From Gemmatimonadota bacterium (GTDB lineage: Bacteria; Gemmatimonadota; Gemmatimonadetes; Gemmatimonadales; Gemmatimonadaceae), in contig JAZKBK010000006.1 in the NCBI GenBank assembly GCA_040388625.1, positions 172,702-236,701 of the forward strand: a stretch of DNA of 64,000 nucleotides, written 5' to 3'. A program made the translations under genes and the position numbers. Positions 1 to 64,000 of this stretch are shown here, in pieces (positions within the stretch are counted from its first letter, which is position 1; every line of letters begins with the position of its first letter). The notes below the pieces were generated by a model, which did not search any database, was not told where the DNA came from, and saw only the letters and a list, made by a program, of their open reading frames with translations.

Positions 1-103
1 CAATCGCCACTGTCGCCATCACTGGCGCGAAACGGCAAGTGAGTTTTCCGGCAAATCAGTAAATCGGTTTTCAGGTGCAACAAAACCTCCGCATGTACAA
101 TCC

Positions 104-1300
104 CTACTGCACAGCGTTGATCATGTCGAAGATCGGCAAGTACATGGCGACGACCATGCCACCAACCACCACGCCGAGAAACACTATCATCAACGGCTCC
201 AACGCCGCCAGCAATCCCGTCACCGCCGCATCCACTTCTTCATCATAGAAGTCGGCGATCTTGGACAGCATCTCGTCCAACCCGCCTGTCTGCTCACCGA
301 CCGAGATCATCGAGATGACCATCGGTGGGAATACCTTGCTCTTGGCGAGTGGCTGCGCGATCGTGTCACCGCCGGCGATGCTTGCGCGACTGGCCATGAT
401 GGCATCCTGAATCACGCGGTTGCCGGCGGTCTTCGCCGTTATCTCGAGGCCGTCGAGAATACTCACGCCTGAGCTGATCAGCGTACCGAGCGTGCGGGTG
501 AAGCGAGAGACCGCGCTCTTTCGGAGCACGTCGCCCAGGATCGGAACTCTCAGCAGCATGCGATCGATCCGCAGCTTGCCGTCAGGCGTGCGGTAGTATC
601 TGGCGAGAAACATCACGACGCCTGCGCCCACTCCGCCCATCAGCCACCAGTAGCTCTTGAGCAGGTTCGATGCCCCGATCACTATGCGCGTCGGCATCGG
701 CAGTGCGAGACCCACAGATCCGAACATCTTCTGGAAGACAGGAATGACAAAGAGCAACAGCGTCGTCACCGCGATGAACGCGACGGACATAATGACGCCT
801 GGATAGATCATCGCGCCCTTCACCTTGCGAATGAGGGCGTCGTTCTTCTCCATGAACGTCGCGAGACGCATGAGGATCGTATCGAGAATACCGCCGGCCT
901 CACCCGCGGCGACCATGTTGACGTACAGCTCGGTGAACGCCTTGGGATGCTTGCGCAATGCGTCGGCAAGTGTGTGACCGCTCTCCACGTCGAACACCAC
1001 CTCACGTGTCACCGAGGCCAGCGCCTTGTTGTCGGTCTGCTTGGACAGAATGTCGAGCGCCTGCACCAGCGGGAGGCCGGAGTTGATCATCGTCGAGAAC
1101 TGGCGCGTGAATATGACGATATCACGCGTTTTTACTCGTCCGAGACGCTTGGACTTCTTCTTTGATTCATCCTCGATCTTGACGAGTGTCAAACGCTGAC
1201 GCCGTAACTGAGCTATGACGTCATCCTTGGACGCTGCGTCGATGGTCGCTGACTTGAGCTCGCCGGCTGCTGAACGGGCGGTGTATGCGAAACTTGGCAT
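104..1300 (-). CDS. pilC: Type IV pilus inner-membrane platform protein PilC
   Basis: 398 residues, the usual length for PilC/GspF. The protein has two T2SSF domain repeats (about residues 65-190 and 270-390). Each is followed by hydrophobic segments, for example LLLFVIPVFQKMFG in the middle and LEPLMIVFLGVVVGGMVVAM at the C-terminus. In the family it is the cytoplasmic-membrane platform that couples the PilB and PilT ATPases to pilin polymerisation and removal. It is the last gene of a minus-strand run pilB-pilT-pilC, only 3 bases after pilT. That order supports a type IV pilus rather than a general secretion pathway. The 103 bases beyond its stop hold no gene I can support. Identification is firm; the symbol rests on context. 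Confidence 0.95.
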   Translation of the reverse strand: MPSFAYTARSAAGELKSATIDAASKDDVIAQLRRQRLTLVKIEDESKKKSKRLGRVKTRDIVIFTRQFSTMINSGLPLVQALDILSKQTDNKALASVTREVVFDVESGHTLADALRKHPKAFTELYVNMVAAGEAGGILDTILMRLATFMEKNDALIRKVKGAMIYPGVIMSVAFIAVTTLLLFVIPVFQKMFGSVGLALPMPTRIVIGASNLLKSYWWLMGGVGAGVVMFLARYYRTPDGKLRIDRMLLRVPILGDVLRKSAVSRFTRTLGTLISSGVSILDGLEITAKTAGNRVIQDAIMASRASIAGGDTIAQPLAKSKVFPPMVISMISVGEQTGGLDEMLSKIADFYDEEVDAAVTGLLAALEPLMIVFLGVVVGGMVVAMYLPIFDMINAVQ

Positions 1301-1303
1301 CTG

Positions 1304-2575
1304 TTACCTCCTGCCTCCACTTGTGGAATACGGCGTCTGTGCCGTGCCCCTTACCGGTCCATCCTTGCTCGGCTCACCGTCGGCGTTCACACCGGTCATG
1401 CGCATGAATTCCGCAGGGTCACCACTGACGCGAAGACACTCCTCGGCGGATACTTCACGCGCCATGTAGAGTGCGTACAGCGAATCGTTGAGTGTCTGCA
1501 TTCCGTACTTCTTTCCCGACTGCATGGTCGAGTATATCTGGTGGATCTTGTCGTCGCGGATGAGCGCACGGACGGCCTGGTTCATCACCAGAACCTCGGC
1601 GGCCATCGCGCGAGCCTTGCCACCTACTGTCTGCACAAGGGTCTGGCTGACGATTCCCTCGAGCACGAATGCGAGCTGCGCGCGCACCTGCGGCTGCTGG
1701 TGGCTCGGGAAGACGTCGATGATGCGGTTGATCGCTTCCGCGGCTGAATTCGTGTGCAGCGTTGCGAAGGCGAGGTGGCCCGTCTCGGCGATCGTGAGTG
1801 CGGCCTGAATCGTCTCCAGATCGCGCATCTCGCCGATGAGGATCACGTCGGGATCTTCGCGCAAGGCATACTTGAGAGCGGTGGCGAATGACTTCGTGTC
1901 GGTACCAACCTCACGCTGGTTGACGATGCAACCCTGGTGACGGTGGATGAACTCGATCGGATCTTCGACTGTTATGATGTGCCCGCGCCGCTCGCGATTG
2001 ATCCGGTCGATCATGGCGGCGAGCGTCGTCGATTTTCCGGAGCCGGTGGGACCCGTGACGAGCACAAGGCCGCGCGGACGCTCGGCCATCTTGGATACCG
2101 CTGCGGGAAGCTTCAGCTCTTCGAACGTACGGACAGTGAACGGAATCTGCCGGAAGACAATTGATACCGAGCCGCGCTGCTTGAATACGTTCCCGCGGAA
2201 TCGAGCCAGGTTCGCAAGACCGAACGAGAAGTCGAGCTCGTCCTCGACCTCGAAACGCTTCTTCTGTTGATCGGTAAGAACGGAGTACGCGAGCTGAAGC
2301 GTCTCCTTCGGCGTGAGAGCCAATGGAAAGCGCGAATCCGTGATGTCACCGTTGATGCGCAACTTGGGACGGGTGTTGCATACGACGTGCAGATCCGACG
2401 CGCCTCGCTCGATCATCTCCTCGAGCAGGCCGCGGAGGCTGAGCTCCGGCGCGCGCGGCGAATTGGGCTGCGGCGTACCCGGGCCTGCCAGAGGCTGCTC
2501 CATCGACCGCGCGGCGTGTGGACCGCCGGGCGGTTCGGAAGGTTGTGGTCTGAATGACGAGGCTGGTGCAGTCAT
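1304..2575 (-). CDS. pilT: Type IV pilus retraction ATPase PilT
   Basis: 423 residues, longer than a typical PilT (about 345) because of a Pro/Ser-rich N-terminal leader of roughly 45 residues that precedes the ATPase. Visible motifs are Walker A GPTGSGKSTT, the Asp box ITVEDPIEFIH, Walker B DVILIGEMRD, and the His box GHLAFATLHTNSA. PilT hexamers at the pilus base power disassembly, which gives twitching motility and DNA uptake. The C-terminal region keeps the PilT-like pattern around YSTMQSGKKYGMQTLND. It lies between pilB (79 bases upstream) and pilC (3 bases downstream), so it is probably cotranscribed with pilC. PilU is the only close alternative; there is no second copy in the window to compare. 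Confidence 0.95.
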   Translation of the reverse strand: MTAPASSFRPQPSEPPGGPHAARSMEQPLAGPGTPQPNSPRAPELSLRGLLEEMIERGASDLHVVCNTRPKLRINGDITDSRFPLALTPKETLQLAYSVLTDQQKKRFEVEDELDFSFGLANLARFRGNVFKQRGSVSIVFRQIPFTVRTFEELKLPAAVSKMAERPRGLVLVTGPTGSGKSTTLAAMIDRINRERRGHIITVEDPIEFIHRHQGCIVNQREVGTDTKSFATALKYALREDPDVILIGEMRDLETIQAALTIAETGHLAFATLHTNSAAEAINRIIDVFPSHQQPQVRAQLAFVLEGIVSQTLVQTVGGKARAMAAEVLVMNQAVRALIRDDKIHQIYSTMQSGKKYGMQTLNDSLYALYMAREVSAEECLRVSGDPAEFMRMTGVNADGEPSKDGPVRGTAQTPYSTSGGRR

Positions 2576-2654
2576 GTGCTCTTGCGTTTGAGTGCGCGAC
2601 CCCTGACGGAGCCGAAAATGTGCTTCGTAAACGACTGCAAAGACCGATGCGGGG

Positions 2655-4499
2655 TCACGCAGCGGTCTCGCGTATTACCTGATCAAGTGTCGTGATTCCC
2701 TTCAGGACCTTGAGCCATCCGTCCATTCTCAGGGTCAACATTCCCTGGCCGATAGCTGCGTCCTTGATGTCGTCGGCGTCGCCATTCTTCATGATGATCT
2801 TGCGCAGCTCCGAGGTCACAAACATGACTTCGTAGAGACCCTGCCGGCCTTTGAGTCCGGTGCCTCCGCACGCATCGCAGCCCTTACCCTTGAAGAAGGG
2901 CAGCTCGCCAATGGTGGTCGAGAGCGATAGACCGTTCAGGTGCGGCGCCGCTTCAGGCGTCGCGCGCGAGCGAGCATCGTTGAGCGACATCTCGGTGAAT
3001 CGCAGCTCGCGAAGCGTGGTCGATGCCTTGACCTTGGCTCCGGTCAACTCGATGTCGTCGGGTACGTAGCGGGTCTTGCAGTTAGGACAGATGCGGCGCA
3101 CGAGCCGCTGCGCAAGAATGAGATTGAGCGCACTCGCGACGTTGAACGGCTCCAGTCCCATATCCAGCAAACGCGTAACGGTTTCAGGCGCCGAGTTGGT
3201 GTGCAGGGTGCTCATGACGAGGTGACCCGTGAGAGCTGCCTTGATCGCGATGCCGCCCGTTTCGAGATCTCGAACCTCACCGACCATGATGATGTTCGGA
3301 TCCTGGCGCAGGAAGGCTTTCAGCGCCGCGGCGAAGCTCATGCCGATCTCGGTGCGTACCTGGACCTGATTGATGCCGTAAAGGTTGTACTCGACGGGGT
3401 CCTCGGCGGTCATGATGTTGACATCGACCGTGTTCACCTTGGACAGCGCGGAATACAGTGTAGTCGTCTTACCGGAACCGGTTGGTCCCGTGACCAGCAC
3501 CATGCCGTACGGATTCTGGACTGCTTCCATCAGCTCGCGCTCTGCACGCGGCTCGATGCCGAACGTCTCCAGGTCGAGGGTGAGATTTCCCTTGTCGAGA
3601 ATACGCAGTACGACCTTCTCACCGAACAGAGTGGGAAGCGTGGAGACGCGGAAGTCGATGACCTTGCGGCCGATTTTGAGCTTGATACGTCCGTCCTGCG
3701 GCACGCGTCGCTCTGCGATGTTCAGGCCGGCCATGATCTTGAAGCGCGAAATGAGAGCCGCGCGCATCTTGAACGGCGGTTTCATTACTTCGCGAAGCAC
3801 GCCGTCGACGCGATAGCGAACGCGCAGCTCCTTCTCGAAACACTCGAAGTGGACGTCCGACGCGCCCTTGTGCAGCGCGTCGGTGAGAATCGCATTGATG
3901 AGCTTGACGACTGGCGCTTCGTTGACTGCGACTGTCAACGCTGCGGCAGTCATCTCCTCCTGCTCTTCCTCGACCATCTCGACGTCTTCGTCACCGAGGT
4001 CGATGTCGTCGAGAAGGCGCTCCATTCCGACGTCAGTCATCGATTCTTCGGGATACACTCGCTCGATCATCGTGCGCAGAGTGTACTCGCCAGCGATCAC
4101 GGGATATATGTCCGAGCGCGTGCGGAACTTCAGATCGTCGATGACGCGAATGTTCGTCGGGTCCGCCATCGCCACGTACAGCACACGACCTTCGCGCTTG
4201 AGCGGAAGCACGAGATGCTGAATCGCGATCTCGGCGGGAACGAGCCGAACCAGCGCGGGATCGATGTCCGACTTTGTAAGATCGACGGCGGGGATCTTGT
4301 ACTGGCGCGCGAGCAGACGGGTGAGCGTCAGCTCCTCGACCATTCCCAGCTTGACGAGCGTGTAGCCTAGTCGCCCGCCGTTGCTGCGCTGCTCCTGCAA
4401 TGCCTGCGCGAGCTGTTCACGGGAGATGAGGCCTTCGGAAACGAGGAGGGCGCCGATGCGCTCCGCGCTCTGCGCGACTGGCGCAACAGTGGCCGTCAT
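2655..4499 (-). CDS. pilB: Type IV pilus extension ATPase PilB (GspE family)
   Basis: 614 residues. An N-terminal MshEN/GspE-N domain (about 10-150) is followed by an acidic stretch and the secretion ATPase core. Seen motifs are Walker A GPTGSGKTTTLYSAL, Asp box MTAEDPVEY, Walker B PNIIMVGEVRDLET and His box HLVMSTLHTNSA. A zinc-binding tetracysteine follows, made of ICPNC and a CDACGGTG element, which is a hallmark of PilB/GspE. It powers pilin extraction and pilus assembly at the inner membrane. The ATG start overlaps the stop of the upstream HhH gene by 4 bases (ATGA), indicating translational coupling. Together with pilT and pilC it gives an assembly/retraction motor; pilins and PilQ are not in the window. 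Confidence 0.96.
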   Translation of the reverse strand: MTATVAPVAQSAERIGALLVSEGLISREQLAQALQEQRSNGGRLGYTLVKLGMVEELTLTRLLARQYKIPAVDLTKSDIDPALVRLVPAEIAIQHLVLPLKREGRVLYVAMADPTNIRVIDDLKFRTRSDIYPVIAGEYTLRTMIERVYPEESMTDVGMERLLDDIDLGDEDVEMVEEEQEEMTAAALTVAVNEAPVVKLINAILTDALHKGASDVHFECFEKELRVRYRVDGVLREVMKPPFKMRAALISRFKIMAGLNIAERRVPQDGRIKLKIGRKVIDFRVSTLPTLFGEKVVLRILDKGNLTLDLETFGIEPRAERELMEAVQNPYGMVLVTGPTGSGKTTTLYSALSKVNTVDVNIMTAEDPVEYNLYGINQVQVRTEIGMSFAAALKAFLRQDPNIIMVGEVRDLETGGIAIKAALTGHLVMSTLHTNSAPETVTRLLDMGLEPFNVASALNLILAQRLVRRICPNCKTRYVPDDIELTGAKVKASTTLRELRFTEMSLNDARSRATPEAAPHLNGLSLSTTIGELPFFKGKGCDACGGTGLKGRQGLYEVMFVTSELRKIIMKNGDADDIKDAAIGQGMLTLRMDGWLKVLKGITTLDQVIRETAA

Positions 4500-5020
4500 G
4501 GGTTGGCCGCCGCTTTCCGCCGTCCGGATGTGCTCACCGGAAGTGGGCGGGGACGAATGACTGTATTCCGGGGTCGTGGAATGCGAGAGAATGTCACTCT
4601 GGGTGCCAGTTTTCTTAAGGTACTTGCTGAAAGGAACGGAACACGTTGCAACTCCCCTAACGAGCCAAACGGTCCGAACGAATCCCGGTCCGCTACAATA
4701 AGACGAGCCATACCCTTAGGGAGTACACCAATTGCATCGATCTCGGACATCGTGGCCCGATCAAGGTCGATTATTGAATTTGAGTCTCGGATGATCTGAC
4801 TCGTTCTTGACCCGCCGGCTCCGGTTCGAGCGGTTTTACGCCTTGAACTGGACGACTTGCCCGGGCCGCCCGGTGCCGAACCAGTCGGTTCGGACACAAA
4901 TGTGTCTGTGGAAGGGCGTGGCCCGGCCGGACTTCGTGCGCGCCAGACGCGGACGCCAGCGCCGAGGATCGCGACGATTCCGAAGAAGAGGAGTGCCTTT
5001 CGTTCAGCTGGGGTTGCCAT
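4496..5020 (-). CDS. Membrane-anchored helix-hairpin-helix protein, ComEA-like
   Basis: 174 residues. An N-terminal hydrophobic segment (KALLFFGIVAILGAGVRVW) gives a membrane anchor or uncleaved signal. It is followed by a low-complexity Ser/Pro/Gly/Arg linker and a tandem helix-hairpin-helix region (about 85-150) that begins IDLDRATMSEIDAIGVLP and contains the GxxxxLxxVPFL-type second hairpin. In ComEA proteins this module binds incoming double-stranded DNA non-specifically in the periplasm. The stop overlaps the pilB start (ATGA), so it sits at the head of the pilus operon, consistent with DNA uptake through the pilus. The basic, Pro-rich tail after the hairpins has no assigned role. A general HhH DNA-binding function is well supported; competence is inferred. 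Confidence 0.8.
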   Translation of the reverse strand: MATPAERKALLFFGIVAILGAGVRVWRARSPAGPRPSTDTFVSEPTGSAPGGPGKSSSSRRKTARTGAGGSRTSQIIRDSNSIIDLDRATMSEIDAIGVLPKGMARLIVADRDSFGPFGSLGELQRVPFLSASTLRKLAPRVTFSRIPRPRNTVIRPRPLPVSTSGRRKAAANP

Positions 5021-5279
5021 GGAGGCAACATCGGAGCAAACGGCGCGGCGGGGGTGATCGAGGAGCGGCGGGTTGGATCGTTTCGGTGCGAGGGGGTGGC
5101 GGGGGTGGGGGCCTGCGTCAGAGCGGTGGGACAGTACCGTGCCACTCCGTAGCGGGAGCGGGAGCGCGAGGCGTCGTCAGCGGGGGGGCCGCAGTGGTGC
5201 TGCTGCAGCGGGTGCTGGGGCACTGGGCCTCGTCGGGGCAGGCACGGGGGCCTGCCCTTACTGGTACGCGGGGGTGGCG
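5021..5279. other. G-rich intergenic stretch with G-quadruplex-like tract
   Basis: 259 bases between the M28 gene and the HhH gene, both on the minus strand. The plus strand is very G-rich. At 5092-5111 three runs of five G and one GG are separated by one to two bases, a possible G-quadruplex. A dispersed palindromic repeat lies at 5230-5263. Open frames here are only composition artefacts. A promoter for the pilus operon is expected in this stretch but I cannot point to one. Confidence 0.5.
5230..5263. repeat. Dispersed palindromic repeat, copy A
   Basis: A 34-base segment identical to 22236-22269 inside the 5' end of ctaA. Its core is an inverted repeat, GGGCAGGC followed by a short G-rich spacer and GCCTGCCC. 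Here it is intergenic. The exact match over 34 bases about 17 kb away points to a mobile or copied REP-like element. Confidence 0.8.
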
Positions 5280-6197
5280 CTAGCGCGTGGTCACGAGGGC
5301 GGCGGCGACGTCACCTACGATGCCGAGAGATTTGGCGGAGATCTTGTCCATCGTGTCGGCGAGGGTGTGGTGATAGTTGTTGGTGGGGGATTCGTAGTCG
5401 ATGTCGATGACGTCGATCACACGAAGGCCGGCCTGAAGCAGCGGGATGTGATCGTCGGTTACGGCGAGTCCCATCTGCGGCAGGAAGTACTGGGAGTAGC
5501 CGAGATCATCAGCGGTCTTCCACACACGTGACACAACCTCGGGTGCGCGTGCGACGGAGTTCTGCTCCTCGTAGATATTGAGCTCCTTGTCGCCGATCAT
5601 GTCGAAGAGAACGCCGAAGATGGGCTGGTAGCCGGCAGACGGTAGATGCGACGCGAAGTACGTCGATCCTATCAGCACGTCGACGTCCTTGGGCGGACCG
5701 AAGCTGCCATAATCCTCGCCGTCGACGAAGAGCAGATCCACACCGACGTTCGGTGGTGTCTTCTTGAGGAGGTCGCCGAGTGCTACGAAGAGACCGACAC
5801 CGGAGGCTCCGTCGTTGGCGCCGAGGATGGGCTTGGTCCGATTGGCCGGGTTGGGGTCGCTATCGGCGATTGGCCTGGTATCCCAGTGCGTGACGTAGAG
5901 CACTCGATCGGTCGCCTGCGGACGGAATCGCGCGAGGATATTACGCATGGGGATGCTGTCGCCGTTTGCGAGCGTGTGCATCCAGCGCTGCTCGATGACC
6001 GTGTCGGCGCGGGTGCGCATCTGGGCGACTATCCAGTCACCGGCCTTCTGCCAGCCTGGCGAGCCTGGAATACGTGGTCCGAATGACACCTGCGTGCCGG
6101 CGTAGCGGTACGCCGCTTCGCCATCGAATCCCGTTTTGGACTTCTGACAACCGGCGACAAGGGGGAGAATGGCAAGATAGAGGAGCAATCGATTCAT
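5280..6197 (-). CDS. M28-family glutaminyl-cyclase-like lipoprotein
   Basis: 305 residues beginning with a lipoprotein signal (basic MNR, hydrophobic core, lipobox LVAGC with Cys17). The M28 fold shows zinc and active-site motifs: THWDTRPIAD, GANDGASGVG, FVDGEDYG, a late DDHIPLL and YHHTLADTMD. The HWDTRP/GANDGASG/DDHIP combination is that of bacterial glutaminyl-peptide cyclotransferases, which form N-terminal pyroglutamate, more than of ordinary aminopeptidases. It is probably anchored in the periplasm. It lies 70 bases downstream of the SprA-like gene on the same strand and may be cotranscribed. In Bacteroidetes, proteins exported by SprA-dependent secretion often receive pyroglutamate ends, which would fit, but that link is inference. 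Confidence 0.85.
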   Translation of the reverse strand: MNRLLLYLAILPLVAGCQKSKTGFDGEAAYRYAGTQVSFGPRIPGSPGWQKAGDWIVAQMRTRADTVIEQRWMHTLANGDSIPMRNILARFRPQATDRVLYVTHWDTRPIADSDPNPANRTKPILGANDGASGVGLFVALGDLLKKTPPNVGVDLLFVDGEDYGSFGPPKDVDVLIGSTYFASHLPSAGYQPIFGVLFDMIGDKELNIYEEQNSVARAPEVVSRVWKTADDLGYSQYFLPQMGLAVTDDHIPLLQAGLRVIDVIDIDYESPTNNYHHTLADTMDKISAKSLGIVGDVAAALVTTR

Positions 6198-6267
6198 ACG
6201 TAGCGTGTAGGTGGACGGAGAAAAGATACTCCGCGCATCGGTCGTTGGCTGTCTGCGGCCGACGGGG

Positions 6268-9200
6268 TCAGTGCATCTCGCCCGAGTAGAACTGCAGATG
6301 GAGAATCGCGCTCAGGACGGTTTGCGTGAACGTTCTACTGAGGTTGGCGTCGAAGCTATTGACGCGGGAGATTACGAAGGTGGACGTCATCGTATCCGAT
6401 ACGTCGGTATCAGCGGAGAAGCTGGCCGAGCGACGACCGTTGTCGGTGAGGCGGCTGCGACCCACGATGTCGAGCGGATTGAGCACGTAGCTCTTGCCGT
6501 GACTGTTCTGGAACGAGAGCCGCGTACGCAGGTCGCCGTGCGGATGCCATTGCGCGGGAAGCGCGAACGCCCGGGCCACATCGGCATTTATGTCCATCGA
6601 AGTCCCGCGCCCACTGAGGCCCGGCTCGTTGTCCAGACGCTGAACGAGATTGACCCCGAGCGAAGTCGTGAGCGGACGCGATCCCGCCCATATGGCGCTC
6701 AGTGAAACGGGGTAGCTGCGAATGCGCGTTTCGCCGTTCTCGCCATCCGGCAGCGAGAACTCACCCGGGCTGGCGAGTCGCTGAGTCGTGCCGGCAACCC
6801 GCGCACTCGCGCTGAAGTTCCGGATCAACGCTGTGGAGTCGGCGACGCGCTTGGTCCAGCGCAACGCAACATCGGGAAAGACGAGTTGCGTCGCATCTCC
6901 CACATCCTGGCCGTTGTCCGATCGCAACGTCCAGCTTCGTTGCGTGAGTCTCTGCAGGTGGTTGGTGAGCGTGGCGCCGAACGGCAGGTTGATCGTCTGC
7001 GACAGGGTGAGCTGATCGTTTACACCCGCACTGGTCGCCGACTCCGATCCGATGTGTCTGAACTGGCTTACACTACCGAACCCAAGTTGAAACATGAGTG
7101 GCGCCGACGCCGCGGCGCCGTCGTACGCCGTAAGCACGTTTCGGTCCAGCGATACGTCCAGCGGTTGAAATGCACTGATCATCGCCTTCACACCCGGAAT
7201 GAACGACGTAGCACCTGCGAGCGCGCGAAAGTCGATCGTGAAACCGATATTGGCGTTCTGGGTGTTGCCGATATTGCGCGGAATGCGGAACTCACCGAGG
7301 GAATCGGCTGCACGTATGAAGTCGAGTGTGTTGGGGTCGCGCAGCATGTTGTAGTTCGAGCTGCTGTTGAAGCGGGCACGCAGCCACGGCAGAGGCGTAA
7401 CACTGTAGCTCAGCTGCGTCCCCACGGTACGCTGGCGCTCGAGGCCGGTGTCGAATCCAGCAAAACGATTGCGCTCCTGCGCATCGACCACCCCGAGGTT
7501 CGGGATTTCCGCGTAAGACCTCATGTCGCGCAGCGAGGACATGTTGAATCGAATGGTACTATTGCGGAGCGGATGAAACGCGATCGCGCCCCCATTGCTG
7601 ATGGTATTCGTGAGGCCGTTGACGACCTGCGCTGTATCATCCAACGCCCCGGCGGGCTTGAGATAGGTCAATCGCCGGTCATTGCCGTTCTCGTACGTCG
7701 AGGTGAGATAAACCTCGGTCGGCAGCACGGTTGCGAGCGAGGGCGCGAGGGCACGAATGAGATTGTACTCCAGGCCGACACGGAGGTCATGGGCGTGACC
7801 GTCCTCATACTCGCTCTGAGCGTCGGCCGATGTGTACGTTCCCTGCATGCTCAGATTGTTCAACACGGGCGCAAGCGTTCCACCCGTGACCGGAGTCGCG
7901 CGCTTGACGCCGAATGTTACGGACGTAGCTCCGTTGTGGGGCGATCTGAGCCCGGGCACCGCGCTCGCGTCGATGTCTGATTGCGTCAGATAAGTTGGGA
8001 CGCTGGACGCGCCACTGTAGTTGAATGTGACTGGAATTGCGTAACCCAGCGAGCGCGGCAGCAGCTTCTCCAAACGGAACGCCGCACTCACATCCACCGT
8101 ATTGTCCGTGAGATACGTCGGTTGGTCCCCGAGCTGGCGGAAGTTGGGATCGCGGCGCGTCAGGTTGACGCGAACATCTGCGAAATCGCTCGCCGTGACG
8201 CCAAGTGCAACCTGACCGGCGAAACCTGTTGCGTCGACGACTCCGCCGAGCCGCAGGTCGTCGACCCACAACTCCAGGGTGTCGCTCGGCGATATCGGAC
8301 GTGCGGCCGACGTGCCGGGCACGCGGATCATTCCAACCGAGAGCTCCTGGATCGCCGCCAGGTTGGGCGGGTTCACGCCCGGGTCGGTGGTGTACACCAT
8401 GTAACCATCGGAGCAGGCTGCGTACACGGCACTTGTCGCTGTGGTTGGTTGAAACGGAGTATTCGCGATGAGAACCGAATCGGCACCGGTACACGTGTTG
8501 CGCCGCGAACCCCGGAGATACGCATTCTGAATTTGCGCACGGAGCGCGATGAGCTTGGAGAACTGGACGCGGACTTCAGGGAGCCATGCTGATGGGCCCG
8601 CGCCAGTACCCGGCAACGGCGTGTGATACATGTAGAAGTTGGAGGCATCGTGACCGAGCTTCACATAGAATTGAAGCTCGCCGTCAGCGCCCCATCCGTT
8701 ACTTACGCCGCGCGCCCATACCCGCAGTTCCTTGTAGCTCATGAAGTTCTTCTGGCCTTCGGGGAACCGATAATACGCTTCAGCGCGATCGAACGTATTC
8801 AGGCCGCCGGCGATGACGCGGAGCGAATGCTCATTGATGGGAACGCGCGACGAGGTAACCGGAGTTGCCTTGAGATCGGGCAGATTGGTGACACCCGGTG
8901 GAGAATCGTAATTCACGCCTCCCGATACGCCGCGATCCTGCGTCCCGACGGTGCCGACAGTGACGAAACCGAGATCGGGCTGCTCGCCTGCCAGACCGCG
9001 AATCGCCGCCTCGCTCCGCTTGAGCCATGGTGCGCCCGTGAGACGAAGTTGATCCAGCGCCACCTGACTGAACGCCGTGTCCGCGACACCCGCGCCCGAG
9101 ATCATTGTAATACGCAAGGCGCGCGCGCGACTCAGCAACGGTGAGTTCAGTGTATCGTCGGGTGCGCGGAAGGGCACGCGCACGAAGACCCAGCACACTG

Positions 9201-12200
9201 GTGTGCGCGGTACAGTCTCACCACGCGCAACCGGGCGCTCGATGCACTTTCCGACGCGATTGAACCTCCGTTCGTCGGAAAGATCCACCACGAATCGTCT
9301 TATCTGCTCCTGCTCGCGCTGGGTGCTGCTGAGATTGAGCACGTTGTCGCCGTCGAGATCTTCCTCGTCCAGGCGGCCGTTGCCAACGGTGCAATTCGTG
9401 CGCGTGTCGCCGACCTGATAGAGCGCGCCATACCGGTTTCTGCAGATCGGGAATTTCGGAACGATTCGCGGCGTGGGAAGCTGGCCTGGTATCGTGTCAG
9501 CGATGACGACCGCGCTATCCGCGACATCTCCGGGCAATCCCGTGTCGTTCGCGTTTGCGTTGAACGCACGCGAAAATGGATCGCGTTCGCTATTGAGCCT
9601 GTCGAATCCAGAAAGACGGCGCCCTGACATCACGGTATCGCGCAGCACGGCGTTCACGGCCTGGATGCGGATCGTATCGGGTTGAAATACCACCGAGTTT
9701 TCAGAGATCTCTCCCACGTCGAACACGAGAGTCGGGTTGCGCGACCGGCCGACCGCGGATGTATCCACGAGCGCCCAGAATTCGACGTTTTCAGTGCGCG
9801 ACACGTCGGCACCGGATGGACTGAGCGATGTCCGGATGGAGCGCCATCGGCGACCCGTCTGCGTCACCCCGGTGCTCCAGTGCGCATTGCTGTTCTGGTC
9901 ATCGCGCAACCCGCGTGACAGCGGATAAAGCGTGAGCCAGAGTATCTGCTCCGGCGCAGCGACGCCGACGCCGGAGAACGCAACCTCCGGATCGATCTTG
10001 TCGATCGTGAATTGAATCTGCTTGCCCAGTGAATCGCGTATGTTGGTCTGAAATGCCAGCTGAGTCGCGTGACTGATGTCGAGCAGATTGGGTCCGTACT
10101 TCGCGAGCACGTTGTGCGCGACGGCAGGCTGACTGCTGTAATACCAGTACTGGTCTCCCAGCAGAACATCGAGACCGCCGGCTTCCTCGAACGATTCGAG
10201 GTACGCCTGCTGGCCGGCGCTCGGCTGCGGCTTGCTTGCGGCAAATTCGCCGGCGAGCGAAACATGGGATGGCACGTCGGTGTGACCGTACGGAAGCTTG
10301 GACACCAGTCTGGTTAGCGGGTCGGCATCGAAGTTCATCGTAGCATTGATGCCACCGATGAGCATCGATTGCGGCTCCAAGCCGAGCGTGGGGCGCGTAT
10401 AGGTACTCTTCTGCGATTGTGACAGCGCCAGGAGACTGATCTGCCCGTTTGACAGCGGTATCTCGAGCGACGATCCGAATATCGAAGTCGGAGTTTCCAC
10501 GAACAGCGGATTCTCCTCGAACTGCACAGTCACCTGCCGCGGGCGCGGGAACAACGTATCCGGCCGCGCAAAGTTCACGCGGCCAAGATCGTAATCGACG
10601 GAATAATCGCTGCCGCGCGCGAGCAGGACGTTGTCAACGAGAATGCGCTCGGAATTCGGCCGTACCTGCACCGCGCCGAGTGATAGAGTTCCGTTGTTAC
10701 CGTTACCCTGCGCCTGGTAGCGCAGCCGTATGTGGTAGACGGCGCCGGGGCGTTGCGACGATATGAGATAATCGGCGGGGGTCGTGTAGACTGTATCGTT
10801 GTGCGGATTCCCTACGCCGGCCATGCCGTTGCTTGCGAATGGACGCACCGACGGAAAGACCAGGAACTGATCGCGGATCGTGGGCGTGCCGAATGCACCG
10901 ACACCGAGGGCAAAGTTGGGATCGGTCGGACGTGGCCAGAGACGATTCTCGACGTCGAAGGTCGAGCTGTTGGTCGGCTGTGCGAGTCCGAACAGTTGCA
11001 GATAGGTAGCTGCCTTCCCTGTCACTGGCTTTTCCTGATCGGTCGCATTTCCCGTAACGACCTTCACGCTCACGCTCTGACGCACGACGTCGCTGCCACC
11101 GAGTCGATACACCGAACGAATCTCATGCCGGAAGGCAGCGTCCGTCGGCTGAACGTTCGGATCCCACAGGAGATTCGCGAACTGGTCGTGTGCCGTGGAA
11201 TATTCGAGGTCGGGAGTTCCGCCAGTGGTGACATGAGTGGTCAGGACGCCACCGACACGGACGCGATATGCAACGACGAGCCGCTCATTGTTGAGTGACA
11301 GTGGACGCACGAGCGCGATCCAGAGGCGGGACGGATCGGCGTAATAGTCCACTCCCTCGCGCAGCAGCTCGTACACCTGCCCTTTCTGCGAGCGAGGATC
11401 ACCGATAATGCGGAACTGCGGACCATTCGGATTGGGCGGCTGACCGCCAATCAGAAGGCGGTATACGTATATCGCGGCAGGACGCAGCGTATCGGGAAGT
11501 GCGGCAGCCAGCTGCGTCATCTGCTGCCGGTTGAGGATGTCGATGTTGGGATATCCTGCGAACAACTTGGGATCGACAGTGAAGAAGAAGCGGCGTGGCT
11601 CGAACTGGTAGTCTTCGACCGTGCGATCGACCGCTTGCAGAACGTGATCACCGACTGTGAAGACGCGATCGCGAACCACGTTTCCCTTCTGCTGCGCGAC
11701 GATGCTGCGGAGCTTGATTCCCTCACCGAGGTTGGCGACGGCCTGCACGCCATAATTGCCACTTGGGATCGCCGCCGTGATGAAGCGTGACGGCGGCGGC
11801 TGGAACGTGACGTTGCCGACCTCGAGTTTCTGGATGAACTCGTCGGGCTTGCCCTCGAATGCAATCGAAATGGTGTTGGACGCGTCGAACTCGCGCTGCG
11901 AGTCGTAGTCCACGTTCACGTGCACTCGCTCGGCGACTACACCGGCAGATCGGAGCGCATACTGGAAATCGAGAGTAGGCTCGAAGGCGGAGCGACAGGT
12001 GTTGGCCGCCAGGAAGTAGCTGACTCCCTGGCAGCGGTTGGTTTCATCCTTCTCGTTTCGGAACTCCAGTCTGGAGTCGACCTGAATGCCGAGATCGGCG
12101 TAGTCGCCAAACAGTTGTTCATTCTTGACCGGCTCGCGGGCCTTACGCTGCTGGGCGTCTTCGGCGGAAAGCGGCTGAGGCCGGCCTGTGGCAAAATTCT

Positions 12201-12597
12201 GGACGGCGACCTGCCCCCAGACCGATTCCAGTATCGAACGACTGTTCAACTGGAAGGCTGTGGCGCGGGCCGCCTGGATCTGGGCTTCGGCTTCGCGGTA
12301 CAGTGCGGCGTCGGTGCGAGTCTGGACCGTGGGCAGCTGAAGGGGGAGAGTATCCTTCCCGATGCGTACGCGAAGCCGTGACGGCGCGTGCACAGTTGTG
12401 TCCTTTACTTGCGCGCTGAGCGGTGACGCCAGCGCGCTGGAGAGCACAATCGCAAGCACGATCGCGAACGCGATTGGGCCGGCGAAGGACGAGGCCAATG
12501 CGCGGGCCCGGCGCAGTCCCCGTGAGCCAGGGGACGCGTGCTCTCTCCGGCGCGCTCGCAAAGGGCGCCCGGGGGAGACCCACCCTGTAAATTTCAC
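6268..12597 (-). CDS. SprA-like giant outer-membrane protein (T9SS translocon Sov/SprA family)
   Basis: About 2109 residues from the proposed GTG start. The open frame extends further 5', but that part is the antisense of lptF. The true N-terminus is a signal peptide with an Arg-rich n-region, hydrophobic FAGPIAFAIVLAIVLSSALA and cleavage near SAQ. TTG at 12561 is an alternative start; GTG at 12597 has GGAGAG upstream, though somewhat far. Early on, the IQKLEVGNVTF block matches the conserved SprA signature, and the C-terminus ends in repeated beta-strand-like segments (SQTINLPFGATLTNHLQ, VLSAILHLQFYSGEMH) as expected of a large barrel. SprA forms the outer-membrane pore of type 9 secretion. 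Other T9SS parts are not in the window. A calcium-type DLDGDNVLN motif sits mid-protein. Confidence 0.78.
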   Translation of the reverse strand: MKFTGWVSPGRPLRARRREHASPGSRGLRRARALASSFAGPIAFAIVLAIVLSSALASPLSAQVKDTTVHAPSRLRVRIGKDTLPLQLPTVQTRTDAALYREAEAQIQAARATAFQLNSRSILESVWGQVAVQNFATGRPQPLSAEDAQQRKAREPVKNEQLFGDYADLGIQVDSRLEFRNEKDETNRCQGVSYFLAANTCRSAFEPTLDFQYALRSAGVVAERVHVNVDYDSQREFDASNTISIAFEGKPDEFIQKLEVGNVTFQPPPSRFITAAIPSGNYGVQAVANLGEGIKLRSIVAQQKGNVVRDRVFTVGDHVLQAVDRTVEDYQFEPRRFFFTVDPKLFAGYPNIDILNRQQMTQLAAALPDTLRPAAIYVYRLLIGGQPPNPNGPQFRIIGDPRSQKGQVYELLREGVDYYADPSRLWIALVRPLSLNNERLVVAYRVRVGGVLTTHVTTGGTPDLEYSTAHDQFANLLWDPNVQPTDAAFRHEIRSVYRLGGSDVVRQSVSVKVVTGNATDQEKPVTGKAATYLQLFGLAQPTNSSTFDVENRLWPRPTDPNFALGVGAFGTPTIRDQFLVFPSVRPFASNGMAGVGNPHNDTVYTTPADYLISSQRPGAVYHIRLRYQAQGNGNNGTLSLGAVQVRPNSERILVDNVLLARGSDYSVDYDLGRVNFARPDTLFPRPRQVTVQFEENPLFVETPTSIFGSSLEIPLSNGQISLLALSQSQKSTYTRPTLGLEPQSMLIGGINATMNFDADPLTRLVSKLPYGHTDVPSHVSLAGEFAASKPQPSAGQQAYLESFEEAGGLDVLLGDQYWYYSSQPAVAHNVLAKYGPNLLDISHATQLAFQTNIRDSLGKQIQFTIDKIDPEVAFSGVGVAAPEQILWLTLYPLSRGLRDDQNSNAHWSTGVTQTGRRWRSIRTSLSPSGADVSRTENVEFWALVDTSAVGRSRNPTLVFDVGEISENSVVFQPDTIRIQAVNAVLRDTVMSGRRLSGFDRLNSERDPFSRAFNANANDTGLPGDVADSAVVIADTIPGQLPTPRIVPKFPICRNRYGALYQVGDTRTNCTVGNGRLDEEDLDGDNVLNLSSTQREQEQIRRFVVDLSDERRFNRVGKCIERPVARGETVPRTPVCWVFVRVPFRAPDDTLNSPLLSRARALRITMISGAGVADTAFSQVALDQLRLTGAPWLKRSEAAIRGLAGEQPDLGFVTVGTVGTQDRGVSGGVNYDSPPGVTNLPDLKATPVTSSRVPINEHSLRVIAGGLNTFDRAEAYYRFPEGQKNFMSYKELRVWARGVSNGWGADGELQFYVKLGHDASNFYMYHTPLPGTGAGPSAWLPEVRVQFSKLIALRAQIQNAYLRGSRRNTCTGADSVLIANTPFQPTTATSAVYAACSDGYMVYTTDPGVNPPNLAAIQELSVGMIRVPGTSAARPISPSDTLELWVDDLRLGGVVDATGFAGQVALGVTASDFADVRVNLTRRDPNFRQLGDQPTYLTDNTVDVSAAFRLEKLLPRSLGYAIPVTFNYSGASSVPTYLTQSDIDASAVPGLRSPHNGATSVTFGVKRATPVTGGTLAPVLNNLSMQGTYTSADAQSEYEDGHAHDLRVGLEYNLIRALAPSLATVLPTEVYLTSTYENGNDRRLTYLKPAGALDDTAQVVNGLTNTISNGGAIAFHPLRNSTIRFNMSSLRDMRSYAEIPNLGVVDAQERNRFAGFDTGLERQRTVGTQLSYSVTPLPWLRARFNSSSNYNMLRDPNTLDFIRAADSLGEFRIPRNIGNTQNANIGFTIDFRALAGATSFIPGVKAMISAFQPLDVSLDRNVLTAYDGAAASAPLMFQLGFGSVSQFRHIGSESATSAGVNDQLTLSQTINLPFGATLTNHLQRLTQRSWTLRSDNGQDVGDATQLVFPDVALRWTKRVADSTALIRNFSASARVAGTTQRLASPGEFSLPDGENGETRIRSYPVSLSAIWAGSRPLTTSLGVNLVQRLDNEPGLSGRGTSMDINADVARAFALPAQWHPHGDLRTRLSFQNSHGKSYVLNPLDIVGRSRLTDNGRRSASFSADTDVSDTMTSTFVISRVNSFDANLSRTFTQTVLSAILHLQFYSGEMH

Positions 12598-12600
12598 CCC

Positions 12601-14247
12601 GTGAAGATACTCTCCAGATACGTTCTCAAGGAGCACCTGGGACCCCTCACATTCGCACTTACCGCCCTCACGTCGCTCCTGCTGCTCAACTACATCGCCA
12701 AGCAGTTCGGGAACCTGGTCGGAAAGGGGATCCCCTGGTCGGCGGTCGCGGAGTTCTTTCTTCTCTCCATTCCATTCACGGTCGCGCTCACACTGCCCAT
12801 GGCGGTGCTCGTGGCGACCCTGCACGCATTCAGTCGCCTTGCCGCGGAGAACGAGATAACCGCACTCAAGGCGAGCGGGGTGAGTCTCAAGAGCCTCATG
12901 ACACCGGTGCTGATAGCCGCGGCCGGCGTCACGCTGTTCATGATCGTCTTCAACGATCAGATTCTGCCGAGGACCAATCATCAGCTGGCAGTGTTGCAGT
13001 CGGACATCGCGCAGAAGAAGCCGACGTTCGCGCTGCGCGAGCAGGTAATCAACGAGGTGAGTCCGGGGAAGCTGTTTCTGCGCGCGAACCATCTGGACGA
13101 AGCGTCGAATCTCATGCGGGACGTGACCATCTACGATCTGAGCGACGCGACGCGCCGCAGAACGATCTACGCCGACAGCGGCAACATGGCACTCGCGAAG
13201 AACCAGAGCGATCTGCTCCTGACGCTGTACCACGGCTCGATGCAGGACGTGCCGGTGTTGAATCCATCGCAGCTGCAACGGCTCTTCTTCAACGTGGACC
13301 TCGTGACCGTGAAGGGAGTCGCGAACCAGTTCCAGAAGTCCACCGACGCGCAGAACAAGGGCAATCGCGAGATGTCCGTGTGCGAGATGCAGCGAGAGGT
13401 GCGCCGTGGGCGCGCCGATTACATGGAAGCGCGCAAGGATTTTCTGAAAGGGATGAAGCAGGCGCGAGACAACCATGTCAAGCTCGGCGCCGACATGTAC
13501 GCGACGGATACACACGTGCCGTCGAACATATCGCTGGGCGCGACGTATTGCTGGCTGCTGAAAGAACTGCGTATTCCGACGCTCTCAGCGCAAGGTGCAC
13601 CGCCCGTGCCGATGGTGCCTCAGGCGGGCGGTGGGCCACAGGTGAGACCAGGAGCGCAGAAAGCTGGTCCGGTGCCAGTACCTCCGCCGAGTCAGTCCGG
13701 CTCCAAAGCACTCCCACAGAAGGCGCCCGCACCGACCGCTGCACCGATACCCGCGCGCATCTACACCACGCCGCCGCCGAGTGCGGGGCTCGAGGTGACG
13801 CCGAGTACGATCATGGTGGCGAAGGTACGACTTTCGGATGCCAAGACGTTGATTGACGGGTACGAGATCGAGATCCACAAGAAATTCGCGCTCGCCGTTG
13901 CCTGCTTCGTGTTCGTGATGCTGGGCGCACCCATCGCGCTGCGTTTTCCTCGCGGCGGAGTCGGACTCACGCTCGGCGTGAGCCTGTTCGTGTTCGCGCT
14001 GTATTACATAGGACTCACCGCCGGTGCCGCGGCGGCGTCGCAGGGGCTGTTACCGCCGGTGATCGCGATGTGGGCGGCCAACGTGATATTCGCCGCCGTT
14101 GCGGTCGCGCTGCTCTGGCGCATGGGCAAGGAAGGAGCCACTACGCGCGGAGGCGACATGCGGGAGATGCTCGGCAACGCGCGCGGATGGATGAAGCAAC
14201 GGATGCGCGTGGTGCATCTGATCCGCGAGCGACGGACTGAGCCATGA
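12601..14247 (+). CDS. lptF: LPS export permease LptF
   Basis: 548 residues from GTG 12601, where the sequence begins MKILSRYVLKEHLGP as expected for the family. An upstream in-frame GTG at 12538 would add 21 atypical residues. LptF/LptG family proteins have three N-terminal and three C-terminal membrane helices around a periplasmic jellyroll. Here the N-terminal helices (about 15-125) and the C-terminal helices (about 430-520) are clear. The middle carries a Pro/Ala-rich insertion (about residues 331-398) that makes the protein much longer than the usual 360-390. It works with LptG and the LptB ATPase to extract lipopolysaccharide from the inner membrane. LptB is not encoded here. It is coupled to lptG by an ATGA overlap. 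Confidence 0.9.
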   Translation: MKILSRYVLKEHLGPLTFALTALTSLLLLNYIAKQFGNLVGKGIPWSAVAEFFLLSIPFTVALTLPMAVLVATLHAFSRLAAENEITALKASGVSLKSLMTPVLIAAAGVTLFMIVFNDQILPRTNHQLAVLQSDIAQKKPTFALREQVINEVSPGKLFLRANHLDEASNLMRDVTIYDLSDATRRRTIYADSGNMALAKNQSDLLLTLYHGSMQDVPVLNPSQLQRLFFNVDLVTVKGVANQFQKSTDAQNKGNREMSVCEMQREVRRGRADYMEARKDFLKGMKQARDNHVKLGADMYATDTHVPSNISLGATYCWLLKELRIPTLSAQGAPPVPMVPQAGGGPQVRPGAQKAGPVPVPPPSQSGSKALPQKAPAPTAAPIPARIYTTPPPSAGLEVTPSTIMVAKVRLSDAKTLIDGYEIEIHKKFALAVACFVFVMLGAPIALRFPRGGVGLTLGVSLFVFALYYIGLTAGAAAASQGLLPPVIAMWAANVIFAAVAVALLWRMGKEGATTRGGDMREMLGNARGWMKQRMRVVHLIRERRTEP

Positions 14248-15332
14248 AGCTGAGCCACATGATCAAGCCGCTGGACAGATACGTGTTCAGCGAATTCTGG
14301 CGTATTTTCGTCACGACTGCGCTGGGCTTTCCGGTTCTGGTGATCATCATCGACATCACTGACAACCTCAACACGTATCTCCAGCGCAACCTACCGAAGT
14401 CGCAGATTGCGCTGAGCTATTTGTACTGGCTGCCGGATTCGATGTTCATGATTCTACCGGCAGCGGTATTATTCGCGACCGTGTTCTCGATCGGATCGCT
14501 CACGCGATACTCGGAGATCACGGCGGCCAAGGCTTCGGGCGTTTCTTTCTACAGATTCATCGCGCCGATCTTCGTGGGCGCACTGTTCGCGGTTGCGCTC
14601 GGGCTCGTGCTGGGCGAGGTCGCGCCGCACACGAACAAGCGGCGGCTGGAACTTCTGGAGACGCAGAGGTTCTCGGCCAGCACCGATCGATATAACTTCG
14701 CCTATGCATCGACTGCTGGACGTGTTTACAAGATCAGCGCGCTGCATCTGGCCACCAAGAAGGCGGACGGTGTCGAGATCGAGCGAAAGGGTAGTGGATC
14801 GGACTATCCGTCGTACATTGCGACATCGACGGGCGCTACCTACACGCCGCGGGGCTGGGTACTGGGCCGCGGGACGATGCACATCATCACGAGCAACAGC
14901 AGCAACATCACCTTTTCCTACGATTCCTTGTACGACAAGCAGTTTACCGAGAAGCCCGAAGAGCTGACCGCATCGCCCAAGGCGCCTGCTGAGATGGACT
15001 ACGCCGAGCTGGGGCGATTCATTCATGCGATGGAGCGATCGGGCACGGACGTCAACGAGCTGCGTGTGGAGCGAATGCTCAAGATCGCGATCCCGGTCAC
15101 GAGTCTCGTGATCCTTCTTTTCGGCGCACCACTTGCAACAAGCACGCAGCGAGGGGGTGCCGCCTACGGCGTGGGCGTGAGCCTCGCCACGACAATCATA
15201 TTCCTGATGTTGATTCAGTTGACGAAAGCCGTTGGTGGAAAGGGGCTTCTTCCGCCAGAGCTTGCGGCGTGGCTGCCCAGTATCTTGTTCGGTGTGATCG
15301 GGCTCACGCTCTTCATGCGCGTGCGTACCTGA
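14244..15332 (+). CDS. lptG: LPS export permease LptG
   Basis: 362 residues, normal length. It starts at ATG 14244 overlapping the lptF stop (ATGA). N-terminal helices (DRYVFSEFWRIFVTTALGFP, then MFMILPAAVLFATVFSIG) are followed by a TRYSEITAAKASGVS coupling segment that contacts the ATPase in the family. A periplasmic beta domain and three C-terminal helices (VTSLVILLFGAPLATS, TTIIFLMLIQLTKAVGG, LPSILFGVIGLTLFM) complete the fold. It is the partner of LptF in the LptB2FG exporter. Presence of both implies a lipopolysaccharide-type outer membrane. Confidence 0.92.
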   Translation: MKLSHMIKPLDRYVFSEFWRIFVTTALGFPVLVIIIDITDNLNTYLQRNLPKSQIALSYLYWLPDSMFMILPAAVLFATVFSIGSLTRYSEITAAKASGVSFYRFIAPIFVGALFAVALGLVLGEVAPHTNKRRLELLETQRFSASTDRYNFAYASTAGRVYKISALHLATKKADGVEIERKGSGSDYPSYIATSTGATYTPRGWVLGRGTMHIITSNSSNITFSYDSLYDKQFTEKPEELTASPKAPAEMDYAELGRFIHAMERSGTDVNELRVERMLKIAIPVTSLVILLFGAPLATSTQRGGAAYGVGVSLATTIIFLMLIQLTKAVGGKGLLPPELAAWLPSILFGVIGLTLFMRVRT

Positions 15333-16103
15333 GTGCGGTTCCTCGACAGGGCCAGCCGGCCATTCTCCCGGATTGGCGAGCGCGGATACTTCGCGGCGGA
15401 TATCGTGCGCGCGTTGCCGGACTGGCGCACGTACGGCGTCGAAACCATCCGACAGATGCGCAACATCGGCGTCGACTCGGTACCGCTCACGATCATCGTC
15501 GCAGCGTTCATCGGTGCCGTCACCGCATTTCAGACGCGTTATCAACTTTTCGGCGGCGTGCAGCTGTCGGTGGTGGGGCTGATATCGAGACAGTCGGTGA
15601 TTCTCGAATTGGGACCGTTGCTCACGGCGCTGGTGCTGACAGGCAGGGTCGGCGCGCGGATCACGGCGGAGCTGGGAACGATGCGTGTGACGGAGCAGAT
15701 CGATGCTCTGGAGACGCTGGCGTACGATCCGATCGCATATCTGGTGGTGCCACGGGTGATCGCGGCGATAATCATGCTGCCGATCCTCACAGTGTTCGCC
15801 GACTCTGTGGGCGTCGGGATGGCGTTTCTTACCTCGGTCGTTGCGACTGACATCCTTCCATCCGATTTCATGGCAGGCCTGCAGCTCGCGTTCGCACCTT
15901 TCCAGATTGTCTATTCCCTGATCAAGGCGACCGTATTCGGCGCCGCCATATCGTTTTTCTGCTCTTATGAAGGCTACAACGCAAACGCGGGCGCCGAGGG
16001 TGTTGGACGAAGCACCGCTGCTGCAGTTGTCATAACGTCGGTTGCGATACTCGTACTCGATGCCGTTACTGCGCTGCTCCTGGCGCCATACCTTCAGGCC
16101 TGA
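15333..16103 (+). CDS. mlaE: MlaE-family phospholipid ABC transporter permease
   Basis: 256 residues, the family norm. The GTG start follows the lptG stop with no gap. The signature ELGTMRVTEQIDALETL and the following DPIAYLVVPR are almost canonical for MlaE. Five hydrophobic segments are visible. It forms the membrane part of the complex that moves phospholipids between inner and outer membranes to keep outer-membrane asymmetry. The expected ATPase gene mlaF is not adjacent; mlaD comes 13 bases downstream. Cotranscription with lptFG suggests joint supply of outer-membrane lipids. Confidence 0.93.
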   Translation: MRFLDRASRPFSRIGERGYFAADIVRALPDWRTYGVETIRQMRNIGVDSVPLTIIVAAFIGAVTAFQTRYQLFGGVQLSVVGLISRQSVILELGPLLTALVLTGRVGARITAELGTMRVTEQIDALETLAYDPIAYLVVPRVIAAIIMLPILTVFADSVGVGMAFLTSVVATDILPSDFMAGLQLAFAPFQIVYSLIKATVFGAAISFFCSYEGYNANAGAEGVGRSTAAAVVITSVAILVLDAVTALLLAPYLQA

Positions 16104-16116
16104 CCCGGCTGACAAT

Positions 16117-16998
16117 ATGAAAAAGACTCGTGACGACATTCTGGTAGGCGTAGTGATAGTGGTGGGGCTCGTGATCGCGGTCATCGGATCACTGTGGCTT
16201 GCGCGCGGTGGCCTGTCCAAGGGCTACCCGCTGTACGCGAGGTTCGCGTGGGGCGCGGGACTCAAGACCGGTGCACCCGTGTGGGTGAGTGGCGCGGCGG
16301 TCGGTTACGTCTCGGATGTGCAGTTTCGTCCTGACGGCAGTCTCCTGACTCAGTTGCGAATAACGAGCGACCAACCGATCCCAAAGCCGAGTCCGGCGAC
16401 GGTGGTTCCGAATGGAATCTTCGGAGACGTTGCCGTGAACTTCACGCCGCGACCGTCGGGTACACGGTATGTCGAGGGCGATACGGTTGTGAGCGGTCCC
16501 GCTACGGCGGGCATTGCGCAGCTGACCGCGAAGGCCGACTCTATCACGACGTCAGTCGCTGCGCTTACGAGTGCGATGAACAAGGAACTCGTGGCGGGAG
16601 GCGGGCTCGCGGATCTGCGTCAGACACTCGCCGGCACCAACAAGCTCATGTCGCAGCTGAGCGCCATCGCGACCGTGCAGTCGGCTCAGCTTACCGCTAC
16701 CATGACGTCACTTCGGCGTGCGACTTCGGCGGTGGATTCGGCCAAGATAGATTCGACGCTCTCGAACCTTCGGACCGCGAGCGGTAACATGAATTCGTTG
16801 ACCATGTCGCTGGATTCGACTGGACGCGCGCTGAATCGGATCGTGGCCAAGGTCGATAGCGGCAACGGATCGGCGGCAAAATTGGTCAACGATCCGGCGC
16901 TCTACAACGACGTCCACTCGCTGCTTGGACGGATGGACAGTCTGGTCGCTGACATCAAGAAGAATCCCAAACGGTACATAAATGTGAAGGTGTTCTAG
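16117..16998 (+). CDS. mlaD: MlaD-family substrate-binding protein (MCE domain)
   Basis: 293 residues. An N-terminal membrane anchor (VGVVIVVGLVIAVIGSLWLA) precedes one MCE domain (about 38-115, with GLKTGAPVWVSGAAVGYV and the VVPNGIFGDVAVNF segment). A helical, Ser/Thr-rich region follows, with repeated ALTSAMN, TMTSLRRATS and NLRTASGNMNSL stretches likely to form a coiled coil. MlaD rings carry phospholipid through the periplasm. This is the last gene of the plus-strand lptF-lptG-mlaE-mlaD operon and is followed by two strong hairpins. ATG 16117 is chosen because the MKKTRDD start leads directly into the anchor. Confidence 0.9.
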   Translation: MKKTRDDILVGVVIVVGLVIAVIGSLWLARGGLSKGYPLYARFAWGAGLKTGAPVWVSGAAVGYVSDVQFRPDGSLLTQLRITSDQPIPKPSPATVVPNGIFGDVAVNFTPRPSGTRYVEGDTVVSGPATAGIAQLTAKADSITTSVAALTSAMNKELVAGGGLADLRQTLAGTNKLMSQLSAIATVQSAQLTATMTSLRRATSAVDSAKIDSTLSNLRTASGNMNSLTMSLDSTGRALNRIVAKVDSGNGSAAKLVNDPALYNDVHSLLGRMDSLVADIKKNPKRYINVKVF

Positions 16999-17031
16999 CG
17001 CGTCGCCGCCGATTCTGTCGATATGGGGTCA

Positions 17032-17057
17032 CGAGGCGCGGATGCATCCGCGCCTCG
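17032..17057. terminator. Perfect 26-base palindrome, terminator-like
   Basis: Thirteen-base perfect inverted repeat without a loop (CGAGGCGCGGATG and its complement) followed by TCTTAT, 33 bases after the mlaD stop. It is likely one of two hairpins closing the plus-strand operon. Confidence 0.6.
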
Positions 17058-17066
17058 TCTTATAAA

Positions 17067-17102
17067 AAAGCGCCGGCACGGTTTCGACCGTGCCGGCGCT
17101 TT
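17067..17102. terminator. Bidirectional rho-independent terminator
   Basis: Fifteen-base perfect stem (AAAGCGCCGGCACGG) with a 6-base TTTCGA loop, preceded by six A and ending in TTT, so it can act on both strands. It sits between the convergent mlaD and TonB receptor genes. Confidence 0.85.
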
Positions 17103-17122
17103 GCATTTGGAACCTCAGGAAC

Positions 17123-20100
17123 TTAGAAGTTGTAGCGGAGCGACAGCTGCATACGGTAGTTCGATGACGCGTTCTGCGCACTGTACGGCCGCAGAGTCGA
17201 GTCGAACGTGTACACGCCCTGGGTCGGGTTGACCCCATTGACCGCCGTTCCGATCTTGTTGCCGGTCTGGGTAAGAAGGACCGTTGCGCTGCAGATGCTG
17301 CCGCAGGTTGCGCCCTGATCCGAGAAGAACTGACGTCCCCACTTCGAGTTGATCAGGTTTCCGAAGTTGAGTATGTCCAACCGGAGCTGAACGTTCTGGG
17401 TGTGGAACGCCTGGAGCGACTGCGTGATGCTGACGTCGAACTCATTGGACCATGGGTTGCGACAGAGATTGCGGGACAGCATCTTGCCGCGATTCTCACG
17501 AAGGCACGGGACGCTGTTGATGAACTTGTCCAGAGCGGCCTGCTGCGCCGCAACGGAACCAGCCTTTGTCGCGTCGTTGTACCCTGTGAAAAGGATCTCG
17601 TTGGGATCACGAACGTCCTTGGGAACGTAAACGAGGTCGTTCTGCGAGTTTCCGTCACCGTTGAGGTCGCCGGAACCGCTTCCGCCACCTGCACCGTACA
17701 CATAGTCGTACGGCGCGCCCGAGTTACCCTGGTAAACCACGGTAATGTCGGTAAGCGTCTTGGCGTGATAGGTGCCGACGGCAGTGATACGGTGCGGCAT
17801 GTCGTTCTTGCTGCGCGTGAGGCTGAAGTCGTTGAGATTGCCAGTCACATCGCGAGCGTAGCGGTAGTTGGAGCCCGCCGTGCTACTGGTGATCGATGCG
17901 ACATCGCGCGCCTGGCTGTACGTGTATGAAAGTGATCCATCAAACACGGCGGAGAATGTCTTCTGGAGAGTACCAGTTATGCTGTAGGTGTAGTTGCCCG
18001 ACGAGTTCCCAAGGTCGAGGACCTGAGTACGCCCACCGGATGTCACCGGGGTCCAGCCGGTCGCGGTCGGCGTTCCGTAGAGCACGCGTCCATGCGAGTC
18101 CGTACCCTGTGGCCCGACCAGTGCGAGATTCGTGTAGAAGGCGTCGTTGATCGACTTGGTGTACAGGCCTTCGATCGTGCTGATCATACCGTTCGCGAAA
18201 CGGTGATCGTACGCCGCCGAAATCTTCTGGTATTGCGGGAACTTGAAGTTCGGATCGATCGTGTTGATGCTGGAGCCAAACGCGAGCGTTCCGCCAGGCT
18301 TGGTTCCCGAGGCGACACATGCCGTCGGCGGGCTTGCAATGTTGGCGCTGTTGAATGCAGGTGGAACGAACGACGTAGTGGCCGACGTCGTGCCGTTGCA
18401 GTTGAGCGCTGGATAACCACTGAGCCCGGAGTTGCCGAATGCGTTCGACAGATAGACGAACGGAGGCGGTCCGGTGAAGTATCCAATGCCGCCGCGCAAC
18501 TGATTACGCTGGTCTCCCGTCATGTTCCAGTTGAACGCGAAACGCGGCGAGAACTGGCCCTTGGACGGCACGGTGCTGGTGTTACGTCCGTAGCTGGTGA
18601 GCACGCTCGGGTTTGACGGAGGCGTCTGGTCGAAGTGCGGCTGATCCCACCGCACGCCCATCGTGAGCGCGAGGTTGTCAGTCGTCTGCCAGACGTCCTG
18701 CAGATAGTAGGCGTACATGTTCGCCTCGAACGTCGCGATGCCGGCAGCAGGATCGGACGGCGACGGCGCGCTCACGGCGTAGGCCGAAGCTTTTCCATTC
18801 TGGAAATCGGTGAGGCTGTTGAACGTCCACGAGCCCCTCGAGTTCTGGCCGAACAAGTTGTAGGGCCGATAGAACTGATCCTTGGTTCCGATGGTGAAGC
18901 GATGTGCGCCCACAGGCACCGTGAAGTTTTCAGTCAGCTCGAACGTGCGCTGATTGAGGACGTTGCCCTGAGACGATGCCTCCGTCCCCGCCACGAGCGA
19001 CACTGTGCCCGTGCCACCGTCGGTGCGAGGGACGTTCCTGACCGTCACCTGCGGGAAGAGCGCTGGAACGGTCCGGAAGTCAGCCGTCTTGGTGTAGTTC
19101 AGAAGCAGCTCGTTGAAGATGCCGTTCGAGAAGTTGCTTAGAAACTCAGCTACCGAGCTGTTTGTCTTGCTCGTGAACTGATATGCATTCGAGGTGAGGC
19201 CGAAATTAGGCGCCGTGGAAGTAGCGGCGCCACGGCCGAAACTCGTGTTGTTCGCAAACGAGTAGTTATGGCGCAGTACCAAGCGGGTTGCGAACGGGAG
19301 ATAAATGTCGATGCGGCCAAATACGTTGGTCGCAGGATTCTGCTTGGTAACCTGGCCACCCGAGCCGCCATTGGCGAAGCCGTAGCCGGTGGACAGGAGG
19401 CTGTTGAAGTTATCGATCGTCGCCTGGTTGACCGGCGCATCCGGAGAGCCGATGTAGGGACCCGCTGCGGGCTGGCTTGTCTTGCGCCACTCGGAGTTGA
19501 AGTAAAAGAAGGCGTGATTTTTCACGATTGGACCGCCCACGGCGAATCCGTAGTTCTTCTCGCTGTAATCAGGCAAATAGAACTGCTGCCGCGTCATGTT
19601 CTGACTGCGGTTGTAACCGTAGACCGATCCGTGAAATTCGTTCGTGCCGCTCTTCGTGACTGCGTTGATGAGGACACCACCGAAATTTCCCTGACGGACG
19701 TCGTAGGGGGCGAGCAGAACCTGATATTCCTTCACAGCATCGAGCGGTATCGCCTTGGCATTGGCCTGGCTTCCGGGCTGTCCCGTAGCTCCGAGACCGA
19801 ACAGATCGCCGGCCGCAGCTCCGTCGATCTGGATCGCATTCTGGCGAATGTTGACGCCGCCACCCGATGAGTAGCCGGTTGTGTTGGAGACCTGTGGCAC
19901 AATCCCGACGAAGTCCGTGAAATTGTGCGACAGCGTGGGGAGACTGGAAAGCTGAGCACCAGAGATGATAGTGCCGGTTCCTGTCTTGGTCGGGGAGATG
20001 ACAGTCCCCAATGACCCTTCGACCTTGACGGCCGTAAGCACCGCAGCCTGACTCGTCAGCTGAAAGTCAACACGGGTCGACTGGCTGAGCGAGACGATGA

Positions 20101-20398
20101 CACCGGTCCGCGTGATCGGCGTAAAGCCGATACGCCGAACGGAGACAGTGTACGGGCCGCCTACTTCCAGTCCCTGGACGGAATACCGTCCGCCATCACG
20201 TGCAGTGGCGTTGATCGAAACGCCTGTTTGGGTATTTGTGACTGTAATCTGTGCAGACGGGATCGGTGCACCGGACTGATCGGTCACCGTACCGCTGATA
20301 GAACCTGATGTAACGTTCTGTGCATTGGCGCTTCGTGTGCTTGTCAGCAAGCACATCGTCGCCAGTCCCAGTGCCGTAATCAAACGACCCTTGAGCAT
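17123..20398 (-). CDS. Oar-like TonB-dependent receptor with carboxypeptidase-regulatory domain
   Basis: 1091 residues. Signal peptide (MLKGRLITALGLATMCLLTS, cleavage near ANA-Q), then a carboxypeptidase-regulatory-like beta domain (about 33-115, GTVTDQSGAPIPSAQITVTN), then a plug domain (VNIRQNAIQIDGAAAG, GVLINAVTKSGTNEFHGSVYG) and an outer-membrane barrel ending in the aromatic SLRYNF. This order is that of Oar-like receptors from Gemmatimonadota, Acidobacteria and Myxococcus. These are used for uptake of large substrates or protein export; the substrate is unknown. A GAGAGG ribosome site lies 4 bases before the ATG. An adjacent TAAAAT on the minus strand (20426-20431) may be a -10 element. 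Base composition is slightly lower in GC than neighbours. Confidence 0.92.
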   Translation of the reverse strand: MLKGRLITALGLATMCLLTSTRSANAQNVTSGSISGTVTDQSGAPIPSAQITVTNTQTGVSINATARDGGRYSVQGLEVGGPYTVSVRRIGFTPITRTGVIVSLSQSTRVDFQLTSQAAVLTAVKVEGSLGTVISPTKTGTGTIISGAQLSSLPTLSHNFTDFVGIVPQVSNTTGYSSGGGVNIRQNAIQIDGAAAGDLFGLGATGQPGSQANAKAIPLDAVKEYQVLLAPYDVRQGNFGGVLINAVTKSGTNEFHGSVYGYNRSQNMTRQQFYLPDYSEKNYGFAVGGPIVKNHAFFYFNSEWRKTSQPAAGPYIGSPDAPVNQATIDNFNSLLSTGYGFANGGSGGQVTKQNPATNVFGRIDIYLPFATRLVLRHNYSFANNTSFGRGAATSTAPNFGLTSNAYQFTSKTNSSVAEFLSNFSNGIFNELLLNYTKTADFRTVPALFPQVTVRNVPRTDGGTGTVSLVAGTEASSQGNVLNQRTFELTENFTVPVGAHRFTIGTKDQFYRPYNLFGQNSRGSWTFNSLTDFQNGKASAYAVSAPSPSDPAAGIATFEANMYAYYLQDVWQTTDNLALTMGVRWDQPHFDQTPPSNPSVLTSYGRNTSTVPSKGQFSPRFAFNWNMTGDQRNQLRGGIGYFTGPPPFVYLSNAFGNSGLSGYPALNCNGTTSATTSFVPPAFNSANIASPPTACVASGTKPGGTLAFGSSINTIDPNFKFPQYQKISAAYDHRFANGMISTIEGLYTKSINDAFYTNLALVGPQGTDSHGRVLYGTPTATGWTPVTSGGRTQVLDLGNSSGNYTYSITGTLQKTFSAVFDGSLSYTYSQARDVASITSSTAGSNYRYARDVTGNLNDFSLTRSKNDMPHRITAVGTYHAKTLTDITVVYQGNSGAPYDYVYGAGGGSGSGDLNGDGNSQNDLVYVPKDVRDPNEILFTGYNDATKAGSVAAQQAALDKFINSVPCLRENRGKMLSRNLCRNPWSNEFDVSITQSLQAFHTQNVQLRLDILNFGNLINSKWGRQFFSDQGATCGSICSATVLLTQTGNKIGTAVNGVNPTQGVYTFDSTLRPYSAQNASSNYRMQLSLRYNF

Positions 20399-20462
20399 GC
20401 AACCTCTCTGATTAAGGAAGCATACATTTTACGGTCCGCCGCCCATTTGGGGCAGGGGGAAT

Positions 20463-20480
20463 TTGCAACAGCCTTGCAAC
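20463..20480. promoter_or_regulatory. Direct heptamer repeat upstream of the TonB receptor
   Basis: TTGCAAC occurs twice, at 20463-20469 and 20474-20480, 11 bases apart (one helical turn), in the short gap between the amino acid permease stop and the TonB receptor start. It could be an operator or activator site for the receptor gene. The evidence is only the repeat and its spacing. Confidence 0.3.
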
Positions 20481-20484
20481 TCTT

Positions 20485-21819
20485 TTACTGGACAGCTGTT
20501 CGGTTGATAAACGGGTAGAAGATCAGTCCAGAGAAGATTACCCCGAAAATCGCAAGGGTTGGTATTCTCGCTACCGGATCGGCGAGTGCGCTGCCCAGCA
20601 GGTAGAGGATCGCAAGGACGAACACGACGGGCGCTACGGGGAACCAGCGGGCGCGAACTGCGGGCTTGTAGCCGGCCTTCCTCTTCCGGAGTGGAAAGAT
20701 CGCCGCAACTCCAAGTGCGTAGAACGGAATAATCGCGGTCACAAATGTGTCCGCCAATTGCTCGAACGTTCTCAGCATCACAAATATGATACCGAGTGCC
20801 GTGGCCAGCAGTATCGCCGCGCCAGGCGTCTGGAAGCGGGGCTGAACCCTGCCAAGACGACGGAATAGAAGACCGTCGGTGGCCATCGCGAAGAGGATGC
20901 GCGGCCCGGTGAGCATCGAGCTGGCTAGTGTGCCCAGCGCGGACAGCATTACGACGATGCCGACGGCGGCGACACCGGGCTCGCCCATCAGCCGCTGGGC
21001 GACGTCGGCCGCGACCAGCTTGGAGTGACGCATCTCGTCGATCGAGAGGACCGACAGGTACGCTATGTTGGCGAGCAGGTACAGGACGATGACGGCGAGC
21101 GTGCCGTAGATCAGAACCTTGGGAAGATTGCGTTCCGGGTCCTTGACCTCGCCGCCTACGAAGCTGACATCGGCCCATCCGTCGTACACCCAGAGCACCG
21201 ACGTGAGAGCGAGCGCGAACGGCACGAAGCCGAAGCTCCCCGTTGGCGCGACGGGGGTGAAGTGGCCGCCCGTATGCGGCAATGCGGCAAGCGCGACTAT
21301 CTCGATGCCCAGCAGACCGGCGCACTTGAGAATCGTGAGCGTGTTCTGGACGAGTGTGCCCCATTTCACGCCGACGTAGTTGAGAATGCCCATTACTCCG
21401 ATCGATATCGCGGCGACGTAGTGCACCCACTGACTGTACGGCGCAGTGAGCGGATCGTGGCCGGTCGAGCGGAGCATGTATTCCGCGAATGTGGTCGAGA
21501 TGGCGCCAAGGGCGGCGGCGCGGATGATCACGAGCTCGGCCCATCCAAAGAGGAATGCGGGGATGCGTCCCCACCCTTCCCTGATATAGACGTAGACGCC
21601 GCCGGTCTCCGGATAGGCGCTCGCGATCTCGGCCAGCGTGAGCGCGCCACACAGGGCAATGAGGCCGCCAAAGACCCAGAGCGACAGCATGGGGAGCGAC
21701 CCGGGCAGCCGATCAGCGATGCCCGCGGGTGAGCGAAAAATTCCGGATCCGACGGTGGATCCGACGAGAACTGCGACGGCGCTCCAGAGGCCGATTCGGC
21801 GCGGCAGGGCGGAAGGCAT
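20485..21819 (-). CDS. APC-superfamily amino acid permease
   Basis: 444 residues with about twelve hydrophobic segments. The first helix carries the substrate/ion-site motif VGSTVGSGIFRSP typical of APC-family exchangers and symporters (GSxxGSGIF), followed by LTLAEIASAYPETGGVYVYI, also diagnostic. Amino acid specificity cannot be told; the pattern resembles LAT/YfnA-type members. It is divergent from the cytochrome-oxidase assembly genes starting 52 bases away and on the same strand as the TonB receptor 86 bases downstream. ATG 21819 is preferred over two preceding TTG codons. Confidence 0.88.
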   Translation of the reverse strand: MPSALPRRIGLWSAVAVLVGSTVGSGIFRSPAGIADRLPGSLPMLSLWVFGGLIALCGALTLAEIASAYPETGGVYVYIREGWGRIPAFLFGWAELVIIRAAALGAISTTFAEYMLRSTGHDPLTAPYSQWVHYVAAISIGVMGILNYVGVKWGTLVQNTLTILKCAGLLGIEIVALAALPHTGGHFTPVAPTGSFGFVPFALALTSVLWVYDGWADVSFVGGEVKDPERNLPKVLIYGTLAVIVLYLLANIAYLSVLSIDEMRHSKLVAADVAQRLMGEPGVAAVGIVVMLSALGTLASSMLTGPRILFAMATDGLLFRRLGRVQPRFQTPGAAILLATALGIIFVMLRTFEQLADTFVTAIIPFYALGVAAIFPLRKRKAGYKPAVRARWFPVAPVVFVLAILYLLGSALADPVARIPTLAIFGVIFSGLIFYPFINRTAVQ

Positions 21820-21871
21820 CAACAACGCTACTGCAACGAACGTGGGATGGCGAGTAGCTTTACACTCTCAA

Positions 21872-22081
21872 ATGGAGCTACATCGAGCCCTGTTCTGGGC
21901 CTGCCTCGTCATTACCGTCATCGCCGAGCTGCTGATTCTGCGGTCGGCGTTTTTTCCGCCAACGGACGTGGTACCGGCTGACAACATGCCGCGATCACCT
22001 CGGGTCGTCGAGATGATCTGGGGCGTGTTGCCGGCGATCGCGCTGGCTGCGGTTTTCTGGATGGCGTGGAGGGCTCTGTGA
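21872..22081 (+). CDS. Small membrane protein resembling the transmembrane hairpin of cytochrome oxidase subunit II
   Basis: 69 residues with two hydrophobic helices (ALFWACLVITVIAELLIL and IWGVLPAIALAAVFWMAW). The second helix begins VVEMIWGVLPAIAL, which resembles the conserved E-x-x-W-x-x-x-P-A motif of the COX2 transmembrane domain, but no copper-A domain follows. The stop overlaps the GTG start of ctaA (GTGA), so it is translationally coupled to heme A synthase. It could be a stand-alone oxidase subunit fragment or an assembly factor. Similarity is judged by eye from a short motif, so the family call is tentative; the gene itself is well supported by coupling and hydrophobic pattern. Confidence 0.65.
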   Translation: MELHRALFWACLVITVIAELLILRSAFFPPTDVVPADNMPRSPRVVEMIWGVLPAIALAAVFWMAWRAL

Positions 22082-23199
22082 GCGAGTCGGAGCGTCGGCT
22101 GAGTACGGGGCACGCGCGGGGGCCTGCCCCAGCGCACGGTGGCCTGCCCGGATCCGAGATCGGCGATGGGGTAGAGCATCGTCGGGGCAGGCACGGGGGC
22201 CTGCCCGGATCCGAGATCGGCGATGGAGCAGAGCATCGTCGGGGCAGGCACGGGGGCCTGCCCTTACTGCGCAGGCTGGCGTATCTGGCCACGGGGTTGG
22301 CGTTTGCCCAGATCGTCTTTGGCGCCATCGTGCGCATTACGGGATCCGGGATGGGATGCGGCGATCACTGGCCCACATGCCAGGGATATCTGTTTCCACC
22401 GCTCGAGCGCCCGGATCTGATCGTCGAGGTGACTCATCGCTACATCGCGGCGACGGTCACGATCGCGATCATTGCACTTCTCATCACCGCGTTCATGCGC
22501 CGCGCGCAACGCGGCGTCGGCGGCAGGGGCGGGGTGTTCCGGCCGGCGATGCTTGCGACAGGGCTTGTCCTCACCGCCGCGGTATTCGGCGGAATAACAG
22601 TCAAGCTGTCGCTCAATCCTTATGTAATCGTCACGCATCTCGCGATCGCGATGACACTGCTGGCGGTACTCTCGATCGCGGTGCTTCGCGCGGGCGGCTG
22701 GGGATTCGACAGGACAGAAGTCGCGTCACCGCGAACGTATCGCGCGGCACGAGCGGGAGTGATCCTCGCCTTCATCGTTCTGGTAATGGGAGCGCTCACC
22801 GCGAACGTGCTCGGCGCCAACGCTTCGTGCCAGGGGTTCCCGTGGTGCACGGGAATCGCCGTGACGGGAACACCGTTGTACATCCAGGTAACGCATCGAG
22901 TGCTCGCGTTCCTGTTGTTCTTCCACATGATCGGAGTGGCGGTCCTGGCATGGCGCCGGCATGAGCCGCGTCAGGTGCGCGTTGCGGCATGGGCGGCGCT
23001 CGGCGCGATAGTACTGCAGATAGTTGTCGCCGCAGGAATGGTGGAGATGCACCTCCCGCCGGTGTGGCGCTCGCTGCATCAGGCGATGGGAACGCTGGTG
23101 TGGCTGTCGATCTTCACGCTCGCAGCGCTGGCGAAGTATTCGCTCGCCGGACGCAGCGGCGAGGAAGCGACACTACGTGCCGCGGAGGCCGCAGCGTGA
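22078..23199 (+). CDS. ctaA: Heme A synthase CtaA (COX15 family) with repeat-derived N-terminus
   Basis: 373 residues from GTG 22078. From about residue 65 it is a normal CtaA with eight hydrophobic helices. Heme-ligand histidines appear in VTHRYIAA, VTHLAIAM, QVTHRVLAFLLFFHMIG and SLHQAMGTLVW, and Cys pairs in GMGCGDHWPTC and NASCQGFPWC. It oxidises heme O to heme A for cytochrome oxidase. The first ~62 residues are odd: two and a fraction copies of a 19-residue repeat (HGGLPGSEIGDG...), encoded by a 57-base tandem DNA repeat. No acceptable downstream start exists before helix 1, so the repeats appear to be translated. It is coupled to the gene before (GTGA) and to ctaB after (GTGA). Confidence 0.93.
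   Translation: MSESERRLSTGHARGPAPAHGGLPGSEIGDGVEHRRGRHGGLPGSEIGDGAEHRRGRHGGLPLLRRLAYLATGLAFAQIVFGAIVRITGSGMGCGDHWPTCQGYLFPPLERPDLIVEVTHRYIAATVTIAIIALLITAFMRRAQRGVGGRGGVFRPAMLATGLVLTAAVFGGITVKLSLNPYVIVTHLAIAMTLLAVLSIAVLRAGGWGFDRTEVASPRTYRAARAGVILAFIVLVMGALTANVLGANASCQGFPWCTGIAVTGTPLYIQVTHRVLAFLLFFHMIGVAVLAWRRHEPRQVRVAAWAALGAIVLQIVVAAGMVEMHLPPVWRSLHQAMGTLVWLSIFTLAALAKYSLAGRSGEEATLRAAEAAA
22135..22269. repeat. 57-base in-frame tandem repeat carrying dispersed palindrome
   Basis: Copies at 22135-22191 and 22192-22248 plus a partial copy from 22249. The period of 57 is a multiple of three and keeps the ctaA frame. Each unit contains the GGGCAGGC/GCCTGCCC palindrome. The last 34 bases (22236-22269) are identical to 5230-5263. 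Confidence 0.9.
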
Positions 23200-24125
23200 A
23201 CGGCGGTCATGGAATGAATCGCGACGGAGCGGTTTCCGTGCCACGCGAGCGCGAACACTCGCTCGCATCGGATCTTCTCGCACTCACCAAGCCGCGGATC
23301 ATTTCGCTGCTTCTCGTCACGACCGTCGCGGCGATGTATGTCGCCGGAACGCCGAGCGGGTGGCTCGTGCTCACGGTACTCGTCGGGGGATATCTGATGG
23401 CCGGCGGCGCGCACGCGGTGAACATGTATCTGGACCGCGACATCGACGCGCACATGCCGCGCACCAAGCTGCGGCCAATCCCGAGTGGACGGATGGCGCC
23501 ACGTGCCGTGCTCGCGTTCGGAATCCTGCTCGCGACGACGGCCACCTTCCTGCTGGCTCGATACGCAAACTTGATTACCGCCGCACTGGCGTTGCTCGGC
23601 TTCTACGGCTACGTGTTCCTCTACACCCACTGGCTCAAGCGGAGAACGCCACAGAACATCGTGATCGGTGGTGCGGCTGGAGCCATCCCGCCGCTGGTAG
23701 GATACGCCGCGGTGACCGGTACGCTGGATCTCACCGCGTGGACGTTGTTCCTGATCGTGTTCTACTGGACGCCACCACACTTCTGGGCGCTGGCGTTGCT
23801 CAAGAAGCGCGATTACGGCGCGGCTGGAGTTCCCATGGCGCCGCTGATCTGGGGGGAGAAGCACACCAAGGATCAGATGCTGTGGTATCTCGGCATCATG
23901 GTCGCGTTGTCGGTGCTTCCCTTCTGCACCGGCGCATTCGGGTTGTTCTATCTCGTGTCGGCACTGGTGGTCGCTGCGCCGCTCGCGTACGGAATCATCA
24001 AGATCCGCTGGGGCAAGGGACGGGATGATTCAACAGCCACGGAGCGGTTCGTGTTCATGTATTCGCTTCTGTATCTCGCGCTGCTGTACGTAGCGATGGT
24101 TGTGGACCTGCACGTATTCAGATAG
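23196..24125 (+). CDS. ctaB: Protoheme IX farnesyltransferase (heme O synthase) CtaB
   Basis: 309 residues. UbiA-type prenyltransferase: the first Asp-rich motif NMYLDRDIDAHMPRTKLRP, the region YTHWLKRRTPQNIVIGG, and FYWTPPHFWALALL are all typical of CtaB/COX10. It adds a farnesyl group to heme b, giving heme O for CtaA. GTG 23196 is chosen because GGAGG lies 7 bases before it and the codon overlaps the ctaA stop; ATG 23214 is the alternative. The stop shares bases with the GTG of the ABC transporter gene. No oxidase catalytic subunits are in the window. Confidence 0.95.
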   Translation: MNGGHGMNRDGAVSVPREREHSLASDLLALTKPRIISLLLVTTVAAMYVAGTPSGWLVLTVLVGGYLMAGGAHAVNMYLDRDIDAHMPRTKLRPIPSGRMAPRAVLAFGILLATTATFLLARYANLITAALALLGFYGYVFLYTHWLKRRTPQNIVIGGAAGAIPPLVGYAAVTGTLDLTAWTLFLIVFYWTPPHFWALALLKKRDYGAAGVPMAPLIWGEKHTKDQMLWYLGIMVALSVLPFCTGAFGLFYLVSALVVAAPLAYGIIKIRWGKGRDDSTATERFVFMYSLLYLALLYVAMVVDLHVFR

Positions 24126-25960
24126 TGGCTGCAACCGCGGTTCAGACCGCCGAACCGAAGGGCGGTGCGAAGAAGGATCGCAAGCCGATATCGCCCACCG
24201 CACTGGCGCGGCTGTTTCCGCGCGTAAAGCCGTATATCGGCCAGCTCGCTGTCGCGCTCGTATGTCTGCTCGCGGCGAGTGCCGCCGGCCTCGCGTTTCC
24301 CGCGATCGTCGCGGTTCTGCTCGACACCGCGTTCCAGCACGGGAATGCAACGTTCCTCAACGAGATAGCGGTTGGCCTCCTGCTGTTGTTCGCGGTGCAG
24401 GCATCGCTCAACATGGTCCAGGTCTACCTGCTGACGGCGACGGCCGAGCGCGTGATAGCGACGCTGCGCACGGATCTTTTCGCGCACATGGTGCATCTAT
24501 CGCCGGGATTCTTCACGGACCGGCGCACGGGCGAGCTTACGAGCCGGCTGTCATCCGACACGAGTGTGCTGCAGACAGTCCTGAGCACGAATCTGTCCGA
24601 GTTCACGCGGCAGTCGATCTTCCTGATCGGCGCGCTGGTGATGCTCACCGTCAAGCAGCCTGCTCTCACGGGAACCACGCTCGCGGTAGTGCCGCTGGTC
24701 GTTGGCGCGGCTTTCATATTCGGACGAATGTTGCGCCGTGCGAGTACCGGGGTGCAGGACAGGATCGCCGAAGCAACCGGCACGGCGGACGAGGCGTTCT
24801 CCCAGATACGGATGGTGCAGAGCTTCACCGCCGAGAGCGAAGAGATCCGAAAGTACGACAAGCATCTGTTCGACGTGGTGCGTGCAGCCGTGGATCGCGC
24901 GAAGATCCGCGGCGTATTCTTCGGCGCGCTGACGTTCTTCGGATTCAGCGGGGTCGTCGTCGTACTCTGGGAAGGCGGGCGACTCGTGCTCGCGGGTCAG
25001 CTTACGGCTGGCGCGCTCGTGTCGTTCCTCCTGTACGCGATGTATGTCGCGGGAGCGGTAGCATCGCTGGCTTCACTGTTCGGCGCGTATCAGGAAGCGG
25101 CCGGTGCGGCGCATCGCATCTTCGAGTTGATGGACATGACGCCGACTGTGATCGACCCGGTCGCGCCTGTTGCGTTGCCGCGGCCGCGACGAGGCGACGT
25201 CGCTCTCGAGCACGTTCACTTCAGGTATCAACCGGAGCTGCCGGAAGCACTGCACGACGTGTCGCTGCACATAGGACCCGGCGAGATCGTCGCGCTGGTA
25301 GGTCCAAGCGGCGCGGGAAAGACCACGGTCGCATCGCTCCTGCCGCGATTCTGGGACGTCACCGGCGGATGCATAATGTTCGACGGCATGGACATTCGTG
25401 ACCTGTCGCTCCGCGATCTGCGCGAATCGATCGGCGTCGTTCCGCAGGAACCGACATTGTTCAGTGGAACCGTGCGGGACAACATCGCGTACGCTCTGGC
25501 CGGAGACTCCGTCGCGGTGCCGGACTCGGCGGTCGAATCCGCGGCTCACGCCGCCAACGCGCACGAGTTCATCGTCCGGCTGCCGCAGGGCTATGACACC
25601 GCGGTTGGCGAGCGCGGAGTGAAGTTGTCGGGCGGCCAGCGGCAACGTCTCGCGATCGCCCGCGTATTTCTCAAGGATCCGGCACTGGTCATTCTGGACG
25701 AGGCGACGTCGAGCCTCGACTCCGAGAGCGAGCGTCTGGTCGAGGCTGCGATGGAGGAGTTGCTGCGCGGCAGGTCGACTCTGATCATAGCGCACAGGCT
25801 ATCGACAGTGCTGCGCGCCGATCGCGTCGTCGTGCTGGAGCATGGCCACGTCGTCGAGACCGGCAGTCATGCGGATCTACTCGACGCGGAAGGAATGTAC
25901 GCAAAGCTTTACCGCGGTCAGTTCCGCCCCGGTGACCGCGTAGCGCTGGAGAGCATGTAG
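24125..25960 (+). CDS. MsbA-type ABC exporter (fused membrane and ATPase domains)
   Basis: 611 residues. Six-helix ABC transporter type 1 domain (about 30-325), then a nucleotide-binding domain with Walker A GPSGAGKTT, Q-loop VVPQEPTLFSG, signature LSGGQRQRLAIA, Walker B LVILDEATSSLD and the H-loop in IIAHRLSTV. Such half-transporters act as homodimers exporting lipids, lipid A or drugs. The substrate is not determined. It begins with a GTG overlapping the ctaB stop, so it is coupled to heme O/A synthesis genes; this could reflect export of a heme-pathway-related or lipid molecule, or mere cotranscription. Confidence 0.93.
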   Translation: MAATAVQTAEPKGGAKKDRKPISPTALARLFPRVKPYIGQLAVALVCLLAASAAGLAFPAIVAVLLDTAFQHGNATFLNEIAVGLLLLFAVQASLNMVQVYLLTATAERVIATLRTDLFAHMVHLSPGFFTDRRTGELTSRLSSDTSVLQTVLSTNLSEFTRQSIFLIGALVMLTVKQPALTGTTLAVVPLVVGAAFIFGRMLRRASTGVQDRIAEATGTADEAFSQIRMVQSFTAESEEIRKYDKHLFDVVRAAVDRAKIRGVFFGALTFFGFSGVVVVLWEGGRLVLAGQLTAGALVSFLLYAMYVAGAVASLASLFGAYQEAAGAAHRIFELMDMTPTVIDPVAPVALPRPRRGDVALEHVHFRYQPELPEALHDVSLHIGPGEIVALVGPSGAGKTTVASLLPRFWDVTGGCIMFDGMDIRDLSLRDLRESIGVVPQEPTLFSGTVRDNIAYALAGDSVAVPDSAVESAAHAANAHEFIVRLPQGYDTAVGERGVKLSGGQRQRLAIARVFLKDPALVILDEATSSLDSESERLVEAAMEELLRGRSTLIIAHRLSTVLRADRVVVLEHGHVVETGSHADLLDAEGMYAKLYRGQFRPGDRVALESM

Positions 25961-26019
25961 CGATCGCGCCGTGAGTTGACAGTCACTACCGCACGATCGA
26001 ATCGTAGTTGTGTCCACTC

Positions 26020-28020
26020 ATGGAGGTCTCGTTGTTCGGAAAGCGCTCGTCATCGAATCTGCAATTCCATCGCGTAGCGGCAGGCGTCGCACTTGTCTGC
26101 GCATTCACCGCCATCACTTCCGCACGAGCGCAGAATAGCGCTTCAGCACCGCGCCTCCGACAGTTCACCAGCGTAGCGATCGCGCCGGACGGGCAGCACC
26201 TGGCCTGGATCGGACCGGATTCGCCGCGGGGCGAAACCATAGCGGTCGAACTTGCAGCCAACGGCGGCAAGGGTGCCCCGGTAGCCGTAGCGCTGCCGGG
26301 TGCGGATCGCGGAAGCATGTCGGAGCTCGCATGGTCAGCCGATAGCAGGCAACTCCTGATACGAGCTACGACGAGCAGCGGGACGCCCGCGCTCTACGTT
26401 TCCGCTGCCACCGGTGGTCCGGCGCGCCGAGTCGCGACGGTGACGGGATCGGTACATGATGCGCGTTTCTCGCCGGATGCGTCGCGCATCGCGGTTCTGT
26501 ATTCCTCACCATCCGAAGAAGCGAACGGGCCGACCCAGGCGACACCGCGTGATACGGGCGCGATGGACACGCACATTGACCGGCAGCATCTCGCAATCGT
26601 GGATGTCGCGACGGGCAAGCTCAAAGTCATTTCGAAACCCGACGTCTACGTGTACGAGTACGACTGGTCGCCGAACGGGAAGGAATTCGTCGTGAGCGCG
26701 GCCAACGGATCGGGCAACAACAACTGGTGGGTGGCGCGTCTCGATGGAATAGACGCAACGACGGGCGCTGAAAGAGAAATTGCGAAGCCCAAAGTGCAGA
26801 TCGCGCAGCCGACCTGGTCGCCCGATGGAAAGCAGATCGCCTTCATCGGCGGTCTGATGAGCGATCAGGGGTCCACCGGCGGCGACATCTACACGGTTCC
26901 GGCGACTGGTGGCGTGGCACGCGACATCACGCCCAGCATAACCGTCTCGGCTGGCGCGTTCAGATGGCGGAGTCCGGAGTCGATTCTTGCGACGATGTGG
27001 TCACACGGCGGCTCCGAGATCGCAACCGTCGATGCACGCACGGGCGCCGTGGCTGCATTGTGGTCCGCCGATGAAGCAATCGCCGCCGGAAGGGTAAGAG
27101 GTCTTCCAGTCATTTCTGCGACTTCCAATGGATCGACCGTCGCACTCGTACGCGAGTCGTTGAGCACGCCGCCGGAGATCTGGGTCGGGCCGATCGGCCA
27201 CTGGACGCAGATCACGCACGTCAATACCGGTGTAACCCCGTCCTGGGGCAAGTCCGCGAGCGTCCACTGGCGCAGCGACAGGTTCGACGTACAGGGACTC
27301 CTCATCTACCCACGCGATTTCGACGCGAGCAAGCACTACCCGATGATCGTGTACATCCACGGTGGACCGTCCTCGGCTTTTGCGCCGACATTCATCGATG
27401 CATCCGCCGAACAGGCTGTACTGTCGCGGGCGGGCTACTTCGTGTTCATGCCAAATCCGCGCGGAAGTTACGGCCAGGGCGAAGCGTTCACGAAGGCGAA
27501 CGTGAAGGATTTTGGATACGGTGATCTCCGTGACGTGATGGCCGGCGTCGACACTGTGATCGCCCGTTATCCGGTAGATGCAAAGCGGCTTGGCGTTACC
27601 GGCTGGAGCTACGGTGGCTTCATGACCATGTGGACGGTGACGCAGACTACTCGCTTCAAGGCAGCCGTCGCAGGCGCGGGTATTTCGAACTGGCTGAGCT
27701 ATACCGGCGAGAACCAGATCAGCGAGTGGATGGTCCCTTTCTTTGGCGCTACCGCGTACGAAGATCCGGCAGTATACGCAAAGAGCTCGCCGATCAATTT
27801 CATCTCGCACGCGAAGACTCCGACGTTGATCATCGTCGGCGAGCGCGATGCGGAGTGCCCTTCACCGCAATCGTTCGAGTTCTGGCGCGGACTGCAGCAT
27901 GTCGGCGTGAAGACGCAGCTCGTTGTGTACCCCGACGAAGGACATCACTTCGCCAATCCGGTGCATCAACGTGACATGCTCAACCGATCGGTCGCCTGGT
28001 TCAACCAGTACCTGAAATAG
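26020..28020 (+). CDS. Secreted S9-family prolyl oligopeptidase-like peptidase
   Basis: About 666 residues. An N-terminal signal peptide (hydrophobic GVALVCAFTAITSARA) precedes a beta-propeller with WD40-like PD40 repeats (for example FTSVAIAPDGQHLAWIG, PTWSPDGKQIAFIGG). The C-terminal alpha/beta-hydrolase domain (about 430-660) contains HGGPSSAF, nucleophile TGWSYGGFMTMW, acid VGERDAECP and base GHHFANPVH. This is the dipeptidyl/acylaminoacyl peptidase group, which cleaves short peptides in the periplasm. The start is uncertain: ATG 26020 has no clear ribosome site, whereas TTG 26032 has GGAGG 5 bases upstream and keeps the signal peptide. It ends near a hairpin shared with the convergent gene. 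Confidence 0.92.
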   Translation: MEVSLFGKRSSSNLQFHRVAAGVALVCAFTAITSARAQNSASAPRLRQFTSVAIAPDGQHLAWIGPDSPRGETIAVELAANGGKGAPVAVALPGADRGSMSELAWSADSRQLLIRATTSSGTPALYVSAATGGPARRVATVTGSVHDARFSPDASRIAVLYSSPSEEANGPTQATPRDTGAMDTHIDRQHLAIVDVATGKLKVISKPDVYVYEYDWSPNGKEFVVSAANGSGNNNWWVARLDGIDATTGAEREIAKPKVQIAQPTWSPDGKQIAFIGGLMSDQGSTGGDIYTVPATGGVARDITPSITVSAGAFRWRSPESILATMWSHGGSEIATVDARTGAVAALWSADEAIAAGRVRGLPVISATSNGSTVALVRESLSTPPEIWVGPIGHWTQITHVNTGVTPSWGKSASVHWRSDRFDVQGLLIYPRDFDASKHYPMIVYIHGGPSSAFAPTFIDASAEQAVLSRAGYFVFMPNPRGSYGQGEAFTKANVKDFGYGDLRDVMAGVDTVIARYPVDAKRLGVTGWSYGGFMTMWTVTQTTRFKAAVAGAGISNWLSYTGENQISEWMVPFFGATAYEDPAVYAKSSPINFISHAKTPTLIIVGERDAECPSPQSFEFWRGLQHVGVKTQLVVYPDEGHHFANPVHQRDMLNRSVAWFNQYLK

Positions 28021-28029
28021 CTCTGACCG

Positions 28030-28830
28030 TTACGGATGGAACTGCAGATTCACAGTTGCAGTTCCATCCGGGGTAACAGTAACCGTTCCGTCCGCGATGC
28101 CGAGCATCGGTTGCCATGCACGGATGTGGTGCACACCCGGCGGAACGCCATCGATGGTGAATGCGCCGGCGGCATCGGTGGTCGCGAAATACGGCTGATC
28201 GAGCACCACGACCCAGGCACGCGACATCGGCCTGCTCTCCACAGAAAACTCGATCACGCCCGGTGTGCGCAGCAGCTTGTCGTACGGAATCACCTGTCCG
28301 TCGTCGGTGAACGGCGCGAGAGCGACGGTATCGCCGGTCGCAACATTCGTCGCGAATACCGTCTCCGCGAGCGGATCGTAGTTCACTACGTTGAGTGCGC
28401 CACCCGTAACCACGGTCTGGACCTGTGGATCCCAAGCGCAGTCGTCATTCGTCAGCTGAAAGCGCCGCTGGCTTGGCAGGGACTTTCCCTGTCGGACATC
28501 CGTAAGCCAGACGACCGCATTCGCGACCTTGCCGTTGCTTCGCGCCAGCAGCTGGACGGTGAGCGGCTTGCCGCATCCATTCTGGTCCGCCGGGACGATG
28601 ATGGCGGTGTCAGCGGGCGGCGTTCCGGTGAAGGAGACCACTCCGCTGATCTTGCCACTGCTGGCCACCGAGCCACCATCGTAGGAAATGGACGATCGAG
28701 TGACGATTGCCGCGCGGTGGGCAGCCCCGACGGTATCAGCGAGGGCCTGAGCGGAGCTCTTGTCGCGACCCGAACAGGCGGCGACAAGAGCCAGGAACAA
28801 TACGAGAACTGGGTGTCTGGAAACGTGCAT
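28030..28830 (-). CDS. Lipoprotein with carboxypeptidase-regulatory-like beta domains
   Basis: 266 residues from ATG 28830. Lipoprotein signal MHVSRHPVLVLFLALVAAC with lipidated Cys19. A plastocyanin-like or cupredoxin-fold-like region follows (SGVVSFTGTPPADTAIIV and ANAVVWLTDV are usual for bacterial methylamine-utilisation-like or carboxypeptidase-regulatory domains). A C-terminal regulatory-like repeat closes the protein (ATTDAAGAFTIDGVPPGVHHIRAW). The domains are beta-sandwiches for surface binding or scaffolding; no catalytic site is visible. It is divergent from the GH18-like gene 49 bases away. An upstream-extended frame to 29106 overlaps that gene and is not used. Confidence 0.75.
   Translation of the reverse strand: MHVSRHPVLVLFLALVAACSGRDKSSAQALADTVGAAHRAAIVTRSSISYDGGSVASSGKISGVVSFTGTPPADTAIIVPADQNGCGKPLTVQLLARSNGKVANAVVWLTDVRQGKSLPSQRRFQLTNDDCAWDPQVQTVVTGGALNVVNYDPLAETVFATNVATGDTVALAPFTDDGQVIPYDKLLRTPGVIEFSVESRPMSRAWVVVLDQPYFATTDAAGAFTIDGVPPGVHHIRAWQPMLGIADGTVTVTPDGTATVNLQFHP
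28034..28069. terminator. Hairpin at convergent 3' ends
   Basis: Perfect 13-base stem (GGATGGAACTGCA and complement) with a 10-base loop, 13 bases after the S9 peptidase stop and overlapping the last codons of the convergent lipoprotein gene. It lacks a clear T-run on either side; termination or transcript protection is inferred. Confidence 0.5.
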
Positions 28831-28879
28831 GCGACCAACTTCGAGTGCGAACAAGGATGAGTCTGCTAATTTACCAACG

Positions 28880-29905
28880 GTGACGACCAGATTCCTGGTA
28901 CGAGCCCAAAACCAGTTTCGGCGGGGTGTACGCCTCGTCGCAGCCGCGAGTGTCGTATGCGGCATCGCCGCCTGCGCATCCGCGCGTGGCCGGCCCCCGG
29001 CGACAGGCGCCGAATTCTGGGGCTTCGTCGCGCCGTGGGATCCACGCAGCGAAGCCAGCACGGTGACGCACGATGCGCAGCTCGACGTGGTCATCTCCGG
29101 TTTCATAGTCCTGGATAGCGCAACGTTCCGGCCAACCGCACTCTATGCGGACTCGTCGGTGCGCAACAATCCCGGCAATCGTCGGCGCATGGCGCTCGTC
29201 ACGTCCTACCACGGAACGCGCTTTCACCCGGAAACGATCCGAGCTCTCGGAAGCGATTCGACCGTGCTCGGACAGGCGGCCGGACGCACCGCCACTCTGC
29301 TAGGGAGCGCCGGCTATCGCGGCATGATTCTCGACTTCGAAGGGCTCACCCCTGACGACCTCGACGTTCTGATTCGCGTGAGCAACGCGTTCGCAGACTC
29401 CGCACGCGCACACGGCGTATCACCGACGGGGATGGCGATTCCCGCAACCGATACCGCCGCGTATCCTGGCCGGCCGCTACTCAGCGCGGTGGATTTTCTT
29501 GTGGTGATGCTGTACGACCAGCACTGGCTGACATCACCGCCGGGACCGATCGCGTCGCCGGACTGGGCGATGCGCGCACTTGGAATGCGTGCCGGCGATG
29601 TGGGGAGCTCGCGCGTGGTCGCCGCGTTCCCGACGTACGGATATCAGTGGCGCTCGGATAGCGCGACGGCGATCGTGTCCTTCGCGGACGCCGAGGCTCT
29701 GGCGCGAGGCGCGCACGTTCCGCTGCAGCGCGATCCGGCGTCGAACACACTCCACGCCGAGTCGGACGGATGGAGCGTGTGGGTGAGTGACGCAACGTTG
29801 CTCGAGTCGCTCGTTCGCGGCGCGCGCCGCACCGGAATCACCAAGTTCGCGCTGTGGAGGCTCGGTCTCGAAGACCCCCGGATATGGACCGACGTCGTGC
29901 GTTGA
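28880..29905 (+). CDS. Lipoprotein with GH18-like (chitinase-fold) domain
   Basis: 341 residues from GTG 28880. Signal region with lipobox IAAC (Cys32). The barrel shows GMILDFEGL, where the D-x-E pair is the catalytic motif of glycoside hydrolase family 18, and VDFLVVMLYDQHW, the downstream strand typical of spore-cortex/YaaH-like members (usually MAYDEHW). The end TGITKFALWRLGLEDP also fits that subgroup. It probably acts on a GlcNAc-containing polymer such as peptidoglycan or an exopolysaccharide. An extended 5' frame from 28760 overlaps the divergent lipoprotein gene and is rejected. Confidence 0.8.
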   Translation: MTTRFLVRAQNQFRRGVRLVAAASVVCGIAACASARGRPPATGAEFWGFVAPWDPRSEASTVTHDAQLDVVISGFIVLDSATFRPTALYADSSVRNNPGNRRRMALVTSYHGTRFHPETIRALGSDSTVLGQAAGRTATLLGSAGYRGMILDFEGLTPDDLDVLIRVSNAFADSARAHGVSPTGMAIPATDTAAYPGRPLLSAVDFLVVMLYDQHWLTSPPGPIASPDWAMRALGMRAGDVGSSRVVAAFPTYGYQWRSDSATAIVSFADAEALARGAHVPLQRDPASNTLHAESDGWSVWVSDATLLESLVRGARRTGITKFALWRLGLEDPRIWTDVVR

Positions 29906-29932
29906 TGGTGGAACGTCAAAGCACGACGTCGG
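29889..29932. terminator. Long-loop hairpin between convergent genes
   Basis: Perfect 12-base stem (CCGACGTCGTGC and complement) with a 20-base loop. It begins inside the last codons of the GH18-like gene and ends just before the M24 peptidase stop on the other strand. There is no T-run; the role as a bidirectional terminator is inferred from position. Confidence 0.4.
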
Positions 29933-29944
29933 CGCACGCCCGGG

Positions 29945-31123
29945 TTACACGATGAACAGATCTTCCTGAATGCGGCTCGGCGTGATGAGCAGAGATCCCT
30001 CCGAAACGTATCCATTGACCTCGGTCCGCATCCCCACCTGCCCCGGTATGTAGATGCCCGGCTCGATCGAGAAGGCAACGCCGGGAAGAAGTACGCGCAC
30101 GTCGCGGCTCTCGAGATTGTCGATGTTCGGTCCGGAGCCGTGTATGTCGCGCGAGTCTATGGAATGGCCCGTGCGGTGTGTGAATTTTTCTCCGAAGCCG
30201 CGCTCCGTTATGTAATTGCGCGCGGCATCGTCGGCTTCGCCACCCGTGACCGGGACTCCATTCTCGATGCGGTCGCGAAGCACTGCGATCGCCGCGTCGC
30301 GCGCACCGCGAACCGTCTCCCAGATGGTGACGTTCGCCGCGCTGGCCGGTCCCAGCGACCCCATCCACGTCTGGTCGGCGTACACACCGTCGGGCTCGCG
30401 TGCCCAGAGATCGATCAACAGAATATCGCCGTCGTTGATCAGCTCAGACTGCTCCGCTGTCGGCTCGTAGTGTGGATTGGCCGCGCTCAGTCCGGTCGAA
30501 ACGTTCGGGCCGTGGTCCGTGAACAGACCCGCTTCGTCGAATTCCTGGCGGATGAGCTGCTGCAGCTCGTACTCGCGCATCGGGCTGCCGGAGCGCGCCT
30601 TTTCGCCGGCGAGCGCCATCGCGTTGCGCGCGATCCGCGCCAGGTGCTCCGCAGCGCGTTTGTGTGACGCGAGCTGCTCTGGCGTCCATACTGCGTAGAT
30701 GCGCGTGACGAGATCGGCCGACGTCACGACTTCAGCGCCTGCGTTGCGCACCATCTCGACTACGCCTGCAGGGATGCGATCGAGATACGGCACCGCGTCT
30801 CCTGCGGAATACTCCATCGCCACACGCTTGCCGGATACCGTCTTTGCAAGAAAAGCCTCCAGGTCGCGCCAGCTGCTGTAGACGTACTTTGTCCAGTTGG
30901 ATGGCCACGTCTCCCAGGGGCCCTGCTCTATCGCGTGAGTTATCGCAACCGGATTTCCGTCCCGCGGTATGTAGCAGAAATAGCGACGCGTCACCATGCC
31001 GGAGATGCCGACGATGCTTGCGGCGATCGGGTTCGTTCCGCGGAAATCATACAACAGCCAGCCGTCCACGCCCGCGTCGGCGATGGCAGCGCGAATTTCA
31101 TCGAGTTTCGAGACAAGCAGCAT
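29945..31123 (-). CDS. M24-family metallopeptidase (Xaa-Pro aminopeptidase-like)
   Basis: 392 residues. N-terminal creatinase-like domain (about 1-150, with WLLYDFRGTNPIAASI) and a C-terminal pita-bread domain. Metal-ligand regions are visible: DILLIDLWAREPDGVYADQ, HRTGHSIDSRDIHGSG, SIEPGIYIPG and MRTEVNGYV. The usual GHGIG is GHSID here, which marks a divergent M24 subgroup but keeps the ligand His. It is expected to remove the first residue before proline in peptides, in the cytoplasm (no signal peptide). It lies 16 bases downstream of an unknown gene on the same strand. Confidence 0.9.
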   Translation of the reverse strand: MLLVSKLDEIRAAIADAGVDGWLLYDFRGTNPIAASIVGISGMVTRRYFCYIPRDGNPVAITHAIEQGPWETWPSNWTKYVYSSWRDLEAFLAKTVSGKRVAMEYSAGDAVPYLDRIPAGVVEMVRNAGAEVVTSADLVTRIYAVWTPEQLASHKRAAEHLARIARNAMALAGEKARSGSPMREYELQQLIRQEFDEAGLFTDHGPNVSTGLSAANPHYEPTAEQSELINDGDILLIDLWAREPDGVYADQTWMGSLGPASAANVTIWETVRGARDAAIAVLRDRIENGVPVTGGEADDAARNYITERGFGEKFTHRTGHSIDSRDIHGSGPNIDNLESRDVRVLLPGVAFSIEPGIYIPGQVGMRTEVNGYVSEGSLLITPSRIQEDLFIV

Positions 31124-31139
31124 TTCTCAGGGCCTTCTG

Positions 31140-31691
31140 TCAGGTAAGAGTAAGAAGAGTCAACAGCTCATGGAGCGCAGCGTCGTAGTACTCGCGACCG
31201 GGCTCGTCGGCACCCGCCGACACCGGCGCGCGCGCAGGAACATCCATCCGAAGTACTGGTCCTGACCGATTGAGCTTGGCTCCGAAGTACCGGGCGAGCA
31301 GTTTCTGCGCCTGACGCCGCGCGATGGGCCGCGCGATGATGCGCGGGAGCAGATTCACGCTGCCGCGCTTGAGGGGAGAGAGTCGCCCGTAGGCGGCACG
31401 CGCAATAGTGACACCGGCGCTCCGGAACAATTCGATCGCGTCCGGCCGCCTGCCCATGAGCCGCGCGAGGGCGACAACTTCGGCTTCCGGTATCGGGTGG
31501 CCGCGCTTGACAGCCTCGTTGTAACGCCTGATCTGAGCGTAGATGGTGTCGGTCGTTCCCAATCGCTTGTTGAGGAACTCCGGAGCATATTCCGCCTCGC
31601 CATCGCCGTCCGGGCGGTCAGCTTCGCGCACGGCCTCGAGTAGAGAAAGCGGCACGAGCGGATCGACTGACGTGGAATAGGCTGGCGACAT
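31140..31691 (-). CDS. Hypothetical protein upstream of M24 peptidase
   Basis: 183 residues from ATG 31691. I do not recognise the family. It is basic and largely helical, with an Arg-rich centre (RIIARPIARRQAQKLLARYF) and an acidic N-terminal third; no signal peptide or membrane helix is visible. It has normal coding composition and is followed at 16 bases by the M24 peptidase, so the two probably form an operon. It is divergent from the DUF92 gene 27 bases away, which leaves very little room for two promoters. Confidence 0.65.
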   Translation of the reverse strand: MSPAYSTSVDPLVPLSLLEAVREADRPDGDGEAEYAPEFLNKRLGTTDTIYAQIRRYNEAVKRGHPIPEAEVVALARLMGRRPDAIELFRSAGVTIARAAYGRLSPLKRGSVNLLPRIIARPIARRQAQKLLARYFGAKLNRSGPVLRMDVPARAPVSAGADEPGREYYDAALHELLTLLTLT

Positions 31692-31718
31692 ATTAGAGCG
31701 CCAAGTTAACTCCCACGG

Positions 31719-32579
31719 GTGACTGAGACAATTTTCGCGCAAATCGGAAGCTTGAGTTTGCCGGGCCGCGCCCTCACCGGGCTCGTCCTCGCGACCGCGG
31801 CAGCGCTACTGGCTCGGCGAGCACGCTCGCTGAGCGGGAGCGGAGCCGTCGCTGCAGCGGCGTGCGGGACGTTGTGCGTCATCGGCGGCTGGCGATGGGC
31901 CGGACTGCTGATTGCCTATTTCCTGGCCGCGGCGACCCTCTCATGGGCTGGCAAGGAAGACAAGGAAGCACGCAGCGCCGGCGTCATTTCCAAGGGCGGA
32001 CGTCGTGACGCAAGGCAGGTTCTGGCGAATGGAGGCGTCTATTCGCTGGTTGCAGCCCTCAGCGCGGCGGTTCCTGCCACAGCCCTGGTCTGGGGGGCCG
32101 TCGGCGCGCTGGCAGCGGCCTCGGCGGACACATGGGCAACAGAATTGGGGGTCTGGCTGGGAGGCGAACCAAGATTGATCACTAGTGGAACGATCGTCCG
32201 TCCGGGTGCCTCCGGAGGGGTGACCGGTGCCGGACTCCTGGGCTCCGTCTCCGGGGCGGCATGGGTTGCGCTCTGCGCCATGCTGGCCGGCTTTCGAGGA
32301 CATGGCGTCGTCCTCGCCGCGCTCATCGGCGGCTTTGGCGGATCGATCGTCGACTCGCTGCTGGGCGCGACCGTGCAGGAACGACGCTGGTGCGACGACT
32401 GCGCAGAACCTACGGAACGGACAGTTCACCTCTGCGGGGCTACCACCCGCCGAGTCGGAGGAATCATTCGACTCGACAACGACGTAGTCAACCTAGTTTC
32501 CACGCTAGCAGGGCTGTTGATCGGAGTCATCGTTTATTGCATCGCAAGAAACTTCGGAGACTGGGGATCGATTGGGTAA
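31719..32579 (+). CDS. DUF92 membrane protein (VTE6/phytyl-phosphate-kinase-like family)
   Basis: 286 residues from GTG 31719 with about seven hydrophobic segments. Family marks include AGKEDKEARSAGVISKGGRRDARQV split over the early loop, SADTWATELG, and GGFGGSIVDSLLGATVQ; the C-terminal NDVVNLVSTLAG is also typical. In plants and cyanobacteria some DUF92 members phosphorylate phytyl phosphate (VTE6); most bacterial members have no tested role. It starts the operon that continues 13 bases later with a geranylgeranyl-reductase-like gene. That neighbourhood supports a role with prenyl alcohols or phosphates, but this is inference. Confidence 0.85.
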   Translation: MTETIFAQIGSLSLPGRALTGLVLATAAALLARRARSLSGSGAVAAAACGTLCVIGGWRWAGLLIAYFLAAATLSWAGKEDKEARSAGVISKGGRRDARQVLANGGVYSLVAALSAAVPATALVWGAVGALAAASADTWATELGVWLGGEPRLITSGTIVRPGASGGVTGAGLLGSVSGAAWVALCAMLAGFRGHGVVLAALIGGFGGSIVDSLLGATVQERRWCDDCAEPTERTVHLCGATTRRVGGIIRLDNDVVNLVSTLAGLLIGVIVYCIARNFGDWGSIG

Positions 32580-32592
32580 CGGCAGTTCGTTG

Positions 32593-33819
32593 ATGAGAAA
32601 GACGCAAGTGATAGTCGTCGGCGCGGGGCCCGGTGGATCATCCACGGCATGGCATCTCGCGAAGTTGGGAATCGACGTGGCGCTGCTGGATCGCGCGACG
32701 TTTCCGCGTGACAAGGTGTGCGCCGAGTATCTCAGCCCTCAAGCATCGCGCATCATCGCCGCGATGGGAGCGATGAAGCAACTCGAAGCATCCGGTCCGG
32801 CACAGCTGACAGGAATGCGCGTGCGCGCGCCGAACGGCTACGAGATACACGGCAGCTTCATCGCAGACCACGGATACCGCGCGTTCCACGATCGAGGAAT
32901 CGCGGTGCGGAGATCGATACTCGATGCAATCCTCGTAGAGCAGGCACAGGCGGCCGGCGCGACACTTGTGCAACGTGCACGAGTTACCGACGTGATTCGC
33001 GACGGCAGTGGCCGCACCTGCGGGGTGACCATTCTGGATGCGGAGGGCTCCACGCGAGAGATGAGGGCACCACTGGTCATTGGCGCAGACGGCCTGCGCT
33101 CAGTCGTGGGCCGCAGACTCGGACTCACGCGCGTCTCGCGCATTCCGCGCCGCGTCGCGTTCGTAGCGCACTTCCGGAACTTGCCCGGGGTCACGGAAGT
33201 CGGCGAGATGCACGTGGAGAAGGACGGATACGTTGGCATCGCCGACGTCGGGAACGGCCTGACCACCGTCGCCCTGGTGGTGCCGGCGCGCGCCGCGCGC
33301 GATGCAGCTGTGGATCCGGACGCGATGCTGGACGAGTGGTTGATCGGTCATCCGCATCTCGCTGCGCGGTTCGCGGTCGCCGAGCGTGTCGAGCCTGTTC
33401 GTGCGACCGGACCGTTTGCGTCGTACACGAAGAGAGCGTGGGCGCGCGGCGCAGCCCTGGTGGGAGATGCTGCCGATTTCTTCGATCCGTTCACTGGCGA
33501 GGGCGTGTACAGCGCGTTGCGCGGCGGCGAGCTGCTGACGCCTTTCGCGGCCGAGGCAGCGACGAACGCAGCCGGCGCGGATCGGGCGCTCGCCGCGTAC
33601 GACCGCGCGCGCCGCACGGAGTTCCACGGAAAGTGGCGGGTCGAGCGGCTGATTGCGGCGACCGTAGCAGTTCCCGCACTCATCAACCATGCGGCGCGCG
33701 CGCTGTCGAGGCGCAAGGAAATGGCAGATGTGCTCGTAGGGGTGGCCGGGGATTTCGTTCCGGCCAGCCAGGTGCTGAGGGTCGGCTATTTCGCGCGGCT
33801 GTTACTGTTCGGTGTATGA
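32593..33819 (+). CDS. FAD-dependent oxidoreductase, geranylgeranyl reductase family
   Basis: 408 residues from ATG 32593 (a TTG lies just upstream). Rossmann dinucleotide motif VIVVGAGPGGSSTAWHLA at the N-terminus, then DRATFPRDKVCAEYL, which is typical of geranylgeranyl-reductase/halogenase-like flavoproteins. The mid-protein LVIGADGLRSVVGR and the second FAD motif VGDAADFFDPFTGEGVYSALRGG follow. Family members reduce prenyl chains or oxidise aromatic/polyketide intermediates. The gene ends with ATGA shared with the flavin reductase. The same enzyme type often accompanies methyltransferases in polyketide-lipid clusters. Confidence 0.88.
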   Translation: MRKTQVIVVGAGPGGSSTAWHLAKLGIDVALLDRATFPRDKVCAEYLSPQASRIIAAMGAMKQLEASGPAQLTGMRVRAPNGYEIHGSFIADHGYRAFHDRGIAVRRSILDAILVEQAQAAGATLVQRARVTDVIRDGSGRTCGVTILDAEGSTREMRAPLVIGADGLRSVVGRRLGLTRVSRIPRRVAFVAHFRNLPGVTEVGEMHVEKDGYVGIADVGNGLTTVALVVPARAARDAAVDPDAMLDEWLIGHPHLAARFAVAERVEPVRATGPFASYTKRAWARGAALVGDAADFFDPFTGEGVYSALRGGELLTPFAAEAATNAAGADRALAAYDRARRTEFHGKWRVERLIAATVAVPALINHAARALSRRKEMADVLVGVAGDFVPASQVLRVGYFARLLLFGV

Positions 33820-34292
33820 GCCTCGATCCAGATGCATTCAGAGCGGTAATGGGAAGGTTCGCAAGTGGTGTCACAGTCGTGACGGCGACTGACGACGCCG
33901 GATCCGCCTACGGCATGACGGTCAGCGCCTTTGCGTCGGTGTCGCTGCAACCACCTCTGGTGGTGATGTGCATCGATCACACCGCCTCGCTGCACGACAC
34001 ACTGGCGAACGCGCCGTACTTCGCAGTGAACATCCTGGCGTCCACGCAGGAGCCGATCGCACGGCGATTCGCCGAGACGGGCGCGCAACGATTCGAGGGA
34101 ATCGGCTACCGGAATGGCGAGAATGGCGTGCCGATCCTCAACGACGTGCTCGCATTTGTCGAATGCAAACGCGTATCCTCGACCGAGGCAGGCGATCACA
34201 CCGTCATCATCGGAGAAACCGTGGCGGCATCGATGCGTGATGCGCGGCCGTTACTCTACTACCGCGGTGGATTCGCCCAGTTGGAGCGTTAG
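33816..34292 (+). CDS. Flavin reductase family protein (FMN-binding split barrel)
   Basis: 158 residues. Typical flavin-reductase-like domain: FRAVMGRFASGVTVVTA at the start, AYGMTVSAFASVSLQPPLVV for FMN binding, and AHDTLANAPYFAVNIL-like core (here SLHDTLANAPYFAVNIL). These small enzymes supply reduced FMN or FAD to two-component monooxygenases, or act as oxidoreductases. The ATG lies in the ATGA shared with the preceding FAD enzyme, suggesting the two work as a pair. The methyltransferase starts 9 bases after. Confidence 0.88.
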   Translation: MSLDPDAFRAVMGRFASGVTVVTATDDAGSAYGMTVSAFASVSLQPPLVVMCIDHTASLHDTLANAPYFAVNILASTQEPIARRFAETGAQRFEGIGYRNGENGVPILNDVLAFVECKRVSSTEAGDHTVIIGETVAASMRDARPLLYYRGGFAQLER

Positions 34293-34301
34293 GGGCCAAC
34301 G

Positions 34302-35015
34302 ATGCCAGGGTTGCTGACGCCGCCGCGGAGATACGGCAAGGAGCTGCTCGATTCCCGGCAGGAGGATGAGAGGCTTGTACTTCGAACCGTCGAGGACATC
34401 CGACGCTCGAACATCATCTTCAGCGGAACGCGCTCGGCGATCAGGGAGCTTGCGTTGCACTTCGCGCGCCTACCAAAAGCGGCGACGCTGTTGGACGTGG
34501 GCACGGGACGCGGTGACATTCCGCATGCGGCGGTCGTGGCCGCCGCCGCTCACGATATAGCTCTGACCACTTTGGGATTGGACGCCGAGCCTGCGATCGC
34601 GCGAGCGGCTTCCGGTTCGGTATCGTACGCGATATGCGGCAGCGGACTTGCACTGCCATTTGGTGATGGAAGCGTGGATGTCGTGATGTGCTCTCAGACG
34701 CTGCATCATTTTCGTGGCGACGAAGAGCGCGCACTGCTGCGCGAGATGAATCGCGTGGCTCGCCTGGCAGTCGTCGTGAGCGACCTGCAACGCAGCTGGA
34801 TCGCGGCTGCCGGCTTCTGGGTGGCGTCGTTTCCGCTCCGGTTTCACAGGGTTACCCGACACGATGGTGTGCTGTCGGTAATGCGAGGTTACACACCGGC
34901 AGAATTATCTACGGCCGTATTCGACGCGGTTGGCGTGCAACCGCCGGTGCATCGGCGACTTGGCTTCAGGATCACGACCAGCTGGCTACCGACCGCGAGC
35001 GAGTGTGCAACGTGA
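34302..35015 (+). CDS. Class I SAM-dependent methyltransferase
   Basis: 237 residues. Motif I LLDVGTGRGDIPHAA binds S-adenosylmethionine; the later SVDVVMCSQTLHHF and the arginine-containing VARLAVVVSDL fit a UbiE/Methyltransf_11-type fold. An N-terminal extension (about 1-55, helical) is characteristic of the version found next to ketosynthases or type III polyketide synthases. Substrate unknown; an aromatic or quinone-like hydroxyl/carbon is a guess from the neighbours. It is coupled to the SRPBCC gene through a GTGA overlap. Confidence 0.85.
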   Translation: MPGLLTPPRRYGKELLDSRQEDERLVLRTVEDIRRSNIIFSGTRSAIRELALHFARLPKAATLLDVGTGRGDIPHAAVVAAAAHDIALTTLGLDAEPAIARAASGSVSYAICGSGLALPFGDGSVDVVMCSQTLHHFRGDEERALLREMNRVARLAVVVSDLQRSWIAAAGFWVASFPLRFHRVTRHDGVLSVMRGYTPAELSTAVFDAVGVQPPVHRRLGFRITTSWLPTASECAT

Positions 35016-35506
35016 TCGACCTCGGGCCGATGCCAGCTGGCCGCCGCATGCACGTTCTGGACGAGCTCGAGGTGCGCGCACCGTTGCGCCGTATCTTCGC
35101 TCTCGCGCGAGACGTGACTCGCTGGCCGGAACATCTTCCGCACTATCGCTTCGTCCGCTTCAACAAACAGGAGACGGACGGCGGCGGAGTGGTCGAGATG
35201 TCGGCCAACAGACAGTTCGGACTGCTCGATTGGCCAACCTGGTGGCGATCCGACATGCAGGTGATCGACAGCGCGCCGGCAGTCCGCTTTCGGCACGTTG
35301 CGGGTATTACGCGTGGAATGGACGTCGAGTGGAGCTTCGAGCCCACGCCGGCGGGGACGCACGTTCGCGTCCTGCATGTGTGGAATGGACCCGGGTGGCC
35401 GCTTGTTGGAGAGATTGCGGCTACGACGGTGATTGGACCAGTGTTCGTGCACGGCATCGCGTCGCGCACTCTTGCAGGGTTGGCACGCGTGGCGGAGGCC
35501 GAATGA
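35012..35506 (+). CDS. SRPBCC-superfamily protein (polyketide cyclase/dehydrase-like)
   Basis: 164 residues from GTG 35012, inside the methyltransferase stop (GTGA). The START/Bet v1-like fold is suggested by EVRAPLRRIFALARDVTRWPEHLPHYR at the start (split here by its core RWPEHLPHYR), the alternating strand pattern and GMDVEWSFEPTPAGTHVRV near the end. Members bind hydrophobic ligands; in polyketide clusters they act as cyclases or aromatases. Its position between a methyltransferase and a ketosynthase favours such a role. No catalytic residues can be assigned by eye. Confidence 0.8.
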   Translation: MIDLGPMPAGRRMHVLDELEVRAPLRRIFALARDVTRWPEHLPHYRFVRFNKQETDGGGVVEMSANRQFGLLDWPTWWRSDMQVIDSAPAVRFRHVAGITRGMDVEWSFEPTPAGTHVRVLHVWNGPGWPLVGEIAATTVIGPVFVHGIASRTLAGLARVAEAE

Positions 35507-36747
35507 TGGGCAGGCGAAGAGTAGTCATAACAGGGATCGGCGCGATAACACCAATAGGCTCCACGAAGGAGGGAATGTGGGATGGTGTGTTGCGTGAGCG
35601 ATCGGCAGTACGCTCGCTCACGCGATTCGATCCGTCCATCTTTCGCAGTCACAACGCTGCCGAGGTTCCGGACTTCGATCCAAACGATTTTATCGAGAGC
35701 AAGCGCGCTCGACGACTGGACAGGTTCGGTCAGTTTTCCGTGGCCGCGGCGAAGCAGGCGATCGAGGACTCGGAGATCGATCTGGCGACCGAGGACAGAG
35801 ACAGAGTCGGAGCCATGATGGGCACTGCGCTCGGCGGCGTCGGTTACGCGGAAGACCAGCTCAGCGTGTTTCTTCGTGAAGGATTGCGCGCGGTCGATGC
35901 AACACTCGCTCTCGCCGTGTTCGGCGGTGCGGCAAGCTGCAATATTGCGATCGAGCTGGGTGTGACGGGCCCGAACTCGACCAACGCGATGAGCTGCGCC
36001 TCCGGTGCGATGGCGATCGGCGAAGCGTTCCGCCAGATCCGCGACGGTTATGCCGACGTCATGATAGCAGGCGGAGCGGAGGCACCGCTGGCGCCGCTCT
36101 GCTTTGGCGCCTTCGCTCTCATACGTGCGATGTCCACCCGCAACGACGATCCCGAACACGCGTCGCGACCATTCGATCACGAACGTGATGGATTCGTGAT
36201 GGGCGAGGGAACGGCGGTGTTGATACTGGAGGAACACGATCGCGCAGTATCACGCGGCGCGCGAATCTACGCGGAAATCTGTGGCTATGGCACGACCAAC
36301 GACGCGCATCACATGACGGCACCTCTGCCGGACGGAACGCAGGCAGCGCGCGCGATGCGGATGGCGCTGAGCGACGCAGCGGTGTTGCCATCCGAGATCG
36401 GGTACATCAATGCGCATGGCAGCTCGACTCCGCTCAACGATCCAACCGAGACAGTCGCGATCAAGCAGGTCTTCGGCGATTCGGCCGCAACCGTGCAGGC
36501 TAGCGGAACGAAGGGATATTACGGCCATGCGTTGGGTGCGTCTGGAGCGATAGAGGCTGCGATCTGCGCCCTCGCCATCGACCGCGAATGGCTTCCGCCA
36601 ACCGTGAACCTTACCGAGCGCGATCCGGCGTGCGATCTTAACTACATCACGGGGACAGGGCATTCCGACCGGGTGGAGCACGTGCTCAGCAACTCGTTTG
36701 GATTCGGCGGTATCAATGCCGCGCTGGTCTTCCGCCGGGTAGTGTAG
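35503..36747 (+). CDS. Beta-ketoacyl-ACP synthase II-type ketosynthase (FabF-like)
   Basis: 414 residues, normal KAS II length. Full catalytic set with family spacing: Cys165 in NAMSCASGAMAIG, His305 in NAHGSSTPLND, Lys337 and His342 in GTKGYYGHALGASGA, and the closing NSFGFGGINAA. E. coli FabF spacing is C163/H303/K335/H340, so the active site is intact. It condenses malonyl-ACP with an acyl chain. The Cys context (SCAS instead of the common ACAT) suggests a specialised rather than housekeeping synthase. The ATG overlaps the SRPBCC stop. No ACP, ketoreductase or chain-length factor is adjacent, so it would need cellular partners. Confidence 0.9.
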   Translation: MMGRRRVVITGIGAITPIGSTKEGMWDGVLRERSAVRSLTRFDPSIFRSHNAAEVPDFDPNDFIESKRARRLDRFGQFSVAAAKQAIEDSEIDLATEDRDRVGAMMGTALGGVGYAEDQLSVFLREGLRAVDATLALAVFGGAASCNIAIELGVTGPNSTNAMSCASGAMAIGEAFRQIRDGYADVMIAGGAEAPLAPLCFGAFALIRAMSTRNDDPEHASRPFDHERDGFVMGEGTAVLILEEHDRAVSRGARIYAEICGYGTTNDAHHMTAPLPDGTQAARAMRMALSDAAVLPSEIGYINAHGSSTPLNDPTETVAIKQVFGDSAATVQASGTKGYYGHALGASGAIEAAICALAIDREWLPPTVNLTERDPACDLNYITGTGHSDRVEHVLSNSFGFGGINAALVFRRVV

Positions 36748-36757
36748 CGACGCGCAT

Positions 36758-36781
36758 CCGGGCGCCTCGCAAGGCGCCCGG
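36758..36781. terminator. Hairpin after the ketosynthase operon
   Basis: Perfect 9-base GC stem (CCGGGCGCC and complement) with a 6-base loop, 10 bases after the ketosynthase stop. The following sequence has only scattered T. It likely ends the six-gene operon before the aquaporin gene. Confidence 0.55.
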
Positions 36782-36808
36782 TCAACCTTGTTTCGGACGG
36801 GGTAACGC

Positions 36809-37513
36809 ATGCGTGATCCGCTACGCCATTTTGTTTCGGAGTTCATAGGTACGTTCGCACTGGTCTTCGTCGGCAGTGCCGCGATAATGGCTGCTGCGCA
36901 GGCGAACTCTCCGTATGCGTTGCTGCAGGTGGCGCTGGCGCACGGCCTGGTGTTGTCGATCTTCGTCACGGCGCTGATGCGGATCTCGGGCCACTTCAAT
37001 CCAGCGATCACACTGGGATTCGTGGCGGCGCGCCGCATCGACCCGATGATGGCTGGCATCTACATCGTGGCACAGCTACTCGGCGCGGCCGCGGCCGCGT
37101 ACATACTCAAAGGCACGTTCCCCGACGCAATCGTCGCGGCTACACGTGACGGCGGCCAGGCGATTTCACTGGATGTGACCGCGTCGCAGGCATGGATTCT
37201 TGAGGCGATCGCGACCTTCTTCCTGACATTTGCGGTATTCGCGACTGCGGTAGATCCGAAATCGCCGAAGGTTGGCGGATTCGCGATCGGACTGGTCGTG
37301 ACGGTGGACATTCTGGCCATCGGACCGCTGACAGGCGCGTCGATGAATCCGGCGCGGTCGTTCGGGCCGGCGCTCGCTTCAGGGATTTACGAAGGTCAGT
37401 TCATCTACTGGACGGCACCGATCGTCGGATCGATAATCGCGGCGCTTCTGTACGACACGCTGTTCATCAGGCGCGAGCGGGAACCGGTCGAGCACGGAGC
37501 TATCGAGACCTGA
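36809..37513 (+). CDS. MIP-family aquaporin/glycerol channel
   Basis: 234 residues with six hydrophobic helices and both half-helix motifs: HFNPAITLGF (first NPA) and GASMNPARSFGPAL (second NPA). Arg of the selectivity filter follows the second NPA. Length and the FGPAL ending are those of water-selective or AqpZ-like channels more than GlpF. It gives passive water or small-solute flow across the inner membrane. It sits 61 bases after the ketosynthase gene, separated by a hairpin, so it may have its own promoter. Confidence 0.93.
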   Translation: MRDPLRHFVSEFIGTFALVFVGSAAIMAAAQANSPYALLQVALAHGLVLSIFVTALMRISGHFNPAITLGFVAARRIDPMMAGIYIVAQLLGAAAAAYILKGTFPDAIVAATRDGGQAISLDVTASQAWILEAIATFFLTFAVFATAVDPKSPKVGGFAIGLVVTVDILAIGPLTGASMNPARSFGPALASGIYEGQFIYWTAPIVGSIIAALLYDTLFIRREREPVEHGAIET

Positions 37514-37573
37514 TGGCGGGGCCTGCGGACAGATTTGTGATGTCCGAAAGTGGCGACTCTCATCGCCGCCGTG

Positions 37574-37614
37574 ATCCCTCGTCACCCCCGCGCTTGCGGG
37601 GGGTGACGAGGGAT
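37574..37614. repeat. Large hairpin repeat between convergent genes
   Basis: An 18-base left arm and 19-base right arm (ATCCCTCGTCACCCCCGC and complement with one bulge) around a GCTT loop. The core CGTCACCCCCGCGC resembles the arm of the 57268-57369 element, so both may belong to one dispersed family. It lies between convergent aquaporin and YIP1 genes and may also terminate transcription. Confidence 0.7.
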
Positions 37615-37631
37615 ACGGCACTGATGACAGA

Positions 37632-38378
37632 CTACGAGGCCCTGAGCGCCTGGAGCAGCGCCGGAAGCGCGCCAATGACCCAGACGATGATCGCGGCAAT
37701 TGCCGCCTTCTGACGCGGAATTCGCGCCACGACGGACAGACCGATCGCGAGCAGCACGGTCACCCAGATCGTGAACAGGTCGATCCGGCTGAGAAGTCCG
37801 ACCAACACGGGCGACGCCGCGTCAGGATCCAGGAAACGCGCGGCACTCAGGCTCACGCGGTACTGGCCGTTGAGAGAAGCCGGGTCCATGACGAACGCCT
37901 GCACCACTCTGAGCAGTGAATCGAGGATGCGCGGGATGAACGCGTAGCAAGCGATCATGCATGCAGCACCTACGCTTTCCTTGGCATCCACGAACTTGCC
38001 CACGATCCACAGGATGACGCCCACGAGCAGTGGCATGATGATGGCGCCGACGCCAACCAGAACGGGAGTCAGCTTCTCCGCGAAGGCGCGCGAAGTCTGG
38101 ATCTGAGCATCTGTCAGCTGCGGGTTCTTTTTGGCCGCGGCCGCCATCCCGCGCGTGAACTCGGAGTCGAATATCGGTTGCAGGGCGGAGTGGCCAGCAA
38201 CCACTATGGCGACGGACAGGACTACGAAGACCGCCAAGGGGGCGAAAAAACCCGAGTCGCGCCGTCGCGCGAACACTTCGCTCGGCGACACGAAGATATC
38301 GATGAAGTCTTCCCACAGGCTCGCCGGCTTTGCGGACGTTGGCGGCGCGGACGTGCTGAGTTCGTCTGGGGCAGTCAT
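37632..38378 (-). CDS. YIP1-family membrane protein
   Basis: 248 residues from ATG 38378. A short Ser/Pro-rich N-terminus and WEDFIDIFVSPSEVFARR, the conserved entry of bacterial Yip1 proteins, are followed by five hydrophobic segments (for example FFAPLAVFVVLSVAIVVAG and IIMPLLVGVILWIVGKFV). The role of bacterial members is unknown; they are integral membrane proteins. Another start, 24 bases upstream, is possible. It is convergent with the aquaporin gene. Confidence 0.82.
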   Translation of the reverse strand: MTAPDELSTSAPPTSAKPASLWEDFIDIFVSPSEVFARRRDSGFFAPLAVFVVLSVAIVVAGHSALQPIFDSEFTRGMAAAAKKNPQLTDAQIQTSRAFAEKLTPVLVGVGAIIMPLLVGVILWIVGKFVDAKESVGAACMIACYAFIPRILDSLLRVVQAFVMDPASLNGQYRVSLSAARFLDPDAASPVLVGLLSRIDLFTIWVTVLLAIGLSVVARIPRQKAAIAAIIVWVIGALPALLQALRAS

Positions 38379-38499
38379 GATCCATGGGGTTGAGGTCCGC
38401 ACTACAGTGCACTAATGGCGGCGGGCACGCCAGGGGTGGACTTTTTGGCGGGCCACCTGCAAGATGTGACCGTGAGCCGCTCCAGTGGGTTAACCTAGC

Positions 38500-39279
38500 A
38501 TGGTGATTTCCGACGCTGCGGTCGTCAGCCGCATTCGCGATGGGGAGAGCGATGCCTTCGCGCTTCTCTTCGAGCGGTACCATGAACGTTGCGCCCGACT
38601 GGCGATGCGGCTGCTAGGCGACCCGGACGATGCCGCCGACGCGGTGCAGGACGCGTTCATCCGCGCCTATCTGTCACTTGACAGCTATCAGGAGCGTGAC
38701 CGCTTCAGCTCGTGGCTGCTCTGCATCGTCGCTAACAGATGCCGGTCGGCGAGCGATGCTGCGCGGCGTCGCGCAAACGTCGCAAGCGAATGGATGCGGG
38801 CTCATTCCGACGGTGGCCACGCGGCGGTGCTCCCACGCGAAGAAGACCATGCTCTGGCGCAACGATTGAGCGAGGCGCTGGAATCCCTGCCCGACGCCAC
38901 GCGCTCCGTCGTGCTCAGCAAGTACGGCGAAGATCGAAGCTACGAAGAAATCTCCGCCGACACAGGCGTTGCGGTTTCGGCGCTCAAGATGCGCGTCGCA
39001 CGTGGCTCGGCGCAGCTCCGGCGCACACTGGTCGGCGCGGGAATCACGCTCGCGACCGTTGCACTGATCTTCGTGACTCATACGCGAGACAACAGAAAGC
39101 CGAGGACCGCGACGGTCGTTGCGTGTGACACTCTGCGCGCGATAATGCACGACACGCTCGGTGCTTCGACGCGTGATTCGATACTGCCGCCGGGACGTTG
39201 CGGCGAGGATACACGTGCGCCGGCTCAGGAGCAGCGACTCCGCGACGTTCACGACCCACACCCAGGAACGGACTTCTGA
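38500..39279 (+). CDS. ECF-type RNA polymerase sigma factor with C-terminal membrane helix
   Basis: 259 residues. Sigma-70 region 2 (about 20-90: LLGDPDDAADAVQDAFIRAY, RFSSWLLCIVANRC) and region 4 (about 125-178: SLPDATRSVVLSKYGEDRSYEEIS and a helix-turn-helix) are clear. Ordinary ECF factors end here; this one continues with a hydrophobic segment LVGAGITLATVALIFVTH (about 177-195) and a 64-residue hydrophilic tail with two Cys and many charges. A membrane-tethered sigma factor is implied, perhaps self-restrained or released by proteolysis; no separate anti-sigma gene is adjacent. The stop overlaps the start of the DUF2723 gene (TGATG), so both are made together. Confidence 0.88.
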   Translation: MVISDAAVVSRIRDGESDAFALLFERYHERCARLAMRLLGDPDDAADAVQDAFIRAYLSLDSYQERDRFSSWLLCIVANRCRSASDAARRRANVASEWMRAHSDGGHAAVLPREEDHALAQRLSEALESLPDATRSVVLSKYGEDRSYEEISADTGVAVSALKMRVARGSAQLRRTLVGAGITLATVALIFVTHTRDNRKPRTATVVACDTLRAIMHDTLGASTRDSILPPGRCGEDTRAPAQEQRLRDVHDPHPGTDF

Positions 39280-41396
39280 TGACGCGAGATGTCAGAACGG
39301 GGGAGGCCCAGACTCCCCCGTACGCCTGGGGCGCGCTCGCCTCACTGTGTGTATTCGGGTTGTACCTCATCACGCTGTCACCGACGACGGCGATGTGGGA
39401 CACGAGCGAGTACATAGCGGCCGCAAAGGTACTCGGACTGCCCCACCCACCCGGCAATCCGTTGTTCGTGATGATCGCGCACGCATTTGGACTGATACCG
39501 ATACCGGTGTCCTACGCGGCGAGGATCAACATCCTCGCCGCTCTCTGCAGCGCGATCGCGGCCGGCTCCTGGTTCGTTCTCATCGACTCGGTGCTGGCGC
39601 GTGGTGGAGTCGCGGTACTGCGCCGTCGAATCTGCGCTGCAGCTGGCGTGGTCGTTGGCGCGAGCGCGTTTACCGTCTGGAATCAATCGGTCGTGAACGA
39701 GAAAGTGTACACGATCTCGCTCGCGCTGTTCGCGATCATCACACTGTTGATGCTCAGCTGGCTCGATGGAGACGGAAGGGCCAGGAACGATGCCAAGCTG
39801 GTTGCGATATCGTTTCTACTGGGTGCGGGCTACGCTGTGCATCCGGCCGGATTGCTCCCCGGACTCGCGGTGATAGTGACGGTCGCAAGCCAGCGATGGA
39901 GGAAATTCCTGCAGCCGCGTCTCGTGCTTGCAGTGTTCGGCGCGTTTGCGTTGGGACTGACGCCGTTCATCTTCGAGCCAATTCGCGCTGCGCAGGCGCC
40001 CGCGATGAACGAAGGCGCACCGACCGGTTGCACGACGAGACTCGAATGGTCCTGCACGTTCAGCGCGAAGACGTACACCAGGCTTTCCGACAACATCAAT
40101 CGCACTCAATACGGCAAGCCGTCGGTGACGGATCGCCAGATCTCGTTCGGCTCGCAGCTGGGAATGTGGTGGCTGTACTTCAAGTGGCAGTGGCTGAGAG
40201 ATCCGCACGGATCTGCACCGCTCACGCAGATGCTCCTGGCGCTCCTCATGTTCGGGCTCGGCATCTATGGAGCCACCGTGCACTGGCGATGGGATCGCGC
40301 CTCGTGCATCTACTGGGCGACCTTCATGTTCACACTGACGGTTCTGCTCGTCTATTACATGAACTTCAAGTACGGATACTCCCAGGCGCCGGGACTGGGT
40401 GATAGCGTGCCGCGCGAAGTACGCGATCGCGATTACTTCTACCTCTGGAGCTTCAGTGCGTGGGGCGTCTGGGTGGCGGTAGGGATTGCCGCGATCTGGC
40501 AGCGAGCGCGCACTGGCGGAGCATTGTTGGCGCTGGCGGCAATCCCGCTGATCGGAAACTGGAGCGCGGCATCGCGCCGGAACGATACGGTAGCGCGCGA
40601 TTGGGCCGTCGACATTCTCAACTCGGTCGAGCCGTACGGTGTGATCGTGACTGGCGGCGACAACGACACGTTTCCGCTCTGGTATGCACAGTACGTCGAA
40701 GGTGTGCGGCCAGACGTCACGGTAATCATCGACCAGTACCTCCAGATGGATTGGTTCGTCGAGCAATTACTGCGCGCGCCAATTCACAAGTACGATGCCG
40801 CCGCTGGCCCGGCGATGTATCGAACCGGCCACTGGCCAGTTCCAACCCATGCTGTATTTCGCATGACGGCGGCGCAGGCTGATTCCGTTCCCGACATCAT
40901 GGAGCTGCGCGAGCCTCAGTTGCTGAAGAGTGGAGCAATCGAGGGACGCATTGCAGCGGGCTACCTGGAGCGCAAGGACGTCTTCATCCTGCGTCTAATT
41001 ACGGACGCACTCCCCGAGCGGCCGGTGTATTTCACGATGGGCTCGCCATACCCGAAGCAGTTTGGTCTGCAGCGCTACATAATCGGCGAGGGACTCGTTC
41101 AGAAGTTGATGCCAACTCCGGTGTCGGATTCTGCCGGACCAACACTGGACACGCGCGGGACCGATGCACTATGGCGCATCTATCGTGGACCTGCGGCAAT
41201 AGTGCGTCGCGGCGACTGGATAGACAGACCGTCGTTGCCAACGCCTGTCGATTATACGCTTGTCGGGCTCAATCTCAGCGATGCGCTGGAGCACCAGGGC
41301 GATAGCGCGCGTGCACGCGCGGTGCGCAATGATGCGATCGCGGTGATAAAAGCGGCGCGGATGGAAGACATCTTCGGGATGACGAAGATGCCCTAG
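39279..41396 (+). CDS. DUF2723 membrane protein, protein O-mannosyltransferase-like (TMEM260 family)
   Basis: 705 residues from ATG 39279. N-terminal half has about ten hydrophobic segments. The signature MWDTSEYIAAAKVLGLPHPPGNPLF matches the DUF2723 entry motif (acidic residue, then HPPG-P-LF) in pieces such as LPHPPGNPLF. The C-terminal half is soluble with GVIVTGGDNDTFPLWYAQ. Eukaryotic TMEM260 of this family O-mannosylates plexin-type domains; bacterial members are presumed GT-C glycosyltransferases using lipid-linked mannose in the periplasm. It is coupled to the sigma factor gene. Its stop interlocks with that of the convergent pyrophosphatase gene in the palindrome CCCTAGGG. Confidence 0.87.
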   Translation: MTRDVRTGEAQTPPYAWGALASLCVFGLYLITLSPTTAMWDTSEYIAAAKVLGLPHPPGNPLFVMIAHAFGLIPIPVSYAARINILAALCSAIAAGSWFVLIDSVLARGGVAVLRRRICAAAGVVVGASAFTVWNQSVVNEKVYTISLALFAIITLLMLSWLDGDGRARNDAKLVAISFLLGAGYAVHPAGLLPGLAVIVTVASQRWRKFLQPRLVLAVFGAFALGLTPFIFEPIRAAQAPAMNEGAPTGCTTRLEWSCTFSAKTYTRLSDNINRTQYGKPSVTDRQISFGSQLGMWWLYFKWQWLRDPHGSAPLTQMLLALLMFGLGIYGATVHWRWDRASCIYWATFMFTLTVLLVYYMNFKYGYSQAPGLGDSVPREVRDRDYFYLWSFSAWGVWVAVGIAAIWQRARTGGALLALAAIPLIGNWSAASRRNDTVARDWAVDILNSVEPYGVIVTGGDNDTFPLWYAQYVEGVRPDVTVIIDQYLQMDWFVEQLLRAPIHKYDAAAGPAMYRTGHWPVPTHAVFRMTAAQADSVPDIMELREPQLLKSGAIEGRIAAGYLERKDVFILRLITDALPERPVYFTMGSPYPKQFGLQRYIIGEGLVQKLMPTPVSDSAGPTLDTRGTDALWRIYRGPAAIVRRGDWIDRPSLPTPVDYTLVGLNLSDALEHQGDSARARAVRNDAIAVIKAARMEDIFGMTKMP

Positions 41397-41935
41397 GGTC
41401 CGACGTGCATGTACTTTGCGTCATACCGCGCGATGGAATCGACGATCACCTGCTTTGCCGACTCGCTTCCCTCCCATCCCTTGATCTCGACGCGACGGCC
41501 TTCGAGATCCTTGTAGATGAGAAAGAAATGCTCGATCTCCTTCAGATACGCCTGAGGGAAGCGCGCGATGTCGTAGTACTCCTCGTAACGGGGGTCATGC
41601 CACGGCACGGCAAATATCTTGTCATCCGGCTCGCCGCGATCCAGCATCTTCAGAACGCCGATTGGCCGGACATCGATGAGGCATCCCGTAAAGGTCGGCT
41701 GATCGACCTGAACGAGAACGTCCAGCGGATCGCCATCCTCGTGAAGCGTTCGCGGGATCAGACCGTATTCACCGGGATAGGAAACCGCCGAGTACAGGAC
41801 GCGATCGAGACGGAAGAGTCCGGTGTCCTTGTCGAGCTCGTACTTGTTGCGGCTGCCAGTGGGGATTTCTACGACCGCGGTGACCTGCACGGGAGGATTG
41901 CTTCCGGGCGGGAGATCGTGCCATGAATGAATCAT
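41393..41935 (-). CDS. ppa: Soluble inorganic pyrophosphatase (family I)
   Basis: 180 residues from ATG 41935, the usual bacterial length. Metal and substrate motifs are visible: EIPTGSRNKYELDKDTG, YPGEYGLIPRTLHEDGDPLDVLV (the ED-DPLD signature within DGDPLDVLV) and DDKIFAVPW. It hydrolyses pyrophosphate to drive biosynthetic reactions in the cytoplasm. The frame is open to 42013, but the added residues are not family-like. It is convergent with the DUF2723 gene and overlaps it by 4 bases. Confidence 0.95.
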   Translation of the reverse strand: MIHSWHDLPPGSNPPVQVTAVVEIPTGSRNKYELDKDTGLFRLDRVLYSAVSYPGEYGLIPRTLHEDGDPLDVLVQVDQPTFTGCLIDVRPIGVLKMLDRGEPDDKIFAVPWHDPRYEEYYDIARFPQAYLKEIEHFFLIYKDLEGRRVEIKGWEGSESAKQVIVDSIARYDAKYMHVGP

Positions 41936-42119
41936 GGTCCAAAGATAACATGCAGCTGGCAGCCTTCGGCCGCATGCGCTGGACAAAAGCCCAACTCGGC
42001 GACCAATTCTCATCTCGCTGCTACTTCAGTTCGTGTACGACGCTGACGTCTAAGCTTATGAACTTCTTCTTCCAGCGGCGGAATTCCGCCACATGAAGGC
42101 GAGAGTTACTCGGCAACGA

Positions 42120-42842
42120 CTACTGAATTTCGATGTCTACGGACGCGTAACCTAAGAACACGCCGTTTGATAATACATCCCCCCGAATCGTGTGAGGCCC
42201 GGGATATTGCGCAGTCATGTGCCAGGCGGTACTCGTGGTTGTCCCAAGTGACTGGCCATCCTCGAAGAATTCGTACTGTGTACCAAGGGCGCCGCCCATC
42301 ACCTTGAATGTCATTGGGTCGCCCTCACTGTAGACGTCCTGACTCCCCATCGCGTACTGTTGCACTTGGAATGGCAGTGCGACATGGGCTGTTCCCTGCA
42401 AGCCATCGCCAGCAGTGACCAAATTGTACCCGTCGTCGTGGTTACTCGGATCGTTTTGGAATGTCACGCCCGTTGATCCAGCAATATATCCACCGGAGAC
42501 GTACGCTATGGCTTGATTGCCATCGGGTCCAAACTCCCCCAACGCTTCAGAGAGGAAATCGCCGTTCTTATTGTAAAAGTCCACCGGAAACTCCGCTTCT
42601 ACATCTATCGGAGCATTCACCGTTGCTTGGTAAGGCGTCCACTGACCGCCTGACGAAGGGACGCCGACCGGACAGGTCCTCGGCACGGAGACCCGGATGC
42701 CGAAGCCCTCACCCTGCCAAATCGCATCGCTATCAACCTGACATTCGGATGTAGTGTCGACTCCTTCGGTGCACAGCATGGCTGACAGAACGACGACGGT
42801 CAGGGACATTGTCAGCGCGATTCTTATCGGTTGTAGGCGCAT
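42120..42842 (-). CDS. Exported hypothetical protein
   Basis: 240 residues. N-terminal signal peptide-like segment (basic MRLQPIR, hydrophobic LTMSLTVVVLSAMLC). The mature part is rich in Gly, Thr, Asp and aromatic residues in a beta-type pattern (for example GSTGVTFQNDPSNHDDGY). Four Cys (one at the end of the signal region, two near 34 and 57) are present. I do not recognise the family. It starts 1 base after the stop of the lipoprotein gene, so they are an operon. The region has lower GC than the window. Confidence 0.65.
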   Translation of the reverse strand: MRLQPIRIALTMSLTVVVLSAMLCTEGVDTTSECQVDSDAIWQGEGFGIRVSVPRTCPVGVPSSGGQWTPYQATVNAPIDVEAEFPVDFYNKNGDFLSEALGEFGPDGNQAIAYVSGGYIAGSTGVTFQNDPSNHDDGYNLVTAGDGLQGTAHVALPFQVQQYAMGSQDVYSEGDPMTFKVMGGALGTQYEFFEDGQSLGTTTSTAWHMTAQYPGPHTIRGDVLSNGVFLGYASVDIEIQ

Positions 42843-42843
42843 G

Positions 42844-43860
42844 TTAGTGACCCGTTGATGATGATAGTATCCCCACCACGGATTCGAACACTACGGGGGT
42901 TCCTGGAGTGACTGTTGCGTTCGCAGAGTAGGTCGTGCGCGGAGGCGCCTTTGGCCCACGCCACCGCATCGGCGGTGGGGATAGCCACGCAACTTTAACG
43001 GACGTCGGCTGATTTGGCGCGGCATGGGCAAGTACGGTATCGCCAGCAAGACGCCTCGCAGCGTACACGTCGATCGCGCTTACAATTCCGCGTCCTGTAC
43101 GAACGGACGCGGCAGAATCGAGACGTAGATGCCATCGCGCGAGTTGCGGACTTGAACGGCCTGAAATTACAAGCTCTGGAGTAGCAGCAACTCGTCTCCC
43201 CGTCTGCGTGAACTCTGCCGCAACGGCGTCTTCCGGCGGCAACGGAAGACCAGCGGAGCCTGCCGGGATCCCAACCCACTTGAACTCCTCGCCACTGAAT
43301 TGAGGGAAATGCAGAGTGCCTCCAGCCAGGCTTATGTCTGTAGCATACGCCGAGACAGCGAGCGATATAGCGGGGCCTGAGCCGTCACATAGAGTCACTA
43401 ACCAATACGGCCCAAATGAGCGCTGCACCGCATCTGGAATTGAGGTCGGTAGCGGTTGAAACGGCGATCGCGCAAAGAACGTCCTCCCGCACACTAATAA
43501 CGCTGGAAAGTTTATGCGTGTGCCATGCTGTCGTTCCAAGCTTGGACGCGCCATCGCGGCAAATACCCGCGCCCAGACCTGAGCTAGACTGTCAGCCCGG
43601 CTTGCATTGATCTGGGTTTGTTGCGTTGGGATCGGGCCAGCTACTTCGATCTCACCCGTCGAACTAACACGTGCACTTCCCGTAACCATGGCTCCAAGTT
43701 GGCTCACCGCCGTGGGCGCCACAGTCGCAGCCGGTGGAACTTGCTGATCGCTACATCCCGATAGGCCGCCTGCAACGCAAGCAATTAGTCCAACTGTGGC
43801 CACAAAATCTCGCGATTTGGCCGGCCTGAGCAGGGGTCCCGGCGAACGCTCGAACGTCAT
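42844..43860 (-). CDS. Hypothetical lipoprotein
   Basis: 338 residues from ATG 43860, chosen because AAGGAGGAG lies 4 bases before it, the best ribosome site seen in the window. An N-terminal region with hydrophobic VATVGLIACVAGGLSGC gives a lipobox with Cys36. The mature protein is Ala/Pro/Ser-rich without recognisable motifs; it may bind something at the cell surface. Lower GC and AT-richer codons than neighbours suggest acquisition from elsewhere, together with the following gene. Function unknown. Confidence 0.72.
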   Translation of the reverse strand: MTFERSPGPLLRPAKSRDFVATVGLIACVAGGLSGCSDQQVPPAATVAPTAVSQLGAMVTGSARVSSTGEIEVAGPIPTQQTQINASRADSLAQVWARVFAAMARPSLERQHGTRINFPALLVCGRTFFARSPFQPLPTSIPDAVQRSFGPYWLVTLCDGSGPAISLAVSAYATDISLAGGTLHFPQFSGEEFKWVGIPAGSAGLPLPPEDAVAAEFTQTGRRVAATPELVISGRSSPQLARWHLRLDSAASVRTGRGIVSAIDVYAARRLAGDTVLAHAAPNQPTSVKVAWLSPPPMRWRGPKAPPRTTYSANATVTPGTPVVFESVVGILSSSTGH

Positions 43861-43874
43861 ACGACTCCTCCTTT

Positions 43875-44057
43875 TCACCAAGTAAAGGATGGCCGCACCG
43901 CGTGCACGTTGGTCGACGGATAGCGCATTTGCCGCTGTTCTGCTTCCAAATACCGCCGGGCCGCCGGGGACAGGCGGCTAACGCGACGGGAACGTATGTC
44001 ATCGACGTTTTCGTTGGAAGATGCTTTATGGATCTTAATGTCTTTTTTCGCGTCCAC
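43875..44057 (-). CDS. Possible small protein upstream of the lipoprotein gene
   Basis: 60 residues from GTG 44057, highly charged (begins MDAKKDIKIHKASSNENVDD). Its stop falls right at the ribosome site of the lipoprotein gene, a placement common in coupled genes. There is no ribosome site before its start and no recognisable family, so it could be chance. It overlaps the inverted repeat ACGGT-ATTCG-ACCGT region only upstream. Confidence 0.25.
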   Translation of the reverse strand: MDAKKDIKIHKASSNENVDDIRSRRVSRLSPAARRYLEAEQRQMRYPSTNVHAVRPSFTW

Positions 44058-44126
44058 CGTCGTGCTGATATACGGTCGAATACCGTGGACCCGACACTTT
44101 TGAGCTACTGTGGGCGCCTCTGCGAT

Positions 44127-47100
44127 TTAAGGTGCGGTCGCCCTAGGAGCTGCCAGACTGGTGTCGGCTTCCGGACGAGCGATACGATACTCGCGGCCGC
44201 GGATCAGCACGAGCAAACTCGGCACCATGTAAAGCGTGATTGGCGTGGAGAGCGCCAGCCCTCCGATTACCGCGAGCGCCAGCGGACGCTGCAGCTCGCT
44301 TCCCGCCCCGAGCCCCAACGCAAGCGGAAGCAACCCGAACAGAGTGCAGAGCGTGGTCATGAGAATGGGGCGCAGACGTGTACGCGCGGCATCGCGCAAT
44401 CCGATCTCGAGCGGAACGTCGTCATGCACCATCCGATAGCGCGTGAAGTCGAGGAGTATGATTCCATTCTTCACGATCAGTCCCACCAGCAGAATGAGAC
44501 CCATGAACGAGGATACGTTCAGTTGCGTGCCGGTGATCAATAGCAGGACCACAGCGCCGACGAATGAGATCGGCGCCACCACGAGGACTACGAGCGGCTC
44601 GACAAACGACTGGAACTGCACCACCATGACAGCCGTGACGCTGAGCGCGGCGAGCAGCAGTACGAGGAGCAATGCGTGAAAGGCCTCCTGCTGACCTGCG
44701 TACTGCCCGCCCAGCTCAACGCGGATACCCGCTGGCGGTGGATGTGCCGCGAGAACACGCTTGACATCTGTCATCACGCCACTCAACGCGCGACCGCTGA
44801 CGTCGCTCGTGATCGCGATCATCTGCTGCTGATTCTCCCGATCCAGCTCCGCGCGCGTCTCAGTCGGCGTGAGTGTAGCAACGGCGGACAACGGAACGGC
44901 GCTACGTGTAGCCGTAGATACGAGTGGGAGATCTCCAAGCTTGTTTGCATCGAACCGGACTGCGTCTGGCGCACGCACACGAACGCCAATCGCGCGGTCA
45001 GCGGCACGTACCTCGCCGGCGGGAACGCCCATCAGCGCCCCCTGCACGACGTCACCGACACCGGTGGGCGTGAGTCCCGCGCGCGCCGACTCCGCCGAAC
45101 CGACATGCAGCAATATCTCCGCGCTGGGTTCGCTCACACCGTTGAACAGATCCTCGACTCCGGCGACCTTGCCGAGCGGATCGCTGATCGAGCGCGCGTA
45201 GGTCTCCAGCTGGTTCAGGTCGTCCCCGAACAGCTTGATCTCGACCGGGCGCGCGGCACCGGCGAGATCGTTGATGACATCCGACAGAATCTGAACGAAC
45301 TCGATATGCAACCGGGGTACGGCAGTGGAGATCTTGCCGCGAACGTCATCCATCACCTCGAAGATGCTCCGCGACCGCTTGGATTCGGGAACGAGGCGCG
45401 CCACCAGATCGCCCACGTTCTGCTGCGTCGCGAAGAGGCCGAGCTCGGCGCCGGTTCGGCGAGAGGTGCCTGATATCTCGGATGTCTGCGCGAGAATCTT
45501 CTCTGCGATGTGAACCTCGCGATCCGTTTCCGACAGCGCCGTTCCGCCGGGCGTGAAATAGTCGAGTACGAAAGCGCCCTCGTCCATCTCCGGCAGGAAT
45601 CCAGTTCCGGTGAAGCGTGCCGCGACCACACCGAGAATCACGAGCAGGACCGCGCCTCCGATCATTATCCAGACATGACGCAGAACGCTGACGAGCGACC
45701 GTTCATAAATGTCCGCGAGCGAATCGAGTCCACGGCCGATGTGGTGAAGTATGCCGCTCCTTTTCACACCAGGCTGCTCAACCGAGGCGTCGCTCGCACG
45801 CACGAACTGCTCGCTGAGCAAGGGTATGAGCGTGATGGCGAGAAACAGCGATACGATCACGGCTATCGTGAGCGTAATCGAAAGCGCCTTGAAGAACTGG
45901 CCAACGACTCCCGTGAGCAGGCCGAGGGGTAGAAATACAACCACAGTGGTGATCGTGGAAGTCGTGACCGGCAGGATCAGTTCCTGGAGCGCATCACGGA
46001 TGGCGAGGTGCCTGTCCGGGGTGAATGACAGGTGTCGCGCTATGTTCTCGGTGATTACCACCGCATCATCGATGACGAGACCTACAGCGATCGCCATCGC
46101 TCCCAGCGTCATCAAATTGAACGTCTGCCCGATCATGGACATGACGAAGACCGTGATCGCCATCGTAAGCGGGATGGCGGTCGCACTCACGGCAGTAATG
46201 CGTCCATGTCGCAGGAATGCGAAGAGCACTATTATCGCGAGCACGGCACCGATGATCATCGCGTCGCGTACGGATGTCACAGCCTCGCGAACGAGTGCGG
46301 CCTGATCGTACACAGGCTTGAGAATGACGCCAGGTGGAAGGGTCTTCCGGATCGTCGCGGCAATCGAAGCAACACTATCCGCTATGTCGACCGTGTTCCC
46401 ACCGGGTTGTCGCGTGATGTTCAGCAATGCGGCTGGCCTGCCATCGCCCCGCACGAGCATCACCTGATCCTCCGCACCCATCTGTACAGTTGCGACGTCG
46501 CGAACGTGCAAGCCGTTTGGTAGAACAACGGCTCCGACGTCGGCGACGGAGTGGGCTTCCTGATCCGTTACGATCAGATACTGCTTGTAGTCGCGTGCAG
46601 CGCGTCCTACCGCCGCCGGCGAGATTGCATTCTGAATTGCCGTCGCAAGATCGTTGTACGTGAGGCCCTGCGCGGCAAGTGTCGATGGGTCGGCTACGAC
46701 TTCGATCTCCCGGATGCTGCTTCCCTGCACATCCACCCGCCCCACACCCGGAACGCGGGATATGATCGGCCGGATCTGGTAACGCGCGATGTCGTACAGT
46801 GTCGACGGATCGGTCCCCTCCAGATTGTACGATAGAATCGGAAAGAGCGACGGGGTGAGCCGCGCGACTTCGACGTTCACCTCGCTGGGGAGCGTATTAC
46901 GTATCTGGCTCACGCGCGTCTGTGCCAGCTGCAGTGCAGACTGCATGTCTGTCGCCGGCGTGAACGTCACGGATATCTCAGCGGCGCCACGAATGGATTT
47001 GGATGTCACGCGAGTGACACCTGGCACCGTGCTCACCGCCTCCTCCAACGGACGCGTGACCGAGAACTCCACCTGCCGGGCGCCAAGGGATGAGCCCTCG

Positions 47101-47246
47101 GCAACGATCGTGATACGCGGAAAGAGCAATTCGGGATAGATCGCCGATGGTAGCGAGCGAGCCAACCACACACCGCCTACACTGAGCAGTACGACAACCA
47201 GATATATGACGCGTCGCTGCGCTGCGAGGATGTCAAAAAGACGCAC
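44127..47246 (-). CDS. RND efflux pump inner-membrane transporter
   Basis: 1039 residues, normal RND permease length, with the duplicated six-helix plan and two large periplasmic domains. Helix 4 region AIAVGLVIDDAVVITENIARH carries the paired acidic proton-relay residues (DD) and matches hydrophobe/amphiphile exporters (HAE1/AcrB-like) as well as CusA-type; the metal-type relay is not evident, so a drug or lipid substrate is more likely. It exports compounds from the periplasm through the TolC partner using proton flow. It is the last of three genes (outer-membrane protein, adaptor, permease); the adaptor ends 6 bases upstream. Confidence 0.92.
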   Translation of the reverse strand: MRLFDILAAQRRVIYLVVVLLSVGGVWLARSLPSAIYPELLFPRITIVAEGSSLGARQVEFSVTRPLEEAVSTVPGVTRVTSKSIRGAAEISVTFTPATDMQSALQLAQTRVSQIRNTLPSEVNVEVARLTPSLFPILSYNLEGTDPSTLYDIARYQIRPIISRVPGVGRVDVQGSSIREIEVVADPSTLAAQGLTYNDLATAIQNAISPAAVGRAARDYKQYLIVTDQEAHSVADVGAVVLPNGLHVRDVATVQMGAEDQVMLVRGDGRPAALLNITRQPGGNTVDIADSVASIAATIRKTLPPGVILKPVYDQAALVREAVTSVRDAMIIGAVLAIIVLFAFLRHGRITAVSATAIPLTMAITVFVMSMIGQTFNLMTLGAMAIAVGLVIDDAVVITENIARHLSFTPDRHLAIRDALQELILPVTTSTITTVVVFLPLGLLTGVVGQFFKALSITLTIAVIVSLFLAITLIPLLSEQFVRASDASVEQPGVKRSGILHHIGRGLDSLADIYERSLVSVLRHVWIMIGGAVLLVILGVVAARFTGTGFLPEMDEGAFVLDYFTPGGTALSETDREVHIAEKILAQTSEISGTSRRTGAELGLFATQQNVGDLVARLVPESKRSRSIFEVMDDVRGKISTAVPRLHIEFVQILSDVINDLAGAARPVEIKLFGDDLNQLETYARSISDPLGKVAGVEDLFNGVSEPSAEILLHVGSAESARAGLTPTGVGDVVQGALMGVPAGEVRAADRAIGVRVRAPDAVRFDANKLGDLPLVSTATRSAVPLSAVATLTPTETRAELDRENQQQMIAITSDVSGRALSGVMTDVKRVLAAHPPPAGIRVELGGQYAGQQEAFHALLLVLLLAALSVTAVMVVQFQSFVEPLVVLVVAPISFVGAVVLLLITGTQLNVSSFMGLILLVGLIVKNGIILLDFTRYRMVHDDVPLEIGLRDAARTRLRPILMTTLCTLFGLLPLALGLGAGSELQRPLALAVIGGLALSTPITLYMVPSLLVLIRGREYRIARPEADTSLAAPRATAP

Positions 47247-47252
47247 TGGTCG

Positions 47253-48299
47253 CTATCGCCTGGGGACAGTGACTTTACTGCTGTCTTCGAGGCCGTACGC
47301 GCCGGTAGTCACGACCGTCTGACCCACGACGAGTCCCTTGGTGATCTGCACGAGCGAGTCGCCGCGCGTGCCGATTTCGACCGGCGTCGCATATGCGATC
47401 CCCTGTTTCACTACGTAAACCTTGAACCCGGTGCTATCAGGAACAAGTGCGTCGGACGGAATCGACAGCGCGCTCGTGGAACCGGTGACTGCGATCTTTC
47501 CGGAAAGCGTTTCACCGAGCCTGAGCGGGCGTGTCGATGATGCAACGTGTACTCTGACCGGCACGGCGCGCGTGGCTGAGTCGATCGCCGCGCCCACCGC
47601 GATCACGGAACCGCGGGCCACCGGTGTGGCCGAAGGGATGTCGCTATCCGCGAAGCTGACAGCGGCGCCTCGGCGTACCGATCCCGCATCCACAGGCGAG
47701 AGTTGCAGGAGAACCTGCAGCGCGCTGGGATCTGCGATTGCCACTAGTACCTGGGCCGGATCCGCGGACGCACCGGTGACCGCATTCATCTTCGTGACCA
47801 CGCCGGAGATCGGCGACCGCAGCGTGGATAGCGCATACGTGCGATGCGCACCGACCGCGGCAGCTTTCGCCTGAGCGAGGTCGGCGCTAGCCTGATCAAC
47901 CGTCTTGCGTGGCACGATTCCCTGTTGCGCAAGCTGCGAAGCGCGATCATAAGCGCTCTGCGCCGCGGCCAGCGCTGCGTCAGCGCCGGCGGAGGCCGCC
48001 CGTAACGTGGCAGCATCGAGTTCGATCAGTGCTTCACCGGACTTCACATTCTGTCCGGCCGTCACCAGTACGCGCGCAATGCGCGATGGAGCCGGCGCAC
48101 TCAGCTCGGCGTATCCAGTCGGGCTGGATACGACTGTGCCAACGGCCCGAACCATCGGAGTGAACGCAGCCGTCGTTACCTGCGCCGTCTCGACAGTGAC
48201 AACCGGAGTCACATCGGCTTCACCGGCGTTATCAGACTTGCCGCATGCGGAAAGCGCCCACAGCGCTCCGAGTGCGAGCAGCAGTCGACGATCCATCAT
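47253..48299 (-). CDS. RND efflux periplasmic adaptor lipoprotein
   Basis: 348 residues. Lipoprotein signal with Cys19 (ALWALSAC). The order is a barrel-sandwich domain (VRAVGTVVSSPTGYAELSAP, then IARVLVTAGQNVKSGEALIELD, the lipoyl-like hinge), an alpha-hairpin (about 90-130) and beta-barrel domains, as in MexA/AcrA proteins. It links the inner-membrane pump to the outer-membrane channel. The start ATG overlaps the channel gene stop (ATGA, two ATG in tandem). It belongs to the 49516-44127 efflux operon. Confidence 0.92.
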   Translation of the reverse strand: MMDRRLLLALGALWALSACGKSDNAGEADVTPVVTVETAQVTTAAFTPMVRAVGTVVSSPTGYAELSAPAPSRIARVLVTAGQNVKSGEALIELDAATLRAASAGADAALAAAQSAYDRASQLAQQGIVPRKTVDQASADLAQAKAAAVGAHRTYALSTLRSPISGVVTKMNAVTGASADPAQVLVAIADPSALQVLLQLSPVDAGSVRRGAAVSFADSDIPSATPVARGSVIAVGAAIDSATRAVPVRVHVASSTRPLRLGETLSGKIAVTGSTSALSIPSDALVPDSTGFKVYVVKQGIAYATPVEIGTRGDSLVQITKGLVVGQTVVTTGAYGLEDSSKVTVPRR

Positions 48300-49516
48300 T
48301 GCGTGACTCCGTTTGCGGTGAGTACGCGAACCAGCGCCGAGGCGACGTTTGCAGCCACGAGGTCCGTGACGTACTGTGCCTGTGCGTCGTGCTGAGCTCG
48401 CCTGGTCTCGAGAATGTTGCCGATCGCCATCTCTCCCGCGGTATATGCGCGTTCCGCCATCGATACGTTCCGGGTAGCTGCATCCATGATCGTGCGATCG
48501 CGCCCGATGCGCGACTCCGCGACCGACTGCGTACGATACGCCCGAGCGAGCTCCGTGGCTGCGTTCAGTCGTGCGATCGCCAGTTCCGCCTGGGCCCGTG
48601 TAACATCGGCGTGCGCCGCTTCGATCGCGCCGCCGTTGCGGTTGAAGAACGGAATCGGAAGAGCAACGCCGACCGTTGGCAGCAGTCCCTTCTCTGCACC
48701 GGTGGGATCCTTCGCATCCGCTCCAAATTGGATCGACGGCACGCCGAACACGCTGCGACGCTGAAAGATGAGAGTCTGCTGCGCAGACGTCACCGCGGCG
48801 CTTGCCGCGGCGACAGTAGGCGTCTCAGTCGCGTCCGACGCGGCTGGCGCGATCCGGATCGACGGGGCCGCAAGGGAATCGCGCAAGGCAACGACGACCG
48901 TATCGCCACGAAGCCCCATTGCCGCCTGCAATTCGAGTCGGGTATCTATGGCTTCGAGCGAGTCGGCATTAGCGGCGTTCGCCGCCTCCGCTGCTGATAC
49001 TTCCGCGAGGTTCACGTCCAGGTCGCTCGCATCACCAGCATCTCTACGCGCCTTCGTGTCGCTCAACAGCTTTGCCGCGTCAACGGCAGTCGCGTGCGAC
49101 AGCGCCGCGCGAAGCTCCGCACCCTGGGCCGTCGTGTACATCGTATCGACGTTCAGCTCTATTGCGGCGCGTGCGGCAAGAAAGCCGAATCGTGCGCTGG
49201 CGCGAGCCGCTTCAGCCGCTCGGACGCGTGCGCCGCGAATTCCCGGCAGGTCCAGCGGAACGTCGAAGGAAAAGTGGTTCTGCGGTGCGTCCTTCGAGTA
49301 GGACATCGTCAGCGAAGGATTGGGATACTCGCGCGCCGATCTGAGCCGTGCGGCCGCCGCGAGCGTGTCCGCGCTTATCGCCGTCACCAGCACGGACTTG
49401 CCGAGCGCCGCCCGAATCGCCTCTGAACGGCTCAGCGGCTGTTGGGCGTGAAGGACGGGAACGACGCTCAGGATCGCGAGCGCGCCCGCACACCAGAGCG
49501 TGCGGGCGCTCTGCAT
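48296..49516 (-). CDS. TolC-family outer-membrane efflux channel
   Basis: 406 residues from ATG 49516 (an upstream GTG at 49546 adds 10 residues). Signal peptide with hydrophobic LAILSVVPVLHA. Two repeats of Ala-rich long helices (for example AAVTSAQQTLIFQR, ATELARAYRTQSVAESRIGRD) and beta segments (YPNPSLTMSYSKDAPQ and VGVALPIPFFN) are typical of TolC/CusC proteins. It forms the trimeric exit duct of the pump encoded downstream. It heads the efflux operon; no regulator gene adjoins. Confidence 0.9.
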   Translation of the reverse strand: MQSARTLWCAGALAILSVVPVLHAQQPLSRSEAIRAALGKSVLVTAISADTLAAAARLRSAREYPNPSLTMSYSKDAPQNHFSFDVPLDLPGIRGARVRAAEAARASARFGFLAARAAIELNVDTMYTTAQGAELRAALSHATAVDAAKLLSDTKARRDAGDASDLDVNLAEVSAAEAANAANADSLEAIDTRLELQAAMGLRGDTVVVALRDSLAAPSIRIAPAASDATETPTVAAASAAVTSAQQTLIFQRRSVFGVPSIQFGADAKDPTGAEKGLLPTVGVALPIPFFNRNGGAIEAAHADVTRAQAELAIARLNAATELARAYRTQSVAESRIGRDRTIMDAATRNVSMAERAYTAGEMAIGNILETRRAQHDAQAQYVTDLVAANVASALVRVLTANGVTQ

Positions 49517-49607
49517 TGACCTGACGGCACATGTGATGGTCGTCACGCGGTCAAGCTAGTCGATTTCACCTGTCACGGACATTACACCCACGAGCGCCAC
49601 CGGACGA

Positions 49608-52160
49608 CTATCGGGCCCGCCGCCATTCCAGTCCGGAGACGCGCACAGTTCCGGGATAGGGAGCGGTTTCCCCCTTGATCGCCTTCCAGAGGATGTGATT
49701 GAAGCTGTTTTCGTCGGCTCTGTCTTCCTCGGAGAGATCGAGCCGCGCGGACGCGGCCGCTCCGACCGTTGTTTTTGTATTCTTCTCGTTCAGATCGATG
49801 CCTGGTACGATCGCGACGTATGGCGTGAGATCGGGCTTCGACGTCCATATATCACGCAGTGGCCGACCGTAGAAATCGAACTGCGACAGCGATCCGGTGT
49901 GGAGGATCTCGCTCATCGTCGCGATCACATCGGTAGTGTTGGTCCAGCGATGAATTACACCGCCTCGATTGTATGCAGATATTACGAAGGCGGGCGCGCG
50001 ATGCGAGTCCACGTGATCCGGACCATTCTGCGCGTCATCCTCGACGACAAAGACGACGGTGTTCTTCCAGAACGGAGAGCGCGACAACGCATCGATCATG
50101 CGGCCCAGCGCAAGATCGTTGTCGGCCATGAAGGCGCGCGGAGTTCGGGAGCCGGCCCGGGTCGCGGCGGTATGGTCGTCGGGCAACCGGACGATCTCCA
50201 GCTGCGGCATCTCACCACTCTTCACGTATCCCGCAAATTCTCTGAGCCAGACATCCATACGGGCCTGATCCATGAGATCCAGATCGAAGCCTGGATAGTC
50301 CGGATTGGTGTGCGTGGCGAGCAACGGCTTGTCGCCCACGTACACAGAGCGACCGTTGACGGTGCGGTGCACGACGAACTCGCCGTAGTTGCGCAGCGTG
50401 ATGTTGGCGCGCTGCGCGAGGTCCCAGAGGTAGCCGTGCGCTGGCTCGCTCGCGTCATCTTCATCAGGGTCCGTCCCCGAGCCATTGCGATTCGTCCCTT
50501 CGTAATCATAGCTACGGCCGCGGCCCGAATAATTGCTCGCGACTGTCTTTTCCAGGTAATCCGTGGCGTACGCGGCAGTCGACCAGTTGTGGCCGTCGGC
50601 GCTCACCTCCGCGTTCGTGAAGAATCGATCGAAATCACCAAATCGCTCGGCCAGCGCGTGATGGTTGGGCGTCACCTTCCGCGGGAAGAACACGAGTGAG
50701 GTGTCTCCATCGCCGATCGGCAGATCACCCAGCACCTGATCGTAAGTGCGATTCTCCTTGATCACGTAAATCACGTGCTCGAAGGGCGGATACATCGTGG
50801 AGGTGCCTGTGTGCGACCTCGCATCCCAACCCTGCGCACGTGCAACCCGCGCCGAAAGCGGTGCCAGCGTTGCCGAATCGGCGCGAGCCAGCGTCAGTGT
50901 CATCAGTGATCCAGACGTCTGCCCAAGCGTATATGCATGTGACCCCTTTGGCGCCGGATGATGCGGATTTGGGCCGTCCGGATTGGGCGCCGTGCCATGA
51001 CCCTTCCCACTCAACACAATGAGCGTGTCGTGCGCGGCATAGACCGCGGTGGGATACCAGTCGACAGGAATGCGCCCAACCAGCCGATCGGCACCGTGCG
51101 CCGCCTCGACACCAGCCACCTCTGCACTGAGGTCGAATACTGCAACCGCGTTGTCATCCGCCTCAGCCGCGAACAGTCGCGTCCCGTCGGTCGAAAGCGC
51201 AAGCGCATTCGGTGTGCTCCCCTCCGCGGGCCCGGTCGGCGGCGGATCGAGCAGACGCTTTATCACCTTGCGGCTCTTCGTGTCGAGTACCGAGATGCGA
51301 TCCATGCTCCCGGACGCAACGAACAGTCGCGAGCCATCGCCATTCAACTGCAGCGCCGACGGATGGCGATCGACCACGATGCGTCCGGCGTCCTCGAGCG
51401 ACGTCGGGCCATTCGGCTGAAACACGGACACCGTATTCCCACCCCAGGCCGACACGTACACGGTGCCGTTAGTGGCGACGACAACGCCGTAGGGATAGCG
51501 TTCGGTCGCGAGCCGCTGCACCACGTGCCCGCTCGCGAGGTCGATCACAGCCAACGAGTCCGCCAGGTTCTCCGCTACATACAACAATCGCCCGTCGCGT
51601 GACGGCGCGAGTCCGGCAGGATACCGCGTGCCGCCTCTCCGCGGCGACTTGAGCGCGAGGACCAGGCTGTCAGTCAACGACGCAGTGCCATCGTGCCACG
51701 CGTAGCGATACACCACGTCCTGATTCCCGCCCGATACATACAGCGTCTTCCCGTCAGGTGAAAACGCAACGCCTATGAACGCCGCCGCTTGCGACACGGT
51801 CTGCACGACCCTGCCGGAAGCCCGATCGACAATCTGAAATCCCTGCTCTCGCCATCCGTTGAGCAGCACGACAACTCTGTCGCCCCCTGGCGATAATGTC
51901 ATTGCCAGGGGCATGGAGCCGAGTGATACGGACGCGGCTGCGGGATCGAGCCGAACCCCCGTGGGAAGAACTGTCTGTCCCTCCGGTACACCGGCGTTAC
52001 CCGACGACGGCGGAGAGCTCGCGTTCGGCGAGCGACATGACGTGAGCGCCAACGCAAACGCGCTGGCCATGACCACAGCCCCCAACCCGATCTGTCTGCG
52101 ACTGCCGACTGCGTTGAACGCGAAGGTGTGGTGCAAGTTCTCGCCCGCGTGAGGGTTCAA
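49608..52160 (-). CDS. Bifunctional YncE-like beta-propeller/phosphoesterase-family protein
   Basis: 850 residues. Lipoprotein-like start (hydrophobic ASAFALALTSC). A seven-bladed propeller of YncE type (about 60-400, with repeats such as GVAFSPDGKTLYVSGG and VATNGTVYVSAWGGNTV) is followed by a phosphoesterase domain (about 450-820: FEHVIYVIKENRTYDQVLGD, then GDFDRFFTNAEVSADGHNWS and a late VVFVVEDDAQNGPDHVDSHR split). This fusion is known in many soil bacteria; the phosphoesterase half resembles acid phosphatase/phospholipase C enzymes. It is probably periplasmic. TTG 52160 overlaps the stop of the uroporphyrinogen gene (TTGA), supporting this start. Confidence 0.85.
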   Translation of the reverse strand: MNPHAGENLHHTFAFNAVGSRRQIGLGAVVMASAFALALTSCRSPNASSPPSSGNAGVPEGQTVLPTGVRLDPAAASVSLGSMPLAMTLSPGGDRVVVLLNGWREQGFQIVDRASGRVVQTVSQAAAFIGVAFSPDGKTLYVSGGNQDVVYRYAWHDGTASLTDSLVLALKSPRRGGTRYPAGLAPSRDGRLLYVAENLADSLAVIDLASGHVVQRLATERYPYGVVVATNGTVYVSAWGGNTVSVFQPNGPTSLEDAGRIVVDRHPSALQLNGDGSRLFVASGSMDRISVLDTKSRKVIKRLLDPPPTGPAEGSTPNALALSTDGTRLFAAEADDNAVAVFDLSAEVAGVEAAHGADRLVGRIPVDWYPTAVYAAHDTLIVLSGKGHGTAPNPDGPNPHHPAPKGSHAYTLGQTSGSLMTLTLARADSATLAPLSARVARAQGWDARSHTGTSTMYPPFEHVIYVIKENRTYDQVLGDLPIGDGDTSLVFFPRKVTPNHHALAERFGDFDRFFTNAEVSADGHNWSTAAYATDYLEKTVASNYSGRGRSYDYEGTNRNGSGTDPDEDDASEPAHGYLWDLAQRANITLRNYGEFVVHRTVNGRSVYVGDKPLLATHTNPDYPGFDLDLMDQARMDVWLREFAGYVKSGEMPQLEIVRLPDDHTAATRAGSRTPRAFMADNDLALGRMIDALSRSPFWKNTVVFVVEDDAQNGPDHVDSHRAPAFVISAYNRGGVIHRWTNTTDVIATMSEILHTGSLSQFDFYGRPLRDIWTSKPDLTPYVAIVPGIDLNEKNTKTTVGAAASARLDLSEEDRADENSFNHILWKAIKGETAPYPGTVRVSGLEWRRAR

Positions 52161-53689
52161 CTCAAGATGTCTTGTCTGGCGGTACCGAATTTCGAGCGTA
52201 TTGCCTCGATCAGCAAGTCGGCATTCGGCTTGGCCGGCGTGATCGCGACGTCGATTCCAGCATCCCGCAGGACCTGAGCGGTCGCATCGTCGTACGCTGC
52301 CGCGGGAACCGAACTTATGACATGCTCCCCAGCAGCGCGAACATACTCCTCGGCAGCCGCTGGTGACATCGCGACCACGAGGCTCGAGTGATGCTCCCCG
52401 AGCACTCTGCGCAACCGCGCATACGTCTTCTCGTTTGGCACTTCGCGATACACCGCCAGCGATGTGACGGTGGCGCCGGCTTGCTCGAGGTCCCGCGCGA
52501 ACGGCTCGGCCGTAGCATCATCCGCGACATACAGCATTGACGCGCCCGGAATATCGGATCGTTCCGACAGCGCGTCCGTCAGCGCGACGGGATCGAAGCG
52601 ATCCTGGACAACGTCGACAGTGATGCCGCGATCCAGCAACGCGGCCGCCGTGGCAGGCTCGACACACGCTACCTTAGCGTGCGATAGAGATCGCGTGTCC
52701 TTGCCGCCGAGAATGAGATGCTCCCAGAATATGGTCACAGCGTCCGGACTGGCGAACACGAGCCATTCGTAATCGGCGATTCGATCGATCTCCTCACGCA
52801 GCTGAGTCAGGTCGAGCCGTGTGATGCGCGGCAGAGGGATCTCGATTACCGCAGCACCAAGCTCGTTGAGACGATCCGCAACTGCGCGTGAACCGTAACG
52901 TGATCTCGCGAAGGCGACTCTCACGCCAAACAGCGGACGATTGTCGAACCACGCGAGCTCGTCACGCAACAGCACCGTCCATCCGATCACGACGGTCACC
53001 GAGCGCAGCAATCCAGCGCGCGCGATCTCATCCGAGATCGTGCCCAGCGTCGCGATGATGACGCGCTGTGAAGCGCGGCCAGCGTGAACTATTGCGGCTG
53101 CCGGAATCTCGCCAGGAACGCCAGCTACTGCGAAACCAGTGATTATCGCCGGGAGAACCGCGGTTACATCGCTTACGACTACCGTCGCACCGATTTTCGC
53201 AATTGCGGCCCAATCGGTATCGGCACCGCCACGTGCGGCGGTTCGACCGCTCGCGTAGATGGTCGCCGACGTCATCGTCGGCGACAACAGTGGAATTCCG
53301 GAATACGTTGCGACAGCGTTTCCGACCGGCACGCCAGGAATGATCTCGAATGCGACGCTCGCATCGTGAAGGGCCGTGACGAGCTCGCTACCGCTGCCGA
53401 GCGCGAGCGGGTCGCCGTGCACGAGATACACAACGCGCATTTCCTGACGCGCGAGGGTGACGAGCAGTTGTGCCACGTCAGCGGACGACGGGCGACCGCC
53501 CTTCGCGCGCGATCCCACGTAATAGCGCTCCGGACCGCCAGCGACACCACCAGGAATGAGCTTGCGCTGCACGCGACGGTCATATACCACAGCGTCCGCC
53601 GTGGCGAGCAATTCCCTGCCTCGCACGGTGAGCAAGCCAGGAAGATCGGGGCCTGCTCCAACAACGAATACTATTCCTTGCGCCGCCAC
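52157..53689 (-). CDS. Uroporphyrinogen-III methyltransferase/uroporphyrinogen-III synthase fusion
   Basis: 510 residues. The N-terminal half (about 1-245) has the tetrapyrrole-methylase pattern: VFVVGAGPDLPGLLTVRG, the YYVGSRAKG segment and IIPGVPVGNAVATYSGIPLL. The C-terminal half (about 255-500) is a HemD fold (FGVRVAFARSRYGSRAVADRL, VACVEPATAAALLDRGI, YDDATAQVLRDAGI). HemD closes the tetrapyrrole ring; the methylase diverts it to siroheme/cobalamin. In the SAM site the usual KGGDPFVFGRGGEE is HGDPLALGSGSEL (91-103), so the methylase may be altered or inactive. The GTG start lies within ccmD. It sits in the cytochrome c maturation run. Confidence 0.88.
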   Translation of the reverse strand: MAAQGIVFVVGAGPDLPGLLTVRGRELLATADAVVYDRRVQRKLIPGGVAGGPERYYVGSRAKGGRPSSADVAQLLVTLARQEMRVVYLVHGDPLALGSGSELVTALHDASVAFEIIPGVPVGNAVATYSGIPLLSPTMTSATIYASGRTAARGGADTDWAAIAKIGATVVVSDVTAVLPAIITGFAVAGVPGEIPAAAIVHAGRASQRVIIATLGTISDEIARAGLLRSVTVVIGWTVLLRDELAWFDNRPLFGVRVAFARSRYGSRAVADRLNELGAAVIEIPLPRITRLDLTQLREEIDRIADYEWLVFASPDAVTIFWEHLILGGKDTRSLSHAKVACVEPATAAALLDRGITVDVVQDRFDPVALTDALSERSDIPGASMLYVADDATAEPFARDLEQAGATVTSLAVYREVPNEKTYARLRRVLGEHHSSLVVAMSPAAAEEYVRAAGEHVISSVPAAAYDDATAQVLRDAGIDVAITPAKPNADLLIEAIRSKFGTARQDILS

Positions 53690-53787
53690 TTACGCCTCCT
53701 CCACTGCAAGCTCACCGCATAGCACGTGTACACGATCCCAGCCACACTGTACGCGAGATGATACCAGAACGCATCCTGTGGCGGCAT
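53671..53787 (-). CDS. ccmD: Heme exporter accessory protein CcmD
   Basis: 38 residues, too short for most gene finders. It begins MPPQDAFWYHLAYSVAG, has a single membrane helix (about 6-27) and a strongly basic tail (RRRKWRRK), exactly the CcmD plan. The start ATG overlaps the ccmC stop (TGATG). Its end overlaps the start of the uroporphyrinogen gene by 19 bases. CcmD stabilises the CcmABC-CcmE complex that loads heme onto the chaperone CcmE for cytochrome c assembly. CcmE is not encoded nearby in the window. Confidence 0.82.
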   Translation of the reverse strand: MPPQDAFWYHLAYSVAGIVYTCYAVSLQWRRRKWRRKE

Positions 53788-54449
53788 CAGGACCGTCCCT
53801 CCAGTGCTGCGTCGCGCTCGGTTGCGAGCAGGTACCGTTCATGCAACAGCCACGCATACAGCAGCGTCAACGCTCCGAACGCCGACACAAGCGTGATCAC
53901 CATGTCCGATGGCATCGACGGCGCGCTCGGCTTGAGCAACACCGGCATGGGGTGCATCGTTCGGAAGAAGTACACGCTCAGATGTATGAACGGAACAAGC
54001 AGGGCGCCGAGAATCCCCAGCACAGCCGAAAATCGCGCGCGCATTTCGAAGTCATCGATCGCGCCGCGTAGAATTATGTAGCCTGCGTAGATGAACCAGA
54101 GAAACAGCGTCAGGGTCAGGCGCGCGTCCCACGTCCAGTATGCGCCCCATATCGGTTTCGCCCAGAGCGGACCGGTGATGAGCACCACCGACGTAAAGAC
54201 GAATCCCACCTCGGCGGAACTCGACGCTACGCGATCGAGCTTTGGATCCTTGAGCCAGAGGTACAGCACGCTCGTGATGAACACGAGTCCGAACGCCAGA
54301 TACAGTCCAACCCACGCCGACGGCGCGTGAACGTAGAGGATCTTCTGCGCCGGACCCTGCAACGCGTCGAATGGCGTGAAGTAGATCGCCCGGATGTACA
54401 CGCCGATCACCGCGAGGACCGCCACAACTCCAAGTTTTGAGAACTTCAT
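53787..54449 (-). CDS. ccmC: Heme exporter protein CcmC (cytochrome c assembly protein)
   Basis: 220 residues from ATG 54449. Six membrane helices and the tryptophan-rich heme-handling motif WGAYWTWDARLTLTLFLWF (WGxxWxWD) are unmistakable; conserved His are in LYVHAPSAW and FIHLSVYFFR. It delivers heme to CcmE in the periplasm. The start overlaps the ccmB stop (ATGA), the stop overlaps ccmD. The open frame extends beyond 54449 to 54731, but that part is antisense-like or out of family. Confidence 0.95.
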   Translation of the reverse strand: MKFSKLGVVAVLAVIGVYIRAIYFTPFDALQGPAQKILYVHAPSAWVGLYLAFGLVFITSVLYLWLKDPKLDRVASSSAEVGFVFTSVVLITGPLWAKPIWGAYWTWDARLTLTLFLWFIYAGYIILRGAIDDFEMRARFSAVLGILGALLVPFIHLSVYFFRTMHPMPVLLKPSAPSMPSDMVITLVSAFGALTLLYAWLLHERYLLATERDAALEGRS

Positions 54450-55165
54450 TGTTCCAACGTATATGGATATAGCAGTGTACAGACAACCAGAAACACGACG
54501 TCGAATGCAGCCAGGATCGACAGGTAACCCGACACTTCCGACACCGCGCGCCCGTTCATGAGCCGCGCGGTGGCCTGCGCGGCGGGAAGAATCACAGGAA
54601 CGAAAAACGGAAGCGCCAGCAGTGGCAGGAGCAGCTCGGCGAGCCGGGTACTGACCGCCATGGAGGAAAACAGCGTCCCCACCGCCACCAGACCCACGGA
54701 TGCCAACAGCACCACTCCGATCAGCGGCCACACGTAGCCGCCGATCGGCACATTATATAGTAGCGCAACCGCAGGCAGCGAAATGGCCTGAACCACAATG
54801 ACAAACGCGAGATTCGCGATCAGCTTCCCCAGGTAGATCGCTTCGCGATCCACCGGCGCCGCCAACAAGGCGTCCATCGCCCGGGTCGGCTGCTCCACGC
54901 CGAATGAACGGTGCAGCCCCAGCAGCCCGGAAAAGGTGAAGATCACCCAGAGCACGCCTGGCGCAAGATCGATCGACGCGACAGCCGTGGGATCCCAGGC
55001 GAAAAAGAATATCGTGATCGCGAGAACCGCAAATGCCAGCGCGGAGAGAATCACGCTGCGCGATCGCAGCTCGATGAGAGTGTCCTTGCGCGCGATGGCC
55101 AGGGTCGATCCAACAAACCCCGGTGCGCGACGATGGACCGGCGCCACGCTCGTACTAGGCGGCAT
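54446..55165 (-). CDS. ccmB: Heme exporter protein CcmB
   Basis: 239 residues from ATG 55165, about six hydrophobic segments. The entry IARKDTLIELRSRSVILSALAFAVL and GVLWVIFTFSGLLGLHRSFGVE match the CcmB family (in shorter pieces KDTLIELRSRS and FSGLLGLHRSF). It is the membrane partner of the CcmA ATPase, which releases heme-loaded CcmE from CcmC. It overlaps ccmA by 11 bases and ccmC by 4. Confidence 0.93.
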   Translation of the reverse strand: MPPSTSVAPVHRRAPGFVGSTLAIARKDTLIELRSRSVILSALAFAVLAITIFFFAWDPTAVASIDLAPGVLWVIFTFSGLLGLHRSFGVEQPTRAMDALLAAPVDREAIYLGKLIANLAFVIVVQAISLPAVALLYNVPIGGYVWPLIGVVLLASVGLVAVGTLFSSMAVSTRLAELLLPLLALPFFVPVILPAAQATARLMNGRAVSEVSGYLSILAAFDVVFLVVCTLLYPYTLEQ

Positions 55166-55868
55166 CGACCGAGAGCTCACGGTAGAGCGCAGTGTATTCC
55201 TCGCGTGCAGGAATCGGCGCACGATCGAGGCGCACGAATCTCCCTTCGCGCATTATCGCCGCGGCGGTGCAGAGTGCGAGCGCTTCGTCCAGGTTGTGGG
55301 TGACGATGATTATCGTCGCGCCTGAATCGCGTAACCCGGCCAACATGCCGGTGAGCGCCGAGGCGCCGGCTGCATCAAGGCCTGTGAACGGCTCGTCCGC
55401 AAGGAGGACCGACGGACTGTGCACTATCGCGCGAGCGACCGACACTCGCTGCTGCATACCACGACTCAACGATCGCACGCGGACATCCGCGAACGACGCG
55501 GCGCCCAGTCGCGCCAGCACTTGGTCAGCCGCCGCTCGCGCGTCCTGCACGCCGTACATGCGTGCCGAGAATTCCACGTTCTCGCGCGCTGTCAGAGCAT
55601 CGTAGAGCATGGTCTGGTGCGATACCAGACCAACGCGGGCGCGCACGTCGGCACTTCCGGGTAGTGGAATTCCCTCGATCGCTGCGCTCCCTGAAGTCGG
55701 ACGCAACAAACCACCAAGCATCCGTAGAAGCGTCGTCTTGCCGGCGCCATTCGGGCCGAACAGCGCAAGACAATCACCCGCCACGAGGGTGAGCGACACA
55801 CCGTTCACGGCGCGACGTGTGCCGAAGTTGCGGACGAGGTCCGTCGCCTGGAGAGACAGCTCAGTCAT
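55155..55868 (-). CDS. ccmA: Heme exporter ATP-binding protein CcmA
   Basis: 237 residues from ATG 55868. ABC ATPase with Walker A FGPNGAGKTTLLRML, the signature LSRGMQQRVSVARA, Walker B VLLADEPFTGLD and switch-His THNLDEAL. The signature LSRGM is the variant typical of CcmA/ABC-2-type ATPases. With ccmB, ccmC and ccmD it forms a compact cytochrome c maturation unit (system I). Confidence 0.92.
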   Translation of the reverse strand: MTELSLQATDLVRNFGTRRAVNGVSLTLVAGDCLALFGPNGAGKTTLLRMLGGLLRPTSGSAAIEGIPLPGSADVRARVGLVSHQTMLYDALTARENVEFSARMYGVQDARAAADQVLARLGAASFADVRVRSLSRGMQQRVSVARAIVHSPSVLLADEPFTGLDAAGASALTGMLAGLRDSGATIIIVTHNLDEALALCTAAAIMREGRFVRLDRAPIPAREEYTALYRELSVDAA

Positions 55869-55955
55869 CGCGCGCAACACTGGCAGCGCACATGCGCGCC
55901 GCGGCGTAGGCCCGCACGGGATTGATACCCCGATCCCATGCGGGCAATGCGATGG

Positions 55956-56108
55956 CTACTTGGTCGCCGCGGCTGCGGGCTTCTCGCTCGCGTAGTGATT
56001 GTTCGTCAGAACAACGATGCCGAAGAGAATAGCGAACACAAAGCATCCGCCGACGATCAGCCCGGTGAGCGCCGCGGGGAAGTCCGTACCATGCTGCTTC
56101 GTTTCCAT
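55956..56108 (-). CDS. Small single-helix membrane protein
   Basis: 50 residues from ATG 56108. One hydrophobic helix (AALTGLIVGGCFVFAILFGIVV, given here as LIVGGCFVFAILFGIVV) and an Ala/Lys tail. It starts 5 bases after the cyclophilin stop and is followed at 87 bases by ccmA, so it is probably in the same transcript. I do not recognise it; a small subunit or accessory peptide of a heme or cytochrome system is only a guess from position. Confidence 0.55.
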   Translation of the reverse strand: METKQHGTDFPAALTGLIVGGCFVFAILFGIVVLTNNHYASEKPAAAATK

Positions 56109-56113
56109 CGTAT

Positions 56114-56593
56114 CTACTCCGTGGCTGTGGCTGTGTCGGTAACGCGCACCTTGTTCATCACATCGTTCTGCCGGATCTGGCGCACAACGTCGTCGCCCTT
56201 GACCACCTTGCCGAACACTGTGTGCACGCCGTTCAGGTGCTTGGTGTTCTTCTCGTCCAGGACGATGAAGAACTGGCTGCCGCCGGTATCCTTCCCCGCA
56301 TGCGCCATGGACAGCGCGCCAAACTCGTGCGTGCGCGGATTGCCTTTGGTCTCGCACTTGATGGTGTAGCCGGGACCGCCGGTGCCGATGCGCGGGCTGC
56401 CGGCCGGAAGATCGCGCGACAGCGGGTCTCCACCCTGCACCACGAACTCCGGAATCACGCGGTGAAACTTCACCCCGTCGTAAAAGCCTTCATTCGCGAG
56501 CTTCTCGAAGTTCTCGACCGTCTTGGGGGCGTCACCGGAATACAACTCGGCGACCATCGTTCCCTTGTTCGTCTCAAATGTTGCTTGCTTCAC
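56114..56593 (-). CDS. Cyclophilin-type peptidyl-prolyl isomerase
   Basis: 159 residues, single-domain bacterial cyclophilin without a signal peptide. Active-site motifs are [16 protein letters not shown] and [19 protein letters not shown], then [15 protein letters not shown]. It catalyses proline isomerisation during folding in the cytoplasm. GTG 56593 overlaps the nth stop. It precedes a small membrane protein and the ccm genes. Confidence 0.95.
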
Positions 56594-57231
56594 ACTTCAC
56601 TCGATGGACATAGGTCATTCAGCACGCACTCTGCGCACCTCGGGCGTCGGGCCAGACAGACGCGGCGTCCGTGAAATATCAGCAGATGAGACAGCAGAGT
56701 CCAATTTTTTTGCGGGAATAGCTTCATCAGCACCCGCTCGACCTTCACCGGATCCGAGAGACGAGTGAGGCCAAGCCGTCGGCTGACCCGCCCCACGTGT
56801 GTGTCGACGACGACACCAGCCGGTTTTTCGAACGCGGTGCCGAGGATCACGTTCGCAGTCTTCCGACCCACCCCCGGAAGCGTGACGAGGTCGTCCATCC
56901 GGTCGGGAACGACGCCCCCGAACCGATCGAGCAGCCCGCCAGCCATTCCGAGCAAGCTCTTGGTCTTGTTGCGAAAAAATCCGGTCGGTTTTATCAGCTC
57001 CTCGACATCGCGCGGATCGGCCATCGCCAGCGCTTCGGCGTCCGGATACCGCTCGAATAGCGCGGGCGTCACCAGATTCACCCGTTTATCGGTGCACTGG
57101 GCGCTCAGGATCGTCGCCACCAGGAGCTGGTACGCGTTGGTATGGTCCAACTCGCAATGCGCGTCGGGGTATGCTCGCGCGAGCCGCTTGAAGATGATCG
57201 GCGCGCGCACGGAAGCGGGTTGTAGGGGCAT
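56590..57231 (-). CDS. nth: Endonuclease III (nth-type DNA glycosylase/AP lyase)
   Basis: 213 residues. HhH-GPD domain: [16 protein letters not shown] with the catalytic Lys in the hairpin and the catalytic Asp in [14 protein letters not shown]. At the C-terminus a [4Fe-4S] cluster motif C-x6-C-x2-C-x5-C is present (CLARRPRC then CVLNDLC). It removes oxidised pyrimidines in base-excision repair. It is the first gene of the minus-strand run and is preceded by the MITE-like repeat. Confidence 0.95.
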
Positions 57232-57267
57232 CGTTACCGGAAACTAAGGGTGCCGCGCTCAATCAGT

Positions 57268-57369
57268 CGTCAGTCCCGCGAAAGCGGGAATCCATGTTAT
57301 CGATCTTGGTGTGACGACAGCGCAAGGCTGGTCGGCAGTAGATGGATCCCAGCGTGCGCGGGGATGACG
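57268..57369. repeat. 102-base MITE-like element
   Basis: Imperfect terminal inverted repeats of 28 bases at 57268-57295 and 57342-57369, sharing ATGGAT and TGACG ends and a TCCCGC-GAAA-GCGGGA inner hairpin. No coding capacity. The arms resemble the hairpin at 37574-37614. It is a likely non-autonomous or REP-type element between nth and the next gene. Confidence 0.7.
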
Positions 57370-57404
57370 AGTCCGTCGCTCTTTCCCGGACACGGCGACG
57401 ACCC

Positions 57405-57860
57405 CTAGTGAGTTTCCTCGACCCCGGCCATCGCAGGCATCGTATCCACAAGCTCGTGCAGCTGCTTCACGATCAGGTCCAGCTCCTGACGGGCGCCGTC
57501 CGCATCCAGCATTCCGCCCTTCATCGAGAGCGCGATGCGATTCATGTACTTCACCTTGTCCAACATCTGCTCCGTCGCACGCCTCAGCTGCAGATATTTG
57601 CGCTTCTCGGCGCGGGCTCGATAAAAACGGCGCAGGAGATCGTCGGTGGTGAATCGCTCTGAGAGCTGGATCGCCTCTTCGATCGTGCGGCCCGGAATTC
57701 CGCCGTGGTCAGGCAGCGGCTTGTCGCCGACGGCCGGACCGCTGAACCACAGACGCCCGATGTGCTCGAGGCCGTCATAGGAGAAACGAACCATGACGTC
57801 GCAGAGTGCTCCGTCAGCGTCGATGGTGGCGAGATGGTGCTCGGCGCGAAAATCAGTCAT
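57405..57860 (-). CDS. Hypothetical protein following the alpha/beta hydrolase
   Basis: 151 residues from ATG 57860, directly after the hydrolase stop with no gap, so coupled to it. No signal peptide. The first half is beta-type (VMVRFSYDGLEHIGRLWFSG), the second is helical and charged (RRFYRARAEKRKYLQLRRA), possibly a coiled coil. I do not recognise the family. Confidence 0.7.
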   Translation of the reverse strand: MTDFRAEHHLATIDADGALCDVMVRFSYDGLEHIGRLWFSGPAVGDKPLPDHGGIPGRTIEEAIQLSERFTTDDLLRRFYRARAEKRKYLQLRRATEQMLDKVKYMNRIALSMKGGMLDADGARQELDLIVKQLHELVDTMPAMAGVEETH

Positions 57861-58754
57861 TCACCCGGAAGCTGCGGCGTCGGTTGACGCGAGGAACGGA
57901 TCGATCGCTTCCCAGAGCTGCTCGGGACGCTCGACATATGGAACGTGGCCACATCGATCCAGAAAGACAGGTTCGGTCTTGAGAGCGCGAGCCACGTCGA
58001 TTGAAGACGCGGGTGGAATCGGATCGTCACGACCGTGAACGAGGCGAGCCATCACCTGCAAGCGCCCGATGTCCGGCCGAAGATCAAAATCGCCGAGACT
58101 GTCCCAGGTCGACTGCTGCACGCGGCCGACCACACGGAACGGTGTGAGGTTGCGAGCGTTGGCCGGATCGTAGAAATAGCCCGCGACCCCGAGCTCGAAT
58201 ATTCTCTGGCGATATGCATCCGGATCCCTCTCGCGCAAATCTGACGCCATGAGAATCGCGCGCTCGTCCGCAATGGCCGGCGCATTCCCCCGTGCGCGGA
58301 GATTCGCGTCGAATTCAGCACGATATTCACTCGTCACAGGCGCAGGACTCATGAGAACGAGGCGAGCCGGCTGCGGGAGCGAAGCGTCCTGAGACTGGGT
58401 GATGGCATATAGCAGCGCAAGCATTCCTCCCCAGGAATAGCCAAGAATGGACGGAGACGTAATATCACATTCCTGGCATAGAGCCGCGAGGTCCATGACA
58501 TGGTCCCGCCAACCGATAGGGCTATTGTCCGACGCCCTCGATTGGCCGCCGCCACGCTGATCGTAGAGCAGCAGATCGTACTTCTCGGCCAGATGCAGCA
58601 TCTGTGGAAGGAGATACCGGTGATCGGCGCCGGGTCCCCCGTGAAGCAATATGAGAATCGGTCTGCCGGGCTCGCCGTATCGAGCCCAGTAGAGCGGGAC
58701 CGATGTGGAGCTCGTGAAGCCGGCTTCGCGCGGGGCTGGGATCGGGAGAGGCAC
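57861..58754 (-). CDS. Alpha/beta hydrolase, prolyl-aminopeptidase-like
   Basis: 297 residues from GTG 58754. Oxyanion motif LLHGGPGADHRYLLP, nucleophile GYSWGGMLALLYA, acid HGRDDPIPPAS and base CGHVPYVE are in the right order. The HGGPG plus GYSWGG pair is that of proline iminopeptidases (family S33), which release N-terminal proline, though esterases share it. The cap domain lies between about 150 and 210. No signal peptide, so cytoplasmic. Operon with the following hypothetical gene. Confidence 0.87.
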   Translation of the reverse strand: MPLPIPAPREAGFTSSTSVPLYWARYGEPGRPILILLHGGPGADHRYLLPQMLHLAEKYDLLLYDQRGGGQSRASDNSPIGWRDHVMDLAALCQECDITSPSILGYSWGGMLALLYAITQSQDASLPQPARLVLMSPAPVTSEYRAEFDANLRARGNAPAIADERAILMASDLRERDPDAYRQRIFELGVAGYFYDPANARNLTPFRVVGRVQQSTWDSLGDFDLRPDIGRLQVMARLVHGRDDPIPPASSIDVARALKTEPVFLDRCGHVPYVERPEQLWEAIDPFLASTDAAASG

Positions 58755-58763
58755 GATCCAAAT

Positions 58764-58946
58764 TTAATCTCGACCGCCCCGGCGTCTTGGTTTGTTGCGT
58801 ACAAACCACACTGTGTAGCGCGGATAAGTCAAATACGTACCGTGATCCACAACTCTCGCATTGGCAAATATCTCAGATTGCTCTAAGTCGTTGCAGCCCA
58901 ACACGTTGTACTTGTCACAAAATTCTGAGTAAAACGGCATCCGCAA
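58764..58946 (-). CDS. Doubtful small open frame
   Basis: 60 residues (begins MRMPFYSEFCDKYNVLGC, ends basic RRRGGRD) in a lower-GC stretch upstream of the hydrolase. Composition looks protein-like, but there is no recognised motif and no clear ribosome site. It may be a remnant or chance frame. The rest of 58947-59100 holds the promoter region of the PEP-CTERM gene with no signal I can fix. Confidence 0.2.
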   Translation of the reverse strand: MRMPFYSEFCDKYNVLGCNDLEQSEIFANARVVDHGTYLTYPRYTVWFVRNKPRRRGGRD

Positions 58947-59100
58947 TGCTACACAAATGATTGCGAGAAGGACCTGATCCTTATGGTGCTTCGTCGCCCG
59001 TTACTGGCCACTGCTCCCAATGGATCTGTGCGAGTCACGCAACGGGAGAGACATCCCCGGGCCTCCCTGGTTTGGGGCACTTTTTTTTGGAGACAGCTTC

Positions 59101-59766
59101 GTGAATAATCGGGTTACTTCGCTCGTCGCAGCAGCGGTTGCCGTTACGCTAGCCGGCGCTGGCACCGGTAACGCCCAGGCCGTCACCCCTGCCGGCACCT
59201 TCGGGAGCCTCCCCGTGGCCACTTTCGGTGGTACTGGAATCCCGAACAACGCAGTCATGACAGGAGGAGTGAACGGCGCCACGATGGGCCTTACGGCGAC
59301 GCCACGCTATTCCGCTCCGGCCGTTACCAACGATGGTGCAGGTACGTTTTTCGCCGCCGCCGGCCCCAGCGCCACCAACCCAGCATACGCAGGCTGGAAC
59401 TTCGACTTCTATACCGATGCCGGAACTTCCAATAGTCTGTTCAGGCTGTTCGTGGACCGGGATCCCGGACAGGGCACCAATCAGTGGGCGATGCAGCAGA
59501 TTCCCCTCGGGACCTACCAGGACTCCTGGAACGAGGGAATGTCGTTTCTGAACGGCGCGTTCGATCCGAATACAGCTGGCGAATACTCGTTCCTGCTCGT
59601 CCAGTACACGCCGACCGGCCCCTACGGATACACTGAACAGTCCCGCGTTGCAATGAACGTGGACGTCGGTGCCACAACTACACCGGAGCCATCGTCGCTC
59701 GCGCTTCTGGGCACGGGCTTCGTTGGCGTCGCAGGTTTCGTCAAACGTCGCGTCAAGCGGGTGTAA
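59101..59766 (+). CDS. Exported PEP-CTERM sorting-domain protein
   Basis: 221 residues from GTG 59101 (GGAG about 9 bases before). Signal peptide (VTSLVAAAVAVTLAGAGTG, cleaved near AQA). The middle is Gly/Thr/Asn-rich and beta-type. The C-terminus has the PEP-CTERM signal: TPEPSSLALLGTG, a short hydrophobic helix and basic KRRVKR. In the family the exosortase system cleaves and anchors such proteins, often with exopolysaccharide. No exosortase gene is in the window. The gene stands alone with its own terminator. Confidence 0.88.
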   Translation: MNNRVTSLVAAAVAVTLAGAGTGNAQAVTPAGTFGSLPVATFGGTGIPNNAVMTGGVNGATMGLTATPRYSAPAVTNDGAGTFFAAAGPSATNPAYAGWNFDFYTDAGTSNSLFRLFVDRDPGQGTNQWAMQQIPLGTYQDSWNEGMSFLNGAFDPNTAGEYSFLLVQYTPTGPYGYTEQSRVAMNVDVGATTTPEPSSLALLGTGFVGVAGFVKRRVKRV

Positions 59767-59785
59767 TCGCGGCTTTTCCAATAAG

Positions 59786-59825
59786 AAAGCACCGCAATCC
59801 CGTCATTGGGGTTGCGGTGCTTTTT
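59786..59825 (+). terminator. Rho-independent terminator of the PEP-CTERM gene
   Basis: Stem AAAGCACCGCAATCCC with near-perfect complement GGGGTTGCGGTGCTTT around a short loop, ending in a run of five T. It starts 20 bases after the stop codon and could also serve the convergent M42 gene. Confidence 0.9.
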
Positions 59826-59873
59826 GGTTTCATCGAGGCACGTAGTCCGCGGGGACTTTCGCCCGTTCCTATG

Positions 59874-60941
59874 TCATCGCGCGGTGAAATCCGTCTTTGA
59901 GCTAACTGCGCGGCAGGTCTCCGCGATCAGCTCGGCGACGTTGTTCACGTCGTTGAGCGATATCATCTCGCTCGGCGAGTGCATGTAGCGATTCGGGATC
60001 GATACGAGGCCGGTTGCAACGCCTTCGCGAGCGATGTGGATCGCATCGGCATCGGTTCCAGTGTCGCGACCAGCGGCATGCACGCTGAACGGAATCTTCT
60101 TTTTCTCGGCGACGTCGCGAAGCAGTCCGAACACTACGGGCGACACCACGGCGCCGCGCGTGAGAACCGGACCGCCATCGAGCTTCGCCTCACCGTGTTC
60201 CTTCTTCTCGATATTGGGATGGTCGATCGCGAACGTGACGTCGACTACGATCGCCATCTGCGGCCGCAGCGCAGCAGCTCCGACGAGCGCGCCTCCCCCG
60301 CGATAGGCGATCTCTTCCTGGGCGGTCGCAACGGCGACTACCTTCGCCTTGCCGGGCTTTTCGGCGTAGCGCCTGAGAGCCTCGAGAACTGTGAACGCAC
60401 CAATGCGATTGTCGATCGAGCGCGACGCGATGCGCGAATTTGGCAGCTCGATTGCCCGCGCATCGATCACGCCTGGATCGCCGACCGAGAGCATCGTCAG
60501 ACACTCCTTCTTGTCACGCGCGCCGACGTCCACCCACAGATCGCGCATCCGTGCACCCTTCTCGCGATCCTCCGGGCGAATGATGTGGATCGGGATCTTC
60601 CCCACGACACCGATTACGTCGCCATGGCGCCCGCTGAATCGAATGCGCTGCCCCACGAGAACCTGTGGATCCCAGCCCCCGATCGGAGCGATGTAGGCGT
60701 ATCCATCGTCATCGACATACGTGACGATTACGCCGATCTCGTCGATGTGGCCGGCAAGCATGATCGTCGGCGACCCGGACGGGTTCACGACAGCCATTGA
60801 ATTGCCGGAAACGTCCGCCGTCACCTCAGCGAACTTCGAAGCCTCGGCGCGCCAGACCTTGGCAGGCGCTCCTTCAAAGCCCGAAGGGCCGGGAGTGTCA
60901 AGAAGCTGCTTGAGAAACTCGATCGATTTTGGTGTAAACAT
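59874..60941 (-). CDS. M42-family glutamyl/leucyl-type aminopeptidase
   Basis: 355 residues from ATG 60941 (six residues shorter than the longest frame). Metal and catalytic motifs are LAGHIDEIGVIV, SIDNRIGAFTVLEAL, ATAQEEIAYRGGGA (catalytic Glu pair) and YMHSPSEMISLND. M42 enzymes form large cytoplasmic tetrahedral dodecamers that trim peptides; some are cellulase-annotated in error. Upstream lies a hairpin and the acyl-CoA dehydrogenase on the same strand. Confidence 0.92.
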   Translation of the reverse strand: MFTPKSIEFLKQLLDTPGPSGFEGAPAKVWRAEASKFAEVTADVSGNSMAVVNPSGSPTIMLAGHIDEIGVIVTYVDDDGYAYIAPIGGWDPQVLVGQRIRFSGRHGDVIGVVGKIPIHIIRPEDREKGARMRDLWVDVGARDKKECLTMLSVGDPGVIDARAIELPNSRIASRSIDNRIGAFTVLEALRRYAEKPGKAKVVAVATAQEEIAYRGGGALVGAAALRPQMAIVVDVTFAIDHPNIEKKEHGEAKLDGGPVLTRGAVVSPVVFGLLRDVAEKKKIPFSVHAAGRDTGTDADAIHIAREGVATGLVSIPNRYMHSPSEMISLNDVNNVAELIAETCRAVSSKTDFTAR

Positions 60942-60956
60942 GGTCGGATAATTTAC

Positions 60957-60989
60957 CACGCCCCGGCCGCAGAGAGCGATCGGGGCGTG
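60957..60989. terminator. Possible terminator after the acyl-CoA dehydrogenase
   Basis: Perfect 9-base stem (CACGCCCCG and complement) with a 15-base loop, about 100 bases after the dehydrogenase stop and 15 bases before the M42 start. It lacks a T-run; it may also influence the M42 leader. Confidence 0.4.
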
Positions 60990-61089
60990 TTGGTCGATGG
61001 CGTGTCCATCCTTGAAAGATCGGCAGCTGGAGCCACAGTCTCAAAAAGACGGGGCACTCAGATGTTTGCAGCGGCCGGTCCATCGCCCG

Positions 61090-62253
61090 CTAGCGAAGGA
61101 CCGCCTTTGCTATCGTCTGCAGCTGCATGTTGGAGGTGCCTTCGTAGATGGTGCCGATCTTGGCGTCACGGAAAAACTTCTCGACCGGATAGTCGGTCGT
61201 GTAGCCGTAACCACCGAACAGCTCGACGCAAAGCGACGTAACGCGCCCGCAGACCTGGGACGAGTACAGTTTCGCCATCGCGCCCTCTCGTGCGATGTCC
61301 TTGCCGGCGTCCTTGAGCCGCGTCGCGTTGTACACCATGAGGCGGGCCGCTTCGATTTCGGTCGCCGCCTGCGCCACCTGAAACTGGATAGCCTGCATCT
61401 CGGCCAGCGGCTTGCCGAACTGCTGGCGCTCCTTGATGTAGGCAATCGCAGCATCGAGCGCGCCTTGCGCAACGCCGATCATCTGAGCGCCGATCCCGAT
61501 GCGACCCTCGTTGAGCGTCTCGATTGCAATCTTGTATCCCTGTCCAGCGGGGCCAAGCACGTTGGCGGCCGGAACCTCGCAGTTGTCGAGCAGCAATTCG
61601 ACAGTGGAGGAGGCGCGAATGCCGAGCTTGTCCTCCTTCTTGCCCACCCCGAATCCGGGAAAGTCGCGCTCGATGATGAACGCGGTGATTCCCTTGTAGC
61701 CGGCGTTCGGATCGACATTGGCGAACACGACATACAGGCCAGCCTCAGCGCCGTTGGTGATCCACAGCTTACGGCCGTTCAGCACATATGAATCGCCGCG
61801 CTTCTCGGCGCGAGTTGCAAGTGCGAACGCATCGGATCCGGATCCGGCTTCGGAGAGCGCGTAGGAGCCGAGCGTGCCGCTGGTGAGCATGCCGAGATAT
61901 CTGGCCTTCTGTTCTTCAGTGCCGTAGCGTGCTATGGGATAGTTGACCAACGTGTTCTGCACGTCGCAGACGATTGCAGCGGACGCGTCGACCTTTGACA
62001 GCTCTTCGACAGCCAGCGTGACCATCATTAGCGCACCGCCTGATCCGCCGTACTTTTCATCGACCTCGATTCCCATCAAGCCAAGGTCGAAGTATTGCGG
62101 GATGAGAGCGGGATCTATTTTTCCGGCCTTCTCCATGGCCTTGACGCGCGGCGCGACTTCGGTGGCGGCAAATGCGGCCACCGCATCGCGGAACATCAGC
62201 TCGTCCTCGGATAACATCGTAAGTGCTGGACGGATATCTTGCATTGTCGGCAT
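61090..62253 (-). CDS. Acyl-CoA dehydrogenase
   Basis: 387 residues, the family norm. N-terminal helical domain, then the FAD and substrate motifs YALSEAGSGSDAFALAT and LNGRKLWITNGAEA, and the catalytic base Glu371 in IYEGTSNMQLQT. FGGYGYTTDYPVEKFFRDAKI near the end is usual for short- or branched-chain enzymes (given here as FGGYGYTTDYPVEK). It oxidises acyl-CoA to enoyl-CoA and passes electrons to ETF. No other beta-oxidation gene is adjacent. Confidence 0.95.
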   Translation of the reverse strand: MPTMQDIRPALTMLSEDELMFRDAVAAFAATEVAPRVKAMEKAGKIDPALIPQYFDLGLMGIEVDEKYGGSGGALMMVTLAVEELSKVDASAAIVCDVQNTLVNYPIARYGTEEQKARYLGMLTSGTLGSYALSEAGSGSDAFALATRAEKRGDSYVLNGRKLWITNGAEAGLYVVFANVDPNAGYKGITAFIIERDFPGFGVGKKEDKLGIRASSTVELLLDNCEVPAANVLGPAGQGYKIAIETLNEGRIGIGAQMIGVAQGALDAAIAYIKERQQFGKPLAEMQAIQFQVAQAATEIEAARLMVYNATRLKDAGKDIAREGAMAKLYSSQVCGRVTSLCVELFGGYGYTTDYPVEKFFRDAKIGTIYEGTSNMQLQTIAKAVLR

Positions 62254-62380
62254 CTTCGGGCAATGAGTACGGGTGGTTCAGGCGCGATTCCGGTATCTGG
62301 GGAAACGAGCCAGTATAGTATAGGTGAAAGTCCGGTCGTCCGCGACGGTATTCCGCGGCCCTTACCGCAGCCGAGATCAC

Positions 62381-63049
62381 ATGCGTGTCCTTCTCGTAGA
62401 AGATGATCCAGAGCTTTCCTCCGTCATCACGGACGGCCTGCGCAACGATCACATAGAGGTCAACGCGGCGCAGGATTTTGCGACGGGCCGCGAGCGGGCC
62501 CTGCTCGGGACCTTCGACGTGATCGTGCTGGACGTGCTCCTTCCGGGCGGCACCGGGTTCGATCTCTGCCGCATCATTCGGGAGCGAGGAATAACGACCC
62601 CGATCCTGATGCTCACCGCCCGGGACGCTGTCGAAGATCGCGTGCGTGGTCTCGAATCCGGCGCCGACGACTATCTGACGAAACCATTCGCGTTCATGGA
62701 GCTCACGGCGCGGATCAAGGCACTCGCGCGACGCCGTCCGGCCATCGCTCCGGAACACTACGACGTCGCCGATCTCCACGTCGATATTCCAACACGTGAG
62801 GTGACTCGCAGAGGTGTGAAGATCGCACTGACGGCGAAGGAATTCTCGCTGCTCGAGTTTCTCGTGCAAAACGCCGGCAACGTGGTGACGCGCGGTGCGA
62901 TAACGGCCCACGTGTGGGACGACAATCACGATCCGTTCACGAACGTGCTGGAAGTGCTGGTGCGGAGGCTGCGGCGCAAGATCGACGACGGCTTCGAGCC
63001 CAAGCTGATACAAACGCTCCGAGGCGCGGGTTACAGGCTGGGCGTTTGA
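62381..63049 (+). CDS. OmpR/PhoB-type response regulator
   Basis: 222 residues from ATG 62381. Receiver domain with the acidic pocket at Glu7-Asp9, phosphorylation site Asp51 (VIVLDVLLPG) and TKPF lysine; then a winged-helix DNA-binding domain (EFSLLEFLVQNAGNVVTR, VRRLRRKIDDG, RGAGYRLGV). It is coupled to the sensor kinase (TTGA overlap). Regulated genes are unknown. The 127 bases upstream, shared with the divergent dehydrogenase, hold a TATAGT at 62314-62319 that could be a -10 site. Confidence 0.94.
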   Translation: MRVLLVEDDPELSSVITDGLRNDHIEVNAAQDFATGRERALLGTFDVIVLDVLLPGGTGFDLCRIIRERGITTPILMLTARDAVEDRVRGLESGADDYLTKPFAFMELTARIKALARRRPAIAPEHYDVADLHVDIPTREVTRRGVKIALTAKEFSLLEFLVQNAGNVVTRGAITAHVWDDNHDPFTNVLEVLVRRLRRKIDDGFEPKLIQTLRGAGYRLGV

Positions 63050-64000
63050 CGGACAATCTCGCACGCCTTCGCAGGCGTCTCACGATATGGTACGCCGTGA
63101 CGCTCGGCACCATCGTCGTCCTGCTGGGCGCCGGTCTGTTCATCGCAATACGGTCGCAGATCTCGTCGCAGCTGAATGCGTCACTCGCGATGGCATCCGA
63201 CGCAATTCAGCGCGCCACCAGTATCCGCGAAGCGGAGCAGGCGTCGGCGTCGGGAGCTGTGATGGACGCTGTCGGCGAGCTTCGCATTCCCGACCGCGAC
63301 CTGTATCTCTTCGACCACAATGCGAGGCCGTTGGTCCCGTCCACCGCGCCGGCGGCAATCACCAATGCCGCGCGAACCGCATTGCAGGATTCGACTGCCC
63401 TGCTCACTCTGTATCCTCCCAACGATCACGTACTGCGAGTGTCCGCGAAGCGGTTCCGTTCGCGCGGCGGAAACGTCTACGTGTCGGTTGCGGTCGCCGA
63501 TCAGCTCGAGCTCGAGGATCAGTACGCCAACCTCATCCTCGCGTTCGGCGCGGCCGCGCTCGGCGCACTCGTATTGTTTGCCGCCGGCGGCTCGTTCCTT
63601 ACACGCAAATCGATCGAGCCGGTAGAGCGTACGATGAACTACATGCGGCGGTTCATGGCCGATGCCGCGCACGAGCTGCGTACGCCGCTGGCAGTGGTCC
63701 GCAGCCGCGCCGAGGTCGCGCTCGCTTCCGGCGGTGATAGCGGCCGGGAGCGCGAGGCGCTGGTTGCCATCGAGCGCGAGGCCACCCGGCTTGGCAAGAT
63801 CGTGGAGGACCTGCTGCTCCTCGCGCGGTCCGACGCCGGCGGCTGGCCGGTCACGATGAAGCGGATATTTCTGGATGACGTGGTGTCCGATGCGGTGAGC
63901 GCCGCCAGCGCGCTGGCATCGCGCAGCGGCGTCAGCCTGTCTCTGGATGCGTTCGAGGAAGCTTCGATAGACGGCGACGAAGCGCTGGTGCGCCAACTGA
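63046..64000 (+). CDS. Sensor histidine kinase (3' end beyond window)
   Basis: At least 318 residues from TTG 63046, overlapping the regulator stop. First membrane helix (LTIWYAVTLGTIVVLLGAGLF, about 13-33), a periplasmic sensor region (about 35-160) with no clear motif, second helix (LILAFGAAALGALVLFAAGG, about 164-183), then HisKA with the phospho-acceptor His209 in FMADAAHELRTPLAVV. The ATPase domain lies past the window end. With the regulator it forms a two-component system of the OmpR/EnvZ type. The signal sensed is unknown. Confidence 0.9.
   Translation, partial: MTDNLARLRRRLTIWYAVTLGTIVVLLGAGLFIAIRSQISSQLNASLAMASDAIQRATSIREAEQASASGAVMDAVGELRIPDRDLYLFDHNARPLVPSTAPAAITNAARTALQDSTALLTLYPPNDHVLRVSAKRFRSRGGNVYVSVAVADQLELEDQYANLILAFGAAALGALVLFAAGGSFLTRKSIEPVERTMNYMRRFMADAAHELRTPLAVVRSRAEVALASGGDSGREREALVAIEREATRLGKIVEDLLLLARSDAGGWPVTMKRIFLDDVVSDAVSAASALASRSGVSLSLDAFEEASIDGDEALVRQL

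Follow-up and report, generated by a model that had tools for sequence, protein, structure and literature searches.

An ECF sigma factor gene that ends in a membrane helix and runs directly into a gene for a DUF2723 protein raises the questions of whether the fused form is genuine, where its C-terminal extension came from, and how a sigma factor tied to the membrane could be switched. These were addressed for one such locus in the window, by which we mean the whole 64,000-nucleotide stretch of the Gemmatimonadaceae contig analysed here. Both open reading frames were found exactly where the initial annotation had placed them, and its description of a sigma factor with a C-terminal helix and a 64-residue tail was borne out by the reading frame, Pfam, hydropathy and all four genomes of the genus (Table 1).

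Table 1. Features of the sigma factor locus, in coordinates of the window.
Feature	Position	Strand	Basis or remark
Divergent Yip1/YknW-like membrane protein	37632..38378	-	start 38378 chosen from alignment of starts
Predicted autoregulatory ECF promoter: -35 TGTGAC (38465-38470), 16-base spacer, -10-like GGGTTA (38487-38492)	38465..38492	+	motif conservation
ECF sigma factor with C-terminal membrane anchor, 259 aa	38500..39279	+	stop included
Sigma70 region 2, residues 23-90	38566..38769	+	PF04542, E 1.2e-16
Sigma70 region 4 (r4_2), residues 121-173	38860..39018	+	PF08281, E 2.5e-10
Membrane helix LVGAGITLATVALIFVTHT, residues 177-195	39028..39084	+	hydropathy; similarity to partner-protein helices
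Conserved outer juxtamembrane core, residues 196-234	39085..39201	+	invariant C209, C234
Weakly conserved last 25 residues, 235-259	39202..39276	+	pN 0.27-0.35
DUF2723/TMEM260-like protein, 705 aa, protein O-mannosyltransferase homologue	39279..41396	+	PF11028, E 8.3e-35

The first gene product has no sigma regions other than 2 and 4, which occur in this order and are both above the Pfam gathering scores; this places it among the ECF sigma factors. Its match to TIGR02937 reached 82 bits (cut-off 42.9), and among the more specific NCBIfam models the best matches were of the SigW type, far under their cut-offs. The helix starts four residues past the end of region 4 and is followed by the 64-residue tail (196-259), in which a Pfam scan found no domain. 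Judged from the sequence, the membrane helix belongs to the same chain as the sigma factor, and neither a retained anti-sigma domain nor a sizeable periplasmic regulatory domain was found by Pfam or by a six-frame scan of the locus. On the KD hydropathy scale, the helix peaked at 1.8-1.9 in the four genus members, inside the range of 1.66-2.62 seen for the helices of 35 partner proteins that are encoded separately beside related sigma factors (described below). Its crude centre-weighted insertion score was -0.03 to 0.20, compared with a median of 0.22 for the partner helices and a best score of 2.39 among the compared non-fused sigma factors. R196, R199, K200 and R202 lie on the outer side, and since charges flank the helix at both ends, the positive-inside rule alone does not fix the topology. 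In a structure model of the sigma factor (mean pLDDT 68.9, with confidence dropping past about residue 180 and low in the tail), the region 4 recognition helix continues into the membrane segment as a single predicted helix (residues 159-179), without a linker.

A search for the same fusion and gene pair in other genomes, as proposed in the initial annotation, recovered both in all four genomes of the genus in our collection (G000, G039, G040 and G041; the last three, which correspond to loci L050-L052, are Gemmatimonadetes assemblies from metagenomes), with the full 259-residue form kept at 77-99% identity. Among 394 genomes of the class, matches to the sigma factor at 1e-36 or better were present in 17. 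The alignment ran through to residue 256-259 only in the four genus members, and in four other genomes it passed residue 185, but across stop codons. The reservation that homologues might have no membrane helix thus holds outside the genus, and inside it the helix is present in all four. In the three well separated genus members, residues 196-234 gave pN values of 0.07-0.12 versus pS values of 0.60-0.72, a constraint similar to that on region 4 (pN 0.07-0.11). Purifying selection acts on this part of the tail. The draft state of the assemblies and the drift of the last 25 residues could be read as signs of an artefact, be it a frameshift, a misassembly or a decaying gene; such an origin is extremely improbable, given that the same frame is kept in four assemblies, three of them well diverged, and is under purifying selection. 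Frameshift and misassembly were ruled out on these grounds. The related concern that the tail is a separate anti-sigma gene joined by a frameshift is correct in so far as relatives do have a separate single-pass gene, but in this genus the fusion is real and under selection. Separately, the residues [DE]F precede the sigma stop codon in all four genus members (39265-39281 in the window); this ending may serve as a C-terminal degron or a PDZ ligand, or may only reflect the ribosome-binding context of the gene that follows.

The product of that following gene matched PF11028 with 120.6 bits (gathering score 24.2) and was similar in two stretches to the solved TMEM260 structure 9rql (E 5.5e-16); a stretch containing D..E and HPPG is conserved in the alignment. 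Homology to TMEM260, a protein O-mannosyltransferase, suggests that this protein, although bacterial, is a glycosylation enzyme. As first noted in the annotation, the sigma stop overlaps the start of the DUF2723 gene: the TGA (39277-39279) and the ATG (39279-39281) share one base, and in L052 the two codons abut. A longer start, TTG at 39198, was not favoured, as the overlapping or abutting ATG is kept in four of four genomes.

Outside the genus, 26 sigma factor loci (L024-L049) were examined. In 25 of them the gene after the sigma factor is a separate one for a single-pass protein, and the remaining locus (L026) ends at a contig edge. When the start codon closest to the sigma stop was taken as the start of the partner, 30 of 35 partners overlapped that stop (20 by 8 bases, 8 by 4 and 2 by 14), and the remaining five began 6-31 bases past it. 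The cytosolic part of the partners spans about 50 residues and is accompanied by a single helix and, next to the helix, a conserved GD[ST]..DTL stretch. Among the eight partners scanned with Pfam, four contained an AMPK1_CBM or CBM48 domain above the gathering score and none contained an anti-sigma domain. The overlap with the sigma gene, the single helix and the cytosolic part of about 50 residues point to the partner being an anti-sigma factor. The partner profile matched in 153 of the 179 genomes of the family at 1e-6 or better. Members of this widespread family lie beside ECF sigma factors (L136, L141, L135, L183, L184 and others), many of them with a CBM48/AMPK1-type glycan-binding domain, and we regard them as candidate glycan-sensing anti-sigma factors without a Pfam anti-sigma domain; a literature search for CBM48-type anti-sigma factors returned nothing on the subject. 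A second route of reduction was also observed, with the glycan-binding domain lost wholly or partly in the partners at L032:2018-2431, L042:1095-1496 and L143:782-1249; the first two belong to one genus, in which the partner has no CBM48/AMPK1-type domain and only 134-138 residues.

In a tree of 56 sigma factors, a clade of 44 (support 100/99) comprised the four fused sigma factors, 38 sigma factors of relatives and two paralogues from the genome of the window. The fused sigma factors group together at 100/100 on a long stem (1.58) inside this clade, and the tree leaves the position of the genus within it unplaced. Because a partner gene adjoins 39 of the 40 non-fused sigma factors of the clade (the 40th is L026), a separate sigma factor and partner are very probably the ancestral state. 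By this placement, the fused form is a derived state of the putative sigma/anti-sigma/glycosyltransferase operon and not an oddity of one genome.

The outer tail was then compared with the partner proteins. Residues 204-223 (ATVVACDTLRAIMHDTLGAS, 39109-39168) align without gaps to the juxtamembrane GD[ST]..DTL stretch of the partner, with an invariant D-x7-DT in register; 10 of the 20 residues are identical to L142 and 3-7 to the other eight partners of the profile described next. As good a score was reached by 29 of 40000 shuffles of the tail and by 3 of 32149 unrelated natural 20-mers. Against a profile of the nine partners most like those beside the glycosyltransferase, picked after they had been seen, the four tails scored 7.9-9.1 bits. 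The lower value was reached by none of 1500 shuffles in which the helix was kept and by none of 1500 in which everything was shuffled. Nine of 637 natural membrane segments attained it: one unrelated segment, four true partners and four taken to be the genus tails, three of them seen and the fourth presumed. When held-out true partners were trimmed to the helix plus 45 residues, 20 of 26 fell short of the lowest tail. Two further comparisons are weak as homology tests: with a 30-member partner profile the tail scores were matched by 7 and 11 of 1500 shuffles, and hhalign of the tail against the partner gave a probability of 10.8% (E 0.0028). In the six-frame scan, the whole sigma frame scored 1.0 and 3.8 bits and was not the top match, and no convincing hidden partner gene or domain was found in the other frames of the locus. 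On this evidence, which we grade as moderate, the helix and tail most likely descend from the helix and juxtamembrane stretch of the partner. The anchor could instead have been gained independently and the partner gene simply lost, which would agree with the weak profile-profile score and the outcome of the six-frame scan, and would allow the same present-day mechanism. We consider such an origin rather improbable in view of the natural-segment control, the 20-mer match with D-x7-DT in register, and the location of the helix right where an overlapping partner gene would start. The cysteines C209 and C234 are invariant across the genus, and any cysteine beyond the helix was present in one of the 35 separate partners.

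After deduplication, 40 regions upstream of sigma genes of the group remained, and the motif TGTGAC-N16/17-SRGTTR was identified in 29 of them, including four of four in the genus, compared with a mean of 0.09 and a maximum of 2 matches over 200 rounds of shuffling; the pattern was written after inspection of the sequences and one of the 29 has G for the first T, which makes the figure descriptive. Its place ahead of the sigma genes suggests that the sigma factor itself reads the TGTGAC motif. At the studied locus the start codon lies 8 bases downstream of the motif, a distance at which the sigma mRNA may be leaderless. The motif was absent at the loci of the two partner-bearing sigma paralogues in the genome of the window, and its distribution fits a sigma factor that mainly serves its own operon. 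A wider regulon defined by the exact motif was not upheld, as this genome contains a single other exact match (C6:572421), equal to and not above the control count. That match (L181, around 1501-1528) falls within an Ig-like repeat gene or next to it, just ahead of the gene for a secreted TPR-like protein, and is probably due to chance.

The explanation that best accounts for the locus as a whole, and which we hold to be fairly probable, is that the sigma factor carries a fused remnant of its anti-sigma factor, that the anchor silences it, and that proteolysis frees it to act on its own operon. The starting point would have been a sigma/single-pass anti-sigma/TMEM260-like operon. The sigma frame would then have fused with what was left of the anti-sigma gene, with loss of the cytosolic and glycan-binding sensor domains, and the membrane helix and juxtamembrane stretch of the anti-sigma factor would have become the C-terminus of the sigma factor itself. 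The -35-recognition helix is predicted to run without a linker into the membrane helix; we judge the tethered form to be inactive because promoter DNA would then lie against the membrane, and anchoring itself would keep the sigma factor off its promoter. A signal from the envelope, received by the conserved outer tail and perhaps by its cysteine pair, would permit site-1 trimming, and site-2 (M50) cleavage would then free the sigma factor. The freed protein would drive TGTGAC-N16-GGGTTA ahead of its own gene and, in consequence, expression of the glycosyltransferase. The conserved outer tail and its two invariant cysteines make it plausible that the tail itself senses the envelope. An M50 protease is encoded in the genome of the window and likewise in all 14 control genomes, so its presence is permissive only. 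The initial suggestion that the sigma factor may control glycosylation draws its support solely from the operon structure and from a motif compatible with autoregulation; the glycosylation activity is deduced from TMEM260 homology.

The sigma factor could also be active while tethered, with anchoring serving to bring operon transcription to the membrane, close to where the enzyme is inserted, and with its level set by autoregulation alone. No anti-sigma domain remains, the motif is consistent with autoregulation and the operon product is a polytopic membrane protein, all of which would suit such an arrangement. It is nevertheless unlikely, since in the model the recognition helix passes into the membrane helix without a linker, which would leave little room for promoter DNA, and an unregulated positive loop would not account for selection on the outer tail. 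Inhibition could otherwise be exerted in trans, by another CBM48-type partner or by the Yip1/YknW-like protein, with the tether only raising the local concentration. The genome of the window keeps partner genes beside two sigma paralogues (L183 and L184) together with a third, weaker match, and the Yip1/YknW-like gene adjoins the sigma gene divergently in L051 and L052 as well. YknW belongs to a SigW-controlled operon in Bacillus subtilis. We give inhibition in trans little weight, as both intact partners overlap their own sigma genes and the motif ahead of the fused sigma factor is missing from the L183 and L184 loci. Within the preferred explanation, that of an anchor-silenced sigma factor released by proteolysis, one speculative extension of low probability is that the exposed tail reads out the co-encoded O-mannosyltransferase, and that an unmodified tail (S/T residues, cysteine pair) is cut when enzyme activity or sugar donor is short. 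If this were true, the freed sigma factor would make more enzyme, and the protein would act as a one-protein thermostat for protein glycosylation.

ECF sigma factors fused to membrane segments are already known. IutY of Pseudomonas putida (ECF243) likewise combines an ECF sigma factor and a membrane-spanning regulator in one chain, with the helix C-terminal, and is activated by removal of its periplasmic part (PMC5411451; PMC8999054). IutY differs in its length of 374 aa, in a periplasmic anti-sigma domain of large size and in working with an outer-membrane receptor; in the protein described here only 64 residues lie past the helix, and the adjacent gene encodes a glycosyltransferase homologue. 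According to PMC5411451, Prc and RseP release IutY, and RseP suffices for variants whose periplasmic part is shortened to about 50 residues or fewer; by analogy, the present tail, with 64 residues of which the last 25 drift, would lie just above this RseP-only size. The review in PMC8999054 describes the extensions of ECF36, 48, 52, 53, 115, 243 and others as thought to be processed, some of them seemingly derived from anti-sigma fusion. Among these, ECF48, ECF52 (SCO4117) and ECF53 of Actinobacteria have C-terminal membrane extensions thought to be anti-sigma-derived, and SCO4117 has a periplasmic carbohydrate-binding domain, similar to the partner proteins of relatives here (PMC8999054). These extensions, of up to 400 residues, keep a zinc-finger domain that is likely the anti-sigma, and the membrane-bound ECFs described in that source retain an anti-sigma domain, whereas the fused sigma factor has neither an anti-sigma nor a sensor domain. 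The sigma and CBM48-type partner operons of the same Gemmatimonadota family resemble the fused locus in their sister sigma factors, common promoter motif and, often, a TMEM260-like gene downstream, but they encode two proteins instead of one, the partner comprising a cytosolic part and, in many cases, a glycan-binding domain as well. What looks new is an anchor that was kept while every recognisable anti-sigma domain was lost; no anchored ECF without such a domain was found in the literature covered (PMC8999054, PMC8103513, PMC7406223 and PMC5411451), and a described case may exist. Set beside its relatives in the same bacterial family, the locus offers a before-and-after view of a membrane switch of two proteins becoming one protein with the anchor kept and the inhibitory domain lost, and it makes the question of whether membrane anchoring alone silences a sigma factor directly testable.

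The literature search returned nothing on the regulation of bacterial TMEM260-like enzymes, and the word DUF2723 was not found in the literature searched. TMEM260-like genes matched in 173 of the 179 genomes of the family at 1e-60 or better. Upstream of the gene in the best 26 loci outside the genus (L134-L159, with 1.5 kb flanks), a sigma factor and partner were present in 10, a partner at a contig edge in one, an M56 (BlaR1-type) protease in six, and neither in nine, including L137, which is short of upstream DNA. Bacterial TMEM260-like enzymes are tied in this way to envelope-sensing regulators: a sigma factor with its partner in some genomes, the fused sigma factor in the genus studied here, and an M56 protease of the BlaR1 type in others. 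In a tree of 37 TMEM260-like sequences built by a quick method, the genus falls together with sequences both with and without the sigma/partner pair, which indicates that the operon was rearranged more than once. The M56 protease gene precedes the TMEM260-like orthologues in L139, L146, L148, L150, L157 and L158, and in the one longer locus that was fetched (L178:4278-5868) a gene of the penicillinase-repressor (BlaI) type lies ahead of it.
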